The notes under the pieces are model-generated. The model was not told where the DNA came from. It saw nothing but the letters and a program-made list of their open reading frames with translations, and did no database searches. Both the position numbers and the translations under genes were made by a program. Of a stretch of 64,000 nt of DNA, positions 1 through 64,000 are shown in pieces. The DNA comes from Natronococcus amylolyticus DSM 10524 (GTDB lineage Archaea; Halobacteriota; Halobacteria; Halobacteriales; Natrialbaceae), in the NCBI RefSeq assembly GCF_000337675.1, contig NZ_AOIB01000016.1, positions 75,057-139,056 on the forward strand. The letters are read 5' to 3'. How positions within the stretch are numbered: the first letter of the stretch is position 1; every line of letters begins with the position of its first letter.

Positions 1-1
1 C

Positions 2-274
2 ACCGGCGAAGTCATCGACGACTACGAGTACCCCGCGACCACCGAGGAACTGATCGCAGAACACGGCGACCGAACCCTCGAACTCCCCAACGGAACCGAG
101 ACGGTCAGCGAGGTACTCGCCCGCCTCGAGTCCGAGACCTTCGAGAGTCCGGAGGACGCCCGGTTCGCCGTCTACTCCGCGGTGAGCGACAAGGCGGTCG
201 GTCGGGTCGGCTACAGCGACCGCGACCCGACGCCAGTCGGGAGCCCGTACGCTCCGGACGCGGTGTCGTTCTAG
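2..274 (+). CDS. DUF5789-like small acidic protein (3' part)
   Basis: Only the last 90 codons are present; the start lies before the window and the frame ends at TAG 272-274. The visible protein is acidic, starts around a TGEVIDDYEYP stretch and carries GTETVSEVLARL and VGRVGYSDRDP. This pattern resembles the small haloarchaeal DUF5789 family, whose function is unknown. Family assignment is from memory of the motif pattern and not from a search. A T-run follows 37 bases downstream. Confidence 0.6.
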   Translation, partial: TGEVIDDYEYPATTEELIAEHGDRTLELPNGTETVSEVLARLESETFESPEDARFAVYSAVSDKAVGRVGYSDRDPTPVGSPYAPDAVSF

Positions 275-310
275 AACCGCACCAGTAACGATCGCTCTTG
301 CTCCGAACGC

Positions 311-318
311 GTTTTTTA
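311..318 (+). terminator. T-run behind the DUF5789-like gene
   Basis: A run of six T residues follows the stop of the first gene by about 37 bases. Haloarchaeal transcripts commonly end at such T-runs without a hairpin. It also lies just beyond the end of the convergent ATPase gene. Confidence 0.4.
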
Positions 319-349
319 CACTCACACCAGCGACGGCTCGCCCTCGCCG

Positions 350-2962
350 TCAGTTCCCGCGAAGCCACGAGAGCGGCTTCGTGACGGCGAGCCGGTAGTC
401 CTCGTGCGGGTCGTACCTCGCGAACGCGAGGCTGTTGGTCATGACGCTGACGCTCGAGGCGGCCATCGCCAGCCCCGCCAGTGCGGGGTTCAGCAGACCG
501 AGCGAGGCGATCGGGATCAGCGTCGTGTTGTAGATAAAGGCCCAGAACAGGTTCTGGCGCACCTTCGAGATCGTCGCCTCGGAGATCCGAACGGCCTTCA
601 GCACGTCTGCGGGATCGTCACGCATCAGGGTGACGTCCGCCGACTCGATGGCGACGTCGGTCCCGGAGCCGATGGCGACACCGACCTGTGCCGTAGTGAG
701 GGCGGGCGCGTCGTTGACGCCGTCCCCGACCATCATCACTCGCGAGCCGTCGTTCTGCAGCGCTTCGACGTGATCCGCCTTGTCTTCGGGCAACACCTCC
801 GCGCGGACGTTGTCGGGGTCGATCCCGACCGCTCGAGCGACCGCCGCCGCGGTGCGCTCGTTGTCGCCGGTGAGCATCACGACCTCGGTCCCGCGCTCTC
901 GCAGCGCCGCGACGGTCTCCGTCGCGCTTTCGCGAACCTCGTCGGCGACGGCGAGAACGCCCACCAGTCGGCCGTCTACCGCGACCGGCATCGCCGTTTT
1001 CCCCTCGCGCTCGAGCCGGATGAGCGTCTCCTCGGCGGGTTCGGTGTCGATCCCCGCGTCCTCGAGCAGCTTCCGACGACCGATCAGAACGCTCCCGCGG
1101 TCGGTTTCCGCTCGAACGCCGTGGCCGGGGACGTTCTCGAACTCGCTGACCTCGCCGATCTCGACGTCCCGATCCGTCGCACCGTCGACGATCGCCCGCG
1201 CGATCGGGTGCTCGGAGCCGGACTCGGCGGTGGCGGCCGCGCCGAGGACGAACGACTCGAGATCCTCCCTGCGCTCGAGTCCCGTCACCGTCCCGCCGTC
1301 CGTCGCCGTCCGCTCGCCGACGAGTTCGAGGTCGGTCAGGGTCATCTCGCCGTGAGTCAGCGTCCCCGTCTTGTCGAAGACGACGGTGTCGATTCCGCGA
1401 ACCTGCTCGAGGACGTCGCCGCCCTTGAACAGGACGCCGTTGGTCGCCGACAGCGTCGAGCCGACCATCGTCGCCGCGGGCGTCGCGAGCCCGAGGGCAC
1501 AGGGACAGGCGATCAACAGCGCCGAGGCGAGCACGACCACGGAGAACTCGAAGACGGGTACGCCGCCGACGACGGGACCCCCGCCGACGGGCTCGAGGAC
1601 GGGAATCCACGAACCGAGCGCCGCGGAGGCGCCGTACAGCGTCTCCGGAAACAGGAACCAGAGGACCGACCAGACGACGGCGTTGACGATCACCGCGGGG
1701 ACGAAGTAGGCGCTGACCCGGTCGACGAGCCGCTGGATCTCGGGCTGGCGGGACTGGGCTTCCTTGACCCGCTCGACGATCTGCTGGATCGCCGTCTCCG
1801 AGCCCACCTTCGTCGCCTCGACCAAGAGAACGCCGTTCTCGTTGATCGTCGAGCCGACGACCTCGTCGCCCTCTCCTTTTTCGACCGGGACGGACTCCCC
1901 GGTCAGCATCGACTCGTCGACCGCGCTCTGGCCCTCGCGGACGACTCCGTCGGTGGGAATCTTCTCGCCGGGTCGAACCTTCAGCACGTCGCCCGGCTCG
2001 ACGTCCTCAAGGGGGACCTGCCGCTCCTCGCCGTCCCGAACGACGGTCGCCTCGTCGGCCTCCATCTCGAGCAGTTCCCGCAGCGCGCTGCCCGCGCGGG
2101 CCTTCGAGCGGACCTCGAGCCAGTTACCGAGCGTGATGAACCAGAGGATGAACGCGACGGCCTCGAAATAGAACCCGCCGGTGATCGCGCCGACGAGCAC
2201 CCCCGTACTGTAGACGTAGCCCGCCGACGTGCCGACGGCGACGAGCGTGTCCATGTTCGCCCGTCGGTTGTTCGAGAACGCCCGCCAGGCGCCGACGATA
2301 AACTCCTTGCCGAGCGTCGCCATCAGGGCCGTCGCGAGGACGAACTCGAGCCAGCCCGGCGGGTGGGCGATCGCCATCGGAACCGGCGAGGCGACGTCGA
2401 CGAATCCGAACAGCATGTCGATCATCATCGGCACGAACGGCACCGTCAGCAGGCCGCCACCGATCACCAGCTTTCGTTGGCGCCGGAGCTCTTTCTCGAC
2501 GGCGCGTTCGCGCTGGCTGGCGCCCTGGCTCTCCTCGAGCTCGTCGCGGACCGGCTCGTAGCCCGATTTTTCGATGGCGTCGACGATCTCCGAAAGTGAA
2601 ACGTCGTTCGGGTTGTACTCGACCCGGGCCTCGTCCGAGGCGAAGTTTACGTCGGCTCGAACCACGCCTGGCAGGTCGGTGACCGCGTCCTCGACGGTTC
2701 CCGAACAGGTCGAACACGACATCCCCATGACGGTCAGCGTCTCCGTCTCCGAGGCGGCTTCGTAGCCCGCGTCGGCGATCGCATCGTAGATCTCGGCCAG
2801 CGACGTCTCCACGGGATCGTACTCGACGGTCCCCTCGTCGGTCGCGTAGTTCGCGCTCGCCGACGCGACCCCCTCGAGATCGCCTACCGCATCCTCGACG
2901 CTCCCCGAACATGTCGAACACGACATGCCGGTGATCTCGAGGTGGGCTCGTCTCGTACTCAT
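350..2962 (-). CDS. copA: Cu+-type P1B ATPase with two HMA domains
   Basis: This is an 870-residue heavy-metal exporting P-type ATPase of the inner (only) membrane. Two N-terminal HMA domains each carry GMSCSTC (Cys 15/18 and 83/86). The core shows TGES (354-357), the CPC metal site (486-488), the phosphorylated DKTGT (530-534), the SEHP loop (583-586) and GDGVND (746-751). The YN in TM7 (811-812) and MAASS in TM8 (833-837) are the pattern of the Cu+/Ag+ group (P1B-1), so copper efflux is the best call. It is the last gene of a same-strand group with a His-rich exported peptide and a membrane winged-helix protein. The ATG at 2962 is followed at once by the HMA domain. No truncation is seen. 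Confidence 0.95.
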
Positions 2963-3016
2963 GGTACTCGATTCTATGGGCTACACGTTCAAGCGGGTTG
3001 TGACTTTGCCACCACG

Positions 3017-3043
3017 AATATATAAACAAATATCTTTCGAAAA
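3017..3043 (-). promoter_or_regulatory. Putative copA promoter with TTTCGAAA palindrome
   Basis: Reading the minus strand, a TTTATATATT element (3018-3027) lies about 60 bases before the copA ATG, so a 5' leader of roughly 30 bases is expected. Directly upstream of it is the 8-base palindrome TTTCGAAA (3035-3042), in the position where an archaeal BRE or an operator would sit. Its use as an operator is inference. Confidence 0.5.
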
Positions 3044-3219
3044 TAAACTAACAGAGGGAGATGAATACGATTGTATAAGCCCTTCCCTCGTTGGGCCACG
3101 TACGTTATCGATCCCTCGAGTTCGATTACAGTCGCGGGGAAGAGCTGCTCATCTCGCTCGTCGGACAACAGTAGCTTCCGCTCGGTCTCGGCGCGTCGGA
3201 CGAAGACGAGCCGGACCGG

Positions 3220-3483
3220 TTAACAGCTACCGGCACCGGCGTGGTGGTTGCCTGGCTCGTGGTCAGCGTGGTGTTCGGCGTGGTTCGCATCGTCGTGGTG
3301 CGCACCGTGATCGTGGTCAGCGTGACCGTCGTGATGCGCATCGTGGTCTCCCATCCGGTCGTTCATCCACTCGATCGCAGCGGCGTCCGCGTTGGCGTCG
3401 TCAGCGCTCACGATCGCCGCGCCGCCGAGCAGTGCGATCACGGCGAGCAGGCCGATCGTCAGTCGTAGCGTCGGTGTTGGCAT
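3220..3483 (-). CDS. Exported histidine-rich miniprotein, putative metal binder
   Basis: An 87-residue protein with a hydrophobic signal-type segment (about residues 6-27, ending near IVSADD). After a short stretch with EWMNDRMG, the remaining 40 or so residues contain 14 histidines, mostly as HH or H spaced by D, A and G, with a terminal Cys. The composition predicts an exported or membrane-anchored binder of Cu, Zn or Ni. It lies 257 bases upstream of copA and 196 bases downstream of a membrane winged-helix gene on the same strand, which suggests a shared role in metal handling. I know no characterised homologue. The reading frame is supported by signal peptide plus consistent composition, not by a conserved domain. 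Confidence 0.7.
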   Translation of the reverse strand: MPTPTLRLTIGLLAVIALLGGAAIVSADDANADAAAIEWMNDRMGDHDAHHDGHADHDHGAHHDDANHAEHHADHEPGNHHAGAGSC

Positions 3484-3679
3484 TGGTCGTCACCTCAGTT
3501 GGGACGAGGGCGGCTCGACGGTTAGCCGCTCGGTCGTGAACTCACTGCGTAGATCGTTCGAGAACGTTTCTAAAGGGTCCTAACCGTTTCCTGGATTCGA
3601 AACCGTTCGTGCGGGGCCCACGCGACGGTCTGAGCCGGATGGCTCGCTTCACCCGAAGACGGTCGGTCAGCGGTCATCG

Positions 3680-4264
3680 TCAGCGCTCCTCGAGGTCGTC
3701 GCTCGGGTAGACGCGGTACGTTCGTCCCTGTGGTTCGCGGTAGAGCAGCCCTCGCTTCTCGAGGTCGGTGACGGTCTGGCTGACCTTGCTCTTCGAGAAG
3801 TCGGCCCGATCTCGGAGTTCGATCTGGGTCAGCCCCGGCGAGTCGACGACGGGTTCCAAGATACGGCGCTCGTCCTCCGGCAGGACGTCCAGCACTCGAG
3901 GGGTCGGCCGGGGGGTTTCGGTCGCCGACTCGGTTCGGGACGGCGACCCTGACCCGACGTCGGCTCGAGATCCGGAGTCGGATTCCGGCTCGGGTTCGGA
4001 TTCGGCCGCTCGAGGCGACGCTCGATGTTCCGTCTCCGCGCCCACCTGCTCTCGAACGATCCAGTACGCGCCGGCGACGACGCCCGCGATGAGGATCGAT
4101 CCGAGCAGGTACACCAACGGGTGCGGGCCGTGAACGGCGGTGTGGCCCATCATCTCGCCGTGAACTTGCGACTGGCGAGAGGTCTGCCAGGCGGCGCCGA
4201 CGCCGAGGACGATGATCCCGGCGACGAAGACGGTGACCACGGCGTCGAGTGTCGTTCGGTCCAC
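3680..4264 (-). CDS. Two-TM membrane protein with cytoplasmic winged helix
   Basis: A 194-residue protein. Two membrane segments (about 7-25 and 49-70) flank a short loop holding H35, M38, M39, H41, H45 and H48. A Ser/Glu-rich linker (75-122) leads to a C-terminal winged helix-turn-helix (about 125-190; LTQIELRDRADFSKSKV, then a LEKRGLLYREPQG wing). The DNA-binding part must face the cytoplasm, so the His/Met loop faces outward. This is the shape of a membrane-tethered one-component regulator. Its position ahead of a His-rich exported peptide and copA makes metal sensing an attractive inference. Winged helices of this kind occur in many haloarchaeal membrane proteins; ligand and target are unknown. 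Confidence 0.75.
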   Translation of the reverse strand: MDRTTLDAVVTVFVAGIIVLGVGAAWQTSRQSQVHGEMMGHTAVHGPHPLVYLLGSILIAGVVAGAYWIVREQVGAETEHRASPRAAESEPEPESDSGSRADVGSGSPSRTESATETPRPTPRVLDVLPEDERRILEPVVDSPGLTQIELRDRADFSKSKVSQTVTDLEKRGLLYREPQGRTYRVYPSDDLEER

Positions 4265-4411
4265 TGTCGTCTAGACGGTCTCAGGTGAGGGTCCTACCTG
4301 TTACGCTTCCGGCGGGTCGGATCGTCGGCCACCACGACCCCGTCCGTTGGTTTCGGAAATCCGATTACCAGACTGGAACCGTCGAACCGACAGCGACAGC
4401 GTCGGAGAGCT

Positions 4412-4948
4412 GTGTGTGAGAACTATCTTTTCTCGGAAACGACGAGCACGACGTGGCAACCAACAACTCTCTCGGGAGACCGCCCCCTCCTCGAGGCACA
4501 CCGTGCATCGCCCCTCTTTCGAGCCGAACGGTCGAGAAGCGACGGCGGCTGTTCGAACGCCGAGCTGATGCCCGACACCGCCGAGCGGATCACCGAAGGG
4601 GGCGAAACCGGGACGGTTCCGACCGCCAACCTCGAGGAGGACGACCTCGTGCTTGTCCGACCCGGCTCGAACGTTCCCGCCGACGGCGTCGTCGAGGACG
4701 GGGAGTCGAACGATCTCTGGGATGTCGCCCGGCTCGCGCGCCTGAGTCGGAGGAGCTACCGGAAGATGCAGGAGATCATCGCCTGGGCCGCGGGGTACAA
4801 CGTGTTCGCGTTGCCGCTTGCGGCCGGCGTGCTGGCGCCGATCAGCATCCTGCTCTCGCCGGCTGTCGGCGCGGTGCTGATGTCCGCAAGTACGGTGATC
4901 GTGGCGATCAACGCGCAACTGTTTCGGCGGCCGGAGCTCGTTCTCTGA
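4412..4948 (+). pseudogene. Internally deleted CopB-type P1B ATPase remnant
   Basis: From about base 4562 the frame matches the actuator-domain region of CopB-type ATPases ([10 protein letters not shown], then [20 protein letters not shown]). Near base 4712 it jumps from GESN straight to the C-terminal membrane end ([20 protein letters not shown], then [19 protein letters not shown], which carries the MSxST signature of P1B-3 pumps). The whole middle is gone: TGES, CPx helix, DKTGT phosphorylation loop and ATP-binding domain. The fusion stays in frame, so a 178-codon ORF remains, but it cannot be a pump. The first 50 or so codons (4412-4561) show no homology that I recognise. It stands divergent to the winged-helix gene. 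Confidence 0.85.
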
Positions 4949-4982
4949 TTCGCAGCCGTCGGAATTGTTCGCTCTATCCGCG

Positions 4983-7001
<2,019 letters not shown>

Positions 7002-7132
7002 CTGATCGTTTTGGCTGTTGTCACCGCTAGATACGCGACGGCGCGATCCACTGGCACGGTTCGACGCGGGAAAACGGTCTCGTCGGCGTCACATGGAAAA
7101 GCAGTTCCCTCCCGACCCCGAACCGCTGGTAA

Positions 7133-7990
7133 ATGCGAATCGCCGTTCCCAACAAGGGCCGCCTGCACGAGCCGACGATCGACCTCTTAGAGCGGGCGGG
7201 GCTGCACCTCGAGAACGGTGCCGAACGGAAGCTGTACGCGGACACCGTCGACCCCGACGTCTCGGTGCTGTTCGCCCGCGCGGCCGACATCCCCGAGTAC
7301 GTCACCGACGGCGCGGCCGAGATGGGAGTGACGGGCTACGACCAGGTCCGCGAGGCCGGCGTCGACACCGTCGCCGAACTGCTCGACCTCGAGTTCGGTC
7401 GCTGCCGGCTCGTCCTCGCCGCCCCTGAGGACGGCGACATCGAAACCGTCGCGGATCTGGCGGGCAAGACCGTCGCCACCGAGTTCCCCAATATTACCCG
7501 CGAGTTCTTTGCCGACACCGGCGTTGAGCCCGACATCGTCGAGGTCTCAGGCGCGACCGAGCTCACCCCCCACGTCGAGATGGCGGATGCCATCGTCGAT
7601 ATCACGAGCACGGGGACGACCCTGAAGATGAACCGGCTGGCGATCGTCGAGGAGGTGCTCTCGAGCTCCGTTCGGCTGTTCGCCCGCGAGGACGTCGTCG
7701 ACGATCCGAAGGTCGGCGAGGTACGGACGGCGCTGTCGTCGGTCAAACACGCCGAGGGGAAACGCTACCTGATGATGAACGTCCCCGAGGACCGGCTCGC
7801 GGACGTCCGCGAGGTGATCCCAGGTCTCGGCGGGCCGACGATCATGGACATCGCGGACGACGACGGCGACGGGATGCTGGCGGTCCACGCCGTCGTCGAC
7901 GAGCGGGACGTCTTCGAGACGATCACCGACGTCAAGCAGGCCGGCGCCAGCGACATTCTCGTCACCGAGATCGAACGACTCGTCGAGTAG
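7133..7990 (+). CDS. hisG: ATP phosphoribosyltransferase, long form
   Basis: First step of histidine biosynthesis: ATP plus PRPP gives phosphoribosyl-ATP. The protein of 285 residues starts [11 protein letters not shown], the typical HisG beginning, and contains the PRPP-site region [14 protein letters not shown]. It is long enough for the C-terminal regulatory domain, so it is the HisG-L type that works without HisZ and is usually feedback-inhibited by histidine. Other his genes are not adjacent; hisI lies about 34 kb away. Confidence 0.96.
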
Positions 7991-8090
7991 GGGCTCGGAC
8001 GAGGGTGTATTCGACGGATCGGCTAGGGAGATCGTATCGACGTCACCGCGGACGGAGATGGCGAGCCGCTCCTCCTGTGGATCACGACCC

Positions 8091-9377
8091 CTACTCGAAG
8101 GCGACGATCCCCTCGGTGGTGGCGACGAGACAGGCGCCCTCGGCGAGCGAGATCGATCGCGCGTAGCCGTCGAGGTCGTGAGTTTCGAGGACCGATCCGC
8201 TCGACAGATCGAGGAGCTGGAGTTCGTCCAGCACGGGAAGAAACACCGTTTCTCCGGCCACTGCCGCCGAACGAATGTGTACGTCCTCTTCCGCTTCCGG
8301 CTCGAAGCTCCACCGTTCGCTCCCCGTCGTCGGATCGAGCGCGTGCAGACTGTCCGAGCGGTCTGTTCCATCCGACTCGACAACCACCAGCACGTCGCTC
8401 GAAAAAGCGATCGGCTCGAGTCCGGGCGGAATGTAGTTTCGCCCGCCTTCGGCGGGCATCTCGGGAGGTGTCTCCGGCGTCACCCAGTCCGTTTCACCGG
8501 TCACTGCGTCGAGGGCGATCGACATCCCGCCGTACGTTCGAAAGAAGAGCCGATCGGTCCCGGCGACGATCCGACCGTACCTGGCGTCGACGATGTCGTC
8601 CTCGTCCGGGTGAAAGTAATCGGAGACGTCAAATTTCCACTGTTGCTCGCCCGTCCTCGCATCGAGCGCAATGATTTTACCGTCCGTACCGGTGTCCACG
8701 ACGACCGTCTCACCGGCGTGGATGGCACCCGAACGGAGGTTGGACGCGACGCTCTCCCGCCAGCACTCCTCACCGGTCCGAGCGTCGATCGCGATCAGCG
8801 CGGGGGAATCCCGGAAGACGAGCAACCCCGCACCGAACACCGGTACGACGTGTCCACTGGCGACGCCGCTCGTCCATCGCTCGCTCCCGTCGGCCGTGGC
8901 CAGCGCTCTCGAAACCGTTTCTCCGCTTGCCCTATCCTGTCCGAGAAAGAGCGAATCGCCGCCCGCCAGAAGCGGGAGGCTGTACCCCGAGGGGGAGACG
9001 GGCTTCGCCCACTGTTCTTCGCCGGTCGACAGTTCGTACGATCTGACGAACTCCGCCGACGGTGTTTCCGGGGCGACGAAAACGGAGCCGTTGATCGCGA
9101 GGGGTTGTTCCGGGTTCTGGAGACGGATACGCCACCGCTCTGACAGTCCGCTCGCGGGTGCGCGTCCGGACGGAACGGCTCGAGTGTTTCCGCCGTCGTA
9201 GCCGGGAAGGGGCCAGTCGGTCGGCGAAGTATCCAGCGGCGTGGGATTACAGTCGTCACCGCGTACGTATCCCGACCCGTACGCGTACCCACCGAGTGCG
9301 CCGACACCCAGACAGGAGCCACAAACGGCCAGAAGCTGGCGCCTGGTGAGGGTTCGACCGTGATCGGTGGAGAACAC
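8091..9377 (-). CDS. PQQ-like beta-propeller protein with Tat-type signal
   Basis: A 428-residue secreted protein. The N-terminus TRRQLLAVCGSCLGVGALGG has twin arginines and a hydrophobic stretch, so Tat export is likely; the Cys pair inside could allow lipid anchoring, but the context is not a clean lipobox. The rest is made of repeats such as ALDARTGEQQWKF, AIDARTGEECW and ALDPTTGSERWSF, the signature of PQQ-like (YVTN/PQQ) propellers, with about six to seven blades. No catalytic residues of PQQ dehydrogenases can be assigned; a structural or binding role is as likely. The GTG start at 9377 lies about 25 bases from a TATA-like element. Confidence 0.85.
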   Translation of the reverse strand: MFSTDHGRTLTRRQLLAVCGSCLGVGALGGYAYGSGYVRGDDCNPTPLDTSPTDWPLPGYDGGNTRAVPSGRAPASGLSERWRIRLQNPEQPLAINGSVFVAPETPSAEFVRSYELSTGEEQWAKPVSPSGYSLPLLAGGDSLFLGQDRASGETVSRALATADGSERWTSGVASGHVVPVFGAGLLVFRDSPALIAIDARTGEECWRESVASNLRSGAIHAGETVVVDTGTDGKIIALDARTGEQQWKFDVSDYFHPDEDDIVDARYGRIVAGTDRLFFRTYGGMSIALDAVTGETDWVTPETPPEMPAEGGRNYIPPGLEPIAFSSDVLVVVESDGTDRSDSLHALDPTTGSERWSFEPEAEEDVHIRSAAVAGETVFLPVLDELQLLDLSSGSVLETHDLDGYARSISLAEGACLVATTEGIVAFE

Positions 9378-9395
9378 GCCACTTGTTTATCATAG

Positions 9396-9407
9396 AAAAT
9401 AAATAAG
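9396..9407 (-). promoter_or_regulatory. TATA-like element of the propeller gene
   Basis: On the minus strand the sequence reads CTTATTTATTTT, centred about 25 bases before the GTG start. That spacing predicts a leaderless transcript and supports the GTG start choice. Confidence 0.55.
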
Positions 9408-9812
9408 TCTTGTCGAATTATTACTCGAGATCGTCTACAGAAATACAGCGAGAGTGCCTCGGAGCTTAACCCCGAGCGAAACTAGTAAGATATATTATGG
9501 GTCTTATCGTATTGGAGAATACAGTTGCGAGGAAATGCGACATCTCTCGAAACCCTGCTACGGCGGACAAGACGGGTGTTGTCGGGCGGGGTGGAGCCGC
9601 CGGCCCTCACGGACGCAGCGGGCGTTCGGGTGTGAATTCCAGCTGATCCCATCTCGGGAAGGTCGAGGGGAATTAAATTCGCCTGCGACGGCACGGCCAG
9701 TTTGGCGTGCGGTCAAGACGGTGAAGCCGCGGGAGTTGTCCCCGCGGTACTTCACGCTTCCGCCGATCGTGGGTTCGCGAGAAGCGCGAGACCGATTGGC
9801 CAACCTCTTCGA
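9408..9812. other. Gene-free stretch, possible mobile-element scar
   Basis: About 400 bases between the propeller gene and a winged-helix gene. Open frames here have no recognisable domains and atypical composition. The part 9540-9720 is followed by a very stable hairpin (separate entry). The arrangement resembles the 3' end of an IS200/IS605-type element in general layout only; no transposase motif can be read. Confidence 0.4.
9721..9755. repeat. Strong stem-loop (13 paired bases, 7-base loop)
   Basis: GTGAAG and CCGCGGG on the left pair with CCCGCGG and CTTCAC on the right around the loop AGTTGTC; only the TA at 9748-9749 is unpaired in the stem. It lies 58 bases downstream of the stop of the minus-strand winged-helix gene. 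It could be a terminator of that gene or the right end (structured RNA end) of a decayed IS605-type element. Confidence 0.7.
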
Positions 9813-10205
9813 TCACCAGGGTCGCTCGAGGTCGACGTCCTCGAGCAGCGACTCGAACTCGGAGAGGTTCGCCGCGGGGGAGACCAGCCCGCGCTCGCGG
9901 TCGTACTCGACGATTCCGTAGCGCTCGAGCAGCGGGAGGTGGGTGCGACACAGCGCGACGTGGACCCGCTGGCGCAGTTCGTGGATCGTCGTCAGGGCGG
10001 TCGTCTCGTCCTCGGTGTCGGCCAGCCAGCCGACGAGGCGCTGGACCGTGATCGGTTCGTCGGAGGCGAGCAGGTACCTGAGCACCTCGCGCCGACGATC
10101 GTTCGCCAGCACACGACCGAACTCTCCCCGGGAGATGGCGCGGAGGTGGACGCTTTCGCCACTGAACCCCTCGGAGACGGCCGTTCGGTCCGGATGGATC
10201 GTCAT
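9813..10205 (-). CDS. Winged-helix regulator-like protein (DUF7344 type)
   Basis: A 130-residue protein with a single winged-helix domain at about residues 28-105: VLANDRRREVLRYLLASDEP, then helices ending at LCRTHLPLLERYGIVEYD, followed by the wing RERGLVSP. The order and the LPLLERYGIV motif match the haloarchaeal DUF7344 group of putative DNA-binding proteins. No ligand domain is present, so what it senses is unknown. It is a single gene, with no obvious operon partner; TBP lies upstream on the same strand, 312 bases away. Confidence 0.8.
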   Translation of the reverse strand: MTIHPDRTAVSEGFSGESVHLRAISRGEFGRVLANDRRREVLRYLLASDEPITVQRLVGWLADTEDETTALTTIHELRQRVHVALCRTHLPLLERYGIVEYDRERGLVSPAANLSEFESLLEDVDLERPW

Positions 10206-10517
10206 CGTCGGTAGAGACTCAGGGATCCCGAATAAACGCGGTCGGTCGTTTCGAACCGTCAGCGCCGGTTCAGATCAGTCTCTGCGATCCAAAGCGGAAT
10301 GAACGGTCTTCAACTCGCACGAACGATCGGATCGAACCCGTCGCTCGTGGATATGTAGGAGTTAAACCGGGATTACCGGTCCGCTCGCGGCGATCGATGG
10401 GTGGGTTGTGTTGGCCGGTGGTTCGAACAGACGGCCTTCGGCAACGTCGGAGTGAACGGTCAGTACGAACGGTTCTCTGTCGGGAGTGTCGCTCGCGAGA
10501 ATCGGTTTCGGAACGCG
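10206..10517. other. Intergenic stretch without recognised gene
   Basis: Lies between the winged-helix gene and the 3' end of tbp. I see no domain-bearing frame, no tRNA cloverleaf and no strong hairpin. Confidence 0.5.
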
Positions 10518-11078
10518 TTACTCGAGCAGGCCGAGGTCCTCGAGGCGCGAGACGATCTTGTCGACGGCGTGTTCGGCGTCCTTGGGCTTCTTCCCGCCGG
10601 TGATGACGAGTTTGCCGGAGCCGAACAGCAGGGCGACGACCTCCGGTTCGTCGAGCCGGTAGACGAGACCGGGGAACTGCTCTGGCTCGTACTCGATGTT
10701 CTCGAGACCCAGCCCGATCGCGATCGCGTTCAGGTTGAGGTTGCGTCCGAGGTCCGCGCTCGTCACGATGTTCTGGACGACGATCTCGGGGTCCTCGTTG
10801 ACCTGGATCTGGAGCTCCCGGAGCTTGTCGAAGACGATACGGAGACTCTCGTGGACGTCGTCGGTGCTTTTCGCACCGGTACAGACGATCTTCCCGGAAC
10901 GGAAGATCAGCGCAGCGGACTTGGGATTTTGCGTGCGGTAGACGAGACCGGGAAACTGCTCGGGGTCGTAGTCGGCCCCCTCGAGGTCCATCGCGACGCT
11001 CTGCAGATCGAGCTCCTGTCCGATGCCGGTCGACGCCACCACGTTTTCGATGTTGATGGTGTCCTTCGGATCCGTCAT
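10518..11078 (-). CDS. tbp: TATA-box-binding protein
   Basis: General transcription factor that binds the archaeal TATA box and recruits TFB and RNA polymerase. The 186 residues form the two direct repeats of the TBP saddle: repeat 1 (about 6-90) with PEQFPGLVYRTQNPKSAALIF and GKIVCTGAKS, and repeat 2 (about 97-183) with PEQFPGLVYRLDEPEVVALLF and GKLVITGGKK. The acidic C-terminal tail is short. Haloarchaea often carry several TBP copies; this one has the standard full length. A clear TATA element precedes it. Confidence 0.98.
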   Translation of the reverse strand: MTDPKDTINIENVVASTGIGQELDLQSVAMDLEGADYDPEQFPGLVYRTQNPKSAALIFRSGKIVCTGAKSTDDVHESLRIVFDKLRELQIQVNEDPEIVVQNIVTSADLGRNLNLNAIAIGLGLENIEYEPEQFPGLVYRLDEPEVVALLFGSGKLVITGGKKPKDAEHAVDKIVSRLEDLGLLE

Positions 11079-11103
11079 AAGTCGCTTAAAAAGACGTATT
11101 TAA

Positions 11104-11114
11104 GGTTTATAAAG
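11104..11114 (-). promoter_or_regulatory. TATA box of tbp
   Basis: On the minus strand the sequence CTTTATAAACC is centred about 31 bases before the ATG at 11078, predicting a leaderless or nearly leaderless transcript. A second AT-rich block (TTAAATACG) lies between it and the start. Confidence 0.6.
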
Positions 11115-11280
11115 GTTGGTACCGGCACCTGATATGTCCGGTTTATATCGATCGGTTCGAAACCGGGATCAGTGTCGCTCGGCCGTCTTCTACCGGTTCG
11201 ACGGCAATCGTGTGATCGTCACTCGAACGCTGGCCGACGAAAACGGTACCCTGATACTCGAGCCCGAGCGATGATCCGAC

Positions 11281-12366
11281 GTGTACTTCCTCGAGCTCGG
11301 TGGCGAGGACGACGCGTTCGCAATCCGCGAGGCCGAAAGCGCCGCGGCCGACGTCCGCTCGGTTGCGCCCGGCCTCGCCGTTGCGAACACCGTCGTTCCC
11401 GAGCGCGTCCACGGACTGGCCTACACGCACCGCGCGAGCGCGCTGCTGGGCCGGACCGACGCCGACCTCGCCAGTGCGACGGTGTTGCTCGAGGCCGCTC
11501 CGATCGACCGGTCGGGAACGGTCGCGGTGCGCGCGACCGACGTCCACGGCTCGACGGGCGTCGCGACCGACCGCGCGGAGCGCGAACTCGGTCAGGTCCT
11601 GGTCGACCGCGGCTTCGAGGTCGACCTCGAGGATCCGGATCACATCCTGCGGGTGGCGTTCTCCGAGGGGCGACTCGAGTGTGACGAAAACGGGCGAGGC
11701 GACCTTCTCTCGGCCCCCGACGACGAGGGCGACGAACCGCGAGGCGAGCGGGTTTCGGTCTGTGCGCTCGGCTGGCTCGCGGCCGAGAGCGTCCGTGACT
11801 TCGGTACGCGTGCGCCCACCGACAAACCGTTCTTCCAGCCCGGAAGCATGGATCCGCTGCTGGCCCGCGCGGTCGCGAACGTCGCCGGCGCCCGACCCGG
11901 CGCGACAATTCTGGACCCGATGTGTGGCACGGGCGGCGTGCTGGTCGAGGCGGGGCTGGTCGGCGCCGACGTCGTCGGCACCGACGCCCAGGCGAAGATG
12001 GCCCGCGGTGCGCGGACGAACCTCGAGCACTTCCTCGAGCCCGACGAGCCGTCGCCGACGGGCGCCGAGCGCGGTTCGTGGCACGTCGGTCGCGGCGACG
12101 CCACTCGGTTGCCGATCGCCGACGACGCGGTCGACGGCGTCGTCTTCGATGCCCCCTACGGTCGCCAGTCGAAGATCGATACTCACCGCCTCGAGGACCT
12201 CGTTTCCGGCGCGCTCGCCGAAACTCGGCGGGTCGCCTCTCGGGCCGTCGTCGTCGCGGACCGCTCGTGGGCCGCGGAAGCTCGCGAGGCCGGCTGGGAG
12301 CTCGAGGCCGCGTTCGAACGCCGCGTCCACCGGTCGCTGACGCGGTACGTGTTGGTGCTCGAGTGA
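11281..12366 (+). CDS. tRNA (guanine(10)-N2)-methyltransferase, THUMP type
   Basis: Predicted to methylate G10 of tRNA using SAM (Trm-G10/Trm11 family). The 361 residues have an N-terminal THUMP-like RNA-binding part (about 1-165) and a Rossmann methyltransferase domain starting near LDPMCGTGGVLVEAGL, with the catalytic-site motif FDAPYG in the place of the usual DPPYG. A UGA in the same frame at 11272-11274 leaves GTG 11281 as the first possible start, and its product MYFLELGGED is a typical beginning of this family. The next gene follows by 85 bases on the same strand. Confidence 0.92.
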   Translation: MYFLELGGEDDAFAIREAESAAADVRSVAPGLAVANTVVPERVHGLAYTHRASALLGRTDADLASATVLLEAAPIDRSGTVAVRATDVHGSTGVATDRAERELGQVLVDRGFEVDLEDPDHILRVAFSEGRLECDENGRGDLLSAPDDEGDEPRGERVSVCALGWLAAESVRDFGTRAPTDKPFFQPGSMDPLLARAVANVAGARPGATILDPMCGTGGVLVEAGLVGADVVGTDAQAKMARGARTNLEHFLEPDEPSPTGAERGSWHVGRGDATRLPIADDAVDGVVFDAPYGRQSKIDTHRLEDLVSGALAETRRVASRAVVVADRSWAAEAREAGWELEAAFERRVHRSLTRYVLVLE

Positions 12367-12451
12367 CGGCCGTTCGAGACCGGTCGACCCGTTTCGATCC
12401 CGACGAGTCACGATAGGAGACTGTTAAGACCCGATACCGCCACGGTCCCGT

Positions 12452-12874
12452 ATGGAGATCTTCTTCAGCGGCTCCATCCGCGGCGGTCGGGACGACGTCG
12501 ATCTGTACGCCGAACTTATCGGCCTCCTCGAGCAGCACGGGACGGTCCTCACCGAACACGTTGGGATCGAGGACGTCGAAACGAAAGAGCGCGAGGCGGG
12601 ACTGACCGACGTCGACATCCACGACCAGGACGTCGCCTGGCTCCAGCAGGCCGACATCGTGGTTGCCGAGGTGACGACGCCGAGTCTCGGCGTCGGCTAC
12701 GAACTCGGGCGGGCCGTCGCTTGGGAGATGCCCGTGCTCGCGCTCAACCGCCCGGAGAGCAAACACGAGCTGTCGGCGATGGTACGGGGCAACGACGCCA
12801 TCGAGGTGGCCGAGTACCGAACCGTAGCGGAGGTCGAGCCCGTTCTCGAGGCGTTCTTCGAGCGAACTCGTTGA
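12452..12874 (+). CDS. Nucleoside 2-deoxyribosyltransferase-like protein
   Basis: A 140-residue protein starting MEIFFSGSIRGGRDD, the beginning seen in the 2'-deoxynucleoside 5'-phosphate N-hydrolase (Rcl/DNPH1) branch of the nucleoside 2-deoxyribosyltransferase fold. The motifs DIVVAEVTTPSLGVGYELGR and LALNRPE support this. The expected reaction is cleavage of the N-glycosidic bond of deoxynucleoside monophosphates, a cleanup role, in the cytoplasm. Substrate preference cannot be read from the sequence. Confidence 0.85.
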   Translation: MEIFFSGSIRGGRDDVDLYAELIGLLEQHGTVLTEHVGIEDVETKEREAGLTDVDIHDQDVAWLQQADIVVAEVTTPSLGVGYELGRAVAWEMPVLALNRPESKHELSAMVRGNDAIEVAEYRTVAEVEPVLEAFFERTR

Positions 12875-12952
12875 AAGCGCACTCGGTTTTCCAGCCCGTG
12901 GTCGGATTGTAAATCGATGAGCGGTTTCCGATCACGAAGACTGATGCGTCGG

Positions 12953-13405
12953 TTAGATGTCGACGTCCTCGGGGTCTATGGTCTCGACGTCCCATTCGTC
13001 GTCGGGAATCTCCGCGATCAACTCGATCTCGACCAACGCGTCGCCGAGCAATGACGACACTCCGATCATCGTACTCGCAGGGTAGTGCGGTCGCTCGAAG
13101 AACTCGGATCTGACCTCGTGGAGCGCCACCTGTCCCTCTCGGGAGAGTTCATCCTCACGGACGTACCAGCGGGATTCGACCACGTCGTTGATGCCGCCGC
13201 CGAACGCTGCTAGGCCCTCTTCGAAGTACTCGAGGACCGTCCGCGCCTGCTCGCGGAGGGCCCCCTCTTCGTGGGTGTTGCCCGAAAAGACGACGCGCTG
13301 GTACCCGCCGTGTTCGGTTGCGACAGCGTAGCTCATCTGTGGTTCGTCCGCACTGTCCGAGTCGAGCTCACCTAGCAAGCCGGGGAGGAGCGCGATCTTT
13401 TTCAC
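12953..13405 (-). CDS. RidA/YjgF-family protein
   Basis: A 150-residue member of the RidA (YjgF/YER057c/UK114) superfamily, which forms trimers and often hydrolyses reactive enamines or imines. Recognisable parts are VVFSGNTHEEGALREQA, LEYFEEGLAAFGGGINDVV and ending ASTMIGVSSLLGDALVEIELIAE. In canonical RidA an Arg just before the xGL strand (PxRSxxGVxxL) binds the substrate; here the region reads ASTMIGVSSL, with Met in that area and no Arg, so this may be a non-deaminase subfamily member. It ends 79 bases from the convergent gene. Confidence 0.85.
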   Translation of the reverse strand: MKKIALLPGLLGELDSDSADEPQMSYAVATEHGGYQRVVFSGNTHEEGALREQARTVLEYFEEGLAAFGGGINDVVESRWYVREDELSREGQVALHEVRSEFFERPHYPASTMIGVSSLLGDALVEIELIAEIPDDEWDVETIDPEDVDI

Positions 13406-13473
13406 GCCGATGGAATTGTCGTTGAAATCGTATAATTGTGCTTACTATCAGAGTGACTCACCACTGGACCGAT

Positions 13474-13908
13474 TCAGTCGGCTTTCAGCGCTCGTTCTTG
13501 CAACTGCTTGCCCTTCTCGCTCTCGACGGAGAGTTCAGGGACCGGCACCGACTTCCCCTCGCTATCGATCGCGACGAACGTAAAGGAGGACTCGGTCGTC
13601 TTCTCGACCTCGCCGGTGCGCGGTTCCTCGCGCCAGGCCCGCAACGCGACGTGGACGCTCGTGCGGCCCGCGTCGTAGACGTAGGCCTCGACCAGCGCGA
13701 TGTCGCCGATCCTGATCGGGCGCTTGAAATCGAGTTCGTTTACGCGCGCAGTGACGCAGGTTTCGCCCGCGAAGCGCATCGCCGACATCGCGCCGATCTC
13801 GTCGAGCCACTTCATCAGGTTTCCGCCGTGCAGCGTGTTGTTGTTGTTCGCGTGGTTCGGCTGGACACGGAACCGGTTCTCGATGCGAGTGTCGAGCAGT
13901 GTCGGCAT
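13474..13908 (-). CDS. Acyl-CoA thioesterase, hotdog fold
   Basis: A 144-residue single-hotdog protein of the YciA/BACH group, which hydrolyses acyl-CoA to free acid and CoA. Near the N-terminus PNHANNNNTLHGGNLMKWLDE is the characteristic active-site block of this group, followed by DFKRPIRIGDIALVEAYV. It is a stand-alone gene, head-to-head with a membrane protein gene, and follows the RidA gene on the same strand in transcription order. Confidence 0.92.
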   Translation of the reverse strand: MPTLLDTRIENRFRVQPNHANNNNTLHGGNLMKWLDEIGAMSAMRFAGETCVTARVNELDFKRPIRIGDIALVEAYVYDAGRTSVHVALRAWREEPRTGEVEKTTESSFTFVAIDSEGKSVPVPELSVESEKGKQLQERALKAD

Positions 13909-13996
13909 GCTCGAGGGGTACGCGACGGGACGAATAAACCCGTCCGAAACGGGACGCTACAGGCACATTTTTGACAGTTCCATTGGGTCAGTCCGT

Positions 13997-14575
13997 ATGG
14001 ATCGCGGAACACCGGCTCCGCCGTGGCCCCGCTGGTTTCGGTTCCTGTGTTACGGGCTGGTCGCGGTAATCGTCCTCGGGATGACCTACCGAACCCTCGA
14101 GGGCGCGACGTCGACTCGAGCGGCGCTGCAGGGAGTCGGCGGAATCGCCGTCCTGTGTCTCTTGCTCGGCTATCTCTACGTCTCGAAGACGCGGTGGCGC
14201 GATCGAAACGCGCTGTCCGGGCTGGCATTGCTTGCCTGTCTCGCCATCACCGTCGGGATCCTGGCGGCGTTCGCGCCAGACAGCCAGTGGCTGGACCGCG
14301 AGCTCGTCGTCGGGTTCGGTGCCGGGGCCCTGCTCGCGCTCGCACTGATCCTCTCGCGCTTTATCTCCCTCTCGGGACGGGTCTTCGGCGTCGTCGTTTC
14401 GGCCGTCGGCATCGGAATTATCGGACTGTATACCGCTGGACACTGGGAGGCGACGGGACGACGGAACCCGTTCGTTGCGGGAGCGATCTGTCTGCTTGTC
14501 GGACTCCTGTACGTGATCAAACCGGACGCGATGGCCGAACTCGAGCGCCAGGCACGAGACCGGGAGGCCGACTGA
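13997..14575 (+). CDS. Six-TM hypothetical membrane protein
   Basis: A 192-residue protein with about six hydrophobic segments and no family that I recognise. I chose the ATG at 13997 (MDRGTPAPPWPRWF) because the longer frame upstream would run through the divergent thioesterase gene. The C-terminal tail is cytoplasmic-looking and basic/acidic mixed (MAELERQARDREAD). Its stop codon abuts that of the convergent rfcC with no base in between. Confidence 0.75.
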   Translation: MDRGTPAPPWPRWFRFLCYGLVAVIVLGMTYRTLEGATSTRAALQGVGGIAVLCLLLGYLYVSKTRWRDRNALSGLALLACLAITVGILAAFAPDSQWLDRELVVGFGAGALLALALILSRFISLSGRVFGVVVSAVGIGIIGLYTAGHWEATGRRNPFVAGAICLLVGLLYVIKPDAMAELERQARDREAD

Positions 14576-15580
14576 TCAGGCGTCCCGTCCCAGTTCTGCG
14601 AGCAGGTGCGAGACGTGGATCCGGTCGCTCGTTCCCTCGTGCATCTCGAACTCGACGTCGGCGGCGAGTCGGTGGGTACGGGCGAGCTTCTCGCCCTGGT
14701 AGCGTTTTCGTGCGATCTCGAGAACGAGATCCAGTACTTCCTCGCCGTCGAGTCCCTCGTCGACGAGCAGGTCGTCCAGGGTCTTCCGCGCGTCCGTGAA
14801 GTCGCCGCGTTCGGCGTCGTCAAGCATCCCCTCGACCTCGTCCTCGAGGCCGACCTCGCCGATCGTCTCGTAGGCTGCGCTCATCGTCAGCTCGCCCGCG
14901 TCCTCGACGGTCGTCTGGGCTGCGAGGATCGCCTGTCGCAGGTTGCCGTTCGCGTAGCCGGCGACGAACTCGAGGCCCTCGTCGTCGTAGTCGACCCCCT
15001 CCGCGTCGACGATCCGTTCCAGCACCGCGACGGTCTCCTCGCTGGTCGGCGCCCGCACCGAGACGGGAAAACACCGCGAGCGAATCGGTGGGATGAGCTT
15101 CGTCGGCTGGCGGGTTGCGATGATAAACTGTGTCGTCCGGTGGTGTTGTTCCATGATCCGGCGAAGCGCCTGCTGGAAGTCCTCGCGGACGTCCTCGGCG
15201 TTGTCGAGCAGAATCGTCTTGTACTCGCCGGTGACTGGTGCGTAGCTCGCGGACTCCTTGAGCACGCGGTTGATCATGTCGCGTTTGGACATCGACGACC
15301 GACCGGTCAGAAAGGAGGCGAAGCGAGGGTCGTTCTTGATCTCCGTCTTGGTTCGCCCGAAGAAGTCGGCGACGTTGATCTCGACCAGGTCGTTGTCGGG
15401 GTCCTCGTGCGCTTCTCGAGCGAGCGCGCGCGCCGCTGCGGTCTTACCGCTGCCGGGCGGTCCCTGCAGGACGAGGTTCAGCGGCTCCTCGACGGCTCGC
15501 TCTAGGTACTCGCGAGCGTCGTCCTGTGGCAACTCGGCCAGCTCCGGGGCGTGGGTGTCGGTCCACAGCGGCGCGTCCAT
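14576..15580 (-). CDS. rfcC: RFC-like clamp loader subunit (RfcC type)
   Basis: AAA+ protein of 334 residues, related to the small subunit of replication factor C that loads PCNA. Walker A is GPPGSGKT (40-47). The Walker B region reads ILLDNAED (123-130), so the usual DEAD-type Glu is Asn 127. The Arg-finger motif SRC (168-170) is kept, and a C-terminal collar domain follows. The opening MDAPLWTDTHAPELAELPQDD matches the third RFC subunit that haloarchaea carry beside RfcA and RfcB. It probably works in a mixed complex with those. The assignment as RfcC rests on recalled family pattern. Confidence 0.88.
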   Translation of the reverse strand: MDAPLWTDTHAPELAELPQDDAREYLERAVEEPLNLVLQGPPGSGKTAAARALAREAHEDPDNDLVEINVADFFGRTKTEIKNDPRFASFLTGRSSMSKRDMINRVLKESASYAPVTGEYKTILLDNAEDVREDFQQALRRIMEQHHRTTQFIIATRQPTKLIPPIRSRCFPVSVRAPTSEETVAVLERIVDAEGVDYDDEGLEFVAGYANGNLRQAILAAQTTVEDAGELTMSAAYETIGEVGLEDEVEGMLDDAERGDFTDARKTLDDLLVDEGLDGEEVLDLVLEIARKRYQGEKLARTHRLAADVEFEMHEGTSDRIHVSHLLAELGRDA

Positions 15581-15631
15581 CGCTCGTCGGTAGGGGAGAG
15601 GGCGGTAAGAATCGGTCGGTTGGACGCCGTG

Positions 15632-16804
15632 TTACTCGTCGTCGCCGTCGTCCTCGTCGTCGCTGTCGTCCTCGTCGTCGCTGTCGTCCTCGGTATCATC
15701 GTCGTCATCCTCGTCGTCCGACTCGTCTTCGGCTTCGACGTCGGCGATAGTGAACGTCTCCTCGACTGGTTCGCCGTCGTGCTCGAGCGGCTCCGCCGAG
15801 TCGACGTCGTCGGGCTCGCCCTCGTAGACGACGGCCGTGAGCTCGTCGTCTTCGTCGACGCTGACGTCGTCGTCGAACGCGACGCTGACGTTCTCGTGTT
15901 CGCCGGCCTCGAGTTCGTCGCTGGTTCCGAGCACCTCGTCGTCGTCCTCGATCGCCACGAACCCGTCCTCGGGCGTGGCGACGTCGACGGTCACCCCGTC
16001 GGTATCGGCGTCGACGACCGCAACCGACGGATCGGTGTGGAACTCGAGGTCGATCTCGCCGACCTCGCCGTCGTCGTCGGTGTAGACGCCGATCGACTGG
16101 GTTCCGGGCGGCGTCCCGCTCAGGTCGACCTCGAAGCTGATCTCGCGGTCCTCGCCGCCGTCGAGCTCGAGGATCTGCCGCTCGAGGACGGTTCCGTTCA
16201 GCCGGAACTCGACGACCTGTTGCTGGTCGAACTCCGTCGGGTTTCGAACCTCCGCGACGACTCCGATCGTCTCGTTGGTCGTCGCCGACTCTGGCGCGGT
16301 CATCGATTCGACGACGAACGAGTCCGAGACCGCCTCCTCGTCGTCCGGGGTCACCGATGCGGTGTCGCTAACCGGGTAGCCGTCATCGAGGTAGGGCTGG
16401 TCCTCCTCGCCCTCGGTCTCGTAGTACGTGAACGTCTCGTCGCCGGTGGTATCCTGATGGACCGTTGCGGTCAACTGACCGACGAGATCGGTCTCGTTCT
16501 CCTCGCTCTCGACGGTGACGTTTTCGTGCGTTCCGTCCTCGAGGTACGTCGAGATGGCGAGTGATTCGTCGCCCGCGCCGGTGATGACGACGAAGCCGCC
16601 GTCCGAGAGCGTAACCTCGTCGATAGTGACGCTCACGCCGTCGCTCTCCTGATCCTCGAACGCGATCGAGGCCGATGGATCGTCGTCGACGCCGAAGATG
16701 ACGGGGGCCTGACCAACGACGATACCGGCCGCGAGGACCACTGTGATCGCAATCAGGATGGCGGCAACTCGTTTGATAGTTCCGAACGTCGGTCTCGAAC
16801 TCAT
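15632..16804 (-). CDS. Surface protein with two DUF7282 domains
   Basis: A 390-residue exported protein. One membrane segment near the N-terminus (about 11-31) is followed by a first DUF7282-type domain (about 43-115; VTLSDGGFVVITGAGDESLA), a CARDB-like beta domain (about 155-235; ESATTNETIGVVAEVRNPTE), a second DUF7282-type domain (about 238-310; TVDVATPEDGFVAIEDDDEV), and a tail of about 40 residues made almost only of D, E and S. Such proteins are common on haloarchaeal surfaces; the anchor is N-terminal. Function is unknown. The acidic tail is encoded by a simple GTC-rich repeat. Confidence 0.82.
   Translation of the reverse strand: MSSRPTFGTIKRVAAILIAITVVLAAGIVVGQAPVIFGVDDDPSASIAFEDQESDGVSVTIDEVTLSDGGFVVITGAGDESLAISTYLEDGTHENVTVESEENETDLVGQLTATVHQDTTGDETFTYYETEGEEDQPYLDDGYPVSDTASVTPDDEEAVSDSFVVESMTAPESATTNETIGVVAEVRNPTEFDQQQVVEFRLNGTVLERQILELDGGEDREISFEVDLSGTPPGTQSIGVYTDDDGEVGEIDLEFHTDPSVAVVDADTDGVTVDVATPEDGFVAIEDDDEVLGTSDELEAGEHENVSVAFDDDVSVDEDDELTAVVYEGEPDDVDSAEPLEHDGEPVEETFTIADVEAEDESDDEDDDDDTEDDSDDEDDSDDEDDGDDE
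15633..15735. repeat. Low-complexity GTC/CTC coding repeat
   Basis: Imperfect repeats of a unit close to GTCGTCCTCGTCGTCGCT code for the DDSDDEDD tail of the DUF7282 protein on the minus strand. Such tracts are prone to length change. Confidence 0.7.
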
Positions 16805-16957
16805 TTGGGGATGGTGTTGTTCGACACGTTAGAGCTACAGGAACGTAAAACGCACAGTCCGTTCGCCGCGCCGGAACGGTCCGATCGCCGTTCGCGTACG
16901 AATCGGTTGGCGTTGGATCCGAAGGCGGTTTAGTCTCAGCGCGTCGAACACGCAGTG

Positions 16958-17884
16958 ATGCCACTGCGCGTGACGTTTCTGGGGACCGGCGGGGCCGTTC
17001 CGACGACCGAGCGGAATCCGAGCGGGATCTTCGTCGCCCGCGAGGGCGAGGGGCTGCTGTTCGACGCCGCCGAGGGGACCCAGCGCCAGATGATGCGATT
17101 CGGGACGGGGTTTTCGATCGCCCACATCTTCGTCACGCACCTCCACGGAGATCACGTCCTGGGGATTCCCGGCCTGATCCAGACGATGGACTTCAACGAC
17201 CGCGAGGACGCCCTGGCGATCCACGGCCCCCGAGGTACCCGACGCGAACTCGAGTCGCTGGTCCATGCACTCGGCAACCGCCCCTCGTTTCCCGTGCGGA
17301 TCAGCGAGGTCGGAGACGGCGACGTCGCCTACCGTGCCGACGAGTTCGAGGTGCGAGCGTTCGCGACCGACCACGACACTCGGTCGGTCGGCTACGCGCT
17401 CGTCGAGGACGACCGCAAGGGACGATTCGACCGCGAGCGCGCCGAGGAGCTCGGCGTTCCCGTCGGACCGAAGTTCTCGAGACTCCACGAGGGCGAATCC
17501 GTCGAGCTCGAGGACGGCACCGTCGTCGACCCCGAACAGGTCGTCGGCGACCCCCGCCCCGGTCGCGCCATCGTCTACACCGGCGACACCCGACCGACGG
17601 CTGCGACGATCGAGGCCGCCGACGATCCCGACCTGCTGATCCACGACGCGACGTTCGCGGACGACCGCGCCGACCGCGCCGCCGACACCGCCCACTCGAC
17701 GGCGCGTCAGGCCGCCGAGATCGCCAATAGGGCCGGCGCGAAGCGGCTGGCGCTGATGCACCTCTCGTCGCGGTACGCCGGCGACGTTTCGGCTCACCTC
17801 GAGGAGGCCCGCGAGGTCTTCTCGGGCGAAGTCTTCGTCCCTGACGACGGCGAGACGCTCGAACTCGAGTACCCGGACGTCTGA
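16958..17884 (+). CDS. rnz: Ribonuclease Z (tRNA 3' processing)
   Basis: Metallo-beta-lactamase nuclease that trims the 3' trailer of pre-tRNA. The 308 residues start MPLRVTFLGTGGAVPT and carry the zinc motif THLHGDH, the GDTRP strand, and the late His motif HSTARQAAEIA and LMHLSSRY. The GTG three bases upstream (16955) is an alternative start, but ATG at 16958 gives the standard N-terminus. It is divergent from the DUF7282 protein gene, with 153 bases in between, and its length is normal for the short RNase Z form. Confidence 0.96.
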   Translation: MPLRVTFLGTGGAVPTTERNPSGIFVAREGEGLLFDAAEGTQRQMMRFGTGFSIAHIFVTHLHGDHVLGIPGLIQTMDFNDREDALAIHGPRGTRRELESLVHALGNRPSFPVRISEVGDGDVAYRADEFEVRAFATDHDTRSVGYALVEDDRKGRFDRERAEELGVPVGPKFSRLHEGESVELEDGTVVDPEQVVGDPRPGRAIVYTGDTRPTAATIEAADDPDLLIHDATFADDRADRAADTAHSTARQAAEIANRAGAKRLALMHLSSRYAGDVSAHLEEAREVFSGEVFVPDDGETLELEYPDV

Positions 17885-17970
17885 GCGGAGCTGGCCGTCG
17901 GGAACCGTCCCGTCCTGCGATCAGCCGACAAAGCTTTGTGGTACTGTTACACAGTGACAAGGGTATCGAT

Positions 17971-18240
17971 ATGCAACCGTGTCAGAACTGTCAGGCGGTC
18001 ATCGACGAGTACACCCTGGACAAACAACTCGAGACCCTGCGCGGACTCACGGTCGACGATTTCAACGTCTGTGCGGACTGCACAACGGTCGCACCCGAGG
18101 CCTGCGTGGAGTGCAGCGGCGCGGTCTACGTTCCCCGAAGCGAAGTCTCGACGCCGGACTACTGTCCGGCCTGCCGATCCGATCGGATCAAGCGCACGGG
18201 ACGGGATCCCGGCTGGACCGTCGAGACGACCTCCTCCTGA
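17971..18240 (+). CDS. Small zinc-ribbon protein
   Basis: An 89-residue protein with four CxxC pairs: CQNC, CADC, CVEC and CPAC, which can hold two zinc ions in a rubredoxin-like double ribbon. The ATG at 17971 begins directly with MQPCQNC; an in-frame upstream start at 17938 would add 11 residues without homology. Similar proteins occur widely in haloarchaea (I believe under DUF7571) without known function. They may bind nucleic acid or proteins. Confidence 0.75.
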   Translation: MQPCQNCQAVIDEYTLDKQLETLRGLTVDDFNVCADCTTVAPEACVECSGAVYVPRSEVSTPDYCPACRSDRIKRTGRDPGWTVETTSS

Positions 18241-18588
18241 ACGGCTTCTGGTGCCGCGGCCCGTTCTGTGTGGCCTCTGACTATTGTAAGTAGTGGAGTA
18301 ACGCAGCGGACAACCGTGAAAGTGCCGACTTTGTCTGGGAAAACTGGCCATTAGATCAATGTATAAGGCATATCTATACTGTGTGTACACAACGGTTATT
18401 ACGCAGGATCAGTTCTCGAGCATGTGAGAAGTACGCACAGACGTCCTGACCGGGGTGCCGGCCCGCCGATTTGCCGCTGGCTAAGAGACGGAGCGGACGG
18501 TTCGATCGGTCTGGGCTCGGCTACCTGGATGCAGCACCGACCGATGCGACGCGGCGATCGAACGAGACGCCTCTTCCAGGGTTGAGAG
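18241..18588. other. AT-richer intergenic stretch
   Basis: No domain-bearing frame is seen. The part 18290-18400 is clearly richer in A and T than its surroundings and holds the perfect 10-base palindrome TGTGTACACA at 18382-18391. It is the upstream region of the ligase/amidotransferase pair, so regulatory elements are plausible. Confidence 0.45.
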
Positions 18589-19782
18589 ATGGCTGTCCCA
18601 CTCGATACCGAAACCGAATCCACGAACGAGGGCGGACCGATCCGACGAAGCGTCGAGATCGAGTACTGGGTGATCGACGAGCGCGGCCGACTGACCGAAC
18701 CCGGAGACCTCCTCGACGCATCCCCGGGCGTCGAACGGGAGTTCGTCGCGCCGCTGCTCGAGATCAAGACGACCCCGTGTGAGTCGACGGACGAACTCCG
18801 CGACGAGCTGTTCGGTCGGCTGGGTCGCGTTCTCCGTCGGGCCGAGGACCGAGGCAAGCGGCTCGTCCCGCTTGCCACTCCGATACACTGCGGTCCGATC
18901 GAGGACCGTCCGAACGAGCGCACGAGGATTCAGGACCGCGTCCTCGGCGAGAACTTCGAGTACGTCCGACACTGTGCCGGAACACACGTTCATATCGAAC
19001 AGCAGCCCGGACGCGAAATCGACCAGTTGAACACGCTCGTCGCACTCGATCCCGCGCTGGCGCTGGTCAACTCCTCGCCGTTCTTTCGCGGGACGAAGCT
19101 GGCCACCGATGCGAGATCGCAGCTGTATCGTCGGCTGGCCTACGCTGCCCTCCCCAATCAGGGGGAGCTGTGGCCGTACGTTCCCGACAGGGAAGCGTGG
19201 GCGAGGCGCGTCGACCGCTGCTACGAGGCGTTCCTGACCGAGGCCGTGATCGCCGGTTTCGACCGGGAGTACGTCCAGTCCCACTTCGAGCCGGAGGGAA
19301 CAGCCTGGACGCCGGTCAAACTTCGCGATCGGTTCTCGACGGTCGAGTGGCGCTCACCCGACACCGCCCTTCCGAGTCAGGTCGTTCGACTCGCCGACGA
19401 AATCACCGATATCGTCGAGCACGCTACCGACGTCGGCGTCCGTATCGAGGGAGAGACCGGCCACGTGAGGAACGACTCGGTCGTTCTTCCGGAGTTCGAG
19501 GCGCTGGAATCGTACGTCGACGCCGCCATCCGGGACGGGCTGTCGTCTGGTCCGGTCCGATCGTATCTGGAACGGATGGGGTTTGACGTGGCGGCGTACG
19601 ACCCGCTCTCGTCCGAACTCCTCTCGGTGGCGGAGCCGACGAGCTCCGAGGCGCGGGCGCTCCGCCTCCGGTATGCGGACCGCCTCGAGCAGGATTTGTC
19701 TCGGGGCGCTCCTTCGACGGCGAGCGACGGGCAAGCGCATCCGAGCAGGGACGAGAGTTCGTTTCGGCCCAACTCCCGGTGA
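18589..19782 (+). CDS. GCS2-family gamma-glutamyl (carboxylate-amine) ligase
   Basis: A 397-residue member of the glutamate-cysteine ligase 2 family, which joins the side-chain carboxyl of glutamate to an amine with ATP. Signatures are RSVEIEYWVID near the N-terminus (the usual GxExE-type strand), LLEIKTTPCES, the substrate-site block HCAGTHVHIEQ, NSSPFFRGT, and STVEWRSPDTALPSQV. Haloarchaea make gamma-glutamylcysteine with a GCS2 enzyme (GshA), but the family has paralogues with other amines, so the substrate is open. The amidotransferase gene follows after 6 bases, an operon-like spacing. Confidence 0.82.
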   Translation: MAVPLDTETESTNEGGPIRRSVEIEYWVIDERGRLTEPGDLLDASPGVEREFVAPLLEIKTTPCESTDELRDELFGRLGRVLRRAEDRGKRLVPLATPIHCGPIEDRPNERTRIQDRVLGENFEYVRHCAGTHVHIEQQPGREIDQLNTLVALDPALALVNSSPFFRGTKLATDARSQLYRRLAYAALPNQGELWPYVPDREAWARRVDRCYEAFLTEAVIAGFDREYVQSHFEPEGTAWTPVKLRDRFSTVEWRSPDTALPSQVVRLADEITDIVEHATDVGVRIEGETGHVRNDSVVLPEFEALESYVDAAIRDGLSSGPVRSYLERMGFDVAAYDPLSSELLSVAEPTSSEARALRLRYADRLEQDLSRGAPSTASDGQAHPSRDESSFRPNSR

Positions 19783-19788
19783 GAACGG

Positions 19789-20517
19789 ATGGGAGAGATA
19801 CAACTCGCACTGTTGAACGCGGCTCACGAGGCGACCGATACACGACGAAACTTCCGCCGGGAGCTCGACGCCGAGCTGACGGAGTTTCACTGCCCGTCCG
19901 GCGAGTTTCCCGACGACTTCCGCTACGACGGGTTCGTTGTCACCGGTTCGCGAGCGTCGGTCTACTGGGACCGGGAGTGGATCGGCCGGCTGAAGACCTG
20001 GACTGGCGATGCGATCCGGGCCGGGTTGCCGGCGCTCGGCGTCTGTTACGGGCACCAGCTCCTCGCGGACGTGATGGGCGGCCGCGTCAAAGCCATGGGC
20101 GAGTACGAGATCGGGTACCGGACGGTCGAACAGGACGGTGCGAATCGCCTTCTCGAGGGCGTCGACCGAACGATGACTGTCTTTACTACCCACTCCGACC
20201 ACGTCTGCGAGGAGCCGCCGGGTGCGACGGTGTTCGCGAGAAACGAGTACGGGATCCACGGTTTCCGAAAGGATCGCGTCTTCGCCGTGCAGTTCCATCC
20301 GGAGTACGACATGGAGATGGCCGAATCGGTCACCGCGGGAAAGTCCGATCAACTCACCGAGGAGCGTATCGACGCGGTTCTCGAGGGGATCGACGCCGGA
20401 AACTACGACGCGGCCTGCGAGGCAAAACGGCTGTTCGATAACTTCCTCGCGTACGTCGAAGAGATCCAGGCGAAACGACTCGCAGCGGACGGCGGACCGA
20501 ACGAGCCGTCCCGCTGA
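19789..20517 (+). CDS. Class I glutamine amidotransferase-like protein
   Basis: A 242-residue stand-alone class I GATase domain. The nucleophile elbow ALGVCYGHQ gives Cys86, and FHPEYD gives His170 and Glu172, so the full catalytic triad is present. The family includes GMP synthase subunits but also free gamma-glutamyl hydrolases. The gene is directly behind a GCS2-type gamma-glutamyl ligase and no synthetase partner is nearby, so hydrolysis of a gamma-glutamyl product is a reasonable inference. It is annotated elsewhere loosely as a GMP-synthase homologue, which I consider less likely here. Confidence 0.85.
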   Translation: MGEIQLALLNAAHEATDTRRNFRRELDAELTEFHCPSGEFPDDFRYDGFVVTGSRASVYWDREWIGRLKTWTGDAIRAGLPALGVCYGHQLLADVMGGRVKAMGEYEIGYRTVEQDGANRLLEGVDRTMTVFTTHSDHVCEEPPGATVFARNEYGIHGFRKDRVFAVQFHPEYDMEMAESVTAGKSDQLTEERIDAVLEGIDAGNYDAACEAKRLFDNFLAYVEEIQAKRLAADGGPNEPSR

Positions 20518-20551
20518 CTGCGACCGGCGGGGTGCCATCGGGGGTGTCGAT

Positions 20552-21526
20552 TCAGTCGTGCCCGTAGACCGGCACCGGCTCGTACGGCTCCTCGAGGTAC
20601 TCGACGTCCGAGTCGGAGAGCGAAATCTCGAGCGCCTCCACGGCCTCCTCCAGGTGCTTGACGCTCGAGGTGCCGACGATCGGCGCGGTCGTATTGTCGT
20701 TCTCGAACTGCCAGGCCAGCGCAATCTGGGCCATCGTGACGCCGCGGTCGTCGGCGAGTTCTCCCACCCGTTCGTTGATCGCCTCGCTTGCCGGGAACTC
20801 GTGGTAGGGGACGCCCGCGTTCTCGACCTCGTGGTCTGCCCGCGTCGTCGTCCGAAACTCCTCGTGTGGTCGGGCGAGGTAGCCAGCGCCGAGGGGGCTC
20901 CAGGGCATCGTGGCGACGTCGTACTTCCGGCAAACGGGGAACATCTCGCGTTCCTCCTCGCGGTAGGCCAGGTGGTAGAGGTTTTGCATGGTCTCGAACG
21001 GGGCCAGTCCCTCCCGTTCGCTCACCCGCCGGGCCTCGAGGAACTGGTGGGCCCACATCGAGGACGCCCCGAGGTGACGGACCTGCCCGCGGCGGACGGC
21101 GTCGTCGAGCGCGCGCATCGTCGTCTCGATCGGCGTGTCGTAATCCCAGCGGTGGATCTGGTAGAGGTCGAGGGTGTCCAGCCCGAGACGGTCGAGGGAG
21201 GCTTCGAGCTCCTGCTCGATCGTCTTCCGTGAGAGCCCCTCGGCGTTTCGGTGGTCGTTCGCGCCCGGAAACCGGACCTTCGAGGCGACGACGAACTCGT
21301 CGCGGTCGTAGTCGGCCAGCACGTCGCCGAGGATCGCCTCGCTCTCGCCCGCCGAGTAGACGTTCGCCGTGTCGAAGAAGTTGATCCCCAGGTCGATCGC
21401 CTGCTCGAGGAGTTCCCGTCCCTCCTCCTCGTCCAACATCCAGTCCTGACCGCTGCCGAAGCTCATACAGCCGAGACAGATCTTGCTCACGGTCGTCCCG
21501 GTCGAGCCGAGCGTCGTGTACTCCAT
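20552..21526 (-). CDS. Aldo/keto reductase
   Basis: A 324-residue NAD(P)H-dependent oxidoreductase with the TIM-barrel pattern: MEYTTLGSTGTTVSKICLGC at the start, INFFDTANVYSAGESE (Asp and Tyr of the tetrad), VVASKVRF (Lys), LYQIHRWD (His), and a C-terminal IVGTSSVKHLEEAVEA that binds the NADP phosphate. I took ATG 21526 since the upstream 26 codons (to 21604) are not family-like. The physiological substrate cannot be predicted. The gene is convergent to the amidotransferase. Confidence 0.93.
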   Translation of the reverse strand: MEYTTLGSTGTTVSKICLGCMSFGSGQDWMLDEEEGRELLEQAIDLGINFFDTANVYSAGESEAILGDVLADYDRDEFVVASKVRFPGANDHRNAEGLSRKTIEQELEASLDRLGLDTLDLYQIHRWDYDTPIETTMRALDDAVRRGQVRHLGASSMWAHQFLEARRVSEREGLAPFETMQNLYHLAYREEEREMFPVCRKYDVATMPWSPLGAGYLARPHEEFRTTTRADHEVENAGVPYHEFPASEAINERVGELADDRGVTMAQIALAWQFENDNTTAPIVGTSSVKHLEEAVEALEISLSDSDVEYLEEPYEPVPVYGHD

Positions 21527-21674
21527 CGAACCGATCGATGGCCGTCGCGTCCAAATACCTACCGCTACCGAACTTTCGTTATCTCTCCTCCCTCTAAAAT
21601 TCACGTAACAGGGCGTCAGTCCCCAGAAAACCTATATATTTCGTTCCGATAGAACGCTACAGTGATCCGTCCTG

Positions 21675-22322
21675 TTGGGTGCGTTATCTAACGTCACGGC
21701 CGTGCTCTTCCCCGCCGTGTACGTGCTGTTCTTTCTGGGGACGGTCGGAATCCTCGCGTTCGCTCGCCGTCGATACGCTCGAGAGGTCTGGCTCGCGGGG
21801 TTCTTTACGACGCTGCTGGCCGTCACGCTGGTCGGTATGCCGCTGCTTCCGGTCGTCGACATGCACAAGTTCGCTCAACCGTCCGAGGAGGAAGAGACCT
21901 ACTACGAGATTCGGATGGTCGACGCGTCGGGCGAGGAACTCTGGTTCGACGACCGCTCGACGCCGCCGACGACGGGTACCCGAACGTCGACGGTCGCCGG
22001 TCAGATGGCCGACGAGTACACCGACGACCAGCGCCTCGAGATGGGCGAGTTCTACCTCGAAAACGCCAAGGAACACCGGCAGGCGGTCGAGTCCGGCGAC
22101 CGGTCGGTCACCGATCGGCTGCAGCCGCCGCGGTACGTCGACGACCGCGCATGGACCGCCGCGGAGCTCGAGGGCTACGAGTCGTTCGAGGCGATCCGGA
22201 TCTACGAGCGCACGGTGATCTACAGCGACGACAACACGGCGGTCGAATCGAACGAGGAGCGACCTCGGGTGACGATCGATCCGACCGACGGAACCGTCAC
22301 CGAACACGAGGAGAGCCGATGA
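21675..22322 (+). CDS. Membrane-anchored partner of the HTTM protein
   Basis: A 215-residue protein with two N-terminal membrane segments (about 9-29 and 37-58) and an acidic outer or inner soluble part of about 150 residues containing YYEIRMVDASGEELWFDDRS. No family is recognised. The frame opens with TTG 21675, and an in-frame stop is only four codons upstream; GTG at 21702 is another possible start. Its stop overlaps the ATG of the next gene (ATGA at 22319-22322), so the two are translated as a coupled pair. Confidence 0.7.
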   Translation: MGALSNVTAVLFPAVYVLFFLGTVGILAFARRRYAREVWLAGFFTTLLAVTLVGMPLLPVVDMHKFAQPSEEEETYYEIRMVDASGEELWFDDRSTPPTTGTRTSTVAGQMADEYTDDQRLEMGEFYLENAKEHRQAVESGDRSVTDRLQPPRYVDDRAWTAAELEGYESFEAIRIYERTVIYSDDNTAVESNEERPRVTIDPTDGTVTEHEESR

Positions 22323-23563
22323 GCGCGTTCGTCAACTACGTCGCCGACGACGGCCGTGCCTCGCCGCTCAACCTCGCCGTCGTCCGCGTGTTGCTCGGGA
22401 TGTACGTCATCTGGCGCGTGCTCTCGCTCGAGTGGGCGGCCTACGGGGAGTGGCCGGACTTCCACGTCGACGAGACGATCGGCTTCCTCCACCAGGATCT
22501 CTTCTTTGCGCTGTTGCCCTACCAGCAGTGGGTCGTCGCCGCGTTGCTAGTGCTGTTCGTCGTCGGCTACCGGACCCGCTGGACCGGCGGCCTCGCGAGT
22601 CTCCTGTTGATGCACATGCTTTCGGTCAAGGCGACGATCTACCTGGCCGGAACCGTCGAGTCGCTGTTCGTCTGCTCGTACCTGATCCTCATGTTCGCGC
22701 TGTTCGCCGAGGACGACCGGCTGTCGGTCGACGCGCTCCGCAGGACCGGCGACCGCTCGCTCGAGGAACTGAACGCCGTCCTGACCGACGAGAGAAACCG
22801 GGTCTACAGGATGCGCGCGCTCAAGTGGGGACTGCTCGCGGTCGCGATCATCTACGTCGGTTCGGCCTGGGGGAAGGCGCTGAACGGCCCGCTCGAGATC
22901 TGGCTCTCGGGTGCCGAACTCCAGCGGGATATCCTCTTCAATCGCGAGATAGCCGGCGTGGAGCGACCTATGGGGATGCCGCTTGTCGAAAACGAGCTCC
23001 TGGCGTGGGTTGGCTTCGTCGGCACTGCCGTGGTTCAGGTGTCGCTGTTCGTCGCCGCGGTTCTCGGCCTCTCGGTGACGCTTCCGATCCTCGGGATAAT
23101 CGGGTTCCACGTCTCGGTGATCCTCACCCTGGGGCTGTACTTCATCGACATGATCCTCGTCCTCTCGCTGTTTGCCGCCTGGGATCTTGCCTATCGGCGA
23201 CTCGCGGCTGACGCGGACGACGAGGCGACGGTTGTGTACGACGATCGCTGTCACGCGTGTGCCCGCGTGCTCGTCCCCTTCGCCCACCTCGACGGCACCG
23301 ACTCGGTTCGGTTCGTTCCGCGATCCGACGCCCCCGCCGAGCTGGCCGATCGCGACGCGGCACTGACCCTCTCAGACGACGGGGAGATCTCCGAGGGGTA
23401 CGAGGCGTTCCGTCGACTGATCGGGAAGTTTCGGCTGCTGGCGCCCATCACGTGGCTGATGGGCGTGTCGCCCCTTCGAACGGTCGGAACCCGTGCCTAC
23501 GACCGTGTCGTTCCCGATCGTCGTCGATATCGCTCGGACGCGCCGGAACCCGACAGCTCCTGA
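22319..23563 (+). CDS. HTTM membrane domain fused to DCC/DUF393 redox domain
   Basis: A 414-residue protein. Residues 1 to about 300 form an HTTM-type domain (the membrane part shared with vitamin K-dependent gamma-carboxylase), with segments such as LAVVRVLLGMYVIWRVLS and LALGLYFIDM-like helices late in the domain. Residues from about 305 match the DCC/DUF393 thioredoxin-like family, with the motif VVYDDRCHACARVL holding CxxC. The combination suggests a membrane quinone- or thiol-linked redox function. The ATG at 22319 overlaps the preceding stop, so both proteins are likely made together. The biochemical role is unknown. Confidence 0.85.
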   Translation: MSAFVNYVADDGRASPLNLAVVRVLLGMYVIWRVLSLEWAAYGEWPDFHVDETIGFLHQDLFFALLPYQQWVVAALLVLFVVGYRTRWTGGLASLLLMHMLSVKATIYLAGTVESLFVCSYLILMFALFAEDDRLSVDALRRTGDRSLEELNAVLTDERNRVYRMRALKWGLLAVAIIYVGSAWGKALNGPLEIWLSGAELQRDILFNREIAGVERPMGMPLVENELLAWVGFVGTAVVQVSLFVAAVLGLSVTLPILGIIGFHVSVILTLGLYFIDMILVLSLFAAWDLAYRRLAADADDEATVVYDDRCHACARVLVPFAHLDGTDSVRFVPRSDAPAELADRDAALTLSDDGEISEGYEAFRRLIGKFRLLAPITWLMGVSPLRTVGTRAYDRVVPDRRRYRSDAPEPDSS

Positions 23564-23583
23564 GGATCCGTTCCCCGCGTCGG

Positions 23584-23591
23584 ATTTATAC
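23584..23591 (+). promoter_or_regulatory. TATA box of the DUF460 gene
   Basis: ATTTATAC is centred 27 bases before the GTG start at 23615, the spacing expected for a leaderless haloarchaeal transcript. This supports the GTG as the real start. Confidence 0.6.
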
Positions 23592-23614
23592 CCGGGTCGA
23601 CCCTATGGCCCGCC

Positions 23615-25588
23615 GTGAGCACGCGAACGAGTGCGCTCGACGCGGTCGTCTTCGGCGTCGACGTTCAGAGCGGCGACGTACGCGGCGACGCGCCGTCGTA
23701 CGCCCTGGTCGTCTACGACGGCGAGGACGTCAGCCGGGACGTCGTCACGCACCGGAAACTCAGACGGTTGATCGACGACGAGGAGCCGGCCATCGTCGCC
23801 ACCGACAACATGTACGAGCTCGCGGCGGACAAGGATCAGCTGATCCACTTCCTGGGTTCGCTGCCCGCCGGGACGAAGCTCGTTCAGGTGACGGGCGCCG
23901 AACAGCCCGAGCCGCTCTCTCGCGTCGCGAAACGCCACGGGATCCCCTACGGCAAACAGCCGATGAAGGAGGCCGAGGCCGCGGCTCGGCTGGCGGCCCA
24001 CAACGTCGGCCACGAGGTCTCGGCGTTTACCGATACGACGACGGTCAAGGTCTCGAGGGGCCGCTCGACCGGCAGCGGCGGCTGGAGCGAGGACCGGTTC
24101 ACCCGTCGCATCCACGGCTCGGTCAAGAAGCGAGCCCGCGAGGTCGAGTCCGAACTCGAGGACGCGAACCTCGAGTTCGAGCGCGACGTCCGGGAGGCCT
24201 ACGGCGGCTTCGCAAACGCCGTCTTCACCGTCGAGGCCCGCCCGCAGGACATTCCGGTCTCGCGGAACCGGGCGGGCGACGTCCGGGTCGAGATCGAACG
24301 CGAGCGCCGCGACGGGATCGAGTTCCGCCCGCTGGCCAAACGCCGGGACCACGTCGTCGTCGGCATCGATCCAGGGACGACGACCGCAGCCGCGATCGTC
24401 TCGCTCGAGGGCGAGGTACTGGACGTCTGGAGCTCGCGAACGAGCGACACCGCGGACGTGATCGAGTGGATCGTCGAACGGGGTCGGCCGATCGTCGTGG
24501 CCGCGGACGTGACGCCGATACCCGAGACGGTCGAGAAGTTCCGCCGGAGCTTCGACGCCGCGGGCTGGGTTCCCGACAGCGATCTGCCGGTCGACGAGAA
24601 ACAACACCGGACTCGCGAACAGCCCTACGACGACGACCACCAGCGCGACGCGATGGCGGCCGCGCTGTTCGCCGTCGACGCCCACGAGGACCAGTTCGAG
24701 CGCATCGCCGAGCGGATCCCGCCGGGGATCGACCGCGGCGAGGTCACGGCCCGGGTCGTCGCCGGCGAGGAGAGCGTCGAGGCCGTCCTGACAGACCTGA
24801 CCGAGGACGACGGCGGCGAGGAGGAGTCGACCGAGCACGAGCCCCGCGAGCTGACCGAGGAGGAACGAGAGATCAAGGACCTGAAGAAACGGGTCGAACG
24901 GCTTCAGTCCCACGTCGGCACCCTCGAGGACCGACTCGAGGAGAAAGACGACCGCATCCACGAACTCGAGAACAGCCTCAGCGGCGCCCGCCGCCAGGAG
25001 CGAAAGGAGGTCCGCAGGGATCGGGAGGTCTCGAGGCTCGACCGTAAGGCCGACCGGCTCGAGCGCGAGCGCGACGAGGCCCGCGCGGAAGTCGAGGAGC
25101 TCGAGGGGAAAGTCGAGCGCATGAAGGCGCTCTGGAAGCTTGACCACTCGAACTTCAGCGATGTCTCCGCGAAGAAGGAGGGGCTCGTTCCGGTCAAGGT
25201 CGTCGAGAAGTTCACCAAGGGAGCGATCCGCGAGGCCGACGAGCAGTACGGTATCGCCGCCGGCGACGTCGTCCACCTTCGGGATGCCAGCGGCGCGGGT
25301 CGCTCGACTGCGGAGCTGCTCGCGGGGTTCGACCCGCGAGTCGTGCTAAAGGAGGGTGGGCTCTCCGACGTGGCCGACGAGATCCTCTTCGAGGCCGAGA
25401 TCCCGGTCGGTCCGGCCGACGACGTCGCGATGCAGGAGGTCGACGAGCTCGCGGTTGCCCGCGAGGAGGACGTCGAGGCCGCCATCGACGACTGGCACGA
25501 CCGCGCCGAGGAGCGCACCCGCGATCGGAAGGCGGAGATGGTCGATCAGGTCATCAGCGAACATCGGGCGGGCGACAACGAGGTATGA
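23615..25588 (+). CDS. DUF460 RuvC/RNase H-fold protein with coiled coil
   Basis: A 657-residue archaeal protein of the DUF460 (COG2433) family. The second RNase H-like unit has GIDPGTTTAAAI (Asp252), IVVAADVTPIP (Asp298) and DDDHQRDAMAAALFA (His342, Asp345), the order of RuvC/YqgF nucleases. The N-terminal part shows a parallel set, VVFGVDVQSGD (Asp16) and AIVATDN (Asp64), but ends in KEAEAAARLA, so it may be a degenerate copy. From about 400 to 510 a long coiled coil follows, then a conserved alpha/beta end. A role in DNA or RNA processing is inferred; none is proven. GTG start. Confidence 0.88.
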   Translation: MSTRTSALDAVVFGVDVQSGDVRGDAPSYALVVYDGEDVSRDVVTHRKLRRLIDDEEPAIVATDNMYELAADKDQLIHFLGSLPAGTKLVQVTGAEQPEPLSRVAKRHGIPYGKQPMKEAEAAARLAAHNVGHEVSAFTDTTTVKVSRGRSTGSGGWSEDRFTRRIHGSVKKRAREVESELEDANLEFERDVREAYGGFANAVFTVEARPQDIPVSRNRAGDVRVEIERERRDGIEFRPLAKRRDHVVVGIDPGTTTAAAIVSLEGEVLDVWSSRTSDTADVIEWIVERGRPIVVAADVTPIPETVEKFRRSFDAAGWVPDSDLPVDEKQHRTREQPYDDDHQRDAMAAALFAVDAHEDQFERIAERIPPGIDRGEVTARVVAGEESVEAVLTDLTEDDGGEEESTEHEPRELTEEEREIKDLKKRVERLQSHVGTLEDRLEEKDDRIHELENSLSGARRQERKEVRRDREVSRLDRKADRLERERDEARAEVEELEGKVERMKALWKLDHSNFSDVSAKKEGLVPVKVVEKFTKGAIREADEQYGIAAGDVVHLRDASGAGRSTAELLAGFDPRVVLKEGGLSDVADEILFEAEIPVGPADDVAMQEVDELAVAREEDVEAAIDDWHDRAEERTRDRKAEMVDQVISEHRAGDNEV

Positions 25589-25627
25589 CCGCACCCCGGC
25601 TCGAGGCGGGGTCGATGAGCCGACCGT

Positions 25628-25807
25628 TCACATCATGCCGAACTGCCGGAACACGCTCGAGACGAGCGCCTTTACGGCCAGGCCGATCCCGAGGAGGATG
25701 AGCGCCAGTCCCGCGGCGACCAGGAGACTCTCGTAGGCGATAACGGCGAGACCGACCAGCAAGAGCGCGATACCGGCGATTCCGAGCGGACCGAGATGCC
25801 TCAGCAT
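25628..25807 (-). CDS. Small two-TM protein (DUF7470-like)
   Basis: A 59-residue protein beginning MLRHLGPLGIAGIALLLVG, with two membrane segments (about 8-25 and 28-46) and the end SSVFRQFGMM. It is too short for a 60-residue cut-off, but the composition is clearly that of a real membrane protein and resembles a haloarchaeal family of about the same length (DUF7470, recalled from pattern). Function is unknown. It is convergent with the DUF460 gene. Confidence 0.7.
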   Translation of the reverse strand: MLRHLGPLGIAGIALLLVGLAVIAYESLLVAAGLALILLGIGLAVKALVSSVFRQFGMM

Positions 25808-25900
25808 ACGCTGGACTGGTCAGGGCAGAGAGATAAACGACGTGGTTCGTCACGGGTACAGACCGACAGCCGGGGCGATTCGACCGGGAAATCGATAAAG

Positions 25901-25909
25901 GATTAAACC
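25901..25909 (+). promoter_or_regulatory. TATA-like element of eif1A
   Basis: GATTAAACC is centred about 27 bases before the ATG at 25932, predicting a leaderless transcript. Confidence 0.5.
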
Positions 25910-25931
25910 GATCGAACGCGAAGCCCGCGAT

Positions 25932-26222
25932 ATGAGCGACGACGGTGACGGCGGTCGGAACGACCTTCGGATGCCCGACGACGACGAGGTGTTCGCGACC
26001 GTGACCAACATGCTCGGAGCGAACCGCGTCAAGGTACGGTGTGCCGACGGAACCGAACGGACCGCACGAATCCCCGGAAAGATGCAAAAGCGCATCTGGA
26101 TCCGCGAGGACGACGTCGTCCTCGTCGATCCCTGGGACTGGCAGGACGAGAAGGCCGACATCACCTGGCGCTACGAGAAGAGCGAGGCCGATCAGCTCCG
26201 GCGCGAAGGTCACATCCAGTAG
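25932..26222 (+). CDS. eif1A: Translation initiation factor aIF1A
   Basis: A 96-residue OB-fold factor that binds the small ribosomal subunit at the A site and helps start-codon selection. Characteristic parts are [57 protein letters not shown]. Its length is normal. It is a single gene with its own promoter element and a T-run downstream. Confidence 0.97.
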
Positions 26223-26225
26223 GTT

Positions 26226-26233
26226 CGTTTTTG
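26226..26233 (+). terminator. T-run behind eif1A
   Basis: Five T residues start 5 bases after the stop codon of eif1A, a typical haloarchaeal U-rich transcript end. Confidence 0.4.
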
Positions 26234-26321
26234 CGCTTCGTTCGCGTGCTCCTCGAGCGTCACAGCGACGGCGTCATTTCGCTTACGTTCTTCGGGACCG
26301 ACAGTCAGCAAAATAGCGGCG

Positions 26322-26603
26322 TTATCGGGCGTCGACGCGGATTTCGACGGTGCCGATACCGGGCACCTCGAGTTCGGTCATCCGGCCGTGGAGCTCGCGA
26401 GCCAGCGCCGGCGCTCCGAGTCGGAAGACCAGTGCTGCGGCCGCAACGGCGCCGACGGCGGCAGCGACGGTTAGCGGGTAGCTGATCGCGACGAGCAGCC
26501 CCATCGCCGCGAGGACGAAGAGGAGCCCGCCGCCGATCGAACCCGACCTCGCGGTTCGTTCTCGAGTCGATGCGGCCGACTGGGGATGGAAGTATCGCGT
26601 CAT
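26322..26603 (-). CDS. Two-TM hypothetical membrane protein
   Basis: A 93-residue protein with two adjacent hydrophobic segments (about 27-63), then a short acidic/basic C-terminal region ending EVPGIGTVEIRVDAR. The ATG at 26603 (MTRYFHPQSA) was chosen; an upstream ATG at 26627 would add eight residues. No family recognised. Confidence 0.6.
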   Translation of the reverse strand: MTRYFHPQSAASTRERTARSGSIGGGLLFVLAAMGLLVAISYPLTVAAAVGAVAAAALVFRLGAPALARELHGRMTELEVPGIGTVEIRVDAR

Positions 26604-27026
26604 GAGTGGTTTCGGTTCGAAGTACACACTCGACGCTTATAACCCTTCACCCTTCTGGTACTTTTAGATATGTGCTATCATGTGACATTCGGTGATTTCG
26701 TGTCGTGATGGCCTACAGAACCACGTAACGAGTACCATGATACCCTCTCTCTGTATCTCGAAATAGTTACAAATCGTGCCGGAACGATCATGTGGAACCG
26801 CCGATTCGGTCGATCGACGTCGGACGAACGGCGCGATCGCTCGAGAGACTCGAGTCTCCAAACTCGAGTCGAAACGAGGGTGGAAAACGAGGTCGTGGAT
26901 CAGAACGGTCGATCGATCGTGACGTGGCCGACGAGCGACCGGCGATTCGGACGGGCTGCTGTGACTGCGTACCGGAGCCCCCGCGGGACGGCTCGCGATC
27001 TCGGACCCGACGTACGGACGTCCGTC
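26604..27026. other. Gene-free stretch with palindromes
   Basis: No gene is recognised. The half near 26640-26780 is AT-rich for this genome and includes ATATGTGCTATCATG-like promoter-type sequence. The other half holds the 14-base perfect palindrome GAGACTCGAGTCTC at 26845-26858 and a second ACTCGAGT at 26862-26869. Confidence 0.45.
26845..26869. repeat. Perfect 14-base palindrome plus repeated core
   Basis: GAGACTCGAGTCTC is identical to its reverse complement; its core ACTCGAGT appears again three bases further on. It lies about 160 bases downstream of the aminotransferase stop (minus strand). It might be a binding site or part of a transcript end. Confidence 0.6.
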
Positions 27027-28139
27027 TTAGAGGTCGGCGACGTCCTCGATGGCGTCGGTCAGCGCCTCGATGCTCCCGACGTCGTGTTCGCCCATATGGC
27101 CGATGCGGAACGTCTTCTCCCCGAGCTGTGAGCCGTAGCCGTTCGAGAAGGCGAAATCGTACTTCTCGCTGACGGTTTCGATGGTCTCGGCGACGTCGAT
27201 CCCCTGCGTGTTCTCGATACAGCTCACCGTCTGGGACTCGTAGCCCTCCTCGGGGAACATCCCGAAGTGGTCGCGGGCCCACTCGCGGGTGTACTCGGCC
27301 ATTTCGCGGTGTCGCTCGTCGCGGGCCTCGTGACCCTCCTCGAGCATGTGTTTCATCTGTTTGCGGTAGGCGAGCATGATCGGAATCGCCGGCGTGGAGT
27401 GGGTCTGGCCCTTCCGGTCGTAGTAGTCGATCGTTCGCTGGAAGCCGCCGTACCACGAGGCCGACCCCTTCTCGAGTTCGCGCTCGTAGGCGTCGTCGCT
27501 GACGGCACAGATCGCCAGCCCGGGCGGCATCGCGAACGCCTTCTGGGAGGACGCGAAGATGACGTCGACGTTGTGCTCGTCGATATCGACGTAGTCCCCG
27601 CCCAGCGACGACACCGCGTCGACGACGAAGTAGGTGTCCGGATACTCGGCGACGACGTCGCCGATCTCCTCGATCGGGTTCCGAACGCCCGTCGAGGACT
27701 CGTTCATCACGCAGGCGACGACGTCGTAGTCGGTGTCGCTCGCCTCGAGAGCCTCCCGGATATCCTCGGGCTTGACCGCCTGCCCCCACTCGTACTCGAG
27801 TCGGTCGACGTTCTTGCCGAGGCGCTCGGCGACGTTGGCGTGGCGCTCGCTGAAGCTCCCGCAGGTCGCGACGAGGATGTTCTCGTCGACGAGGTTGAGC
27901 GTCGAGGCCTCCCAGAACTCGGTTCCCGAAGCGGTGAGAACGACGACGTCGTTGTCGGTGCCGAGGAACTCCCTCGTGTCCTCGACGATCGTCGTGTAGA
28001 GGTCGGTCATCCGGTCCATGCGGTGGCCGAACATCGGCTCGCACATCGCCTCGAGGACGTCCTCGCGCACCTCGGTCGGGCCGGGAATGTACAGCGTCTT
28101 GTCGGGATAGTCGTCTCCGTATTCGCGTTTTTCGGTCAC
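27027..28139 (-). CDS. Class V PLP aminotransferase (alanine/serine-glyoxylate type)
   Basis: A 370-residue fold-type I PLP enzyme of the class V family. It starts with LYIPGPTEVREDVLEAM, has the Schiff-base lysine in FASSQKAFAMPPG, and the HSTPAIPIMLA block typical for alanine-glyoxylate / serine-glyoxylate transaminases. It would move the amino group between alanine or serine and glyoxylate or pyruvate in the cytoplasm; phosphoserine use is a further possibility, as the dedicated archaeal step between SerA and SerB is often filled by this family, and both serA and serB occur in this window. That link is inference. Confidence 0.88.
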   Translation of the reverse strand: MTEKREYGDDYPDKTLYIPGPTEVREDVLEAMCEPMFGHRMDRMTDLYTTIVEDTREFLGTDNDVVVLTASGTEFWEASTLNLVDENILVATCGSFSERHANVAERLGKNVDRLEYEWGQAVKPEDIREALEASDTDYDVVACVMNESSTGVRNPIEEIGDVVAEYPDTYFVVDAVSSLGGDYVDIDEHNVDVIFASSQKAFAMPPGLAICAVSDDAYERELEKGSASWYGGFQRTIDYYDRKGQTHSTPAIPIMLAYRKQMKHMLEEGHEARDERHREMAEYTREWARDHFGMFPEEGYESQTVSCIENTQGIDVAETIETVSEKYDFAFSNGYGSQLGEKTFRIGHMGEHDVGSIEALTDAIEDVADL

Positions 28140-28244
28140 GTAACCACCTGAGTACGGTTCACTGGGTCGCGAGGCGGTATGGTAGTTGTGGATGGCACAG
28201 GACGGGAGGGCTCGTCGTCTCGACGACGCTACCGATGCATCGTC

Positions 28245-28423
28245 TCACTGGTCGACCCAGCCGTAGTCCCGCGTCTCGTCGCCGGCGACCGTCTCGAGGA
28301 CGTGGTCGAACTTCGCGTAGAAGAGTACCAGCCGATCAGTCCGAACGCCGGGAGGAACACGGCCGTTCCGACGTCGCCGACGTCCGAACCGACGAGCGCA
28401 CGGTAGCAAAAGCGGTCGTCATC
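28245..28423 (-). pseudogene. Frameshifted small-protein gene
   Basis: On the minus strand one frame gives DRFCYRALVGSDVGDVG, TAVFLPAFGLIG and then turns to non-coding sequence near 28331. The neighbouring frame continues from the same point as LVLFYAKFDHVLETVAGDE and ends TRDYGWVDQ-stop at 28245-28247. Joined, they form one coherent membrane-segment plus acidic-tail protein of about 60 residues. A single missing base after GG (28332/28331) explains the break. No ATG exists in the first frame, so the true start is uncertain. It may be a real decay or a sequencing error. Confidence 0.6.
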
Positions 28424-28486
28424 TGGCCCGATCGTTCGAGCCGCGGCACACGTCTTGTCGTGTGCCGAACGGTCGATCGTCGCCGA

Positions 28487-29512
28487 TCAGTCCGCCGACC
28501 GCGCCTGGCCGGCGTAGCTGTCGGTACCCGCGACGTAGACGTTGCCGTCGACGACGATGTCGCCGGCCCTGGCCGCCGCGGCCGCGGGCCGGGTCGGCCC
28601 GTAGCCGACCACGGGGGCACCGAGCCTCCAGAGCGCGCCGATCTTACAGAGCGCGAAGCCGGCGATGATCAGCGCGAAGCCGGTGATCGTCGTGAGCGTG
28701 ATCGTCTCGCCGAGCAGCGCCCAGCCGACGAGCGCCGCGATGACGGGCGAGGCGTAGTTGACGAGGCTGAGTTCGCTCGCGCCGACGCGCTCGAGCAGGA
28801 CGAAGTACGCCAGGAAGCCGCCCGCGGTGGAGACGACCGCGAGATACGCAAGTGCCGCGGCCGTCTCGGCCGTCAGTGCGGCTCGGAGTCCGGCCGCGCT
28901 CTCGCCGGGGTGGGCGAAACTCAGCGTGTGAAGCATGGCGGCGCCGACGGCCATCGCCCACGTCTGGAGCGGGAGCAGCGGGAGCGTCCCTCGTGTGCGT
29001 TCGGTTAGCACCGAGCCGATCGCGAACACGAGCGCCGAGCCGAACAGGAGGGCGACGCCGACGACCTGTCCGTCGAGGGAGCCACCCGACAGCGCGATCA
29101 TGACGACGCCGGCCAGTCCGAGCCCGAGCCCGACGACTGCCGGCGCTCGGATCCGCTCACGGGGTAACAACGCCAGCGCGAGCGGGGGCGTCACGATCGG
29201 CGTCAGGCTGAGCACGATCGCCGCGACCGCGCTCGAGACGTACGACTGACCGAGGAACATGAGCCCGTAGTGGCCGCCGACGATGAGTCCGCCGGAGATG
29301 ATGATCGTAACCCAGTCCGCCCTGGTTCGCGGTCGCCACTCGTAGCCGAGCGCGGCGATGGCCGCGACGAACAGGAGGACCGCGCCGTCGAGTCGGAGCG
29401 CGGCGAAGAGGATCGGCGGCAGCGTTTCCAGGCCGACCTCGACCGCGCCGAAGGCGGTCCCCCAGGCGACCGCGAGCGCAACGAAGAGGAAGATATCTCG
29501 CTGTGAAGTCAT
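28487..29512 (-). CDS. EamA/DMT-family transporter
   Basis: A 341-residue membrane protein with ten predicted helices made of two EamA repeats: the first starts near FLFVALAVAWGTAFGAVEVG and includes VSSAVAAIVLSLTPIVTPPL, the second ends with VNYASPVIAALVGWALLGE. The family exports or imports small metabolites (amino acids, nucleosides, drugs); the substrate cannot be read. It carries an unusual soluble C-terminal extension of about 45 residues after the last helix (from about 297). ATG at 29512. Confidence 0.92.
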   Translation of the reverse strand: MTSQRDIFLFVALAVAWGTAFGAVEVGLETLPPILFAALRLDGAVLLFVAAIAALGYEWRPRTRADWVTIIISGGLIVGGHYGLMFLGQSYVSSAVAAIVLSLTPIVTPPLALALLPRERIRAPAVVGLGLGLAGVVMIALSGGSLDGQVVGVALLFGSALVFAIGSVLTERTRGTLPLLPLQTWAMAVGAAMLHTLSFAHPGESAAGLRAALTAETAAALAYLAVVSTAGGFLAYFVLLERVGASELSLVNYASPVIAALVGWALLGETITLTTITGFALIIAGFALCKIGALWRLGAPVVGYGPTRPAAAAARAGDIVVDGNVYVAGTDSYAGQARSAD

Positions 29513-29917
29513 TTTAACACGAAATGGCCTGGGGGGATTTGTATTTTGATATTCGGAAGTAGAGTGGTGCTACGTACTGAATTCGGAGAGAATTGCTAGC
29601 TATGAACACGGGCAGAACAGTGTATGTTAGTAACTGAGACGGAACGAATTTCCGGCACGAACGCTGGCGGCATCGACTCGGGAGACGGAGTCCACTCTGC
29701 GGGTGTGCCGACGGTCGTCCTCGATATTAGTTAGAAACGCCGAGTAGCGAAACAAACGACCGTAGCCGGTTGCCGCTCGAGACCTGAGCACGACCGACGA
29801 CGCCAACGTTCGGACCGTCGTGCTTCGAACCGCTGTGCGGTCGCTCGAGGGAGCTACCGCTCCGTCGTCGTCGGTGCCGCAAAAATGGATGAATCGTCGC
29901 GCGAGAGAACGAGGGAG
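29513..29917. other. Intergenic stretch without recognised gene
   Basis: Contains the promoter side of the EamA gene (AT-rich bases 29513-29570) and the region behind the halocyanin-like gene. I see no coding domain, RNA gene or strong hairpin. Confidence 0.5.
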
Positions 29918-30646
29918 TTACTCGTCGTCTTCGTCTTCGTCGTCGAGGAGTTCGTCGTCGTCTTCCTCGTCGTCAGCACCGTTCTCGTCGTCGTCGAGGT
30001 CGTCGTCCTCGTCGTCGACACCGTTCTCTTCGTCGTCACCGTTCTCCTCATCGTCGACGCCGTTCTCGTCGTCGCCGTTCTCGTCGTCGACACCGTTCTC
30101 TTCGTCGTCGCCGTTCTCCTCGTCATCCTCTTCCTCGTCGTCGGCGCCGTTCTCGCCTTCCTCGATCTCGAAGGCGCCGCGCATCGCGTTTTCGTGGGGA
30201 CGGCAGACGTACTCGTACATCTCGTCGCTGGCCTCGAACTCGAGGAACTGGTCGTCGCCACCTTCCTCGTCGTTGTCGGTCTCGAGGTCGTCGACGACGT
30301 CGTCGTCCTCGTCGACGATCTCGATGTTGTGGGCCGTACCGTCGCCCTCTTCCCAGCCGATCTCGTACTCCTCGCCTTCCTCGAGGATCAGCGTGGGGTT
30401 CTCCTCGCCTTCGATGTCCTCGGGCTCCTCGCCCTCCCAGCCGGCGGAGTCGCCGTAGAGGACGATGCGCTCGCCGGGCTCGATCTCGACGCCGTCGCCG
30501 TTGGCGCCGTTCTCGCCGTTCTCGTCGTCGTCGCCGTTTTCGTCGTCGTCGCCGTTGTCACCACAGCCTGCAACGAGCGTTGTCGCAGCCGCAGCACCCG
30601 TGACCTTCATCGCGGTCCGTCGCGAAATGCCGTTATCTCGTGTCAT
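29918..30646 (-). CDS. Halocyanin-like copper lipoprotein with acidic tail
   Basis: A 242-residue exported protein. The start MTRDNGISRRTAMKVTGAAA has twin arginines, and LVAGC is a lipobox, so it is a Tat-exported, lipid-anchored protein. After a D/E/N/G-rich linker comes a blue-copper (plastocyanin-like) domain from about 50 to 160: HNIEI supplies one His, and YVCRPHENAMRG supplies Cys, His and Met in the C-x2-H-x4-M spacing of type 1 copper sites. The last 80 residues are repeats of DDEENGVDDENG type. It likely carries electrons on the outer face of the membrane. ATG 30646 lies 27 bases from a TATA element; the longer frame upstream is not used. Confidence 0.87.
   Translation of the reverse strand: MTRDNGISRRTAMKVTGAAAATTLVAGCGDNGDDDENGDDDENGENGANGDGVEIEPGERIVLYGDSAGWEGEEPEDIEGEENPTLILEEGEEYEIGWEEGDGTAHNIEIVDEDDDVVDDLETDNDEEGGDDQFLEFEASDEMYEYVCRPHENAMRGAFEIEEGENGADDEEEDDEENGDDEENGVDDENGDDENGVDDEENGDDEENGVDDEDDDLDDDENGADDEEDDDELLDDEDEDDE
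29925..30160. repeat. Tandem repeats coding for the DDEENG tail
   Basis: Degenerate units of about 15-33 bases, built from GTCGTC, GCCGTTCTC and ACCGTTCTC, encode the acidic Asn-Gly-containing tail of the halocyanin-like protein on the minus strand. Confidence 0.75.
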
Positions 30647-30668
30647 CACCGATGGGTTGGAACCGAGT

Positions 30669-30678
30669 ACATAAAAAT
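30669..30678 (-). promoter_or_regulatory. TATA box of the halocyanin-like gene
   Basis: On the minus strand TTTTTATGT is centred about 27 bases before ATG 30646, predicting a leaderless transcript and fixing the start choice. Confidence 0.55.
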
Positions 30679-30773
30679 GGCAACCCTCCATCCGAGCGTC
30701 GCCATGGGGTCTCATACCACGGTTTACGGTAATATCGGCTGGACTGATTTATGCTCGAAATCAAAGATGTTCG

Positions 30774-32006
30774 TCAGTCGTCGCTACCGTCGCTCGCACG
30801 AAACGGCTCGCTTCGATCGACCGACAGTCGCAAGAAGAGCGGGACGGCGACGAGTGCGATCAGGATTTCGAGGCCGCCGACGGCGAGAAACGCCGAGCCG
30901 TAGCCGTAGCTGCCGGCGATGGTCCCGCCGATCAGGAATCCGCCGAGAAAGCCGAGGCTCCCGGCGAGGTTGAAGCCGGCCATCGCAATTCCGCGCTCGC
31001 GCTCGTGTGCGATGTCGGTGACCAGCGCCATCGTCGCCGGCGAGACCAGCGCGCCGAGGACGCCGACGGCGACCATCGCGGCGGCGGCGGTCGCGACCGT
31101 CGGCGCGGCGCCGACCGCGAGGATGCCGACCCCGTAACACAGCGAACCGACGACGATCGGAATCGTTCGACCGATCCGATCCGAGAGCACACCCATCGGG
31201 TACTGTAGCAGGGCGAAGGGAGCAAAGAAACACGCAAGCATGAGTCCGGTCGTCCCGGGGCCCAGCCCGAACGCGTCCTGGAAGTACAGGGTTCCGACGA
31301 GCGCGAAGAAGCCGGCCGTCAGCCGATCGACGAACCCGAACGCGTAGGGGATCGTCAGGGTCGGTCGCCGACGGACGCCCTCGACGAGGGCTCGAGCGGA
31401 TCGTCGACTCCCGCCGGTTCTGTCGGGGGCGAACGAGACCAGCGCGCCGACACAGACGAGCAGGGCGGACGCGACGACCAGCGGCGCCAGCGGGTTGAGT
31501 TCCGTCAGCTGTCCGCCAACGGGAGCGCCGAGGGCGGCTCCGAGCCCGATCGCGATCCCGGCTGCGCCCATGTTGCGGCCGTGACCGCCCTCGAGGTCCA
31601 TCAGCATCGTCATCGTCAGTGAGAACGCACCGATCGTCATCGCTCCCTGGAAGAGCCGAAGGACGAGCACGCCCTCGAACGGGACGCCACCGAGGAGGGG
31701 TGCGGCGGCGAGGGCGGCGTAGCCGACCGCGCCGGCCAGCGCGCCGGCGACGATGAACGGACGACGACGGCCTACCGCGTCGCTTGCGAGCCCCCAGACC
31801 CCGACGAAGGCGACGTAGGCCGCGAACTCGCTCACCAGGAACCACATGCTCGCGTCCAGCGGACTCTCGGCGAACGGCGAGGCTGTCGCCTCGGCGCCGA
31901 GCGTCTCGACGAGCGTCGCGACGCCGGGGTAGAGCAGCAGCTGCGAGAACAGCACCGCGAAGACGACCGCCGCGAGGAGGATCCGATCGCGGTCACTCGA
32001 GTGCAC
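30774..32006 (-). CDS. MFS transporter
   Basis: A 410-residue major facilitator with twelve predicted helices. The family loops are visible: GLASDAVGRRRPFIVAGAL between helices 2 and 3, and the related MGVLSDRIGRTIPIVVGSL in the second half. The C-terminal tail is acidic. It resembles drug or metabolite exporters of the DHA type; the substrate is unknown. The GTG at 32006 is the start that gives MHSSDRDR. It is divergent from metY, 112 bases apart. Confidence 0.92.
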   Translation of the reverse strand: MHSSDRDRILLAAVVFAVLFSQLLLYPGVATLVETLGAEATASPFAESPLDASMWFLVSEFAAYVAFVGVWGLASDAVGRRRPFIVAGALAGAVGYAALAAAPLLGGVPFEGVLVLRLFQGAMTIGAFSLTMTMLMDLEGGHGRNMGAAGIAIGLGAALGAPVGGQLTELNPLAPLVVASALLVCVGALVSFAPDRTGGSRRSARALVEGVRRRPTLTIPYAFGFVDRLTAGFFALVGTLYFQDAFGLGPGTTGLMLACFFAPFALLQYPMGVLSDRIGRTIPIVVGSLCYGVGILAVGAAPTVATAAAAMVAVGVLGALVSPATMALVTDIAHERERGIAMAGFNLAGSLGFLGGFLIGGTIAGSYGYGSAFLAVGGLEILIALVAVPLFLRLSVDRSEPFRASDGSDD

Positions 32007-32118
32007 GACCTCCGGTTGGCGCTCGTCGCCTAAGAAGCCGTTCGTCCGGACCGTTCGGCCCTGCGGTTTTTGCCGTTACTGGGACGCATATGAACGTGGA
32101 GAAGTATGCGTACTAAAC

Positions 32119-33459
32119 ATGAGTGACGACGCGAGCGACGGGCGCAGCGATCGGGAGGGCTGTCGATTCGGGACGCGGAGCGTCCACGCCGGCCAGTCGG
32201 CGGATCCCGCGACGGGCGCGATGGCACCGCCGCTCTACCAGACGACCTCTTACGTTTTCGACGACGCCGACGCCGCCGCGGAGCTGTACGCCCTCGAGGG
32301 CGAGGGGTACATCTACTCGCGGATCGCCAACCCCACGGTACGGGTGCTCGAGGACCGTTTGACCTCGCTCGAGGGGGGAGCGGGCTCGGTCGCGACCGGC
32401 AGCGGGATGGCCGCCCTCGACTCAGCGGTGTTGATCCTCGCCGAGGCGGGTGACAACGTCGTCTGTTCGACGGACACCTACGGTGGGACGACGGCGTACT
32501 TCTCGAAGACCGCCACCCGTCGGGACATCGAGACCAGGTTCGTCTCGACGCTCGAGTACGACGAGTACGAGGAGGCGATCGACGAGGACACCGCGTTCGT
32601 CCACGTCGAGACCGTCGGCAACCCCTCGCTGGTGACGCCCGACTTCGAACGGGTCGCCGAGATCGCCCACGAAAACGGCGTTCCGCTCGTCGTCGACAAC
32701 ACGTTCGCGACGCCGGCGCTGTGTCGACCCCTGGAACACGGCGCCGACGTCGTCTGGGAGTCGACGACGAAGTGGCTCCACGGCTCCGGAACGACGGTCG
32801 GCGGAATCCTCGTCGACGGCGGCTCGTTCCCCTGGGGAGAACACGGGTACGACGAGATCGCCGGCCAGAACCACGCCTACCACGACGTCGACTTCTCGCG
32901 GGACTTCTCCGAGGCCCCCTTCGCCGCGGCCGCACGATATCGTTCGCTGCGAAGCCTGGGCAACCAGCAGTCGCCGTTCGACGCCTGGCAGACCCTGCAG
33001 GGCCTCGAGAGCCTATCCCTCCGGGTCGAGAAACACTGTGAGAACGCGGCGATCGTCGCCGACTACCTGAACGAACACGAGGACGTCGCCTGGGTCACCT
33101 ACCCGGGACTCGAGTCGCACCCGACCCACGACAACGCCTCCCGCTACCTTTCCGACTACGGCGGGATGATCGCGTTCGGGCTCGAGGGCTCGGGCGAGCG
33201 CGGCGGGTACGAGGCGGGCAAGACGTTCTGCGAGAACGTCGAGGTTGCCCAGTTCCTCGCGAACATCGGCGACGCGAAGACGCTGGTCATTCATCCCGCG
33301 AGCACGACCCACGGTCAGCTCACTCCCGAGGAACAGGAAGAGGCCGGCGTCACGCCGGATCTCGTCCGGATGTCCGTCGGGATCGAGGATCCCGAAGACA
33401 TCCTCGCCGATCTTGACGGAGCGATCGACGAAGCTACACGCGCCGGCGACGAGGGATAA
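32119..33459 (+). CDS. metY: O-acetylhomoserine sulfhydrylase
   Basis: Cys/Met-metabolism PLP enzyme of 446 residues that makes homocysteine from O-acetylhomoserine and sulfide. It begins with FGTRSVHAG, has YIYSRIANPTVRVLEDRLTS, the Schiff-base lysine in WESTTKWLHGSGT, and TLVIHPASTTH, all typical of MetY. It is followed after three bases by metX, which makes its substrate, so the two form an operon. The bases just upstream contain AGTA-TGCG-TACT (32104-32115), a short inverted repeat that could be an operator; this is unproven. Confidence 0.96.
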   Translation: MSDDASDGRSDREGCRFGTRSVHAGQSADPATGAMAPPLYQTTSYVFDDADAAAELYALEGEGYIYSRIANPTVRVLEDRLTSLEGGAGSVATGSGMAALDSAVLILAEAGDNVVCSTDTYGGTTAYFSKTATRRDIETRFVSTLEYDEYEEAIDEDTAFVHVETVGNPSLVTPDFERVAEIAHENGVPLVVDNTFATPALCRPLEHGADVVWESTTKWLHGSGTTVGGILVDGGSFPWGEHGYDEIAGQNHAYHDVDFSRDFSEAPFAAAARYRSLRSLGNQQSPFDAWQTLQGLESLSLRVEKHCENAAIVADYLNEHEDVAWVTYPGLESHPTHDNASRYLSDYGGMIAFGLEGSGERGGYEAGKTFCENVEVAQFLANIGDAKTLVIHPASTTHGQLTPEEQEEAGVTPDLVRMSVGIEDPEDILADLDGAIDEATRAGDEG

Positions 33460-33462
33460 CCC

Positions 33463-34671
33463 GTGACGACGAAGGAGACGATCGACCTCGGCGAGTTCCA
33501 GTTCCAGTCGGGGGAGTCGATCCCGAGCCTCGAGGTCGCCTACGAGACGTACGGCGAGTTCGAGGGGGACAACGCAGTGTTGATCTGTCACGCCCTGACC
33601 GGCAGCGCACACGTCGCCCGTCGCCCCGACGCCGGCGACGGGACCGCGGGCCAGGCTCGAGCCTGGTGGGGCGACGTCGTCGGTCCCGGAAAGGCGATCG
33701 ACACCACCGAGTACTACGTCGCCTGTGCGAACGCGCCGGGCTCGTGTTACGGGACGACGGGTCCCTCGAGCACGAACCCTGAAACCGGGGACCCGTACGG
33801 GACCGACTTTCCACCCGTGACGATCGGGGATTGGACCCGTGCCCAGCGGCTGCTGCTCGACGAACTCGGCGTTGGCCGGCTCCACGCCGTCGTCGGCGGC
33901 AGCGTCGGCGGGATGAACGTGCTCGACTGGCTGCGCCGCTACCCCGACGACGTCGAGCGGGCCGCGGGGGTCGCCACGGCCGCCAGGCTCGACGCCCAGT
34001 GTCTCGCGCTCGACACCGTCGCCCGCCGGGCGATCACGAGCGATCCGAACTGGAACGGCGGTCACTACTACGGCGGGGCGGAGCCCGAGGAGGGACTGGC
34101 CCGCGCCCGGCAGATCGGCCACATCATGTACCTCTCGAAGACCTCGATGGCCCGGAAGTTCGGCCGCCGATCGGCCGGCCGCGAGACGGTCCACGAGACC
34201 CCGCCCGACCCCGCGGCCGCCTTCTTCCCCTACCGCGAGGTCGAGTCCTACCTCGACTATCAGGCCGACAAGTTCACCGACCGCTTCGACGCCAACAGCT
34301 ACCTCTACCTGACGCGGGCGATGGACGACTTCGACCTCTCCGCGGGCTACGAGTCCGACGCCGACGCGCTGGCGGCGTTCGAGGGCGAGTTGCTCCTCCT
34401 CTCGTTTACCGGCGACTGGCACTTCACCGTCGAGCAGGCGGAGGTCGTCGCCGAGGCCGCCCGCGATGCCGACGTCGACGTCGCCCACCACGTCGTCGAC
34501 TCCGACCACGGCCACGACGCCTTCCTCGTCGAACCCGAGAAGGTCGGGCCGCCGCTGTCGGAACTGCTCGAGACGGGCCTGTCCGGACGGACGATCACGG
34601 ACACGAATCCCGAAATCGAGGACGAGAACGACTCGTTTGCGCCCGTGCACACGAGCCTCTTTTCGAAGTAA
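33463..34671 (+). CDS. metX: Homoserine O-acetyltransferase
   Basis: Alpha/beta-hydrolase fold enzyme of 402 residues that acetylates homoserine with acetyl-CoA, feeding metY. The nucleophile elbow [13 protein letters not shown] gives the catalytic Ser, [11 protein letters not shown] gives the late Asp/His region, and [16 protein letters not shown] and [11 protein letters not shown] are family blocks. GTG 33463 is the start, three bases behind the metY stop, so translation is probably coupled. The length is slightly longer than the common 370-380 residues because of inserted acidic loops. Confidence 0.96.
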
Positions 34672-34724
34672 CGGCGTCCTCGCAGTAATCGTCGTTTCGC
34701 GCGTCGGACCGGGACTCAGCCTCG

Positions 34725-35105
34725 TTAATCAGCGTGGACGGCCGACGGCTGCTCGGCCGAAACGTACTGCTCGCCGAGCCGGCGGTCGTCACGCCGTCGG
34801 TCCACCCACCGTCGCAGGTCCCGTGCGAAAAGCGAGAGGCCGGTCAACCGAAGCAGTTGCTGGATCGGTCTCTGGGGCGAGCGAAACGCCGCGATCAGCG
34901 ACCACATCGACCCCGCGGCGTAGGCGCCAAGCGCCGAGAAGGTCATGCCGAGGGTCAGAAACGTCGTGCCGTACACCATCCCGATCCCCATCGACGGGAT
35001 GCTCGTCCCGAGAGGAACGCGGGCGCTCGCGTCCCGCAGCGTCGGGGCGAGAAAGAGGATCGAGAGCGTGCTACCTACCATGAACACCAGGTCTTGCCAC
35101 ATCAT
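34725..35105 (-). CDS. Three-TM hypothetical membrane protein
   Basis: A 126-residue protein with about three hydrophobic segments (6-23, 36-60 and a weaker one 60-74) and a basic C-terminal tail RRWVDRRRDDRRLGEQY, expected in the cytoplasm. The start MMWQDLVFMVGSTLS has two adjacent ATGs. The general look (GIGMVYGTTFLTLGMTFSAL) is that of a small conserved haloarchaeal membrane protein, function unknown. It is convergent with metX. Confidence 0.65.
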   Translation of the reverse strand: MMWQDLVFMVGSTLSILFLAPTLRDASARVPLGTSIPSMGIGMVYGTTFLTLGMTFSALGAYAAGSMWSLIAAFRSPQRPIQQLLRLTGLSLFARDLRRWVDRRRDDRRLGEQYVSAEQPSAVHAD

Positions 35106-35195
35106 CGAGACAACTTACTCGACCCTGAGTAAATAACTCTCTTGGTATCGAAATGGCCCGTTACCGTAGAATTTCAGCGCTGGCGACGGCTTGCG

Positions 35196-35840
35196 TTACT
35201 CGCGGTCCAGCACGCCCTCGGCGAGTAACGTGTCACGGACCTCGGCCATCGAGTCGACGACGACCTCGCAGTGGGGCTCGACGGCGGGTTTCGGATCGAA
35301 CCCGATCGAGAGTCCGGCGACCCGCAGCATCGGCAGGTCGTTCGCCCCGTCGCCGACTGCGACGGTCTCCTCGAGTTCGGCGCCGACGTGGGTCGCGAGG
35401 TCCTCGAGAGCGGTGTCTTTGGTCCCCTCGATCAGCGACCCCTCGACGTCGCCAGTGAGCCTCCCGTCGACCATCGGCAGCCGGTTCGAGACGATATGGT
35501 CGACCGTCACGCCCTCGCGCTCGAGGGCGGCCTCGACGCCGCGCTCGAATCCGCCCGTGAGGATCGCGGTCGTGACGCCCGCGTCGTTCAGCGACTCGAT
35601 CAGTGCGCCCGCCCCCTCGCGGAGTTCGACCTCGGCGAAGGCCGCGGCGACGGCTTCCTCGTCGAGCCCCTCGAGCAGCGCCGCTCGCCTGCGGAGGCTC
35701 TCGGCGTACTCGATCTCGTCGTTCATCGATCGCTCGGTGATCTCGGCCATCTCGTCGGCGACGCCACACTGTCTGCCAAGCAGGACGGTCATCTCGGAGT
35801 CCGAGAGCGTCCCGTCGAAATCGAACGCAACGACTGTCAT
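35196..35840 (-). CDS. serB: Phosphoserine phosphatase
   Basis: HAD-family phosphatase of 214 residues for the last step of serine synthesis. It begins MTVVAFDFDGTLSDSE, giving the DxDGT nucleophile, then TTAILTGGFERG (motif II), GTKDTALEDLA (motif III Lys) and VAVGDGANDLPMLRVAGL (motif IV). ATG 35840 is the right start; the longer frame reaching 36068 would overlap the divergent gene. serA lies about 3 kb away. Confidence 0.93.
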   Translation of the reverse strand: MTVVAFDFDGTLSDSEMTVLLGRQCGVADEMAEITERSMNDEIEYAESLRRRAALLEGLDEEAVAAAFAEVELREGAGALIESLNDAGVTTAILTGGFERGVEAALEREGVTVDHIVSNRLPMVDGRLTGDVEGSLIEGTKDTALEDLATHVGAELEETVAVGDGANDLPMLRVAGLSIGFDPKPAVEPHCEVVVDSMAEVRDTLLAEGVLDRE

Positions 35841-35970
35841 CGCTCGCCCGTTGTGGGGCCCGGGATAAACCAGTTCAGGTTCCGTCCCGGGAGCGGTCGG
35901 CACCCGTCGGCGCTCCCGCGAGACGAACCGCACCCGAAAGCTGTTAGCGACGCGCTTCGACTGTCGCGCC

Positions 35971-36699
35971 ATGTCAACGGAGAGACGACTCGAGTACGAC
36001 AAGGGGCCGTCGCTCGAGGACGAACCCGGGGACGATGATCCGAACGACGGAGACGACCCGGAGCGCACAGCCGAGCGCAGCGGCCGGCCGACGGTCGAGG
36101 CTCCAGCCTGGGCGGTCGGGGTGGCCTCGGGCGTGATCGCGTTCGCGGCAGTCTTTTTGATGAGCCACCAGCTCGCCGGATCGATGTTCGGGACGGGGCT
36201 GTTTACGCAGGTCGAGAACGAACCGAGCCGGTGGATGATGTCGAGCTTTACGATGCTCGGCAGCCACGGTGCGGTGATCGTGGAGGGTGAGGAAGCGGCC
36301 CACGGGCTGTACGCCCCGATGGGGATGTTCGCCTCCCACGTCTCGGCGCTGGTTCCGCCTCTCGTTCTCGGAGTCGTCGGCTACCTGCTCGCTCGATACG
36401 TTCGCCTCGAGACCCTCAGCGATGCCGGGATCCTCGTCGGAACGCTGACCGCGACCTACGTCGTTCCGCTAGTCGCCCTCGGGACGGCCACGCAGTGGGT
36501 GCCCGAGGAGAGCGACCCCGCCGCCGGCGAGGTCGGCGCCGAGCAGGAGGTCCTCTCGATTGCTGTCGACGTGTCGATGGTGGTCTCGACGACGCTCTCG
36601 GTCGCCCTGTTCGTCTCCCTCGGCGCTGCTGTCGCCGTCCTGCCGCGACTGCTCGAGCGCGCGCCGATCGAAACGACGATCGAAGACGGCTCTGCGTGA
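35971..36699 (+). CDS. Four-TM hypothetical membrane protein
   Basis: A 242-residue protein with an acidic N-terminal region of about 45 residues and four membrane segments (about 47-70, 127-148, 150-175 and 200-230). Between the first two is an about 50-residue loop with GSHGAVIVEGEEAAHGLYAP. No known family is recognised. It is divergent from serB and convergent with the MscS gene. Confidence 0.7.
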   Translation: MSTERRLEYDKGPSLEDEPGDDDPNDGDDPERTAERSGRPTVEAPAWAVGVASGVIAFAAVFLMSHQLAGSMFGTGLFTQVENEPSRWMMSSFTMLGSHGAVIVEGEEAAHGLYAPMGMFASHVSALVPPLVLGVVGYLLARYVRLETLSDAGILVGTLTATYVVPLVALGTATQWVPEESDPAAGEVGAEQEVLSIAVDVSMVVSTTLSVALFVSLGAAVAVLPRLLERAPIETTIEDGSA

Positions 36700-36753
36700 G
36701 CTGACCCGGGAACGTGTTCTATCGTGTCCCGCCCGACAGGCCGAAAGCGTCCC

Positions 36754-37953
36754 TTACTCGTCGGGGCTCGGCCCGCTCGGCGGCGATTCCGTGGGCTGGT
36801 CGACTCCGTCCGCCCGTTCGTCGCGTCCGCGCGTCGGCTCGTCCGGTTCGCGGAAGTCGAGATGCTGGTCGGCATCGGCCGACTCCTCGAGGAAGGAGAG
36901 TTCGCGCTGAGGGAACGGGATCGTGATCCCCGCGTCGGCGAACCGATCGTAGATGCGGCGGTTGAGCTGATCGATGGCCCGCTTCTCGGTCAGCGGGTGC
37001 GTGATGTACGCCTGCAGTTCGAAGACGAGTGCGGAGTCGCCAAACTCGTCGAACAGCACGCGCGGCCGCGGCGAGTTGCGAATCATCGGGGCGTCCTCGG
37101 CGACCTCCATGGCGATCCGTTCGACGGTTTCGTAGTCGGTTCCGTACGCGGCCGTGATCGGGACGTCGATCCTGATATGTCGCCGCGGCGCGGTCTGGTT
37201 GACGACCTGCGTCGAGTTCAACACGGCGTTGGGGACGGTGACCATCGTGTTCTCCGGCGTCAGCACCGTCGTCGACCGAATGCCGATGTCGACGACCGTG
37301 CCGCGCATTCCTTCCTCGAGGAGGATGACGTCACCCGGCTTGTACGTGTTGTCGAAGTACAGCGCGATGCCGCCGATCAGGTTGCTGATCGCGTCCTGGG
37401 CGGCGAAGCCGATGATGATACCCAGCACACCCGCCGACGCCAGAAACGGCGTCACCTGCAGATCCCAGATCGAGACGATCACCAGCGCGGCGACCGCGAC
37501 CATCCCGATCGTCCAGAAGTTCTGGAAGATCGGGGCGAACTCGTAGTTGTTCTCGGAACCGTTCGCGACCTCGAGCCAGCGGCTCCCGATTCGGATCGCC
37601 GCGCGCGCCCACAGCACCGTCAGCGCCGTCGCGACGGCGTTGCTGAGTAGCGACTCGGCCTCGACGACGCCGAACGCCTGGAGCGAGACGGAGATTCCGA
37701 TCAGGAGGATCGAGATCGCAAGCGGCGTGTAAATCTCCTCGACGGCCGCCCGTCCGAACGTCGTCGGCGCGTCCTCGTCCAGCGGCCGAAGATACCGTCG
37801 GCCGGCCCAGTGGACGAGGCGAGCCAGCAGGTACGAGCCGACGATGATCAGCGAGAGCAACAGCCACTCCCACTCGAGCAGCGACGCCGATAGCGCCGGC
37901 TGGCTGGCGCCGTCGAGCCGTAGCCACTGCCACGGGTAGATGGGAGGGGACAT
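36754..37953 (-). CDS. MscS-family mechanosensitive channel
   Basis: A 399-residue small-conductance mechanosensitive channel that releases solutes on osmotic down-shock. It has four to five N-terminal helices, the pore-helix block GVLGIIIGFAAQDAISNLIG, then the MscS beta domain with DNTYKPGDVILLEEGMRGTV and the C-terminal alpha/beta domain. The last 40 residues are an acidic, low-complexity tail. A TATA-like element lies about 35 bases before the ATG. Confidence 0.95.
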   Translation of the reverse strand: MSPPIYPWQWLRLDGASQPALSASLLEWEWLLLSLIIVGSYLLARLVHWAGRRYLRPLDEDAPTTFGRAAVEEIYTPLAISILLIGISVSLQAFGVVEAESLLSNAVATALTVLWARAAIRIGSRWLEVANGSENNYEFAPIFQNFWTIGMVAVAALVIVSIWDLQVTPFLASAGVLGIIIGFAAQDAISNLIGGIALYFDNTYKPGDVILLEEGMRGTVVDIGIRSTTVLTPENTMVTVPNAVLNSTQVVNQTAPRRHIRIDVPITAAYGTDYETVERIAMEVAEDAPMIRNSPRPRVLFDEFGDSALVFELQAYITHPLTEKRAIDQLNRRIYDRFADAGITIPFPQRELSFLEESADADQHLDFREPDEPTRGRDERADGVDQPTESPPSGPSPDE

Positions 37954-37983
37954 CGAAGACGTGTAAGCCGTGGTTAGGGCGGG

Positions 37984-37993
37984 TAATATACTG
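37984..37993 (-). promoter_or_regulatory. TATA-like element of the MscS gene
   Basis: On the minus strand AGTATATTACC is centred about 35 bases before ATG 37953. Confidence 0.5.
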
Positions 37994-38013
37994 TTGGATG
38001 TTGCACTCGAGTC

Positions 38014-38022
38014 TTTTTATAC
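38014..38022 (+). promoter_or_regulatory. TATA-like element before the leader ORF
   Basis: TTTTTATAC is centred about 34 bases before an ATG at 38052 and about 99 bases before the EamA gene at 38117, so a transcript from here would carry the short ORF at 38052-38120. Confidence 0.5.
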
Positions 38023-38051
38023 GGGTGTCGAATGCCGTCGGTATCACAACG

Positions 38052-38120
38052 ATGATCAAGGCTCTGTCCCAACTGTTGTCAATGCCCAGTGAGGGGCGGA
38101 CGGGTGGCGGCGACGGATGA
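38052..38120 (+). CDS. Possible 22-residue leader peptide of the EamA gene
   Basis: ATG 38052 opens a frame of 22 codons (MIKALSQLLSMPSEGR, then a Gly-rich end) whose stop TGA overlaps the start ATG of the transporter (ATGA at 38117-38120). A TATA-like element sits at the right distance. This layout fits translational coupling or a leader peptide, but the ORF is short enough to arise by chance. Confidence 0.35.
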   Translation: MIKALSQLLSMPSEGRTGGGDG

Positions 38121-39013
38121 CTGCCACGTCGCTCGAGGTGGTAGCGCTCGCGCTGGTGCCGGCGATCCTGTGGGGGCTCGCGCCGATTTTTGACAAGCGC
38201 GGGATGGCCAGCGGCGGCGGCTCGATCCAGGCGGCGCTGGTCGTCGTCGTCGTCCAGTTGCTGTGGTACTGGCTCGCGATCGCCGTTCTCTACGGGGAGT
38301 CGGCCTTCGCCGGACTGACCCTCGAGGTCCTGGCGGTCTTCGCCTTCGCGGGCGTGATCGGTACGGCGCTTGGCCGGATCGCGATCTTCGTCGGCGTCGA
38401 CAGGGTCGGTGCGAGTCTCAACAGCACGATTCTGAGCACGCGGCCGCTGTTCGCGACGCTGATCGCCCTCGCGGTTCTGGGCGAACCGCTGGGTCCGGTG
38501 ACGGGGGCCGGGATCGTGATCCTCGTCGCCGGGCTCTCGACGCTGACGGTCTCGAGAGGCGGCGACCTCGGCGGCTGGACGCCGCGGGATCTGCTGTGGC
38601 CGATCCTGGCCGCCGCGACGTTCGCCGTCGCCAACGTCGCCCGCCGGTACGGGATGCTCGAGACGCCGATCTCGGCGCTCGAGGCCGTCGCGATCAACGA
38701 GACGGCCGGACTCGTCGCGCTGGTCGCCTACGCGCTCGCCGTCGGCGGGCGCGACGTCCTCGAGCGTCCTCGCGCCTCCTACCGCTACTTCGCCGTCAGC
38801 GGACTGCTGACGACGGTCGCGATGCTCTCGTTGATGGCCGCGCTCGGCCTCGAGGCGGGACGGATCGCCGTCGTCGATCCGCTGGTCGCGACCGCGCCCT
38901 TCTTCACGCTCGTGTTCGCCGCCGTGTTGCTTCGGGACCTCGAGCGCGTGACGAAGGGTATCGTCGCGGGAGCAGTTCTGGTGGTCGTCGGCGCCGTCCT
39001 GATCACGATCTGA
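38117..39013 (+). CDS. EamA/DMT-family transporter
   Basis: A 298-residue transporter with ten predicted helices and two EamA repeats: VPAILWGLAPIFDKRGM at the start, NSTILSTRPLFATLIALAVL closing repeat 1 and VDPLVATAPFFTLVFAAVLL in repeat 2. Substrate unknown. It is the second EamA protein in the window, not closely similar to the one at 28.5 kb. serA follows after 83 bases on the same strand, so an amino-acid-related substrate is possible but not shown. Confidence 0.92.
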   Translation: MTATSLEVVALALVPAILWGLAPIFDKRGMASGGGSIQAALVVVVVQLLWYWLAIAVLYGESAFAGLTLEVLAVFAFAGVIGTALGRIAIFVGVDRVGASLNSTILSTRPLFATLIALAVLGEPLGPVTGAGIVILVAGLSTLTVSRGGDLGGWTPRDLLWPILAAATFAVANVARRYGMLETPISALEAVAINETAGLVALVAYALAVGGRDVLERPRASYRYFAVSGLLTTVAMLSLMAALGLEAGRIAVVDPLVATAPFFTLVFAAVLLRDLERVTKGIVAGAVLVVVGAVLITI

Positions 39014-39096
39014 GGCAGTTCTTGCGCCCGGTGACGGTTTTTGCCACCCGTGCCGACAACGGAAGGGTTTACCCGTTCCAAGGCGGTGTCTCGCGC

Positions 39097-40680
39097 ATGA
39101 AGGTGCTCGTTACGGACCCGATCGCGGACGCGGGTCTGGACGTTCTCAGAGACGCCGGCCACGAGGTCGAAACGGGGTATGAACTCGAGGGCGACGACCT
39201 GCTCGAGGCGGTGTCGGACGCCCACGGACTGATCGTTCGCTCCGGGACCGAGGTCGACGAGACGCTGTTCGAGGCCGCCGAGGAGCTCGTCATCGTCGGT
39301 CGGGCCGGAATCGGCGTCGACAACATCGACATCGAGGCCGCGACCGATCACGGCGTTATCGTCGCCAACGCGCCCGAGGGCAACGTCCGCGCGGCCGCCG
39401 AACACACCGTCGCGATGACGTTCGCGACCGCCCGCTCGGTCCCGCAGGCCCACATCCGCCTGAAGAACGGCGAGTGGGCCAAAAGTGACTACCTCGGCGC
39501 CGAACTCGACGGCAAGACCCTGGGCGTCGTCGGCCTGGGTCGGGTCGGCCAGGAGGTCGCCAAGAAACTCGACTCGCTGGGGATGGACATCGTCGCCTTC
39601 GACCCCTACATCTCGGAGGAGCGCGCCGACCGGCTAGGCGCCGAACTCGTCGACTTCGAGCCGTGTCTCGAGCGCGCGGACTTCCTGACGATCCACACGC
39701 CGCTGACGCCGGAGACCGAGGGAATGATCGGCGCCGAGGAACTCGACCTGCTCGAGGGTGGCTACCTCGTCAACGTCGGCCGTGGCGGGATCGTCCAGGA
39801 GGACGCCCTCGCCGCGAAGGTCGAGGACGGTACGCTCTCGGGTGCCGCACTCGACGTCTTCGCCGAGGAGCCCCTCGCCGAGGACTCCCCGCTGCTCGAA
39901 CACGACGACGTCATCGTCACGCCCCACCTCGGCGCGTCGACCGAAGCGGCCCAGGAGAACGTCGCCGTCTCGACGGCCGAACAGGTCGCCGCCGCGTTCC
40001 TCGACGAACCGGTGGCGAACGCCCTGAACGCCCCCTCGATCGACGAGAGCGCGTTCCCCCGCGTCAAACCCTACATCGACATCGCCGAGACCGCGGGCAA
40101 GGTCGCCGCCCAGCTGCTCGAGAGCCGCACCGAGCGCGTCGAGGTCTCCTACGAGGGGGAGATCGCCGACGAGGACCTGGAGTTCGTCACCGCCTCGGCG
40201 CTCAAGGGCGTCTTCGAACCGCTCGAGTGGCAGGTCAACGCGGTCAACGCTCCCCAGATCGCGAAGGACCGCGGCGTCGAGGTCACCGAGTCCAAGACCC
40301 GCCAGGCCGCCGACTTCCAGAGCCTGATCTCGGTGACCGTCGGCAACGGTGACGAGGAAATCTCCGTCGACGGGACGCTGTTCGCCGGCGAGGACCCCCG
40401 TATCGTCCGGATCGACGGCTACCGCGTCGACGCGATCCCCCACGGGAAGATGGTCGTTACCCGAAACACCGACGAGCCGGGCGTCATCGGCCTCATCGGC
40501 AGCGTGATGGGCAAGTACGACGTCAACATCGCGGGAATGTTCAACGCCCGCGAGACGATCGGCGGGGAGGCCCTGACGGTGTACAACGTCGACGGGCTCG
40601 TTCCCGAGGAGGCAAAGCAGGAACTCAACGAGGACGACCGGATCCTCGGCGTCGACTACATCGTACTGAACGGTCAGTAG
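39097..40680 (+). CDS. serA: D-3-phosphoglycerate dehydrogenase
   Basis: First step of serine synthesis from 3-phosphoglycerate, NAD-dependent. The 527 residues are the long type: substrate domain, Rossmann NAD domain with GVVGLGRVGQEVA, catalytic blocks VNVGRGGIVQEDAL and TPHLGASTEAA, then an intervening (ASB) domain and a C-terminal ACT domain (NTDEPGVIGLIGSVMG) that usually gives feedback by serine. ATG 39097 starts the standard MKVLVTDPIA; the frame open further upstream belongs to the preceding gene's shadow. Confidence 0.97.
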   Translation: MKVLVTDPIADAGLDVLRDAGHEVETGYELEGDDLLEAVSDAHGLIVRSGTEVDETLFEAAEELVIVGRAGIGVDNIDIEAATDHGVIVANAPEGNVRAAAEHTVAMTFATARSVPQAHIRLKNGEWAKSDYLGAELDGKTLGVVGLGRVGQEVAKKLDSLGMDIVAFDPYISEERADRLGAELVDFEPCLERADFLTIHTPLTPETEGMIGAEELDLLEGGYLVNVGRGGIVQEDALAAKVEDGTLSGAALDVFAEEPLAEDSPLLEHDDVIVTPHLGASTEAAQENVAVSTAEQVAAAFLDEPVANALNAPSIDESAFPRVKPYIDIAETAGKVAAQLLESRTERVEVSYEGEIADEDLEFVTASALKGVFEPLEWQVNAVNAPQIAKDRGVEVTESKTRQAADFQSLISVTVGNGDEEISVDGTLFAGEDPRIVRIDGYRVDAIPHGKMVVTRNTDEPGVIGLIGSVMGKYDVNIAGMFNARETIGGEALTVYNVDGLVPEEAKQELNEDDRILGVDYIVLNGQ

Positions 40681-40698
40681 CTCCGGTAGCCGCCACTC

Positions 40699-40706
40699 GT
40701 TTTTTC
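40699..40706 (+). terminator. T-run behind serA
   Basis: Six T residues 20 bases after the serA stop, between two convergent genes; a likely U-rich transcript end. Confidence 0.45.
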
Positions 40707-40715
40707 GAACTCGAG

Positions 40716-41327
40716 TCACTCACCTCGGTAGGTCGCCATCACGAACGGTACCGAACTTCCGAGCGGGTCGTCGACGGTTCGCTCCCAGTCGAGCTCGAAT
40801 CCGGCCCGCTCGAGGGCCTCGCGAGTCGAGCGTGGGCCGGGCGTACTGAAGAACATCGATCGGCCGCTTCCGAGCCAGTTCTCTCGAACGGTTTCGTACC
40901 GTCCCGAACTGCCAGTCATCAGGAGCCGTCCACCCGGTTGGAGCACGCGAGCGAGCTCCGCGTAGACGGCGGGATGCTCCGCCCGAGGAACGTGAAAGAC
41001 CGTGTGGTAGGCCGTGATCGCGTCGACGGCGTTCGCGGCGAGCGGCAGCGCCGTCAGCTCGCCCTGAATGAGTTGCGCTTCTGGGACGGCGTCGGCCGCC
41101 AGCTCGAGCTGCCGACGCGAGAGATCGAGCCCGATCCGGTCGACGCCCGCGAGGTTCGCCAGCGTCCGTCGACCGTCGCCACAGCCGACGTCGAGCACCG
41201 TCGCCTCCGGTGGTATCGACTCGAGTAGCTCGTCGATCAGCGCTGCGTCGTCGCCGTCGGCGCGACGACTCGCCGCGTACGGCTCGGCGAGTTCGTCCCA
41301 CGCCCGCCGGAGTTCGCGCCTGTCCAT
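40716..41327 (-). CDS. Class I SAM-dependent methyltransferase
   Basis: A 203-residue protein with the Rossmann SAM motif VLDVGCGDGRRTLANL, then RIGLDLSRRQLELA, and the late DAITAYHTVFHVPRAEHPAV block of small-molecule methyltransferases (UbiE/COQ5-like). The substrate is unknown. It stands alone between serA (convergent) and a cupin gene. Confidence 0.88.
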   Translation of the reverse strand: MDRRELRRAWDELAEPYAASRRADGDDAALIDELLESIPPEATVLDVGCGDGRRTLANLAGVDRIGLDLSRRQLELAADAVPEAQLIQGELTALPLAANAVDAITAYHTVFHVPRAEHPAVYAELARVLQPGGRLLMTGSSGRYETVRENWLGSGRSMFFSTPGPRSTREALERAGFELDWERTVDDPLGSSVPFVMATYRGE

Positions 41328-41409
41328 GCTCTGAGGAGGCGGCTCGCGAGCAAGGCGAGACGGCCAAACAGGTGAGGGTTCGACCGCCGAACGCGGCGGC
41401 TCGGGATCG

Positions 41410-41730
41410 TTACGGCGCGCCCACGAGTACGAACCGACTCTCGGCGTCGCCGTTGTGAATCTGGTGGGTCGCGTCCGGCGGAATCCGGATCGCGTCGCCC
41501 TCGCTCAGCTCGACCGATTCGTCCTCGACGGTGACCGTCGCCTCGCCCTCCAGGAGCAGGTACACCTCCTCCTGTCCCTCGTCGGCGTGGTCGTGTTCCA
41601 TCCCCTCCCAGCCGGGCTCGCACTCGAGGACGGTCACACCGACGTTCTCGCAGTTCAGTTCGTCCCGGAGGAAGTGCAGTCCGCTCTGATCGTCGACGTC
41701 GTGGTAGTTCGCGGTCGTGTACTCGGCCAT
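41410..41730 (-). CDS. Single-domain cupin protein
   Basis: A 106-residue cupin. The metal motif 1 is MEHDHADEGQEEVYLLLEG (two His and Glu) and motif 2 is PPDATHQIHNG with His. It could be a metal-dependent isomerase or dioxygenase or merely a binding protein; the sequence gives no substrate. ATG 41730 (MAEYTTANYHDV) is preferred over the open frame reaching back to 41874, which would overlap hisI. Confidence 0.85.
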   Translation of the reverse strand: MAEYTTANYHDVDDQSGLHFLRDELNCENVGVTVLECEPGWEGMEHDHADEGQEEVYLLLEGEATVTVEDESVELSEGDAIRIPPDATHQIHNGDAESRFVLVGAP

Positions 41731-41872
41731 CGCAAACCCACGACCACGGGACGAGTGATAAACGTTGGCCGCACCCGAACTCGTACGGTCGAGTCCCGAT
41801 TGCGGCGGTTGCCGTCCCGTCGGCCCGTCCGACTGCAAAAGATCTATCGCCGGCACGGCCCTCGAGTCGCGC

Positions 41873-42238
41873 ATGGACGAGATCGCGGTCGACTTCGGCG
41901 AGGACGGACTCGTTCCGGCCGTCGCACAGGACGCCGAGACCGGCGAGGTGTTGATGCTCGCCTACGTCTCCCCGGAGGCGCTCGAGCGAACCCGCGAGAC
42001 GGGGCGGGCTCACTACTACTCGCGCAGCCGGGACGAGCTCTGGGAGAAGGGCGCGACGAGCGGCCACACCCAGGACGTCACGGAGGTTCGGGTCGACTGC
42101 GACGCCGACACCCTGCTGTACCTGGTCGACCAGGCGGGCGGCGCCTGCCACACCGGCCACCGCTCGTGTTTCTACCGCACGATCGAGGGGGAGCACGTCG
42201 GCGAACGCGTCTTCGATCCGGAGGCCGTCTACGAGTAA
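41873..42238 (+). CDS. hisI: Phosphoribosyl-AMP cyclohydrolase
   Basis: Third step of histidine synthesis: opens the purine ring of phosphoribosyl-AMP. The 121 residues include [37 protein letters not shown], and the zinc/metal-site block [14 protein letters not shown] and [13 protein letters not shown]. The HisE function is separate, as is usual in archaea. The next gene starts one base after the stop, so hisI heads a short operon. Confidence 0.97.
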
Positions 42239-42239
42239 G

Positions 42240-43397
42240 ATGAGCGAGCGCGTCTCCCGCTCGAGCGACGTCGAGACCGATCGAACGCCCCTCGAGCGAC
42301 TCGAGGCCGCCCGCGAGCGCTACGCGCAGGCGCGGACGGCGATCGACGACCGCGGCGGCGAGGCAGTCGTCGAGGCCGCCGAGGCCTACCGGGACGCGAC
42401 GGACCTGCTCGAGCGCTACGTCGACCGAGCGACGGGAACGGGCAGGGAGAACTTCAAGGCCTACGTCGAACTCGAGGGGAAGTTCGACTCGCTGGTCGAG
42501 GGGCTTCCCGAGGACCTGAAGGGCCGCGAGGCGTTCGAGAACGCGCTCGACGCCATCGACAAGCGCCGACTGAGCGAGTCCGATTTCGAACGAGCCCACG
42601 ACGCGCTCGAGCCCGCCGAGCAGTACGCCGAGTTGCTCGAGGAGCGCGACGCGGCCCGCGAGGCCGTCGCCGAGGCGCGCACGGACGCGAGCCGCCGTCG
42701 CCGCGAGATCGACGGCGAGATCGACGAACGCGAGCGCCTACTCGAGCTGGCCAACGCCGACCTGGGCGCGCCCGTCGAACGCCTGCGGGAGCCGATCGAG
42801 CGCTACGACGAGCTGATCCGGGAGCGGTTCCGGGAGTACCGCCTCGAGGCCTCGGCCCGCGAGGTCTTCGCGCTGCTCGAGCGCAGCCGGTGGTACCCGT
42901 TCGTCGCGTTCGAGCGACCGCCCGACGATCTGGAGCGGTTCGTCTTCGACCGACCCGCGGGTGAGTACACGATCCCCGAACTGCTCGAGTACGCGGAGTA
43001 CTCTCGCTCGAAGCTCTCCCACTACGTCGAGGACGCCGACGAGCTCAAGCGGGCGGTCGCGACCCAGCAGACCTACCTCGAGGGGATCGACGGCGAACCG
43101 CTGACCGTCGGCTGGCCGCCCGGTCCCGCAGGTCTCCTCGAGCGGCGAACCCGGGAGTTCCGGCCCTTTGTCGCCCGCGTCGCCGACGAGGAAACCGTCA
43201 CTGCGCTCCGGGAGGTGCGGGCGCTCGCCCGCGACGACGAGTACGACCGCCTTCAGACGGCGGCCCAGGCCGTCGAGCAGCTGACCCCCGACGAGCGCGA
43301 GCGACTGCGGGAGGGCCGGGTCACGGACGAACTCGAAGCCTTGCGGACCGAGCGGGAGCGACTCGAGGCCGCACTCGAGGTCGACGACTCGCTGTAG
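42240..43397 (+). CDS. Coiled-coil haloarchaeal protein, function unknown
   Basis: A 385-residue, highly charged, cytoplasmic protein. Two long coiled-coil parts (about 20-185 and 300-380) surround a mainly helical middle with ERSRWYPFVAFERPPDDLER and PELLEYAEYSRSKLSHYVED, the latter resembling a winged-helix-like stretch. It starts one base behind hisI and is probably translated with it. I recall similar haloarchaeal proteins as DUF7118 but have not been able to check this. No enzymatic motif is seen. Confidence 0.75.
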   Translation: MSERVSRSSDVETDRTPLERLEAARERYAQARTAIDDRGGEAVVEAAEAYRDATDLLERYVDRATGTGRENFKAYVELEGKFDSLVEGLPEDLKGREAFENALDAIDKRRLSESDFERAHDALEPAEQYAELLEERDAAREAVAEARTDASRRRREIDGEIDERERLLELANADLGAPVERLREPIERYDELIRERFREYRLEASAREVFALLERSRWYPFVAFERPPDDLERFVFDRPAGEYTIPELLEYAEYSRSKLSHYVEDADELKRAVATQQTYLEGIDGEPLTVGWPPGPAGLLERRTREFRPFVARVADEETVTALREVRALARDDEYDRLQTAAQAVEQLTPDERERLREGRVTDELEALRTERERLEAALEVDDSL

Positions 43398-43461
43398 GAC
43401 TCGTTCGACCGTTTTCCGCTCCGGGCCACGACTGAAGGAGCCGGCGGTCGTACCCCCCGTC

Positions 43462-43875
43462 ATGACCAGACAGCTGCTCGTCCCGGTGGATGACTCGGCG
43501 CCCGCGCGGGCGGCCCTCGAGTACGCCCTCGAACGGTTCCCCGACGACGAGCTCGTCGTCGTCCACGCTGTCGACGACCTCGAGGCGGGGTACGCCGGCG
43601 AGCCGTCGGCCGACGACGACGGAGCGACCGACCTCGACGTCTTCGAGGACGCTACGCGACTCGCCGAGGAGCGCGGACGGCGAGTCGAGACCCGCGTCCT
43701 CGAGGGGCAGGCCGCCGACGCGATCCTCGAGCACGCCGTCGAGACCGGCGCCGACGAGATCGTCATGGGCAGCGAGGGTCGATCGGGGGTCTCGCGGATG
43801 CTGCTCGGCAGCGTCGCCGAGAAGGTCGCCCGGCGGTCGCCGGTTCCGGTCACGATCGTCCCGTCCGACCGGTAA
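43462..43875 (+). CDS. Universal stress protein (UspA family)
   Basis: A 137-residue Usp domain. It begins RQLLVPVDDSAPARAALEYAL and ends with the ATP-binding-type pattern GSEGRSGVSRMLLGSVAEKV followed by SPVPVTIVPSD, so it belongs to the nucleotide-binding branch. Role in stress survival is a family generalisation. It lies 64 bases after the coiled-coil gene and 49 bases before an HPP gene on the same strand. Confidence 0.92.
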   Translation: MTRQLLVPVDDSAPARAALEYALERFPDDELVVVHAVDDLEAGYAGEPSADDDGATDLDVFEDATRLAEERGRRVETRVLEGQAADAILEHAVETGADEIVMGSEGRSGVSRMLLGSVAEKVARRSPVPVTIVPSDR

Positions 43876-43924
43876 GCGAACTGCAACCAGCGGGATTTTC
43901 ACGCCGACTCCCGGAGAATCGGGT

Positions 43925-44434
43925 ATGGACGATCGGACGGGGACGACGCTTCACACCGGCCTGCTCATCCTGACGACGGCCGGCGTCGCCTGGCTCTCGG
44001 GGCTACCGATGGTGTTTCCGAGCCTCGGCCCGTCCGCGTTCGTACTGGCGCTGTTCCAGGACAGCGATGCGACCTCGCCGCGGCGGGTGATCGGGGGCCA
44101 CGCGATCGGCGTCGTCGCCGGACTGATCGCCTACCACCTGCTGGCGGGCGGTGTCAGCATGACCTCGGCGACGGCACCGGGCTCGCTCGAGGGGCTTCAG
44201 CTCGCGGCCAGCGCCGTCGTCGCGACGATGCTGACCGTCGGCGGTATGCTCGCGACCGACACCCGCCATCCGCCCGCCTGCGCGACGACGCTGATCGTCT
44301 CGCTCGGCTTGCTCTCGACGCTGTGGGAGGGGACGCTGATGGTGCTCGCGGTCGTCTTGCTCGTCATCGTCCACCGGCTTCTGCTGGCGACCGAGCGCGT
44401 CGGCGCGCGCTACGGTGAGGAGCTTCGGCCGTAG
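43925..44434 (+). CDS. HPP-family membrane protein
   Basis: A 169-residue membrane protein of the HPP family, with about four to five helices. Characteristic are VFPSLGPSAFVLALF, ATDTRHPPACATTLIVSLG (the HPPA motif that names the family) and LVIVHRLLLATERV. In cyanobacteria and plants HPP proteins are linked to nitrite transport, but in archaea the role is not settled. It follows the UspA gene on the same strand and may share its transcript. Confidence 0.88.
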   Translation: MDDRTGTTLHTGLLILTTAGVAWLSGLPMVFPSLGPSAFVLALFQDSDATSPRRVIGGHAIGVVAGLIAYHLLAGGVSMTSATAPGSLEGLQLAASAVVATMLTVGGMLATDTRHPPACATTLIVSLGLLSTLWEGTLMVLAVVLLVIVHRLLLATERVGARYGEELRP

Positions 44435-44452
44435 CTCACACGACGGCACGTC

Positions 44453-45526
44453 TCAGTCGCCGGCGTCGCTCGTCTCGACCTCCTCTCGGGGAAGCTGTTG
44501 TTGGAGCACGAACGGGCCGAAGTCTGCCGCGGTCCGCCGCGCGATCGTCGCGATCCGGAGCACGTACGCCAGCAATACGGCGAACGGACTGAACAGCGCC
44601 GTGATCGTCGCGGCGACGACGACGACGTAGACGTAGGGGTGCAACTCGAGGGCCAGCAGGTTGCCGTACGAGAGGACGATGAAGGCACCCGCCAGCAGCG
44701 TCGGGAAGCCGACGTACAGCAGGATCTTCGAGAGATCCGCCAGCTCCTGTTGCATGTACACCGTCTTGAAGTACTGGCGGGCGACGTGGATGTCGCCCAG
44801 TAGCTCCTCGAGGCGCTCGAGCTGGTCGTCGGCGGCCGCCGAGAGGTCGAATCGGTGGTACTCGCGGATCTTTCTGACCTCCTGGAGCTGCCAGGGATCG
44901 TTGTAGTGGAGGATAACCGAAATCACCTCGAAGGTGCCGAACGTGCTCTCTCCGAGCGAGTCGATCGAGTCGTCGTCTCGAGGGGCCGTCATCGAGACGA
45001 ACTCCTCGACGTCCTCGCGTAGCTCCGTCTCCGCGTCCGAACAGACGTTTTGGAGGCCGAGGGTCGTTCGACGTTTGGCCTCGATCAGCGTCCGTAACAG
45101 CGCGGACGGCTCGGCGGGGCTCGGCCGAACGCCGGTGTGGGATTCGATCGACTTCCGGAAGTCGGCGGTCTCTTCGATCCGCTCGAAGAAGGCGCCGGTC
45201 GTCCCGAACTCCTCGGAGAGAATCAGCTGGTTGATCGCCAGCACGACGGTAATAAAGGGGAGCATCCCGCCGATCAGCGTCGAGGAGATCGCGACGACGT
45301 CGTCGGCCTCGGCGGGCGTGATCAGTGAACTTCGAATCAACGTCAGGGAGACGACGAACGTGGCGACGAGCATCAGTCCGGAGACGGCTCGGCGATCGCC
45401 GTGGAGGTAGAGCCAGTGGAGCCAGGCGTCGATCCGCGACTCCGCCCCGACGAGCGGATCGGGCTGGGACTGTGGCGTGTCGTCCTCGTCGGCGACCTCG
45501 TGGCGTTGTGTCGACTCTTCCCCCAT
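44453..45526 (-). CDS. Four-TM hypothetical membrane protein
   Basis: A 357-residue protein with an acidic N-terminal tail, two helices (about 47-68 and 84-104), a soluble middle of about 150 residues (EETADFRKSIESHTG, later DDQLERLEELLGDIHVARQY), and two closing helices (about 270-295 and 298-330). The architecture is reminiscent of bestrophin/DUF4239-type integral proteins but the sequence is not clearly assignable. Function unknown. It is convergent with the HPP gene. Confidence 0.7.
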   Translation of the reverse strand: MGEESTQRHEVADEDDTPQSQPDPLVGAESRIDAWLHWLYLHGDRRAVSGLMLVATFVVSLTLIRSSLITPAEADDVVAISSTLIGGMLPFITVVLAINQLILSEEFGTTGAFFERIEETADFRKSIESHTGVRPSPAEPSALLRTLIEAKRRTTLGLQNVCSDAETELREDVEEFVSMTAPRDDDSIDSLGESTFGTFEVISVILHYNDPWQLQEVRKIREYHRFDLSAAADDQLERLEELLGDIHVARQYFKTVYMQQELADLSKILLYVGFPTLLAGAFIVLSYGNLLALELHPYVYVVVVAATITALFSPFAVLLAYVLRIATIARRTAADFGPFVLQQQLPREEVETSDAGD

Positions 45527-45585
45527 CTGTTCGATCGATGTGGGTTCTCAAGGCCGAAAGAACTGCTGCCGGCAGCCGATCCGGT

Positions 45586-46950
45586 TCAGGCGTCGTTTTT
45601 CGCAGTCGAGAGGGCCTCGTACATCTCGTCGGCGAGTCCGTTCGCCCGGTCGCCGTCGCGGGCCTCGGCGTAGATCCGCACGAGGGGCTCGGTGCCGGAC
45701 GGTCGGGCCAGCACCCACGCGTCGCCGTGATCGAGTCGGTAGCCGTCGCGCGTGTTGAGTTCGGCGTCGGCCTCCTGGGCGTGGTTTGCCGCGGCGTCTA
45801 ACATCGCGTCGCGTTCGGCCGTCGACTCGTACTCGATGTTCCGCCGGACGTTGGCGTAGCCGCTGTAGGGGGCGACGATCTCGCTGACCCGCCGTTCGGC
45901 GACGAGTTCGAGGAACCGCGCGGCGGTGTAGGCGCCGTCGCGGGTGAGCCGGTAGTTCGGGAAGAAGATCCCGCCGTTGCCCTCGCCGGCGACGGGGACG
46001 TGCTTGTCTTTGGCCTCGAGTTCCCGGATCCTGGTGATGATATTCGTCGAGCCGATCGGGGTCAGCTCGAGTTCGGCACCGATCTCGTTGACGACGTCGA
46101 CCAGGCGCTGGGAGACGTTGACCGCCGAGACGGTGGTATCCTCGGGCCCGAGTTCGGCCGCCGCGAGCGCGGCCAGCGTGGCGTCGCCCTCGACGTACTC
46201 GCCGTTCTCGTCGAAGAAGATCGCGCGGTCGCCGTCGCCGTCGTGGGCGATTCCGATGTCGGCGTCGGTCGACCGGACGAGCCGGCCCAGATCGCCGAGG
46301 TTCGACAGCACCGGCTCCGGATCGCGACCGGGGAAGTGGCCGTCGGGCTGGCCGTTGACGGTGACGACCCGACAGCCCAGCCGACGGAAGAACTCCGGGC
46401 TGGTCAGCGAGCCCGCGCCGTGGCCGGGGTCGAGGGCGATCGTCAGGTTGGCGTCGGCGATCCGCTCGCGGTCGACCGCCTCGAGCAGCTCGTCGACGTA
46501 CTCGCGTCTGGCGCCCTCGACCTCGCGGACGCGACCGGTCTCGTCCCAGGAGGCGACCGTAAACGCCTCCGCGAGCAGCGTCTCCTCGATCGACTCGAGG
46601 TCGGAGACGGCGAGTTCGACGCCGTCGCGGTCGACGAGTTTGACGCCGTTGTACTGGGGCGGGTTGTGCGAGGCCGTGATAACCATGACCGGAACGCCTT
46701 CCCGTTCGGCGTACGCCTGCGCGCCCGGCGTCGGCATGATCCCGAGCCGATCGACGTCGGTCCCCGTACTTGCCAGCCCGCTCGCGGCGGCGTCGGCGAG
46801 CATCTGGCCGGTGTATCGCGTGTCGCGCGCGATCGCGATGCGGCCGACCCCCCAGGCGGTCCCCGCTGCCTTCGCGACGCGCAGGACGAACGCGGGCGTC
46901 AGCTCCTCGTTGGCGACGCCCCGCGTCCCGCTCGATCCGAATACTTGCAT
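45586..46950 (-). CDS. glmM: Phosphoglucosamine mutase-type phosphohexomutase
   Basis: A 454-residue alpha-D-phosphohexomutase that interconverts glucosamine-6-P and glucosamine-1-P (or the mannose/glucose equivalents), feeding UDP-GlcNAc and surface glycans. Motifs: TASHNPPQYNG (phosphorylated Ser94), AHDGDGDRAIF (metal loop), GEGNGG (sugar loop), and RPSGTEPLVRIYAEA (phosphate loop). The archaeal start MQVFGSSGTRG fixes ATG 46950; the longer open frame beyond is not used. Substrate preference between GlmM and PGM/PMM cannot be settled from sequence. Confidence 0.92.
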   Translation of the reverse strand: MQVFGSSGTRGVANEELTPAFVLRVAKAAGTAWGVGRIAIARDTRYTGQMLADAAASGLASTGTDVDRLGIMPTPGAQAYAEREGVPVMVITASHNPPQYNGVKLVDRDGVELAVSDLESIEETLLAEAFTVASWDETGRVREVEGARREYVDELLEAVDRERIADANLTIALDPGHGAGSLTSPEFFRRLGCRVVTVNGQPDGHFPGRDPEPVLSNLGDLGRLVRSTDADIGIAHDGDGDRAIFFDENGEYVEGDATLAALAAAELGPEDTTVSAVNVSQRLVDVVNEIGAELELTPIGSTNIITRIRELEAKDKHVPVAGEGNGGIFFPNYRLTRDGAYTAARFLELVAERRVSEIVAPYSGYANVRRNIEYESTAERDAMLDAAANHAQEADAELNTRDGYRLDHGDAWVLARPSGTEPLVRIYAEARDGDRANGLADEMYEALSTAKNDA

Positions 46951-47040
46951 CACGTAGTAGTCGGGTTGGCCCCCCCAAATGGGTTCCGAAGCCGACGGAC
47001 AGACGGAACGCTTTCGGTCCGCCATCTCGATCCTCGAAAC

Positions 47041-47871
47041 ATGGATTCGATCGAGGAGAAACGCGTCTACGGCGACCGGGAGGGTGCCGTCCAGATCTAC
47101 GTCGCGAGTTCCTTCGGCGTCGTCCGCGTGCGGGCCGCTGGCGATACGGTCGGCGAGTTCGGGCTCTGTGAGCGCTGTGACGCCGCCGACGTCGCCGCGA
47201 GCGCGGACGGAATCGCCGTCGCGACCGACGACGACGTCGAACTGCTCGAGCCGGCGGCCGACGCGACCGACGTCGAACTCGTCGGAACCGGGTTCGGTTC
47301 CGCGGTCGCGGTCGGCGCCAACGGCTCCAAGCTGCTCGCTGCGGGTCCGGACGGGCGGGTCGCCTCCCGAGTGGACGGCGAGTGGCAGACGCTTTCCGAC
47401 GACTTCGAACCGACGGTTCGGGCGATCGACGGCGATCTCCTCGCGACCGATCGGGGCGTCTACCGTGTCCACGACGGCGGGCTCGATCACGCCGGTCTCA
47501 CCGACGTCCGCGACGTCTCGGCAGCGGGCGTTCCGCTCGCCGCTACCGCGGACGGCCTCTACAAGCTCGGCAACGGCTGGATGGAGGCGCTCGAGGGCCC
47601 GTTCGAGGTCGTCGCCGCGGACCCTCGATCCGAGCCGGGAAGTCTCCGTCGTGCACACGCGGTCTCGGAGGGAGCCGCCTACGACTACGCCGCGGACGTC
47701 GGGGAGTGGCGCGAGCTCGATGTACCCGGGGAGATCGTCGACGTCGGCTACGCCGACGCAGTTTACGCCGTCACCGCCGACGGCCGGTTCCTCGCGGCGA
47801 CGGGCGGCGAGTGGCGCTCCCAGGTCCTCGGGATCGACGGCGTCGCAGGTCTTGCCGTCCTTTCCGCGTGA
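47041..47871 (+). CDS. HVO_0234-family beta-propeller protein
   Basis: A 276-residue protein of short beta repeats (SADGIAVATDDDVELL, GDLLATDRGVYRVHDGG, LAATADGLYKLGNGW) and a late Trp-rich end. The pattern corresponds to the haloarchaeal HVO_0234 propeller family, with no signal peptide. Role unknown. Its stop overlaps the GTG start of the FkbM methyltransferase (GTGA at 47868-47871), suggesting coupled translation. Confidence 0.8.
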   Translation: MDSIEEKRVYGDREGAVQIYVASSFGVVRVRAAGDTVGEFGLCERCDAADVAASADGIAVATDDDVELLEPAADATDVELVGTGFGSAVAVGANGSKLLAAGPDGRVASRVDGEWQTLSDDFEPTVRAIDGDLLATDRGVYRVHDGGLDHAGLTDVRDVSAAGVPLAATADGLYKLGNGWMEALEGPFEVVAADPRSEPGSLRRAHAVSEGAAYDYAADVGEWRELDVPGEIVDVGYADAVYAVTADGRFLAATGGEWRSQVLGIDGVAGLAVLSA

Positions 47872-48653
47872 GTACCGTCCTCAAGCGTCTCGGCCGATCC
47901 GATCCCGGGACGCGGGCGTTTCGGACCCTCCGCGGGCTGGGCTACGGCGCCTACTATCGGCTGGCGGCGCTGAACTACGATCGGGAGCTGTTCCCGCGCC
48001 GGAATCGGACGCCTGCGGGGAGGTTCCGGTGTTACGAACCGCTCAACCGCCACGGCGACGACCGGATGCTCGCGGAGCTCGAGGCCTGCTGTGGCCCGTC
48101 GGCAGCCGTCTACGACGTCGGCGCGAACGTCGGAATCTACGCGCTCGCGCTGGCGACCGACGAACCGGATCGGCGGGTCGTCGCCTTCGAACCCGCACCG
48201 CGGACAGCCGACCGACTGTGCGCGAACGTCCGACTGAACGGGCTCGAGGATCGGATCGACGTCCGGCCCTGCGGGATCGGTGACGAGAGCGGCGACCGCC
48301 CGTTCTACGTCTCCACGTACCCCGAACTCTCGGCGTTCGACCGGGCCAGCGCCGCCCGCTGGGAGGCCTCGGTGGCCGACGTCCGACCGGTCCCGATTCG
48401 CCGGCTCGACGATCTCGAGCCCGAGCTACCGGTTCCCGACGCAATCAAGATCGACGTCGAGGGGGCCGCACCCGCAGTCGTCCGCGGCGCCGCGGAGATC
48501 CTCGAGCGACACGAGCCGACGGTGTTCGTCGAGCTCCATCGGGACGGCCTCGCCGACGATATCCTGGTCGAGACGAGGGCGGCCCTCGAGACCGTCGGCT
48601 ACCGAATCAGGGAACGGGACGAGTACTGGCGCTGTGAATCCTGTGGGAGATAA
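47868..48653 (+). CDS. FkbM-family methyltransferase
   Basis: A 261-residue SAM-dependent methyltransferase of the FkbM family, whose members O-methylate sugars and polyketides. The SAM motif is VYDVGANVGIYALAL, followed by VVAFEPAPRTADRL, and the catalytic-region block PDAIKIDVEGAAPAVVRGAAEIL. The GTG start is within the stop of the preceding gene. Position next to glmM, a flippase and a polysaccharide deacetylase suggests a glycan substrate. Confidence 0.9.
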   Translation: MSTVLKRLGRSDPGTRAFRTLRGLGYGAYYRLAALNYDRELFPRRNRTPAGRFRCYEPLNRHGDDRMLAELEACCGPSAAVYDVGANVGIYALALATDEPDRRVVAFEPAPRTADRLCANVRLNGLEDRIDVRPCGIGDESGDRPFYVSTYPELSAFDRASAARWEASVADVRPVPIRRLDDLEPELPVPDAIKIDVEGAAPAVVRGAAEILERHEPTVFVELHRDGLADDILVETRAALETVGYRIRERDEYWRCESCGR

Positions 48654-49001
48654 TCACACGACACCGGAAGCCACGAAAACGGGTTCTGTGGGGCGCTCGA
48701 GCCGGCCTCGCCGGGGATCGCGTTGCTTATTTACCGTATAATAATCCCCCATCCGTCGGTACGATCGATCGATGGTTCTGCTCCGTTGGTCGTCGCTCTT
48801 CCCGCTTTGCCGGTCGGCCGTACGACGGCGTTCGAGCGTTGGTACGTCGAGACGGAATCGAAAACCCGACTTCGTCGCCCTTGGCGACGATTCGACCGCC
48901 GCCTCCCCGAGGGACGCGCTGATCGAGCGAAAGGGGGCGACCGCGGTCGGGAGCGGAACACGATGCACTCTTCGGGCAGCGTTCGAAACACCTCCTAACG
49001 A
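48654..49001. other. Intergenic stretch with TATA-like element and a weak ORF
   Basis: TTATTTACCGTATAATAA at about 48726-48743 looks like a promoter. An ORF at 48772-49005 begins about 35 bases later and its stop overlaps the flippase ATG (ATGA at 49002-49005), but its Ser/Arg-rich product has no halophilic composition and no homology, so I do not call it a gene. Confidence 0.45.
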
Positions 49002-50528
49002 ATGAAGCGGAGCATCACCAGCGGCTTTCTCTCGATCCTCGGCGTGAAGTTTCTCCTCATCAGTCTCGACTTTCTCTCCTCGCCGCTGCTGACTCGGTTT
49101 CTCGGAGAAGGGTACGGTGACTACGCGGTCTTGATGTCCATCTTCGCGATCTACATGATCTTCGTCAGCACGGGCGTCGGGGACGGCGTAAGGAAGTACG
49201 TCGCGGAACAACGCGACACCCCACACTGGGACGAGCACGTGGTCGGGTTCTACCTCCGACTGGCGCTGTTGCTCGCCGCCGCCGGCTGTTTCTTCCTCGC
49301 GCTGGCAGCCCAGTCCGGTTTCATCCAGAACCACCTCGGCACCTCCTACCAGACGTACTTCTATCTCCTCTCCCTGCTCGTCTTCACCTCCCAGTTCCGC
49401 GAGTACACGCGCCGAACGCTCATGGGATTCGGCCTCGAGCGCTACTCCGAACCGCTGCTCTTTCTCGACAAGATCCTCTTTATCACCGTCGGCGTCGGGC
49501 TCGCGTATCTCGGCTACGGCGTCCCCGGGGTGCTGATCGGCCACATGACGGGCGCGGTGGTGACGTCGGTGATCGGCCTGGCGGCGATCCACCGACAGGT
49601 GCCGCTGACGACGGCGCTGTTCAAGATTCCCTCGCGGGAGTTTCCGCGCCGCGAGCTCTTCGCGTACAACGGACTCAGCATCGTACTGATTCTCTTCCTG
49701 ACGTCGCTGTACGAGGTCGACGTCGTGATGCTCGGCTTCTTTACCACGGCCCAGGAAACCGCCTACTACCGGATCGCGCTCACTCTCGCGGAGTTTCTCT
49801 GGATCGTGCCGCTGGCGCTCCAGAACGTTCTCCTGCACTCGACGTCGAACATCTGGGCGAACAACGACCGCGAGCGGATCAACTCCCTCGCCGCCCGCAT
49901 CACGCGGTACACGCTGTTGTTCACCCTGTTGCTCGCGGTCGGACTCGCGGCGCTCGCGCCGATCGCCCTGCCGATCATCTACCCCGATGACTACATCGCT
50001 AGCTACGTGCCGATCCTCCTGTTACTCCCCGGCTGCGTCGGCTTTGCCCTGGCGCGCCCGGTCCTCGCGATCGGCCAGGGGAAAGGCGACCTCCGAAAGC
50101 TGATCGTCGCGACCGGTGCGGCGGCGATACTCAACATCACACTCAACGGACTCCTGATTCCTCAGTACGGAATGTACGGCGCCGCCGCCGCGACCAGTAT
50201 CAGTTACGGGCTCATGTTCATCTTCCACCTCTGGAGCGCCAGATCGATCGGTTTCTATCCGGCCGCGGACGCTCGAATTCCGCAGGCGATACTCGTAGGC
50301 GTCTCCGCGGCGGTTCCGATCTTCCTCCTGACGGAGTTCCTCCGGGGCTCGGCCATTCCGCTGGTCGTCATCGACCTTCCCGTTTCGTTGATCGTCGTCC
50401 CACCGGTCGGCGCGATCGTCTTCCTCGGGCTCTCGATCCTCTTCGGTGCGGTCGACGTCGACGAAATCGTCGACTTCCTCGAGTCGGCCCCGGATCCGAT
50501 CGGCCAGTTCGGCTCGAGCCTCCGGTAA
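49002..50528 (+). CDS. Polysaccharide/lipid-linked glycan flippase (MOP superfamily)
   Basis: A 508-residue membrane protein with about 12-14 helices of the Wzx/MATE-like MOP superfamily. It starts SGFLSILGVKFLLISLDFLS and has FLGEGYGDYAVLMSIFAIY, typical for oligosaccharide flippases such as the haloarchaeal AglR or Wzx types. It would move lipid-linked sugars to the outer face for N-glycan or exopolysaccharide assembly. Downstream, convergent, are a GNAT and a polysaccharide deacetylase gene. ATG 49002. Confidence 0.9.
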   Translation: MKRSITSGFLSILGVKFLLISLDFLSSPLLTRFLGEGYGDYAVLMSIFAIYMIFVSTGVGDGVRKYVAEQRDTPHWDEHVVGFYLRLALLLAAAGCFFLALAAQSGFIQNHLGTSYQTYFYLLSLLVFTSQFREYTRRTLMGFGLERYSEPLLFLDKILFITVGVGLAYLGYGVPGVLIGHMTGAVVTSVIGLAAIHRQVPLTTALFKIPSREFPRRELFAYNGLSIVLILFLTSLYEVDVVMLGFFTTAQETAYYRIALTLAEFLWIVPLALQNVLLHSTSNIWANNDRERINSLAARITRYTLLFTLLLAVGLAALAPIALPIIYPDDYIASYVPILLLLPGCVGFALARPVLAIGQGKGDLRKLIVATGAAAILNITLNGLLIPQYGMYGAAAATSISYGLMFIFHLWSARSIGFYPAADARIPQAILVGVSAAVPIFLLTEFLRGSAIPLVVIDLPVSLIVVPPVGAIVFLGLSILFGAVDVDEIVDFLESAPDPIGQFGSSLR

Positions 50529-50556
50529 CGTCACCGTCGCGGAACGGTACGAGCAC

Positions 50557-51645
50557 TCAGCCGCTGTCGATCTCGCAGAACGCGAGCCGCCAGTTCGATG
50601 CCTCCGTCAACCGACGACCGGAGAGGGTCCACGCCGTCGGCTCCGTTCCGGACGGTCTGACAACGTGGGTCGACGACGAGGTAGCCCACGTCAGGGGCGG
50701 TCGCTGATCGCTGTGGAACCCACGAGCCCGGAGCGCTCCCTCGGGAATCACCGCCCCGGGGGCGACGAGGACGTCAGCGTCCGCGTTCTCCCGAACGACG
50801 TCCTCGAGCAGTCCCGAGAGGATCGCCGTTCGGTACGTGTCGGTTCCCGCCGCGAGCGGGAGCACGTCGACGATTCGGACGGTGGTTGGTCCGTCGTCTC
50901 GCTCCCGCCGACCGTAGACCAGCGCTCCGACGGCGTCTCCGTCACGGGTCGCGAGAACGGTCCGGTAGTTCCACAGCGGGTTCTCGAAGCGCCAGTCGTA
51001 GAGCGCCTCGTCACGGACGACGTGAAACGCCGACACCGTCTCGGCGTCGGCCAGCGCCGCGAGCGTCGCCGTCGGTACGCCATCGTAGCGCACCCGTTCG
51101 ACCGCGTCGCTGGAATCGGCACGACGGTCCCTGAGTGCGCCGTAACTGCTTGCGGCGGTCCGGGCGAGCACCTCGATCGGCTCGAGAGCCGGCAGCCAGG
51201 CGGTCGGGTTCTGGATCCGGTAGTAGCTCTCCCGCTCGCCGACGACCCGCCAGCCGAGCTTGAGGTTACCCGGCAGCGAGCGGTGGTTCGAGAAGTTGAA
51301 GAAGAGGTCGACGTCGTCCTCGTAGCGCTCGATCGCGCGTTCGGTCATCCGTGTAAAGAGCCCGCGTCGCTGATGGTCGGGGTGGACCATCGAGTCACAG
51401 GGCTCGAACGCGTCGTATCGGTCGTCTCCCGCGGCGACTCGGAGCGGGAAGAATGACCGCGCGCCGACGAGTTCGCCGTCGCGCTCGGCGACGACGATCG
51501 GAACGTGGTCGACGTAGGGGTTCGCCTCGTACTTCCAGGCGAACCAGTCCGTTCCCATTCGTCCGCCGAGCACCTCCTCGAACAGCTCGAGGAACGCGTC
51601 TCTGTCGGCCGGCTCGTACTGTCGGATATCGTACGGATCGGACAT
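50557..51645 (-). CDS. GNAT-family acyltransferase
   Basis: A 362-residue protein. The N-terminal half is a GNAT domain with the acetyl-CoA loop MVHPDHQRRGLFTRMTERAI, preceded by GTDWFAWKYEANPYVDHVPI. The C-terminal half (LATRDGDAVGALVYGRRERD and after) looks like a second, degenerate GNAT fold. Acetylation of a glycan or lipid precursor fits the neighbourhood with a flippase and a deacetylase. It starts 10 bases after the upstream deacetylase gene ends on the same strand, so they are likely one operon. Confidence 0.88.
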   Translation of the reverse strand: MSDPYDIRQYEPADRDAFLELFEEVLGGRMGTDWFAWKYEANPYVDHVPIVVAERDGELVGARSFFPLRVAAGDDRYDAFEPCDSMVHPDHQRRGLFTRMTERAIERYEDDVDLFFNFSNHRSLPGNLKLGWRVVGERESYYRIQNPTAWLPALEPIEVLARTAASSYGALRDRRADSSDAVERVRYDGVPTATLAALADAETVSAFHVVRDEALYDWRFENPLWNYRTVLATRDGDAVGALVYGRRERDDGPTTVRIVDVLPLAAGTDTYRTAILSGLLEDVVRENADADVLVAPGAVIPEGALRARGFHSDQRPPLTWATSSSTHVVRPSGTEPTAWTLSGRRLTEASNWRLAFCEIDSG

Positions 51646-51654
51646 CGTCTGAGG

Positions 51655-52602
51655 TTACAACGTCTTCGCGCGTGCGGGCCGAGAGCGTTCCGCCCGCTGC
51701 ACGTCGTCGGCGATACCGCTCATCGTGTCGACGCGGAGATCGCTGGACTCGCGTCGACGATCGATATGCCGGACGATCGACCGAAGCCGTCGGTGGTGAG
51801 CAGGAGTGCGAAGGTTGTGGGGATGCAGCCAGAGGTGTAACACGCCGTCGGTCTCGGCGACTTCGTCGATCCCGGCTTTGACCTGTCTGAGGACCGGATC
51901 CTTCCCGAGCGCGGCGAACGGTTTCTCGTACTCCTGACCGAAGTTGAACAGGTAGATCGACGCCGGGACGTTGACGAGCCCGTACTCGTCGACGTGCGGT
52001 TCGACGATCGGCGGCGTCGGCTTCCCGACGACTGCACTCGAGACCTTCGTAAGCTGTCGACCGATCGTTCCCCGCTCCTCGAGCAGTCGGTTCACGCCAC
52101 GGTAACACTCGAACCCGTGCTCGGCGAGCAGATCCCGGCGACGAACTCTGTTGACCGGGAAGACGAACGACGAGAGGTCGTACCCCTGTCGGGCCGCGGC
52201 TCGGGTGCAGTTTCCGATTTCGCGGGCCGCGAACTCGTCGGTCATCCGCTCGTGCTCGAGGTGGACGTGGGTAAAGCCGTGGCCGCCGATCTCGTGGTCG
52301 ACGGCGGCGTTCGCGATCTCACCGACGAGTTCGTTCGCACACCAGACGTCGTTCGCCTCGAGGTCACCGACCGCGTGCTGACAGCAGCGCTCGCCGGCCG
52401 GATGGTCCCGGTGACAGCGCGGACAGGAGTCCAGAAACAGGTGACCGGTAACCGCCCAGGTCGCCGGAACCTCGTAGGCGTCAAACAGGTCCCGGAGGTG
52501 AAGCCAGTTTTCGCGAGTGTTCCGGAGCAGCGACTCCGGAACCTCCCTGTCGTGAAACCCCCAGCCGAGTTCCGCGTCGAGAGAGATGACTACTTTCCCC
52601 AT
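51655..52602 (-). CDS. Polysaccharide deacetylase with Cys-rich insert
   Basis: A 315-residue NodB-fold deacetylase expected to remove acyl groups from a sugar. It starts MGKVVISLDAELGWGFHD (catalytic Asp region) and has HEIGGHGFTHVHLEH, giving the metal His pair, and LHLWLHPHNL near the end. An unusual loop, CPRCHRDHPAGERCCQH with WCANELV shortly after, places four Cys and several His in a row, a candidate structural zinc site. It precedes the GNAT gene on the same strand. Confidence 0.9.
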   Translation of the reverse strand: MGKVVISLDAELGWGFHDREVPESLLRNTRENWLHLRDLFDAYEVPATWAVTGHLFLDSCPRCHRDHPAGERCCQHAVGDLEANDVWCANELVGEIANAAVDHEIGGHGFTHVHLEHERMTDEFAAREIGNCTRAAARQGYDLSSFVFPVNRVRRRDLLAEHGFECYRGVNRLLEERGTIGRQLTKVSSAVVGKPTPPIVEPHVDEYGLVNVPASIYLFNFGQEYEKPFAALGKDPVLRQVKAGIDEVAETDGVLHLWLHPHNLRTPAHHRRLRSIVRHIDRRRESSDLRVDTMSGIADDVQRAERSRPARAKTL

Positions 52603-52606
52603 CGTC

Positions 52607-52720
52607 TCACCCGTCCGTATCCGCGACGGTGGTTGCTCGCGAATAGCGCTCGTCCGCCCGGCGTTGCGCAGAGAAACGGCCGATCTGCAGTCCTTTCGCC
52701 GCGTACTGTTGACGACTCAT
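52607..52720 (-). CDS. Possible 37-residue small protein
   Basis: ATG 52720 gives MSRQQYAAKGLQIGRF and a basic, polar remainder, ending five bases before the deacetylase start. An AT-rich element lies about 30 bases upstream. Short and without homologue known to me; it may be only a leader region. Confidence 0.3.
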   Translation of the reverse strand: MSRQQYAAKGLQIGRFSAQRRADERYSRATTVADTDG

Positions 52721-52997
52721 CTCTGTCGGAGCGTGGGTTTTACCGAGTATAGTGTTTAATCTCTTAAGGAACAGTCCGAATATTACCACGGTTTCCCGCT
52801 GTTCGAACCCCGCTGTAGTGGCCGAAAGCCGAGTAAAGAGTTCGCTCGAGTTATAGTAGTTGGACGCCGGAGTCGGGGCCGGCAGCTGCCGGCCGTCCGA
52901 TCGATTCGTGTCGACGGTACGATCGATTTCACTCCGCGAACGATCCGACACCGCTCACGGCTGCGAGTTATACGGTGATCGTTGTCCATCTGGTCCA
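52721..52997. other. Gene-free stretch with 18-base palindrome
   Basis: Includes promoter-like AT-rich sequence for the minus-strand cluster (near 52735-52790), an 18-base perfect palindrome (separate entry), and a TATA-like GTTATACGG near 52966-52974 facing the next genes. Confidence 0.5.
52877..52894. repeat. Perfect 18-base palindrome
   Basis: GGCCGGCAGCTGCCGGCC equals its own reverse complement without a spacer. It stands between two divergent transcription units, so a dimeric regulator could bind here; a chance occurrence in GC-rich DNA is the alternative. Confidence 0.75.
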
Positions 52998-53111
52998 ATG
53001 GTGGAACCCGCTATCAACGAGCTAAGCGACGCCGGTGACGTTGTCGCTGCGAAACGGTTGGCGGGCCAAGGTTTGTGCCCCTCGAGTCCGCTCGTTGAAT
53101 CGACACGCTAA
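52998..53111 (+). CDS. Possible leaderless 37-residue protein
   Basis: ATG 52998 gives MVEPAINELSDAGDVVAAKR and then LAGQGLCPSSPLVESTR. A TATA-like GTTATACGG lies about 28 bases upstream, which is the leaderless spacing, and the deaminase gene starts 26 bases after its stop. No homologue is known to me. It may be an upstream ORF on the deaminase transcript. Confidence 0.35.
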   Translation: MVEPAINELSDAGDVVAAKRLAGQGLCPSSPLVESTR

Positions 53112-53137
53112 GGCGGGCCGACGAGAAATCCGAACTG

Positions 53138-54430
53138 ATGGCGACGCTTTCGATCACCGGCGGCCAGGTGCTGTTGCCCGACGGGACCGTGACGCGCGCG
53201 GACGTACTGATCGACCAGGAGGGCGGCGAGATCCTCGAGGTCGGCCCCGACCTCGCGGGCGAGGAGACGCTCGACGCCTCGGGGGGACTCGTGACACCCG
53301 GGTTCGTCAACGGTCACAGCCACGTTGCGATGACGCTGTTGCGGGGGTATGCCGACGACAAACCGCTCGAGAGCTGGCTCCAGGAGGACATCTGGCCGGC
53401 CGAGGGGGAGCTCACGGCCGAGGACGTTCGGGTCGGTGCGGAGCTTGGACTGCTCGAGATGATCAAGGGCGGGACGACCGCCTTCGCCGACATGTACTTC
53501 GAGATGCCCGAGATCGTCGACGCCGTCGACCGGGCGGGGCTTCGCGCGCGCCTCGGTCACGGCGTCGTCACCGTCGTCAAGGACGACGCGGGCGCCCGCG
53601 AGGACCTAGAGACGAGCCTCGAGTTTGCCCGCGAGTACGACGGCGCCGCGAATGGCCGGATCTCGACTGCCTTTATGCCCCACTCCCTGACGACCGTTGG
53701 ACGAGAATACCTCGAGGAGTTCGTCCCGAAGGCCCGCGAAGCGGGCGTCCCGATCCATTACCACGCAAACGAGACGGTCGACGAGGTAACGCCGATCGTC
53801 GAGGACCGGGGCGTTCGCCCCCTCGCGTACGCGGCCGAGCTAGGGATGCTCGAGCCCGAAGACTTCGTCGCCCACGGCGTCCACGTCGACGAGAGCGAGA
53901 TCGGCTTGCTCGCGGAGGCGGGGACGGGCGTGGTCCACTGTCCGGCCTCGAACATGAAACTGGCGAGCGGAATGGCGCCGGTCCAGCGCATGCTCGAGGC
54001 GGGCGTGACGGTCGGACTCGGGACCGACGGCGCGGCCTCGAACAACGACCTCTCGATGCTCGACGAGGCCCGCGACGCCGCGATGATCGGCAAGCTCGCC
54101 GCCGAGGACGCCAGCGCGGTGCCCGCCGAGCGAATCGTCGAGATGCTCACCCACCGCACGGCCGACGCGATCGGGCTCGAGTCGGGTCGCCTCGAGGAGG
54201 GCGTGCCCGCCGATCTCGCCGTGATCGACCTCGAGGAACCCCACCTGACGCCGGCTCACGACCTGGTGAGCCAGCTCGCCTACGCCGCGGCCGCGTCCGA
54301 CGTCCGCCACACGATCTGTGACGGACAGGTTCTCATGCGGGACCGGGAGGTGCTGACCCTCGAGGAGGACGCGGTGCTCGAGCGGGCGAGCGAGGCGGCC
54401 GAGTCGCTGGTCGCTCGCGCCGAGGAGTGA
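53138..54430 (+). CDS. Amidohydrolase, SAH/5'-deoxyadenosine deaminase type
   Basis: A 430-residue metal-dependent deaminase of the MTA/SAH/5'-deoxyadenosine deaminase (DadD) family. Metal ligands are visible in GFVNGHSHVAMTLLRG (HxH), IHYHANET (His), HGVHVDESEI (His) and GLGTDGAASNNDLS (Asp). It would deaminate the adenine ring of S-adenosylhomocysteine, methylthioadenosine or 5'-deoxyadenosine to the inosine form. ahcY follows 54 bases later on the same strand; both deal with the by-products of SAM chemistry, which supports this reading. Confidence 0.92.
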   Translation: MATLSITGGQVLLPDGTVTRADVLIDQEGGEILEVGPDLAGEETLDASGGLVTPGFVNGHSHVAMTLLRGYADDKPLESWLQEDIWPAEGELTAEDVRVGAELGLLEMIKGGTTAFADMYFEMPEIVDAVDRAGLRARLGHGVVTVVKDDAGAREDLETSLEFAREYDGAANGRISTAFMPHSLTTVGREYLEEFVPKAREAGVPIHYHANETVDEVTPIVEDRGVRPLAYAAELGMLEPEDFVAHGVHVDESEIGLLAEAGTGVVHCPASNMKLASGMAPVQRMLEAGVTVGLGTDGAASNNDLSMLDEARDAAMIGKLAAEDASAVPAERIVEMLTHRTADAIGLESGRLEEGVPADLAVIDLEEPHLTPAHDLVSQLAYAAAASDVRHTICDGQVLMRDREVLTLEEDAVLERASEAAESLVARAEE

Positions 54431-54484
54431 TCCTCGCTTCGGCACTTCGGTAGCGTTTTCCCCACCCTGGCCCTCCGTCGACAC

Positions 54485-55768
54485 ATGACCGAGTATCCGC
54501 CGATCAGCGATCAGCTGGACGACCTCGAGTCCGCACGGGAGGAGGGTCGTCGCAAGATGGACTGGGCCGCCCAGCACATGCCCATCCTCGAGCACGTCCG
54601 CGAGGAGTTCGTCGCCGAGCAGCCCTTCAAGGGCGAGCGCATCGCGATGGCGATGCACGTCGAGGCCAAGACCGCGATGCTCGTCGAGACCCTCGCCGAG
54701 GGCGGGGCCGACGTTGCGGTGACGGGCTGCAACCCGCTCTCGACCCACGACGACGTCTCGGCGGCGCTCGACGCCCACGAGAACATCACGAGCTACGCGA
54801 AACGCGGCGTCGACGACCAGGAGTACTACGACGCCATCGAGGCCGTCATCGCCCACGAACCCACCGTCACCGTCGACGACGGGATGGACCTCGTCGCCGC
54901 AATCCACGAGGACTACCCCGAACTGATCGACGGTATCGTCGGCGGTGCGGAGGAGACCACCACGGGCGTCCACCGCCTGCGTGCGATGGACGAAGACGGC
55001 GCGCTCGACTACCCCGTCTTCGCGGTCAACGACACGCCGATGAAGCGACTGTTCGATAACGTCCACGGCACCGGCGAGTCCTCGCTGGCCTCGATCGCCA
55101 TGACCACGAACCTCTCGTGGGCCGGCAAGAACGTCGTCGTCGCCGGCTTCGGCTACTGCGGGAAGGGCGTCGCCCGGAAGGCGTCGGGCCAGAACGCGAA
55201 CGTCATCGTCACCGAGGTCGAACCCCGCCGCGCGCTCGAGGCCCACATGGAGGGCTACGAAGTCATGCCGATGGCCGATGCGGCCGAGAAGGGTGACGTC
55301 TTCCTCACGACGACCGGCAACCGGGACGTCATCGTCGAGGAGCACTTCGAGGCAATGCAGGACGGCGTCCTGCTGGCCAACGCGGGCCACTTCGACATCG
55401 AGATCGACCTCGAGGCGCTCGACGATCTCGCCGTGGATCGGTACGAGGCTCGAGACGGCGTCGAGGCCTACGAACTCGAGGACGGTCGCCGGCTGAACGT
55501 CGTCGCCGAGGGTCGCCTGGTCAACCTCGCCGCGCCGATCTCGCTCGGTCACCCCGTCGAAGTGATGGACCAGTCGTTCGGCGTTCAGGCGGTCTGCGTC
55601 CGGGAGATGCTCGAGAACAGCGAGGCGTACGACGCCGGCGTCCACGACGTCCCCGACGACCTCGACCGGGAGATCGCCGAGATCAAACTCGAGGCCGAGG
55701 GCGTCGACTTCGACGCGCTGACCGACACCCAGCGCGAGTACATGGATAGCTGGGACCACGGGACGTAA
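54485..55768 (+). CDS. ahcY: Adenosylhomocysteinase
   Basis: NAD-dependent enzyme that splits S-adenosylhomocysteine into homocysteine and adenosine, keeping SAM methylations running. The 427 residues show VTGCNPLSTHDDVSAAL, VGGAEETTTGVHRLRAM, FAVNDTPMKRLFDN, and the NAD-fold motif VVVAGFGYCGKGVARK. The length is that of the shorter archaeal/bacterial form. With the preceding deaminase and metY/metX it covers the homocysteine cycle. Confidence 0.97.
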   Translation: MTEYPPISDQLDDLESAREEGRRKMDWAAQHMPILEHVREEFVAEQPFKGERIAMAMHVEAKTAMLVETLAEGGADVAVTGCNPLSTHDDVSAALDAHENITSYAKRGVDDQEYYDAIEAVIAHEPTVTVDDGMDLVAAIHEDYPELIDGIVGGAEETTTGVHRLRAMDEDGALDYPVFAVNDTPMKRLFDNVHGTGESSLASIAMTTNLSWAGKNVVVAGFGYCGKGVARKASGQNANVIVTEVEPRRALEAHMEGYEVMPMADAAEKGDVFLTTTGNRDVIVEEHFEAMQDGVLLANAGHFDIEIDLEALDDLAVDRYEARDGVEAYELEDGRRLNVVAEGRLVNLAAPISLGHPVEVMDQSFGVQAVCVREMLENSEAYDAGVHDVPDDLDREIAEIKLEAEGVDFDALTDTQREYMDSWDHGT

Positions 55769-55928
55769 GTTTCTCGACCCTCTCCCTTGGGGTCCCTCGA
55801 GGCTATTGTCCCGTTATTTGGGAATGGAAACTTTTCAACAGTTGTAGTTAGTTTCCCTCGCGGTGGGGACCAGCTGCGGTATATAGGTGGTTGTCCGTCC
55901 TACGTATAGCTGTACGAGGAGAACGATC

Positions 55929-56462
55929 ATGCAAACACCCACCATCAACCGACTCGAGAGCCGCCTCGGAGGCGTAACCATAGACGGACGGCCCCACCAG
56001 CTGGGCGTCTGGGCGATCTTCGGACTGCGCCTGCTCATGGGCTGGGTCATGCTCGCGGCGGGCTGGGCCAAACTCGTCGGTGACTTTAGCGCCTACGGCT
56101 ACCTGGCGAACGTCGACCCGGCGAGCCCGGCTAGCGCGATCTTCGGCGCGATGGCGGCGAACGGGACGCTGATGGCGGCCGTCGATGTGATCGTCCCGGT
56201 CACGCAGGTGCTGATCGGTGTCGCGCTGCTCGCCGGCGCGTTCGTCCGTCTGGCCGCGCTGGGCGCCTCGATCCAGATGGTGATGTTCTACTTCGGTAGC
56301 TGGGACGTCGCCGGCGGACTGGTCAACGATCAGCTCGTCTACGCCGCGGTGTTCCTGGCTCTCGGAGCCCTCGCCGCGGGACGGATCCTCGGCCTCGACC
56401 GCTACCTCGAGAGCCACCCGATCGTCGAGCGGTACCCGAAACTCCGGTACCTGCTCGGCTGA
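55929..56462 (+). CDS. DoxX-family membrane protein
   Basis: A 177-residue protein with four membrane helices of the DoxX/DoxD type: GLRLLMGWVMLAAGWAKLVG first, then DVIVPVTQVLIGVALLAGAF, VMFYFGSWDVAGGLVNDQLV, and LALGALAAGRILGLD. DoxX-like proteins are linked to quinone or thiol redox chemistry in some organisms; a role here cannot be stated. ATG 55929 is preferred; a longer frame from 55887 has no support. TATATAGG at about 55877-55885 is a candidate promoter. Confidence 0.88.
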   Translation: MQTPTINRLESRLGGVTIDGRPHQLGVWAIFGLRLLMGWVMLAAGWAKLVGDFSAYGYLANVDPASPASAIFGAMAANGTLMAAVDVIVPVTQVLIGVALLAGAFVRLAALGASIQMVMFYFGSWDVAGGLVNDQLVYAAVFLALGALAAGRILGLDRYLESHPIVERYPKLRYLLG

Positions 56463-56550
56463 TCGCCGACCGACTCTCGTTCCCGCTCTTTTCATATCGT
56501 CTTCAGCTGAAAGAGGAACGCCCAAAAGTGGGCTTCCCCTAGGCCGGCGT

Positions 56551-57372
56551 ATGGCAACAGTAGACCGGGCGGACGGTCGGGTGAGATCGCTCCTCGTCGC
56601 CGTCTTCCTCTCGGTCGCCGCGATCGTCGCGTCGCAGTTTACGACGCTCCCGGCGTTCCTGCTCGATCCCGCGCTGCTCGAGTCGCCGGCGGAGGCATCG
56701 AACACGGCAACGTTCGTCCTGCTGACGCTGAACTTCCTGGGTTTCTTCCTCGTCGGCGGATTCTACCTCTGGTGGACCGAACGCGGCTGGGACTGGCTCG
56801 ACCTGCGGATGCCGACGCGGCGCGGCTGGGGATACGTGCTGGCCGGGATCGTCGGCAGCATCGTGTTCGTAATGCTCGTTAACATCGTCGCAACGGTGCT
56901 GCAGCTTCCCTCCTCGGAGAATCAGGTCGTCGAACTGATCGGCGACGATCCGAACATGGTCCTGCTCATGATCGTCGTCGTCTTCCTCTTCAACGCACCG
57001 GCCGAGGAGTTTCTTTTCCGGAACGTGGTTCAGAAGCGCCTGTACGCCGCCTTCTCGCGAATGGGCGCCGTCGTCGTCACGAGCGTCATCTTCGCACTGA
57101 TTCACATCCCCGCGTACGCGCTGGCAGCCGACGGCGGACTCGCTCCCCTCGGCGCGATCGGCGTCTCGCTGACGGTCGTGTTCTTCGGCTCGATCATCTT
57201 CGGCTACCTCTACGCGAAAACGGACAACCTCATCGTGCCGACGGCGGCCCACGCCGCGTTCAACGCCTTCCAGTTCGCGATCCTCTATCTCGTCTTACGC
57301 TTTGCACCCGAGGAGGCCGAAGAGATGACGGCGATGGCCGTCGACGTCGCGCTGGCACTAGCTCCGTTCTGA
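56551..57372 (+). CDS. CPBP intramembrane metalloprotease (CAAX-like)
   Basis: A 273-residue membrane protein of the ABI/CPBP family. All motifs are present: EEFLFR (E152, E153, R157), FALIH with His185, and HAAFN (H234, N238), within about eight helices. Members cut prenylated or other membrane-bound peptides; in prokaryotes the targets are mostly unknown. Confidence 0.92.
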   Translation: MATVDRADGRVRSLLVAVFLSVAAIVASQFTTLPAFLLDPALLESPAEASNTATFVLLTLNFLGFFLVGGFYLWWTERGWDWLDLRMPTRRGWGYVLAGIVGSIVFVMLVNIVATVLQLPSSENQVVELIGDDPNMVLLMIVVVFLFNAPAEEFLFRNVVQKRLYAAFSRMGAVVVTSVIFALIHIPAYALAADGGLAPLGAIGVSLTVVFFGSIIFGYLYAKTDNLIVPTAAHAAFNAFQFAILYLVLRFAPEEAEEMTAMAVDVALALAPF

Positions 57373-57395
57373 GTTCCTGACTGCGGTTCGTCCCG

Positions 57396-57404
57396 CTTAT
57401 TATG
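57396..57404 (+). promoter_or_regulatory. TATA-like element of hjc
   Basis: CTTATTATG is centred 27 bases before ATG 57427, the leaderless spacing. Confidence 0.5.
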
Positions 57405-57426
57405 ACGCAGTGGAGACCTATCGGGT

Positions 57427-57945
57427 ATGTCCCACGCGAAGGGCGGCCGCCGCGAACGGGAGCTCGTCAACGCGCTCGACGAGGCCGGGTTCGCGGTGAT
57501 GCGCGCGCCCGCCAGCGGTGCGGCGACGGACCGCGAACTCCCCGACGTGCTCGCCGGCGACGGCGACACCTTCTACGCGATCGAGGCGAAATCGAGCGCG
57601 GGCGACCCCATCTACCTCACCGGCGAGGAGGTCGAGGCGCTGACCTACTTCGCCCAGAACTTCGGCGCAAAACCCCGCATCGGCGTCCGTTTCGACCGCG
57701 AGGACTGGTACTTCTTCCACCCCGCGGACCTCCACGTCACCGACGGCGGGAACTACCGCGTCAAGAAGGAGACCGCGCTCGCCGACGGCACCGACTTTCC
57801 CGAGTTCGTCGGCGACTCGGCGAAGGTCACCCTCGAGGAGGTCGACCAGCCCGACGCTGGCCCCGACGAGGACGTCGTCCGCGTGCTCAACGCCGTCAAG
57901 CAGGGCGTGATGGACGTCGAGGAGGCCGCGGAGCTGCTCGAGTAG
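57427..57945 (+). CDS. hjc: Holliday junction resolvase Hjc
   Basis: Archaeal structure-specific endonuclease that cuts four-way junctions during recombination. The 172 residues show the nuclease-core residues: [15 protein letters not shown] (Glu), RELPDVLAG (Asp) and [10 protein letters not shown] (Glu and Lys of ExK). A C-terminal extension of about 45 acidic residues follows the core, longer than in crenarchaeal Hjc. The convergent histidine kinase gene ends three bases away. Confidence 0.93.
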
Positions 57946-57948
57946 TCG

Positions 57949-59622
57949 CTACCGACTCGAGGCCTCGGCGGCCGGGAGCCGAACCGTGACGACGCTGCCG
58001 CGGGGCTGGTTCTCCGCAAACGAGAGGTCGCCCGACGACAGCGAGACCGTCCACTTCACCAGCCAGAGCCCGAAGCCGCTGCCGTGCTCGAGGGGAGTTT
58101 CCGCGTTGGCCTCGAGCGCGGTGAGTTCCTGCTCCGGAATCCCGGGCCCGTTGTCGGCGACCTCGATCCGGACGGTGTCGTTCTCACCGACGACGCGAAC
58201 GGAGACCGACGGTCGCTCCCCATCGTTGTGAAGCACCGCGTTCTCGATCAGATTCTCGATCGCAGTCCGGAAGCTCTCCTCGTCGATAACGGTGACAGGG
58301 CCGATCCCGCCGTCGAGATCGACGGTGAACTGCGCCTGCGGATACTCGCCTCGAGCGTCCTCGACTACCCGTTCGACGACCGTCGTGGCCGATGCGGTCG
58401 TCCGGTCGTCCCGGGAGTCGATCGCCCGCTCGAACTGGCGGGCTTTCTCGCTCAACTCGACGACGCGAGTCGCGCTCGCTCGAGCCCGGTCGACGTACTC
58501 GCGGTCCGCCGGCTGGACCCGTTCCTCGAGGAGGTCGAGATAGCCGACGGTCACGTTCAGGTCGTTGCGGATGTTGTGACGAAACACGCGCTGGAGCACG
58601 CTGCGTCGCTCGCGCTCGATGAGCTGCGTGACGTCGTCCAGGTAGATGACCCGCCCGGTGTTCCGTCCGAGACCGTCGGTCAGTTCGATCGTTCGGGGCC
58701 GAAACACCCGTCGGCCAGCATCCGTCTCGACGACGTGTTCGCCGCCGTCGACGTCGAGTTCGGACGGGAGCGCCACCTCGATGTCGGTTCCGACCGTCTC
58801 GTCGCTGAGCAACTCCCGCGCGGTGGCGTTGGCGTCCAGCAGCCGGCCGTCGGCGTCGACGACGACGACGCCGTCGTCCAGCGCGTCGAGCAGTCGCGAC
58901 CGGGCTACGGGGACGACGTCGATAAGGCGGGTGGTGAAGATGCCGACGCCGAAGAGAACGGCCGTGACAGCGAACCCGATTGGCGTCGGATCGACCGCCG
59001 GATGGGGCCAGCCGCGGAAGACGTACGCGATCCCGACGACCCATGGGACGACGACGCCGAGGGCGATGACGAACGACTGTTTCTGGTAGATCGCGGGCTG
59101 TCCGATCGCCGTCAGCAAGAGGAGCACCGCCCCCAGCGCGAGGAGTCCCCATCCGAACGCCGCGAACAGCCAGAATCCCGGCCCTCGACTCCGTTCCAGG
59201 ACCGCCGTCTCCCCGACGGTGACGACGGCGAACTCCGCGTAGAACAGCCCGTGGCTCTGGGTGGTGAGCACGACCAGGACGGTCAGTACGGGCCCGACGA
59301 ACAGGGCCGTGACGAGTCGACGAGTCACCCAGCGGTCACGTCCGGAGTACCGCAGTACGAACAGCACGAACCAGATCGGTGCCGTCGTGACGCCGAGGTA
59401 CTTCACCGCGGTGAGGACGACGTACGCCGTCGGATCGAGCGTGAACAGTCGAGCCATCGACCCGATAACCCAGACGGCGACGGCCAGGACCATACAGACG
59501 AACAACCGGCCGAGCGGCTTCTCCGAGTGGTTGCGCCCGACGTAGACCGCCAGGGCGATCATCAACCCCGCAGCGACGAAGTGGCTCACCCAGATTATGT
59601 CCGAACCGGTCACCCCATGCAC
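57949..59622 (-). CDS. Membrane histidine kinase with PAS domain
   Basis: A 557-residue sensor kinase. An N-terminal 7-TM sensor of the haloarchaeal type (residues about 8-235) is followed by a PAS-like domain (about 240-335), the phosphoacceptor box FRHNIRNDLNV with His349, the N box ENLIENAVLHND, the G1 box DNGPGIP and the G2 box GSGFGLWLVKW. It autophosphorylates and would pass phosphate to a response regulator, but none is encoded next to it, so it is an orphan here. Signal unknown. Confidence 0.94.
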   Translation of the reverse strand: MHGVTGSDIIWVSHFVAAGLMIALAVYVGRNHSEKPLGRLFVCMVLAVAVWVIGSMARLFTLDPTAYVVLTAVKYLGVTTAPIWFVLFVLRYSGRDRWVTRRLVTALFVGPVLTVLVVLTTQSHGLFYAEFAVVTVGETAVLERSRGPGFWLFAAFGWGLLALGAVLLLLTAIGQPAIYQKQSFVIALGVVVPWVVGIAYVFRGWPHPAVDPTPIGFAVTAVLFGVGIFTTRLIDVVPVARSRLLDALDDGVVVVDADGRLLDANATARELLSDETVGTDIEVALPSELDVDGGEHVVETDAGRRVFRPRTIELTDGLGRNTGRVIYLDDVTQLIERERRSVLQRVFRHNIRNDLNVTVGYLDLLEERVQPADREYVDRARASATRVVELSEKARQFERAIDSRDDRTTASATTVVERVVEDARGEYPQAQFTVDLDGGIGPVTVIDEESFRTAIENLIENAVLHNDGERPSVSVRVVGENDTVRIEVADNGPGIPEQELTALEANAETPLEHGSGFGLWLVKWTVSLSSGDLSFAENQPRGSVVTVRLPAAEASSR

Positions 59623-59841
59623 AAGTTACCTCCTTCGTCGCCGAGCGAAGCGGCCTACTTCCCCCGTCGGCGCTTCCTCGGCCCCGCCGACGGCATTCGA
59701 ACGCTGTTCTCCCATCGTTCTATTTCGCATTCACACTCCAATGAATTTATTGTACGATAGTATAGTATAGTGTGTGAACAGGTTAGAACAGCGTGTCTTC
59801 GGGACGCCATCTCGAGCAGCGTCTTCCGAAGGATCGATCGA

Positions 59842-60063
59842 TCAGTTCCCATCAGTTCGGTCGTATCGGGGATGGGCCTCCTCGAACGGGGCCCAGCCCA
59901 GTCCCATCAGCGCCGCGAAGATGAGGACGAACGCGAGCCCGGTTAGTCCGACCGGAAGCCCAAGGAGAGACAGACCGAACGTGCCGATCGCCGACAGCGC
60001 CACGACACTCTCGACGATGGCCCGAACGGCGCTGAACGCACCAGTCCCGTCTGCACCGATCAC
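59842..60063 (-). CDS. Small two-TM membrane protein
   Basis: A 73-residue protein with two hydrophobic segments (about 13-30 and 35-55) and the tail GWAPFEEAHPRYDRTDGN. Composition fits a real small haloarchaeal membrane protein, but there is no known family. It lies 23 bases before the acyl-CoA dehydrogenase stop codon side (same strand). Confidence 0.55.
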   Translation of the reverse strand: MIGADGTGAFSAVRAIVESVVALSAIGTFGLSLLGLPVGLTGLAFVLIFAALMGLGWAPFEEAHPRYDRTDGN

Positions 60064-60086
60064 GGCAGCCGCTACCCTCGGCCGTC

Positions 60087-61943
60087 CTAAATGCTTCCTG
60101 ACGGGTTTTCGATACCGTCGACGCCCGGGAGCCGATCGGGATCGACCGACGCGTACTGGACGATCGGATCGAACGCCTCGAGCGCGAACCGATCCTCGCT
60201 CGTGATCCCCCGGCCTTCTGGCTCCTCGAGTTCGTTCGCGACGAACCGCTTCGCGACGAGCGCCGTTCGGGCGTCTCCGTCCTCGATCTCCGACTGGGAA
60301 CGGTCGAGCAACAGCGCGGCGGTGAAGACGTCGAACACGTAGTGGGCCAGGCGCTTGGCCGATAGCTGGGCGTACTCGACGTCCTCGCCGGCGAGCGTCG
60401 CGAGCGCGGTCAGCAGCTCGTGATACTCGCTCTCGACGGTCTCGAGGGAGTCGGCGAGTGTCGGGTGGGAGACGCCCTCGAGTCGGTCCTCGATCGCCTC
60501 CCGCAGCGGTTCGTGGGCGTCCTCGCGCTCGAGGGCCCGCAGGACGTCCAGCGAGAGGACGTTCTCGGTGCCCTCCCAGATCGGGAGCACCTGCGCGTCC
60601 CGGAGCATGCGGTTGGTGACGAAGTCGTTTACGTAGCCGTTGCCGCCGTGGATCTCCATCCCGTAGGAGGCGGTGTCGACGGCCATCCGAGCGGTGCGCA
60701 GCTTCGCGATCGGGATCAGCAGTCGCATCAGCCGGTAGGCGTCGTCGACTTTGTCGCCGTTCTGGCCGGTCCGTTCCGCCCGCTCTCGCTCCGAAAGCAA
60801 CCGCGAGGCCTCGAAAACGTACGTCGTCGCGGCCTCGTGGTCGACCGCCATGTCGACCAGATCCGCCCGCATCAGCGGGTGCTGGTCGATCGGCTTCCCG
60901 AACGCCTCCCGATTCGCGGCGTAGATCTTGCTCTCGAGCAGTACTCGACCTACGATCCCGCAGGACGCGGCGGCGTTCGACAGCCGCTCGAGGTTGAGCA
61001 TCTCGGCCATCTGCCGGAACCCGTTTTCTTCCTCGCCGACGAGAATCGCCGTCGCGCCGGTGAACTCGACTTCGCCCGTCGGCACCGAGATCGTCCCCAG
61101 TTTGTCCTTCAGGCGGCGGTAGCGCTGGTCGTTGACCTCCTCTGGCGCGAGGGGTCCGTCCTCGAGCAGGCCGCCCTTCGTCACCGAATCGTCGACGCGG
61201 TCGGGGTCGGCGTGGGGAACGAGAAACATCGAAAGCCCCGCGGTCCCCTCGGGCGCGTCCTCAGTCCGGGCCAGCGCGAGCGTCCCCTCGGCGTCGACGT
61301 TCGAGCAGAACCACTTCTCCCCGTACAGGCGCCAGCACTCGCTCTCCTCGTCGTACTCGGCGCGAGTCTCGTTTGCGCCGACGTCGCTCCCGCCCTGCTT
61401 CTCGGTGAGAAACATCGCCCCCTCGATCAGCCCGTCATAGTCGCGACTCGTCAGCGCCTCGAGGTAGGGCTCGAGCGACTCGTCGCCGAACCTCTCGAGG
61501 ACGAGCGCCGCGCCGGCGGTCATCGCCACCGGGCAGTCGAAGCCGGGGTCGGCGTAGCAAAGCAGGTACTGCATCGCGAGGTTGTGCGACAGCGGCATTG
61601 GCTCGTCGCGGCCGGGTGGGGCCTCGAAGACGTCGGCGACGATCCCGGCCTCGTAGGCGAGGCGTTCGTTCTCGACCTGTTCGGCGGGATAGCGTACCCG
61701 ATTCTGAATCTCGCCGTGTTTGTTGTAGGGCTCGAGTTCGGGTCCGTGATCGTCGATGTAGTCGGCGTTGTCGGCGATCACGTGGCCGACGGTCTCGCCG
61801 AACGCCTCGAGGCGGGGTTCGGCCCACTCGAACGCCTCGTCGGCGTACGTTCGGCGGAGTTCGCGCTGCAGGGTCCGATCGAGTTCCCAGTAGTTGACGT
61901 TCCGGCCCTCCTCGTAGCGGCCGTAGTCGATCCCGTCGTCCAT
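60087..61943 (-). CDS. Acyl-CoA dehydrogenase (AidB-like)
   Basis: FAD enzyme of 618 residues that oxidises acyl-CoA to enoyl-CoA or a related substrate. Seen are GAMFLTEKQGGSDVGANET, YGEKWFCSN, the FAD loops with NLERLSNAAASCGIVGRVL, HGGNGYVNDF and IWEGTENVLSLDVLRAL. The AidB-like branch is longer than standard dehydrogenases, as here. ATG 61943 (MDDGIDYGRYEEGRN) starts the conserved part; the extra 15 codons to 61988 are not family-like. It is not next to other beta-oxidation genes. Confidence 0.92.
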   Translation of the reverse strand: MDDGIDYGRYEEGRNVNYWELDRTLQRELRRTYADEAFEWAEPRLEAFGETVGHVIADNADYIDDHGPELEPYNKHGEIQNRVRYPAEQVENERLAYEAGIVADVFEAPPGRDEPMPLSHNLAMQYLLCYADPGFDCPVAMTAGAALVLERFGDESLEPYLEALTSRDYDGLIEGAMFLTEKQGGSDVGANETRAEYDEESECWRLYGEKWFCSNVDAEGTLALARTEDAPEGTAGLSMFLVPHADPDRVDDSVTKGGLLEDGPLAPEEVNDQRYRRLKDKLGTISVPTGEVEFTGATAILVGEEENGFRQMAEMLNLERLSNAAASCGIVGRVLLESKIYAANREAFGKPIDQHPLMRADLVDMAVDHEAATTYVFEASRLLSERERAERTGQNGDKVDDAYRLMRLLIPIAKLRTARMAVDTASYGMEIHGGNGYVNDFVTNRMLRDAQVLPIWEGTENVLSLDVLRALEREDAHEPLREAIEDRLEGVSHPTLADSLETVESEYHELLTALATLAGEDVEYAQLSAKRLAHYVFDVFTAALLLDRSQSEIEDGDARTALVAKRFVANELEEPEGRGITSEDRFALEAFDPIVQYASVDPDRLPGVDGIENPSGSI

Positions 61944-62020
61944 ACCCTGGTACTCGGTCCCAACTGCCAAAAAACGAAAGCTATCCAACGCGTTTCCCGT
62001 TCTCGAGCGTTGTTGCAGGG

Positions 62021-62671
62021 TCAGGCCGTCGCGGGTCGGCCCCGTCCCGCCGGCCGCTTCTCGAGTCGCGTGCGGGGGAAGACGTACACCCGCAGCGACT
62101 CGGGGACGACGCCGTTTGGCGCGACCGTCGCGTGGGGGTAGACGGCGCCGACGACGGGAACGTCGGACGCGTAGTTCTCGTTCGTCGCGTAGTCGGCGAC
62201 GGAGTCGCCCGTGGCCTGAATCCGGACCGCGTCGGCCCGCAGGTCCGAGACGTCGACGACCGTGAGCCGGTCGCCAGTCTCACGGTCGACGACCGTATCG
62301 CCCGACCGGAGCGCGTGGCGGTCGCAGTAGACCGGGCCGGCCGCGTTCTCGTCGACGAACACCGTCTCGCCGCAGTCGTGGCAGCCGACGGCTCGTTCGC
62401 CGGGCGGGGGCGTTCGCCCTTCGTTGATCTCGATGGCGACGCGGCGGACGTGCTTGCACCGTACCCCGCGGAAGACGTGATCGGGGCAGGTACAGCGTCC
62501 GCCCTCGAGGTCGACGAGGTAGGTGTGGTCGCTCGCGGACTCGACCTCGTAGAGCCCCTCGCCGAGCGCCAGCACCGACATCGGTTCGGTGCGGGCGCGG
62601 CGCGAGCGCTCCTCGAGGCCGTCGTCGGACGGTACTGGAAGTGGTGTCTTCGGTGACGCTGTTGTTTTCAT
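62021..62671 (-). CDS. SWIM zinc-finger protein
   Basis: A 216-residue protein. A SWIM finger lies near residues 60-85: GGRCTCPDHVFRGVRCKHV (CxC...CxH). A second metal site, GCHDCGETVFVD with later CDRH, follows at about 94-120, then a beta-rich domain of unknown type ending LEKRPAGRGRPATA. SWIM fingers bind DNA or proteins; in haloarchaea the role is unknown. ATG 62671 (MKTTASPKTPLP) is chosen over the frame reaching 62797. Confidence 0.82.
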   Translation of the reverse strand: MKTTASPKTPLPVPSDDGLEERSRRARTEPMSVLALGEGLYEVESASDHTYLVDLEGGRCTCPDHVFRGVRCKHVRRVAIEINEGRTPPPGERAVGCHDCGETVFVDENAAGPVYCDRHALRSGDTVVDRETGDRLTVVDVSDLRADAVRIQATGDSVADYATNENYASDVPVVGAVYPHATVAPNGVVPESLRVYVFPRTRLEKRPAGRGRPATA

Positions 62672-62922
62672 GGGTGCGTCGGGAGTGATTCGCCGGCTGA
62701 CGGCCGGCTCCGTGGTCGACTGGCTGTTCGACGTCTCTAGGCGAGCCATCGAAATAACGGGTCTGCTTGCCAGTGCTTGCTCGAATTTTATATGCACTGC
62801 CCGATTTCGGCCGCCTCGGCGGCTCTGGCGACTGGCCAGGTATCGGGGCCCGGAACGAAACGGCGCGACGCTCGAGCGGCGCTTCGAAGCGCTTTTGGCC
62901 GGGCCGGGGAAACCGTCGGGTA

Positions 62923-63180
62923 ATGCTCGAGCGCGAGCGGATCATCGAAATAGTCGTGGCCGTGACGTCCGTCTTCCTGATGCTCGGCGCCATGGTCGCC
63001 ATCGGCGGCGAGTACGGAGGTGCGGACAGCGCCCTCTCCCCCGAGGGCGGCGAGATGCTCGTCGGCGTTATCATCGGCTTCATCTTCCTGCTAACCGCAG
63101 TCGGGATCGGACTGGCGTACCTGCTGAACGACCCGGCCGACGGCCTCGACGACGACGCGGACGCACAGAACGCAGCGTAG
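62923..63180 (+). CDS. Two-TM protein (DUF7472-like)
   Basis: An 85-residue membrane protein, MLERERIIEIVVAVTSVFLM at the start and EGGEMLVGVIIGFIFLLTAV in the second helix, ending in an acidic tail DDDADAQNAA. It resembles a small conserved haloarchaeal family (recalled as DUF7472). Function unknown. Confidence 0.75.
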   Translation: MLERERIIEIVVAVTSVFLMLGAMVAIGGEYGGADSALSPEGGEMLVGVIIGFIFLLTAVGIGLAYLLNDPADGLDDDADAQNAA

Positions 63181-63252
63181 GCGGCGACGGTTCATGCCTC
63201 GAACCGCCTTACCCCCTGTAGCCGCCGGCGAGCCGAGGACTCGGCTTCGTGA

Positions 63253-63432
63253 CTACTCCTCCTCGAGTTCGTCGACCCGTTGCTCGAGGGCCGCGATCCG
63301 TCGCTCGTAGCCGCGCTTTCTGTCGAGATACTCGTGGATACCGATGATCAGCAACAGCGGAATTCCAAGGAAAAACACCGTCAGTAACAGGACCACGAGT
63401 AGCTCCGGACCACCGGGGACCTGAAGTGTCAT
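63253..63432 (-). CDS. Small single-TM protein with coiled-coil tail
   Basis: A 59-residue protein starting MTLQVPGGPELLVVLLLTVF, with one membrane segment (about 9-31) and a basic/acidic coiled-coil tail YERRIAALEQRVDELEEE. ATG 63432 is taken; the longer frame from 63459 adds nine residues only. Such proteins are frequent in haloarchaea; no function known. Confidence 0.7.
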   Translation of the reverse strand: MTLQVPGGPELLVVLLLTVFFLGIPLLLIIGIHEYLDRKRGYERRIAALEQRVDELEEE

Positions 63433-63570
63433 CGTCCCGCGACTACCGGCCGGTCTCACATAAAACTGCGTTCGGACCGACGTGTTCGGCCACAGATTCG
63501 CCGCTTTCCTTCTGTCCCGGCACCCGTAACCGGTGGTGGGTGTTGGTTGCCAAACGGATGGCTCGAGCGG

Positions 63571-63999
63571 TCAGTCTCCGGCTGCCGACTCCTCGCTTCC
63601 CTCGCGCCAGTCCTCGAGTTCGTCCTCGTCGGTCTGCTCGATGCGTTTCTCGTAGTAGGCCATCGGGTGCGGAATACGCTCACAGAGGTCGTCCTTGTTC
63701 ACGCAGTCGCCGTAGGACTGCATCGTCGCACAGGAGGGCGGGGAGTACTCCGTCGGCGACGTCTCGCCGCCGATGTGGTCGGTCTGATAGCGGGTCATCT
63801 CCTCGCCGAACGAGGAATTCACCCGGTAGAGTTCGACGATCTCGTCGGTCGACATCCCGATGCTCGTCAGGAAGGCGGTGATCGCAAAGCGGGAGTGGTG
63901 GGGCAGGTGTTCGCCCTTCTGGATGTCGTCCAGCAGCGCCTTCATACACGGCGGGAACAGGTCGGGAACGACGGTGTCGATCTCGCGGGTGAGATCGAG
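63571..63999 (-). CDS. priL: DNA primase large subunit (C-terminal part)
   Basis: The gene runs off the window end; 142 codons plus stop are visible. The piece EIDTVVPDLFPPCMKALLDD, then KGEHLPHHSRFAITAFLTSIG, SPPSCATMQSYGDCVNKDDLC and CERIPHPMAYYEKR, is the C-terminal iron-sulfur domain of PriL, with the Cys ligands of the 4Fe-4S cluster visible. PriL supports primer synthesis by PriS in replication. The tail DELEDWREGSEESAAGD is an acidic haloarchaeal extension. Confidence 0.95.
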   Translation of the reverse strand, partial: LDLTREIDTVVPDLFPPCMKALLDDIQKGEHLPHHSRFAITAFLTSIGMSTDEIVELYRVNSSFGEEMTRYQTDHIGGETSPTEYSPPSCATMQSYGDCVNKDDLCERIPHPMAYYEKRIEQTDEDELEDWREGSEESAAGD

Positions 64000-64000
64000 T

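Follow-up and report, generated by a model that had tools for sequence, protein, structure and literature searches.

The question raised by this locus is whether three neighboring genes, which encode a membrane-anchored winged-helix protein (WH), a small exported His-rich peptide, and a copper-exporting ATPase (CopA), form a common response to copper. The initial annotation of the window (the whole 64-kb stretch of DNA analyzed) had read these same-strand genes as a set of sensor, scavenger, and pump. All three ORFs were confirmed on the minus strand with unchanged coordinates. The features of the locus are as follows.

3680..4264, minus strand: WH, membrane-anchored winged-helix regulator, 194 aa, GTG start (Pfam; homologues in the order)
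4118..4183, minus strand: predicted extracytoplasmic Met/His loop of WH (M38, M39, H41, H45), codons 28–49 (comparison of homologues and paralogues)
3695..3898, minus strand: MarR-like winged helix of WH, codons 123–190 (Pfam, AF2 model, Foldseek with weak E-values)
3520..3610, minus strand: 91-bp control block (nhmmer E 1.7e-18, sole match in the window)
3607–3599, 3588–3580, 3568–3560, and 3558–3550, minus strand: four direct repeats of the block (gap-free alignment of 44 blocks)
3541–3531 and 3526–3520, minus strand: GTTCAC-like and ATAACC-like elements, part of the block, after the repeats
3220..3483, minus strand: exported His-rich peptide, 87 aa (ORF; block context; purifying selection)
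3403–3483, minus strand: likely signal peptide of the latter, residues 1–27 (the peptide has a terminal Cys)
350..2962, minus strand: CopA, copper-exporting ATPase of P1B-1 type, 870 aa (Pfam/NCBIfam and motif; block absent upstream)
4412..4948, plus strand: remnant of a divergent CopB-type (CPH) P1B ATPase gene (tblastn against the intact CopB of locus L034)

The Pfam matches of WH were MarR_2 (36.2 bits; cut-off 27), DUF7343 (31.5; cut-off 27.6), and MarR (24.7; cut-off 24.6), and its PGAP name is ‘MarR family transcriptional regulator’, as for RR_RS01540 on plasmid pNG600 of Haloarcula marismortui. An AF2 model built from 35 homologues showed helices at residues 3–36 and 49–81, disorder at 80–121, and a winged helix at 124–191, with a mean pLDDT of only 65; when this model was compared with the PDB by Foldseek, MarR proteins were ranked at the top with weak E-values. 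The first eight residues of the family contain 31% Lys/Arg versus 4% in the loop, a charge distribution that fits an N-terminus on the inside of the membrane.

To describe conservation, 90 distinct WH sequences were aligned. Met and His make up 14.7% and 6.0% of the loop, against 0.0–0.9% and 0.0–0.8% in the transmembrane segments, the linker, and the winged helix, and the loop is thus the sole Met/His-rich part of the protein. No Cys was found in the compared segments of the 90 homologues. M39 is kept in 89 of the 90 sequences and H45 in 84, whereas positions 38 and 41, where Met and His replace each other, carry one of the two in 85 and 75, respectively. The initial annotation had made its sensor proposal depend on the conservation of this loop, and the loop is retained, with 4–7 Met/His residues in every sequence. 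All six residues that it had pointed out (H35, M38, M39, H41, H45, and H48) are present in the window, and M38, M39, position 41, and H45 proved to be conserved, but H35 (14/90) and H48 (17/90) are lineage-specific.

Clear homologues of WH numbered 36 in 32 of 119 related genomes, and a WH match was found in 121 of the 392 genomes of the order. Together with the confinement of Met/His to the loop, this distribution shows that the observation is not a matter of chance. Eleven paralogues of the same type (two transmembrane segments and a winged helix) were checked, and the loops of the ten in which two transmembrane segments were called hold only 0–2 Met/His residues; a Met/His loop is therefore not a general trait of proteins with this shape but specific to the WH family. 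A search of the phylum returned distant relatives in family f21, which we take to be probably Archaeoglobaceae, most of them with HHMMM-type loops such as THHMMMHSPYY and SHHYMMMGPAYM. Their neighbors, named by reading the sequences, include a P1B ATPase (L207), a His-rich pump N-terminus (L203, L204), and DUF411-like, YHS-like, COXII-like, and Met-rich exported proteins. A sister family of two-transmembrane winged-helix proteins (L068–L070, L211–L218) has a different conserved loop, NPTPVVVSVGxNGxQ...FTYxEV, and is a second predicted family of membrane regulators.

The peptide gene of the window encodes 14 His in the mature part, in agreement with the number given in the initial annotation, and a terminal Cys. 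The small exported His- or Met-rich peptides found behind WH fall into several sequence types, none of which matched a Pfam or NCBIfam family above cut-off. Such a peptide lies directly behind a block at 77 of the 78 distinct WH loci that have a control block nearby. The 77 peptides have a hydrophobic N-terminus and contain, past residue 26, on average 12% His and 8% Met; in 71 of them a Cys, usually the only one, is found among the last four residues. In one type, the mature N-terminus is predicted to be His. The gene is under purifying selection (dN/dS 0.12–0.64 in 13 pairs), which, together with its fixed place behind the block, rules out a spurious GC-rich ORF.

The gap between WH and the peptide gene contains a non-coding block of 91 bp that is practically free of indels across families and usually ends 36–38 bp before the start codon of the peptide. 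It overlaps the region 3484–3570, which the initial annotation had suggested as a possible binding region of WH. The alignment of 44 blocks showed four direct repeats of AACGnTCTC type, the second of which reads AACGnTTAG. Their starts are 19, 20, and 10 bp apart, which puts all four on approximately the same side of the DNA helix. Of repeat bases 1–6, base 5 shows the lowest conservation in copies 1, 2, and 4; in copy 3 it shares this rank with base 1. The repeats are followed by GTTCACACCCA and then GATAACC (block positions 69–90, window 3541–3520), which are conserved to the same degree, and a TATA-like stretch at block positions 38–43 overlaps the third repeat. The paired repeat was found once in the 64-kb window, and a search of the 4.4-Mb genome yielded no site besides the block at 3520–3610, which rules out a general promoter element.

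When the 392 genomes of the order were sorted by the presence of WH and the block, 117 had both, four WH only, four the block only, and 267 neither (Fisher p 2.6e-89, with genomes counted as independent and phylogeny and shared horizontal transfer of the locus ignored). In the four WH-only genomes the WH matches are partial (fragments), and in one block-only genome (G389, locus L196) a diverged match to WH lies at a distance of 1.7 kb. Blocks were located within 1 kb of WH in 93 of 150 cases and within 20 kb in 134. Where insertions separate the peptide from WH, and where the peptide is found kilobases off or on the opposite strand, the block stays with the peptide. Sixteen blocks are distal; 11 of these stand ahead of a peptide of this kind and another ahead of a shortened version of it, while a SHOCT protein and a DUF302 gene each follow one block. 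The co-occurrence of WH and peptide that the initial annotation implied is thus borne out across the order, and the two genes are a deeply conserved two-gene unit of haloarchaea.

Loci in which the block stands ahead of Met-rich membrane proteins of SHOCT type or of a DUF302 gene are L055, L092, L052, L060–L062, L193, and L198. Since they share the upstream block, these SHOCT and DUF302 genes are likely to be copper-response genes as well.

The surroundings of the family point to copper. At 44 of the 90 distinct WH loci a P1B ATPase is located no more than about 6 kb away, compared with roughly 2% expected by our estimate from about six pumps per genome. Other neighbors are plastocyanin-like proteins (cupredoxins), a multicopper oxidase, DUF411, and an ArsP_1 permease with YHS domains, and many loci contain a thioredoxin gene. 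The more regular pump neighbor of WH is not CopA but a CopB of CPH type whose N-terminus is His-rich. In the window it is represented by a remnant in which residues 208–258 are fused to 672–750 (84% and 89% identical to the intact CopB of L034) and residues 1–207 and 259–671 are missing; the intact relatives carry ACPHALG, and the remnant lacks an intact P-type core with CPH. The deletion is shared with G004 (L031), whereas the gene is intact in L034 and broken in L037. CopA itself is a Cu+-type P1B ATPase, as had been annotated: it has two HMA domains, an E1-E2 ATPase domain, ATPase-IB1_Cu and ATPase-IB_hvy matches above cut-off, and ACPCALG, all features of the P1B-1 type.

The possibility exists that WH controls the peptide and CopA as one three-gene response unit. 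The three genes do lie side by side on one strand in the window and in six other loci (L031, L032, L034, L035, L037, L039). However, CopA is on the opposite strand in L036, L038, and L077, and a CopA gene is lacking in the vicinity of most WH loci. The block was absent upstream of CopA in the window and in the genome, and a different motif, about AA.CCGCTTGAACGT, is common to the upstream regions of CopA genes, near their start codon (window 2963–3060), and is possibly the site of another regulator. A TRASH protein of HVO_1752 type is encoded elsewhere in this genome, and in Halobacterium the CopA-like yvgX is reported to be activated by a TRASH-Lrp protein (PMC3600143). Taken together, the missing block, the different motif, and this reported activator suggest that CopA is probably controlled separately, and we regard a three-gene unit as quite unlikely. 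Of the proposed set, the sensor and the scavenger are strongly supported by their order-wide co-occurrence, the conserved loop, the common block, and the copper genes around the family, whereas CopA is not supported as the third member. It is also possible that the signal differs while regulator and operator are the same, i.e. that WH responds to another soft metal such as silver or to oxidation of the loop Met residues by hypochlorite or other oxidants, with the peptide as a general metal or oxidant sink. The Met-rich, Cys-free loop and the thioredoxin genes would suit this, but the pumps and cupredoxins nearby speak for copper, and the conservation of H45, together with the Met/His exchange at positions 38 and 41, fits metal ligation better than Met oxidation. 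We therefore consider a different signal unlikely, if still worth taking seriously.

The block could, in turn, be bound by another regulator and WH be a co-transferred neighbor, e.g. a passenger of a mobile copper island. The locus does move between genera: an identical WH protein occurs at 17 loci (L118–L136) in at least seven haloarchaeal genera, mostly within DNA that is about 99% identical over 5–12 kb. This shared stretch also carries P-type ATPase, permease, peptide, and DUF302 genes and is, judged from this distribution, a recently mobile copper island. Yet WH and the block are likewise paired at chromosomal and multi-copy loci, every WH copy there being accompanied by a separate block (G017, G065), and in two genomes without WH (L190, L191) the peptide behind the block has been lost. 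A mere passenger role of WH is accordingly very improbable. That the block acts as a structured leader in the peptide mRNA and not as a DNA operator appears even more remote. Its conservation stays high almost up to the start codon, which would suit a leader, but RNAalifold found no consensus base pair in the 44 sequences, an Rfam search of the block gave no family above the gathering score, and the spacing of the repeats is close to whole turns of the helix.

We consider it probable that WH is a one-component extracytoplasmic copper sensor that controls a copper-scavenging peptide, with CopA acting in parallel under different control. On the outer side of the membrane WH would detect copper, most likely as Cu(I), its protomers binding the metal via loop positions 38, 39, 41, and 45. 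Copper binding may alter the clustering of the membrane-held winged helices and so change the occupancy of the four same-face repeats, whereby the peptide gene would be turned on, joined in some species by SHOCT, DUF302, and further genes. The exported His/Met-rich peptide with its one terminal Cys would then bind copper at the cell surface, and CopA would provide a parallel defense. The choice of copper over another soft metal or methionine oxidation is suggested by the gene context and the type of ligand. Activation is only slightly favored over relief of repression: every repeat is located ahead of the conserved elements near the start codon, and repression is nearly as likely, since the TATA-like stretch overlapping the third repeat would suit a repressor. 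The wider proposal, that a single-protein extracytoplasmic copper sensor acting on DNA from the membrane is common to Halobacteria and f21, with a four-repeat operator for a secreted scavenging peptide, lies in our judgment a little on the probable side of even.

Extracytoplasmic copper sensing by Met/His is known from the two-component systems CusS/PcoS, which are accompanied by exported His/Met-rich scavengers of PcoE/SilE type. In these systems a kinase acts through a response regulator, whereas WH is one protein without a kinase domain, and no sequence relation between them was found; the likeness of the peptide to PcoE/SilE, also exported and His/Met-rich, is one of composition and does not amount to homology. 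CopY, CsoR, and CueR are soluble one-component copper regulators that sense cytosolic copper via Cys ligands. WH would share with them the one-component copper response, but it is membrane-bound and, unlike CopY with its Cys-rich C-terminal metal site, Cys-free in the compared segments of the 90 homologues. Membrane-bound one-component regulators (TTRs) are known, e.g. ArnR of Sulfolobus (PMC10269533, PMC6396743). WH has their defining features, a predicted DNA-binding domain and two long hydrophobic helices in one chain, and like them it is predicted to act from the membrane. ArnR, however, is described with an N-terminal helix-turn-helix and with other signals, whereas WH has a C-terminal winged helix and a Met/His-rich outside loop, and the text of the TTR survey mentions neither copper nor metal. 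In Halobacterium, the copper activator is an Lrp-TRASH protein, reported as VNG1197C (PMC3600143). This activator and HVO_1752-like proteins take part in haloarchaeal copper regulation, as predicted for WH, but they are cytoplasmic, combine a Cys-based TRASH sensor with an Lrp DNA-binding domain, and control a CopA-type pump; a Pfam search of WH found no kinase, Lrp/AsnC, or TRASH domain.

A literature search of published open-licence papers returned neither a single-chain, copper-tied regulator of the WH shape nor the 91-bp block, and the WH-peptide module appears to be a means, not described before, by which cells detect extracellular copper and respond to it. Copper sensing in haloarchaea is poorly known, and a review of Haloferax mediterranei lists no annotated copper-specific regulator (PMC9240420). 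The module supplies a defined protein, operator, and output gene in cultured strains, which opens the question of whether a one-component archaeal regulator senses copper outside the cell to direct testing. With its four in-phase repeats for a tethered binder on a flexible linker, the operator would be a clean model of how membrane regulators reach DNA.

Follow-up and report, generated by a model that had tools for sequence, protein, structure and literature searches.

The window analysed here, a 64,000-nucleotide stretch of the Natronococcus amylolyticus DSM 10524 genome, contains two overlapping genes, ORF A and ORF B (table 1), which raise the question of whether a small membrane protein and an HTTM-DCC fusion protein form one molecular system and, if so, what such a system would do. 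An earlier note on this DNA had described a protein with two transmembrane helices overlapping an HTTM-DCC protein by ATGA, and the overlap is as it described. A GTG codon at 21718 is a possible alternative start of ORF A. The pair lies between a divergent aldo/keto reductase gene upstream of A and a DUF460 gene downstream of B, both of which are outside the unit, and a scan for sigma-70-type promoters and terminators, with a model unsuited to an archaeon, found none. The B protein is 92% identical to that of Natronococcus sp. A-GB1. The genome itself contains three copies of the pair; in the third (L008:4380-6496, on C31 of genome G000), the frame of B breaks at the HTTM-DCC border beside a single N and is open in the relative from G383 (L030). 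This copy was left out of the alignment of B, which comprises 31 proteins. Upstream of the pair, at a distance of a few genes, is a gene encoding a member of glutamate-cysteine ligase family 2 (GCS2; 18589-19782), and in G202 a relative lies downstream of the pair, at approximately 2.4 kb (L048:11836-12948); this proximity could reflect a thiol link or chance.

Table 1. Features of the ORF A-ORF B locus, in positions of the window
Feature	Position	Strand	Residues	Description or basis
ORF A	21675..22322	+		215 aa, TTG start; obligate partner; two membrane helices and extracytoplasmic alpha/beta domain (predicted)
A membrane helix 1	21678..21758	+	2-28	Predicted model
A membrane helix 2	21771..21833	+	33-53	Predicted model
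A extracytoplasmic domain	21876..22319	+	~68-215	Predicted model; membrane side inferred from charge counts
ATGA start/stop overlap, A with B	22319..22322	+		Four bases shared
ORF B	22319..23563	+		HTTM-DCC fusion, 414 aa, ATG start
B HTTM (GGCX-like) domain	22343..23218	+	9-300	Eight helices; predicted structure and profile-profile comparison
B invariant Lys186 codon	22874..22876	+	186	Aligned to GGCX Lys218 through haloarchaeal HTTM family
B DCC1-like domain (PF04134)	23231..23527	+	305-403	E 2.4e-9; 38.8 bits (cut-off 27.8)
B CxxC motif, CHAC	23249..23260	+	311-314	Sequence

We first consider whether the two genes belong together. Before weak matches were removed, single-sequence searches across the order (392 genomes) placed A in 27 genomes and B in 29; once they were removed, both remained in an identical set of 25 genomes. 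The weak A matches (G282, E 2.8e-5; G354, E 3e-4) lie inside frames of 1331 and 1407 aa, and those of B (G023, G315, G336, G122, and G346; E 2e-5 to 8e-4) were rejected as true B because they are fused HTTM proteins; the second pieces of one B gene in G000 and G206 were also left out of the B count. A profile search with A returned the identical 25 genomes and no additional place. B directly follows A at all 32 places at which A occurs in these genomes, and A is present at 32 of the 33 places with B, the exception being a 213-aa fragment of B in G094 (L055) that adjoins a transposase-like gene. The earlier note would have taken absence of the partner from most genomes carrying the fusion as a refutation; A is missing at this one place only, and this check does not refute the proposal. 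The occurrence of the same two genes in the same order at 32 places in 25 genomes argues that their pairing is more than chance, and A and B form an obligate pair.

The genes overlap to some extent in 28 of the 32 pairs and by exactly four bases in 21 (window included), a count biased towards four because the start codon closest to a four-base overlap was chosen near each match. The largest gap, 109 nt, is found in G077 (L057), in which A is divided between two frames and gives two profile matches; a broken reading frame of A would explain this unusual distance. A further pair is located on a plasmid of Halobaculum halobium, where the annotation gives one hypothetical protein and one DUF393 protein. 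A profile search across 294 genomes of the phylum recovered genuine B in three genomes only, all from the same order; in four of the seven matching genomes the matches were weak and lay in frames of 529-628 aa, which we take as fused HTTM proteins. Distances among A homologues track those among B homologues (r 0.94, reached by none of 2000 permutations), as expected for co-inherited neighbours. In five comparisons dN/dS is below 1 for both A (0.17-0.56) and the HTTM part of B (0.17-0.31); for the DCC part it is 0.27-0.39 in four comparisons and 1.14 in one with few changes.

The family of the membrane domain of B is the second question. Neither Pfam nor NCBIfam gives an HTTM match for B, as a single sequence or for any of the 31 members: none exceeds the gathering cut-off of PF05090, which reflects a detection threshold and not a biological feature, and one fragment of a B relative (L055, G094) scores 27.2 bits against a cut-off of 27.7. 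That locus (L055:8449-9411, 10202-10843) encodes a B protein without DCC, then the transposase-like gene, then fragments of another B and of DCC. Sequence searches of the PDB with B or its profile found no match. The AlphaFold2 model of B (pLDDT 85.2, pTM 0.85) has eight helices, and GGCX structures occupy rows 1-16 of its Foldseek results, at E-values (0.03-0.56) that do not reach 0.001. VIA comparison with the same model gives Z-scores of 10.9-15.1 for GGCX (15.1 over 252 residues) and 8.3 for the best non-GGCX chain. Profile-profile comparison of B with 18 haloarchaeal PF05090 proteins is significant (E 3.2e-12), with a score of 94.8 against 21.6 for the best decoy among 43 alignments of neighbouring genes. 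Together, the profile comparison and the predicted fold place B in the HTTM (GGCX-like) superfamily. The HTTM-DCC fusion of the earlier note is therefore borne out, its DCC part by Pfam and its HTTM part by structure and profile-profile comparison, as is the suggested kinship with vitamin K-dependent carboxylase (GGCX), given the predicted fold and the lysine described below.

Four residues of B are conserved in all or nearly all of the 31 proteins (R23, 31; G83, 31; D138, 29; K186, 31), and each matches a column that is invariant in 36 of 36 HTTM proteins. A PDB search with the haloarchaeal HTTM profile finds human GGCX (E 7.8e-5), and the lysine column falls on the second of two adjacent GGCX lysines, which is K218 when counted from N158; the equivalence of K186 and K218 is thus drawn indirectly, with the haloarchaeal HTTM family as the bridge between B and GGCX. 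PMC12589487 describes K218 as the active base for vitamin K hydroquinone (VKH2) and His160 as sitting at the Glu site. The corresponding segment contains no conserved histidine in either B or the haloarchaeal HTTM family. The retention of the K218 equivalent without that of His160 suggests that the quinone-activating part of the enzyme is kept and the glutamate-specific part is not, and leaves gamma-glutamyl carboxylation itself unsupported.

Charge counts suggest how the two proteins may be placed in the membrane. The loop of B at residues 129-165 contains 5.4 K/R per sequence versus 2.3 in the equally long loop 189-225, a difference that would place the N-terminus and the DCC domain in the cytoplasm and Lys186 near the outer face. 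The inter-helix loop of A has 1.78 K/R per sequence in eight residues and its N-terminus 0.03, from which the loop is read as cytoplasmic and the large domain as external. This external domain is predicted to contain strands at residues 73-83, 171-183, and 190-202 and helices at 104-113 and 117-140 (model pLDDT 80, pTM 0.63). A has no family above cut-off in Pfam or NCBIfam and no convincing fold match in the PDB (Foldseek best E 0.82, VIA best Z 4.5); that the GGCX luminal domain is absent from this fold search is no evidence against its equivalence to A. The only sequence matches of the A profile in the PDB, LRRC8A at E >1 and a VP1 chain, were taken as chance.

A possible counterpart of A is found in the fused-type HTTM proteins of haloarchaea, in which the HTTM domain is followed by a further hydrophobic segment and an external domain in 36 of the 36 proteins cut, a count that is not unbiased because these proteins were picked by a profile of that domain. 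B has no such domain and ends after HTTM and DCC, and none of 41 loci with a fused-type HTTM gene has A next to it. The two external domains appear alike in pattern by eye and can be force-aligned end to end; however, homology is unsupported, as the profile score (22.1) falls within the range of decoys (up to 23.5). C471 and C517 of the fused-type domain (L066:2323-3909) are invariant there, not conserved in A, and possibly form a disulfide. PMC12589487 describes the linker of GGCX to its luminal domain as helping to form the vitamin K pocket, which would explain why an HTTM core cannot work alone. Based on the layout of these proteins, we infer that A may be the equivalent of the GGCX luminal domain and of the fused external domain.

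We hypothesize, at roughly even odds, that A and B together constitute a two-subunit HTTM-type enzyme that uses menaquinol to modify an extracytoplasmic substrate. B would provide the catalytic core, an HTTM domain of eight helices, with a DCC domain facing the cytoplasm at its C-terminus, and A, anchored by its two helices, would hold the substrate over the quinone pocket in trans, a role served in cis by the luminal domain of GGCX or the fused C-terminal domain of the haloarchaeal proteins. Haloarchaea use menaquinone, and menaquinol, as the vitamin K of these cells, may bind in the membrane. Lys186 would deprotonate it, O2 would react, and the resulting strong base would modify the substrate outside the membrane. 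The DCC domain would be an optional cytoplasmic thiol-redox accessory that, for example, re-reduces the cofactor. The cofactor, the modification chemistry, and the roles of A and DCC are all proposed here on indirect grounds. A bolder form of this hypothesis, which we offer tentatively and think somewhat less probable than its being wrong, describes a split two-subunit relative of the vitamin K carboxylase in which respiratory menaquinol drives a post-translational or lipid modification at the outer face, with an obligate substrate-holding subunit and a thioredoxin-like domain that serves as a built-in cofactor reductase.

The DCC domain bears most directly on an alternative in which its CxxC motif would exchange disulfides with quinone through the HTTM domain, in the manner of DsbB or VKOR. 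DCC is the sole curated family match of the pair, its Pfam score is above cut-off, and both cysteines are present in 23 of the 31 B proteins. DCC genes also recur beside HTTM genes: a stand-alone DCC gene adjoins at least 7 of 41 fused-type haloarchaeal HTTM loci (gap -58 to 157 nt), a lower bound because flanks of approximately 0-3 kb were searched by motif. However, four B proteins have a DCC domain with a broken motif and four have no DCC domain, whereas K186 is present in all 31. Two of the four without DCC belong to one genus (G077, G093) and that of G094 is followed by the transposase-like gene, so there were fewer loss events than these counts would suggest. The loss of the motif or of the whole domain indicates that CxxC is not core and that DCC is accessory; the proposal of the earlier note that CxxC makes the pair a thiol-redox complex is not supported, given the conservation of the lysine. 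In addition, the charge counts would place DCC in the cytoplasm, whereas exported proteins would be oxidatively folded on the opposite side, and VKOR structures reach Z-scores of only 5.6-5.7 with the B model. We consider this alternative unlikely.

The linkage of DCC to HTTM is not peculiar to the A-B pair. Five DCC domains are encoded in the Natronococcus amylolyticus genome, three of which are in copies of B, and one is encoded 20 nt from a gene whose HTTM product has the external domain fused to it, so that the same three modules are present in a different arrangement. The fifth (L129:3257-3997, + strand, on C5 of G000) has as a neighbour, at approximately 0.7 kb, a gene for a lipase maturation factor (4676-6310, - strand; PF06762, PF25179), which encodes another multi-pass membrane family.

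The surroundings of the pair were compared, as the earlier note had proposed: gene neighbours differ between loci, the recurring ones are housekeeping genes common to related genomes, and the unit consists of two genes only. No conserved substrate gene was found beside the pair in the 31 loci examined, and a rough gene caller revealed no small precursor-peptide gene recurring near it. Strongly acidic Tat lipoprotein genes are found downstream of the pair at L008:6562-7014 and 8467-9894 and in L030, neighbours limited to two related loci (C31 and G383) of the 31. The pair might instead mature a secreted antimicrobial peptide, by processing or modification, in the way that SdpA/SdpB do in Bacillus or HTTM proteins do in linaridin clusters. 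SdpA-SdpB likewise combine a small protein with an HTTM protein. In favour of the comparison, YitP and YitO, homologues of SdpA/SdpB, have a proposed role in processing a toxin precursor (PMC6818787), and linaridin clusters contain an HTTM gene (PMC9927463). Against it, the pair sits among unrelated genes, with no small precursor gene recurring in the rough gene calling, the SdpB model TIGR04033 has no match in the Natronococcus amylolyticus genome or in the NCBIfam scan of B, and the SdpA family is not among the Pfam and NCBIfam matches of A that were listed. Peptide maturation therefore seems improbable, to about the same degree as the disulfide exchange discussed above.

It is also conceivable, with a still smaller likelihood, that the pair is catalytically dead and functions as a membrane receptor, scaffold, or immunity unit. 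A patchy, multicopy, and partly plasmid-borne distribution and the decay of DCC in some lines would fit such a unit; purifying selection and the conservation of K186, R23, G83, and D138 across both HTTM families would not. Genuine gamma-glutamyl carboxylation, with acidic secreted proteins as the substrates, suggested by the GGCX fold, the K218 equivalent, and the polyacidic lipoprotein genes just downstream in the two loci, is very improbable given the lack of a conserved His160 and the restriction of these neighbours to two related loci, acidic lipoproteins being common in haloarchaea.

If the two-subunit menaquinol-dependent enzyme is the right model, vitamin K-type chemistry in archaea would run on ordinary respiratory menaquinone. 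HTTM proteins are widespread in microbes and, to our knowledge, their role outside animals is largely open. As a natural two-subunit form that has retained the quinone-activating lysine and not the glutamate-site histidine, the pair would be a testable system for the ancestral chemistry, one in which the core (K186 and partner A) stands apart from a dispensable redox tail. The earlier note was right to call the complex undescribed as far as the literature was searched, in which no paper mentions HTTM together with archaea. The two domains themselves, HTTM and DCC, are known, and HTTM-DCC fusions may already be present in domain databases; what is new is a putative HTTM enzyme in two parts, which comes with an obligate partner and carries DCC in fused form.

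Each known relative shares part of this architecture. SdpA/SdpB resemble the pair in joining a small protein to an HTTM protein and differ in that B has a DCC fusion, that the pair has no match to the SdpB model and, among the matches listed for A, none to the SdpA family, and that rough gene calling shows no recurrent precursor-peptide neighbour. DCC1-like thiol-disulfide oxidoreductases (PF04134) share with B a domain above cut-off and, in the window copy, the CxxC motif; unlike them, the domain in B is fused to a membrane enzyme, and the motif has been lost in part of the family. Haloarchaeal PF05090 proteins, present in 75 of 146 haloarchaeal genomes, have a homologous HTTM domain with identical invariant residues and sometimes an adjacent DCC gene; in contrast to B, they are approximately 500-540 aa in length, have a fused external domain with two invariant cysteines, lack an A partner in 41 loci, and have DCC unfused in those read. 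Finally, B shares with GGCX the predicted membrane-domain fold and a lysine equivalent to K218. However, GGCX has nine helices according to PMC12589487 and the B model eight, B has no conserved counterpart of His160, and B lacks the fused luminal propeptide-binding domain of GGCX, whose place may be taken by the separate subunit A, and has an added DCC domain predicted to face the cytoplasm.
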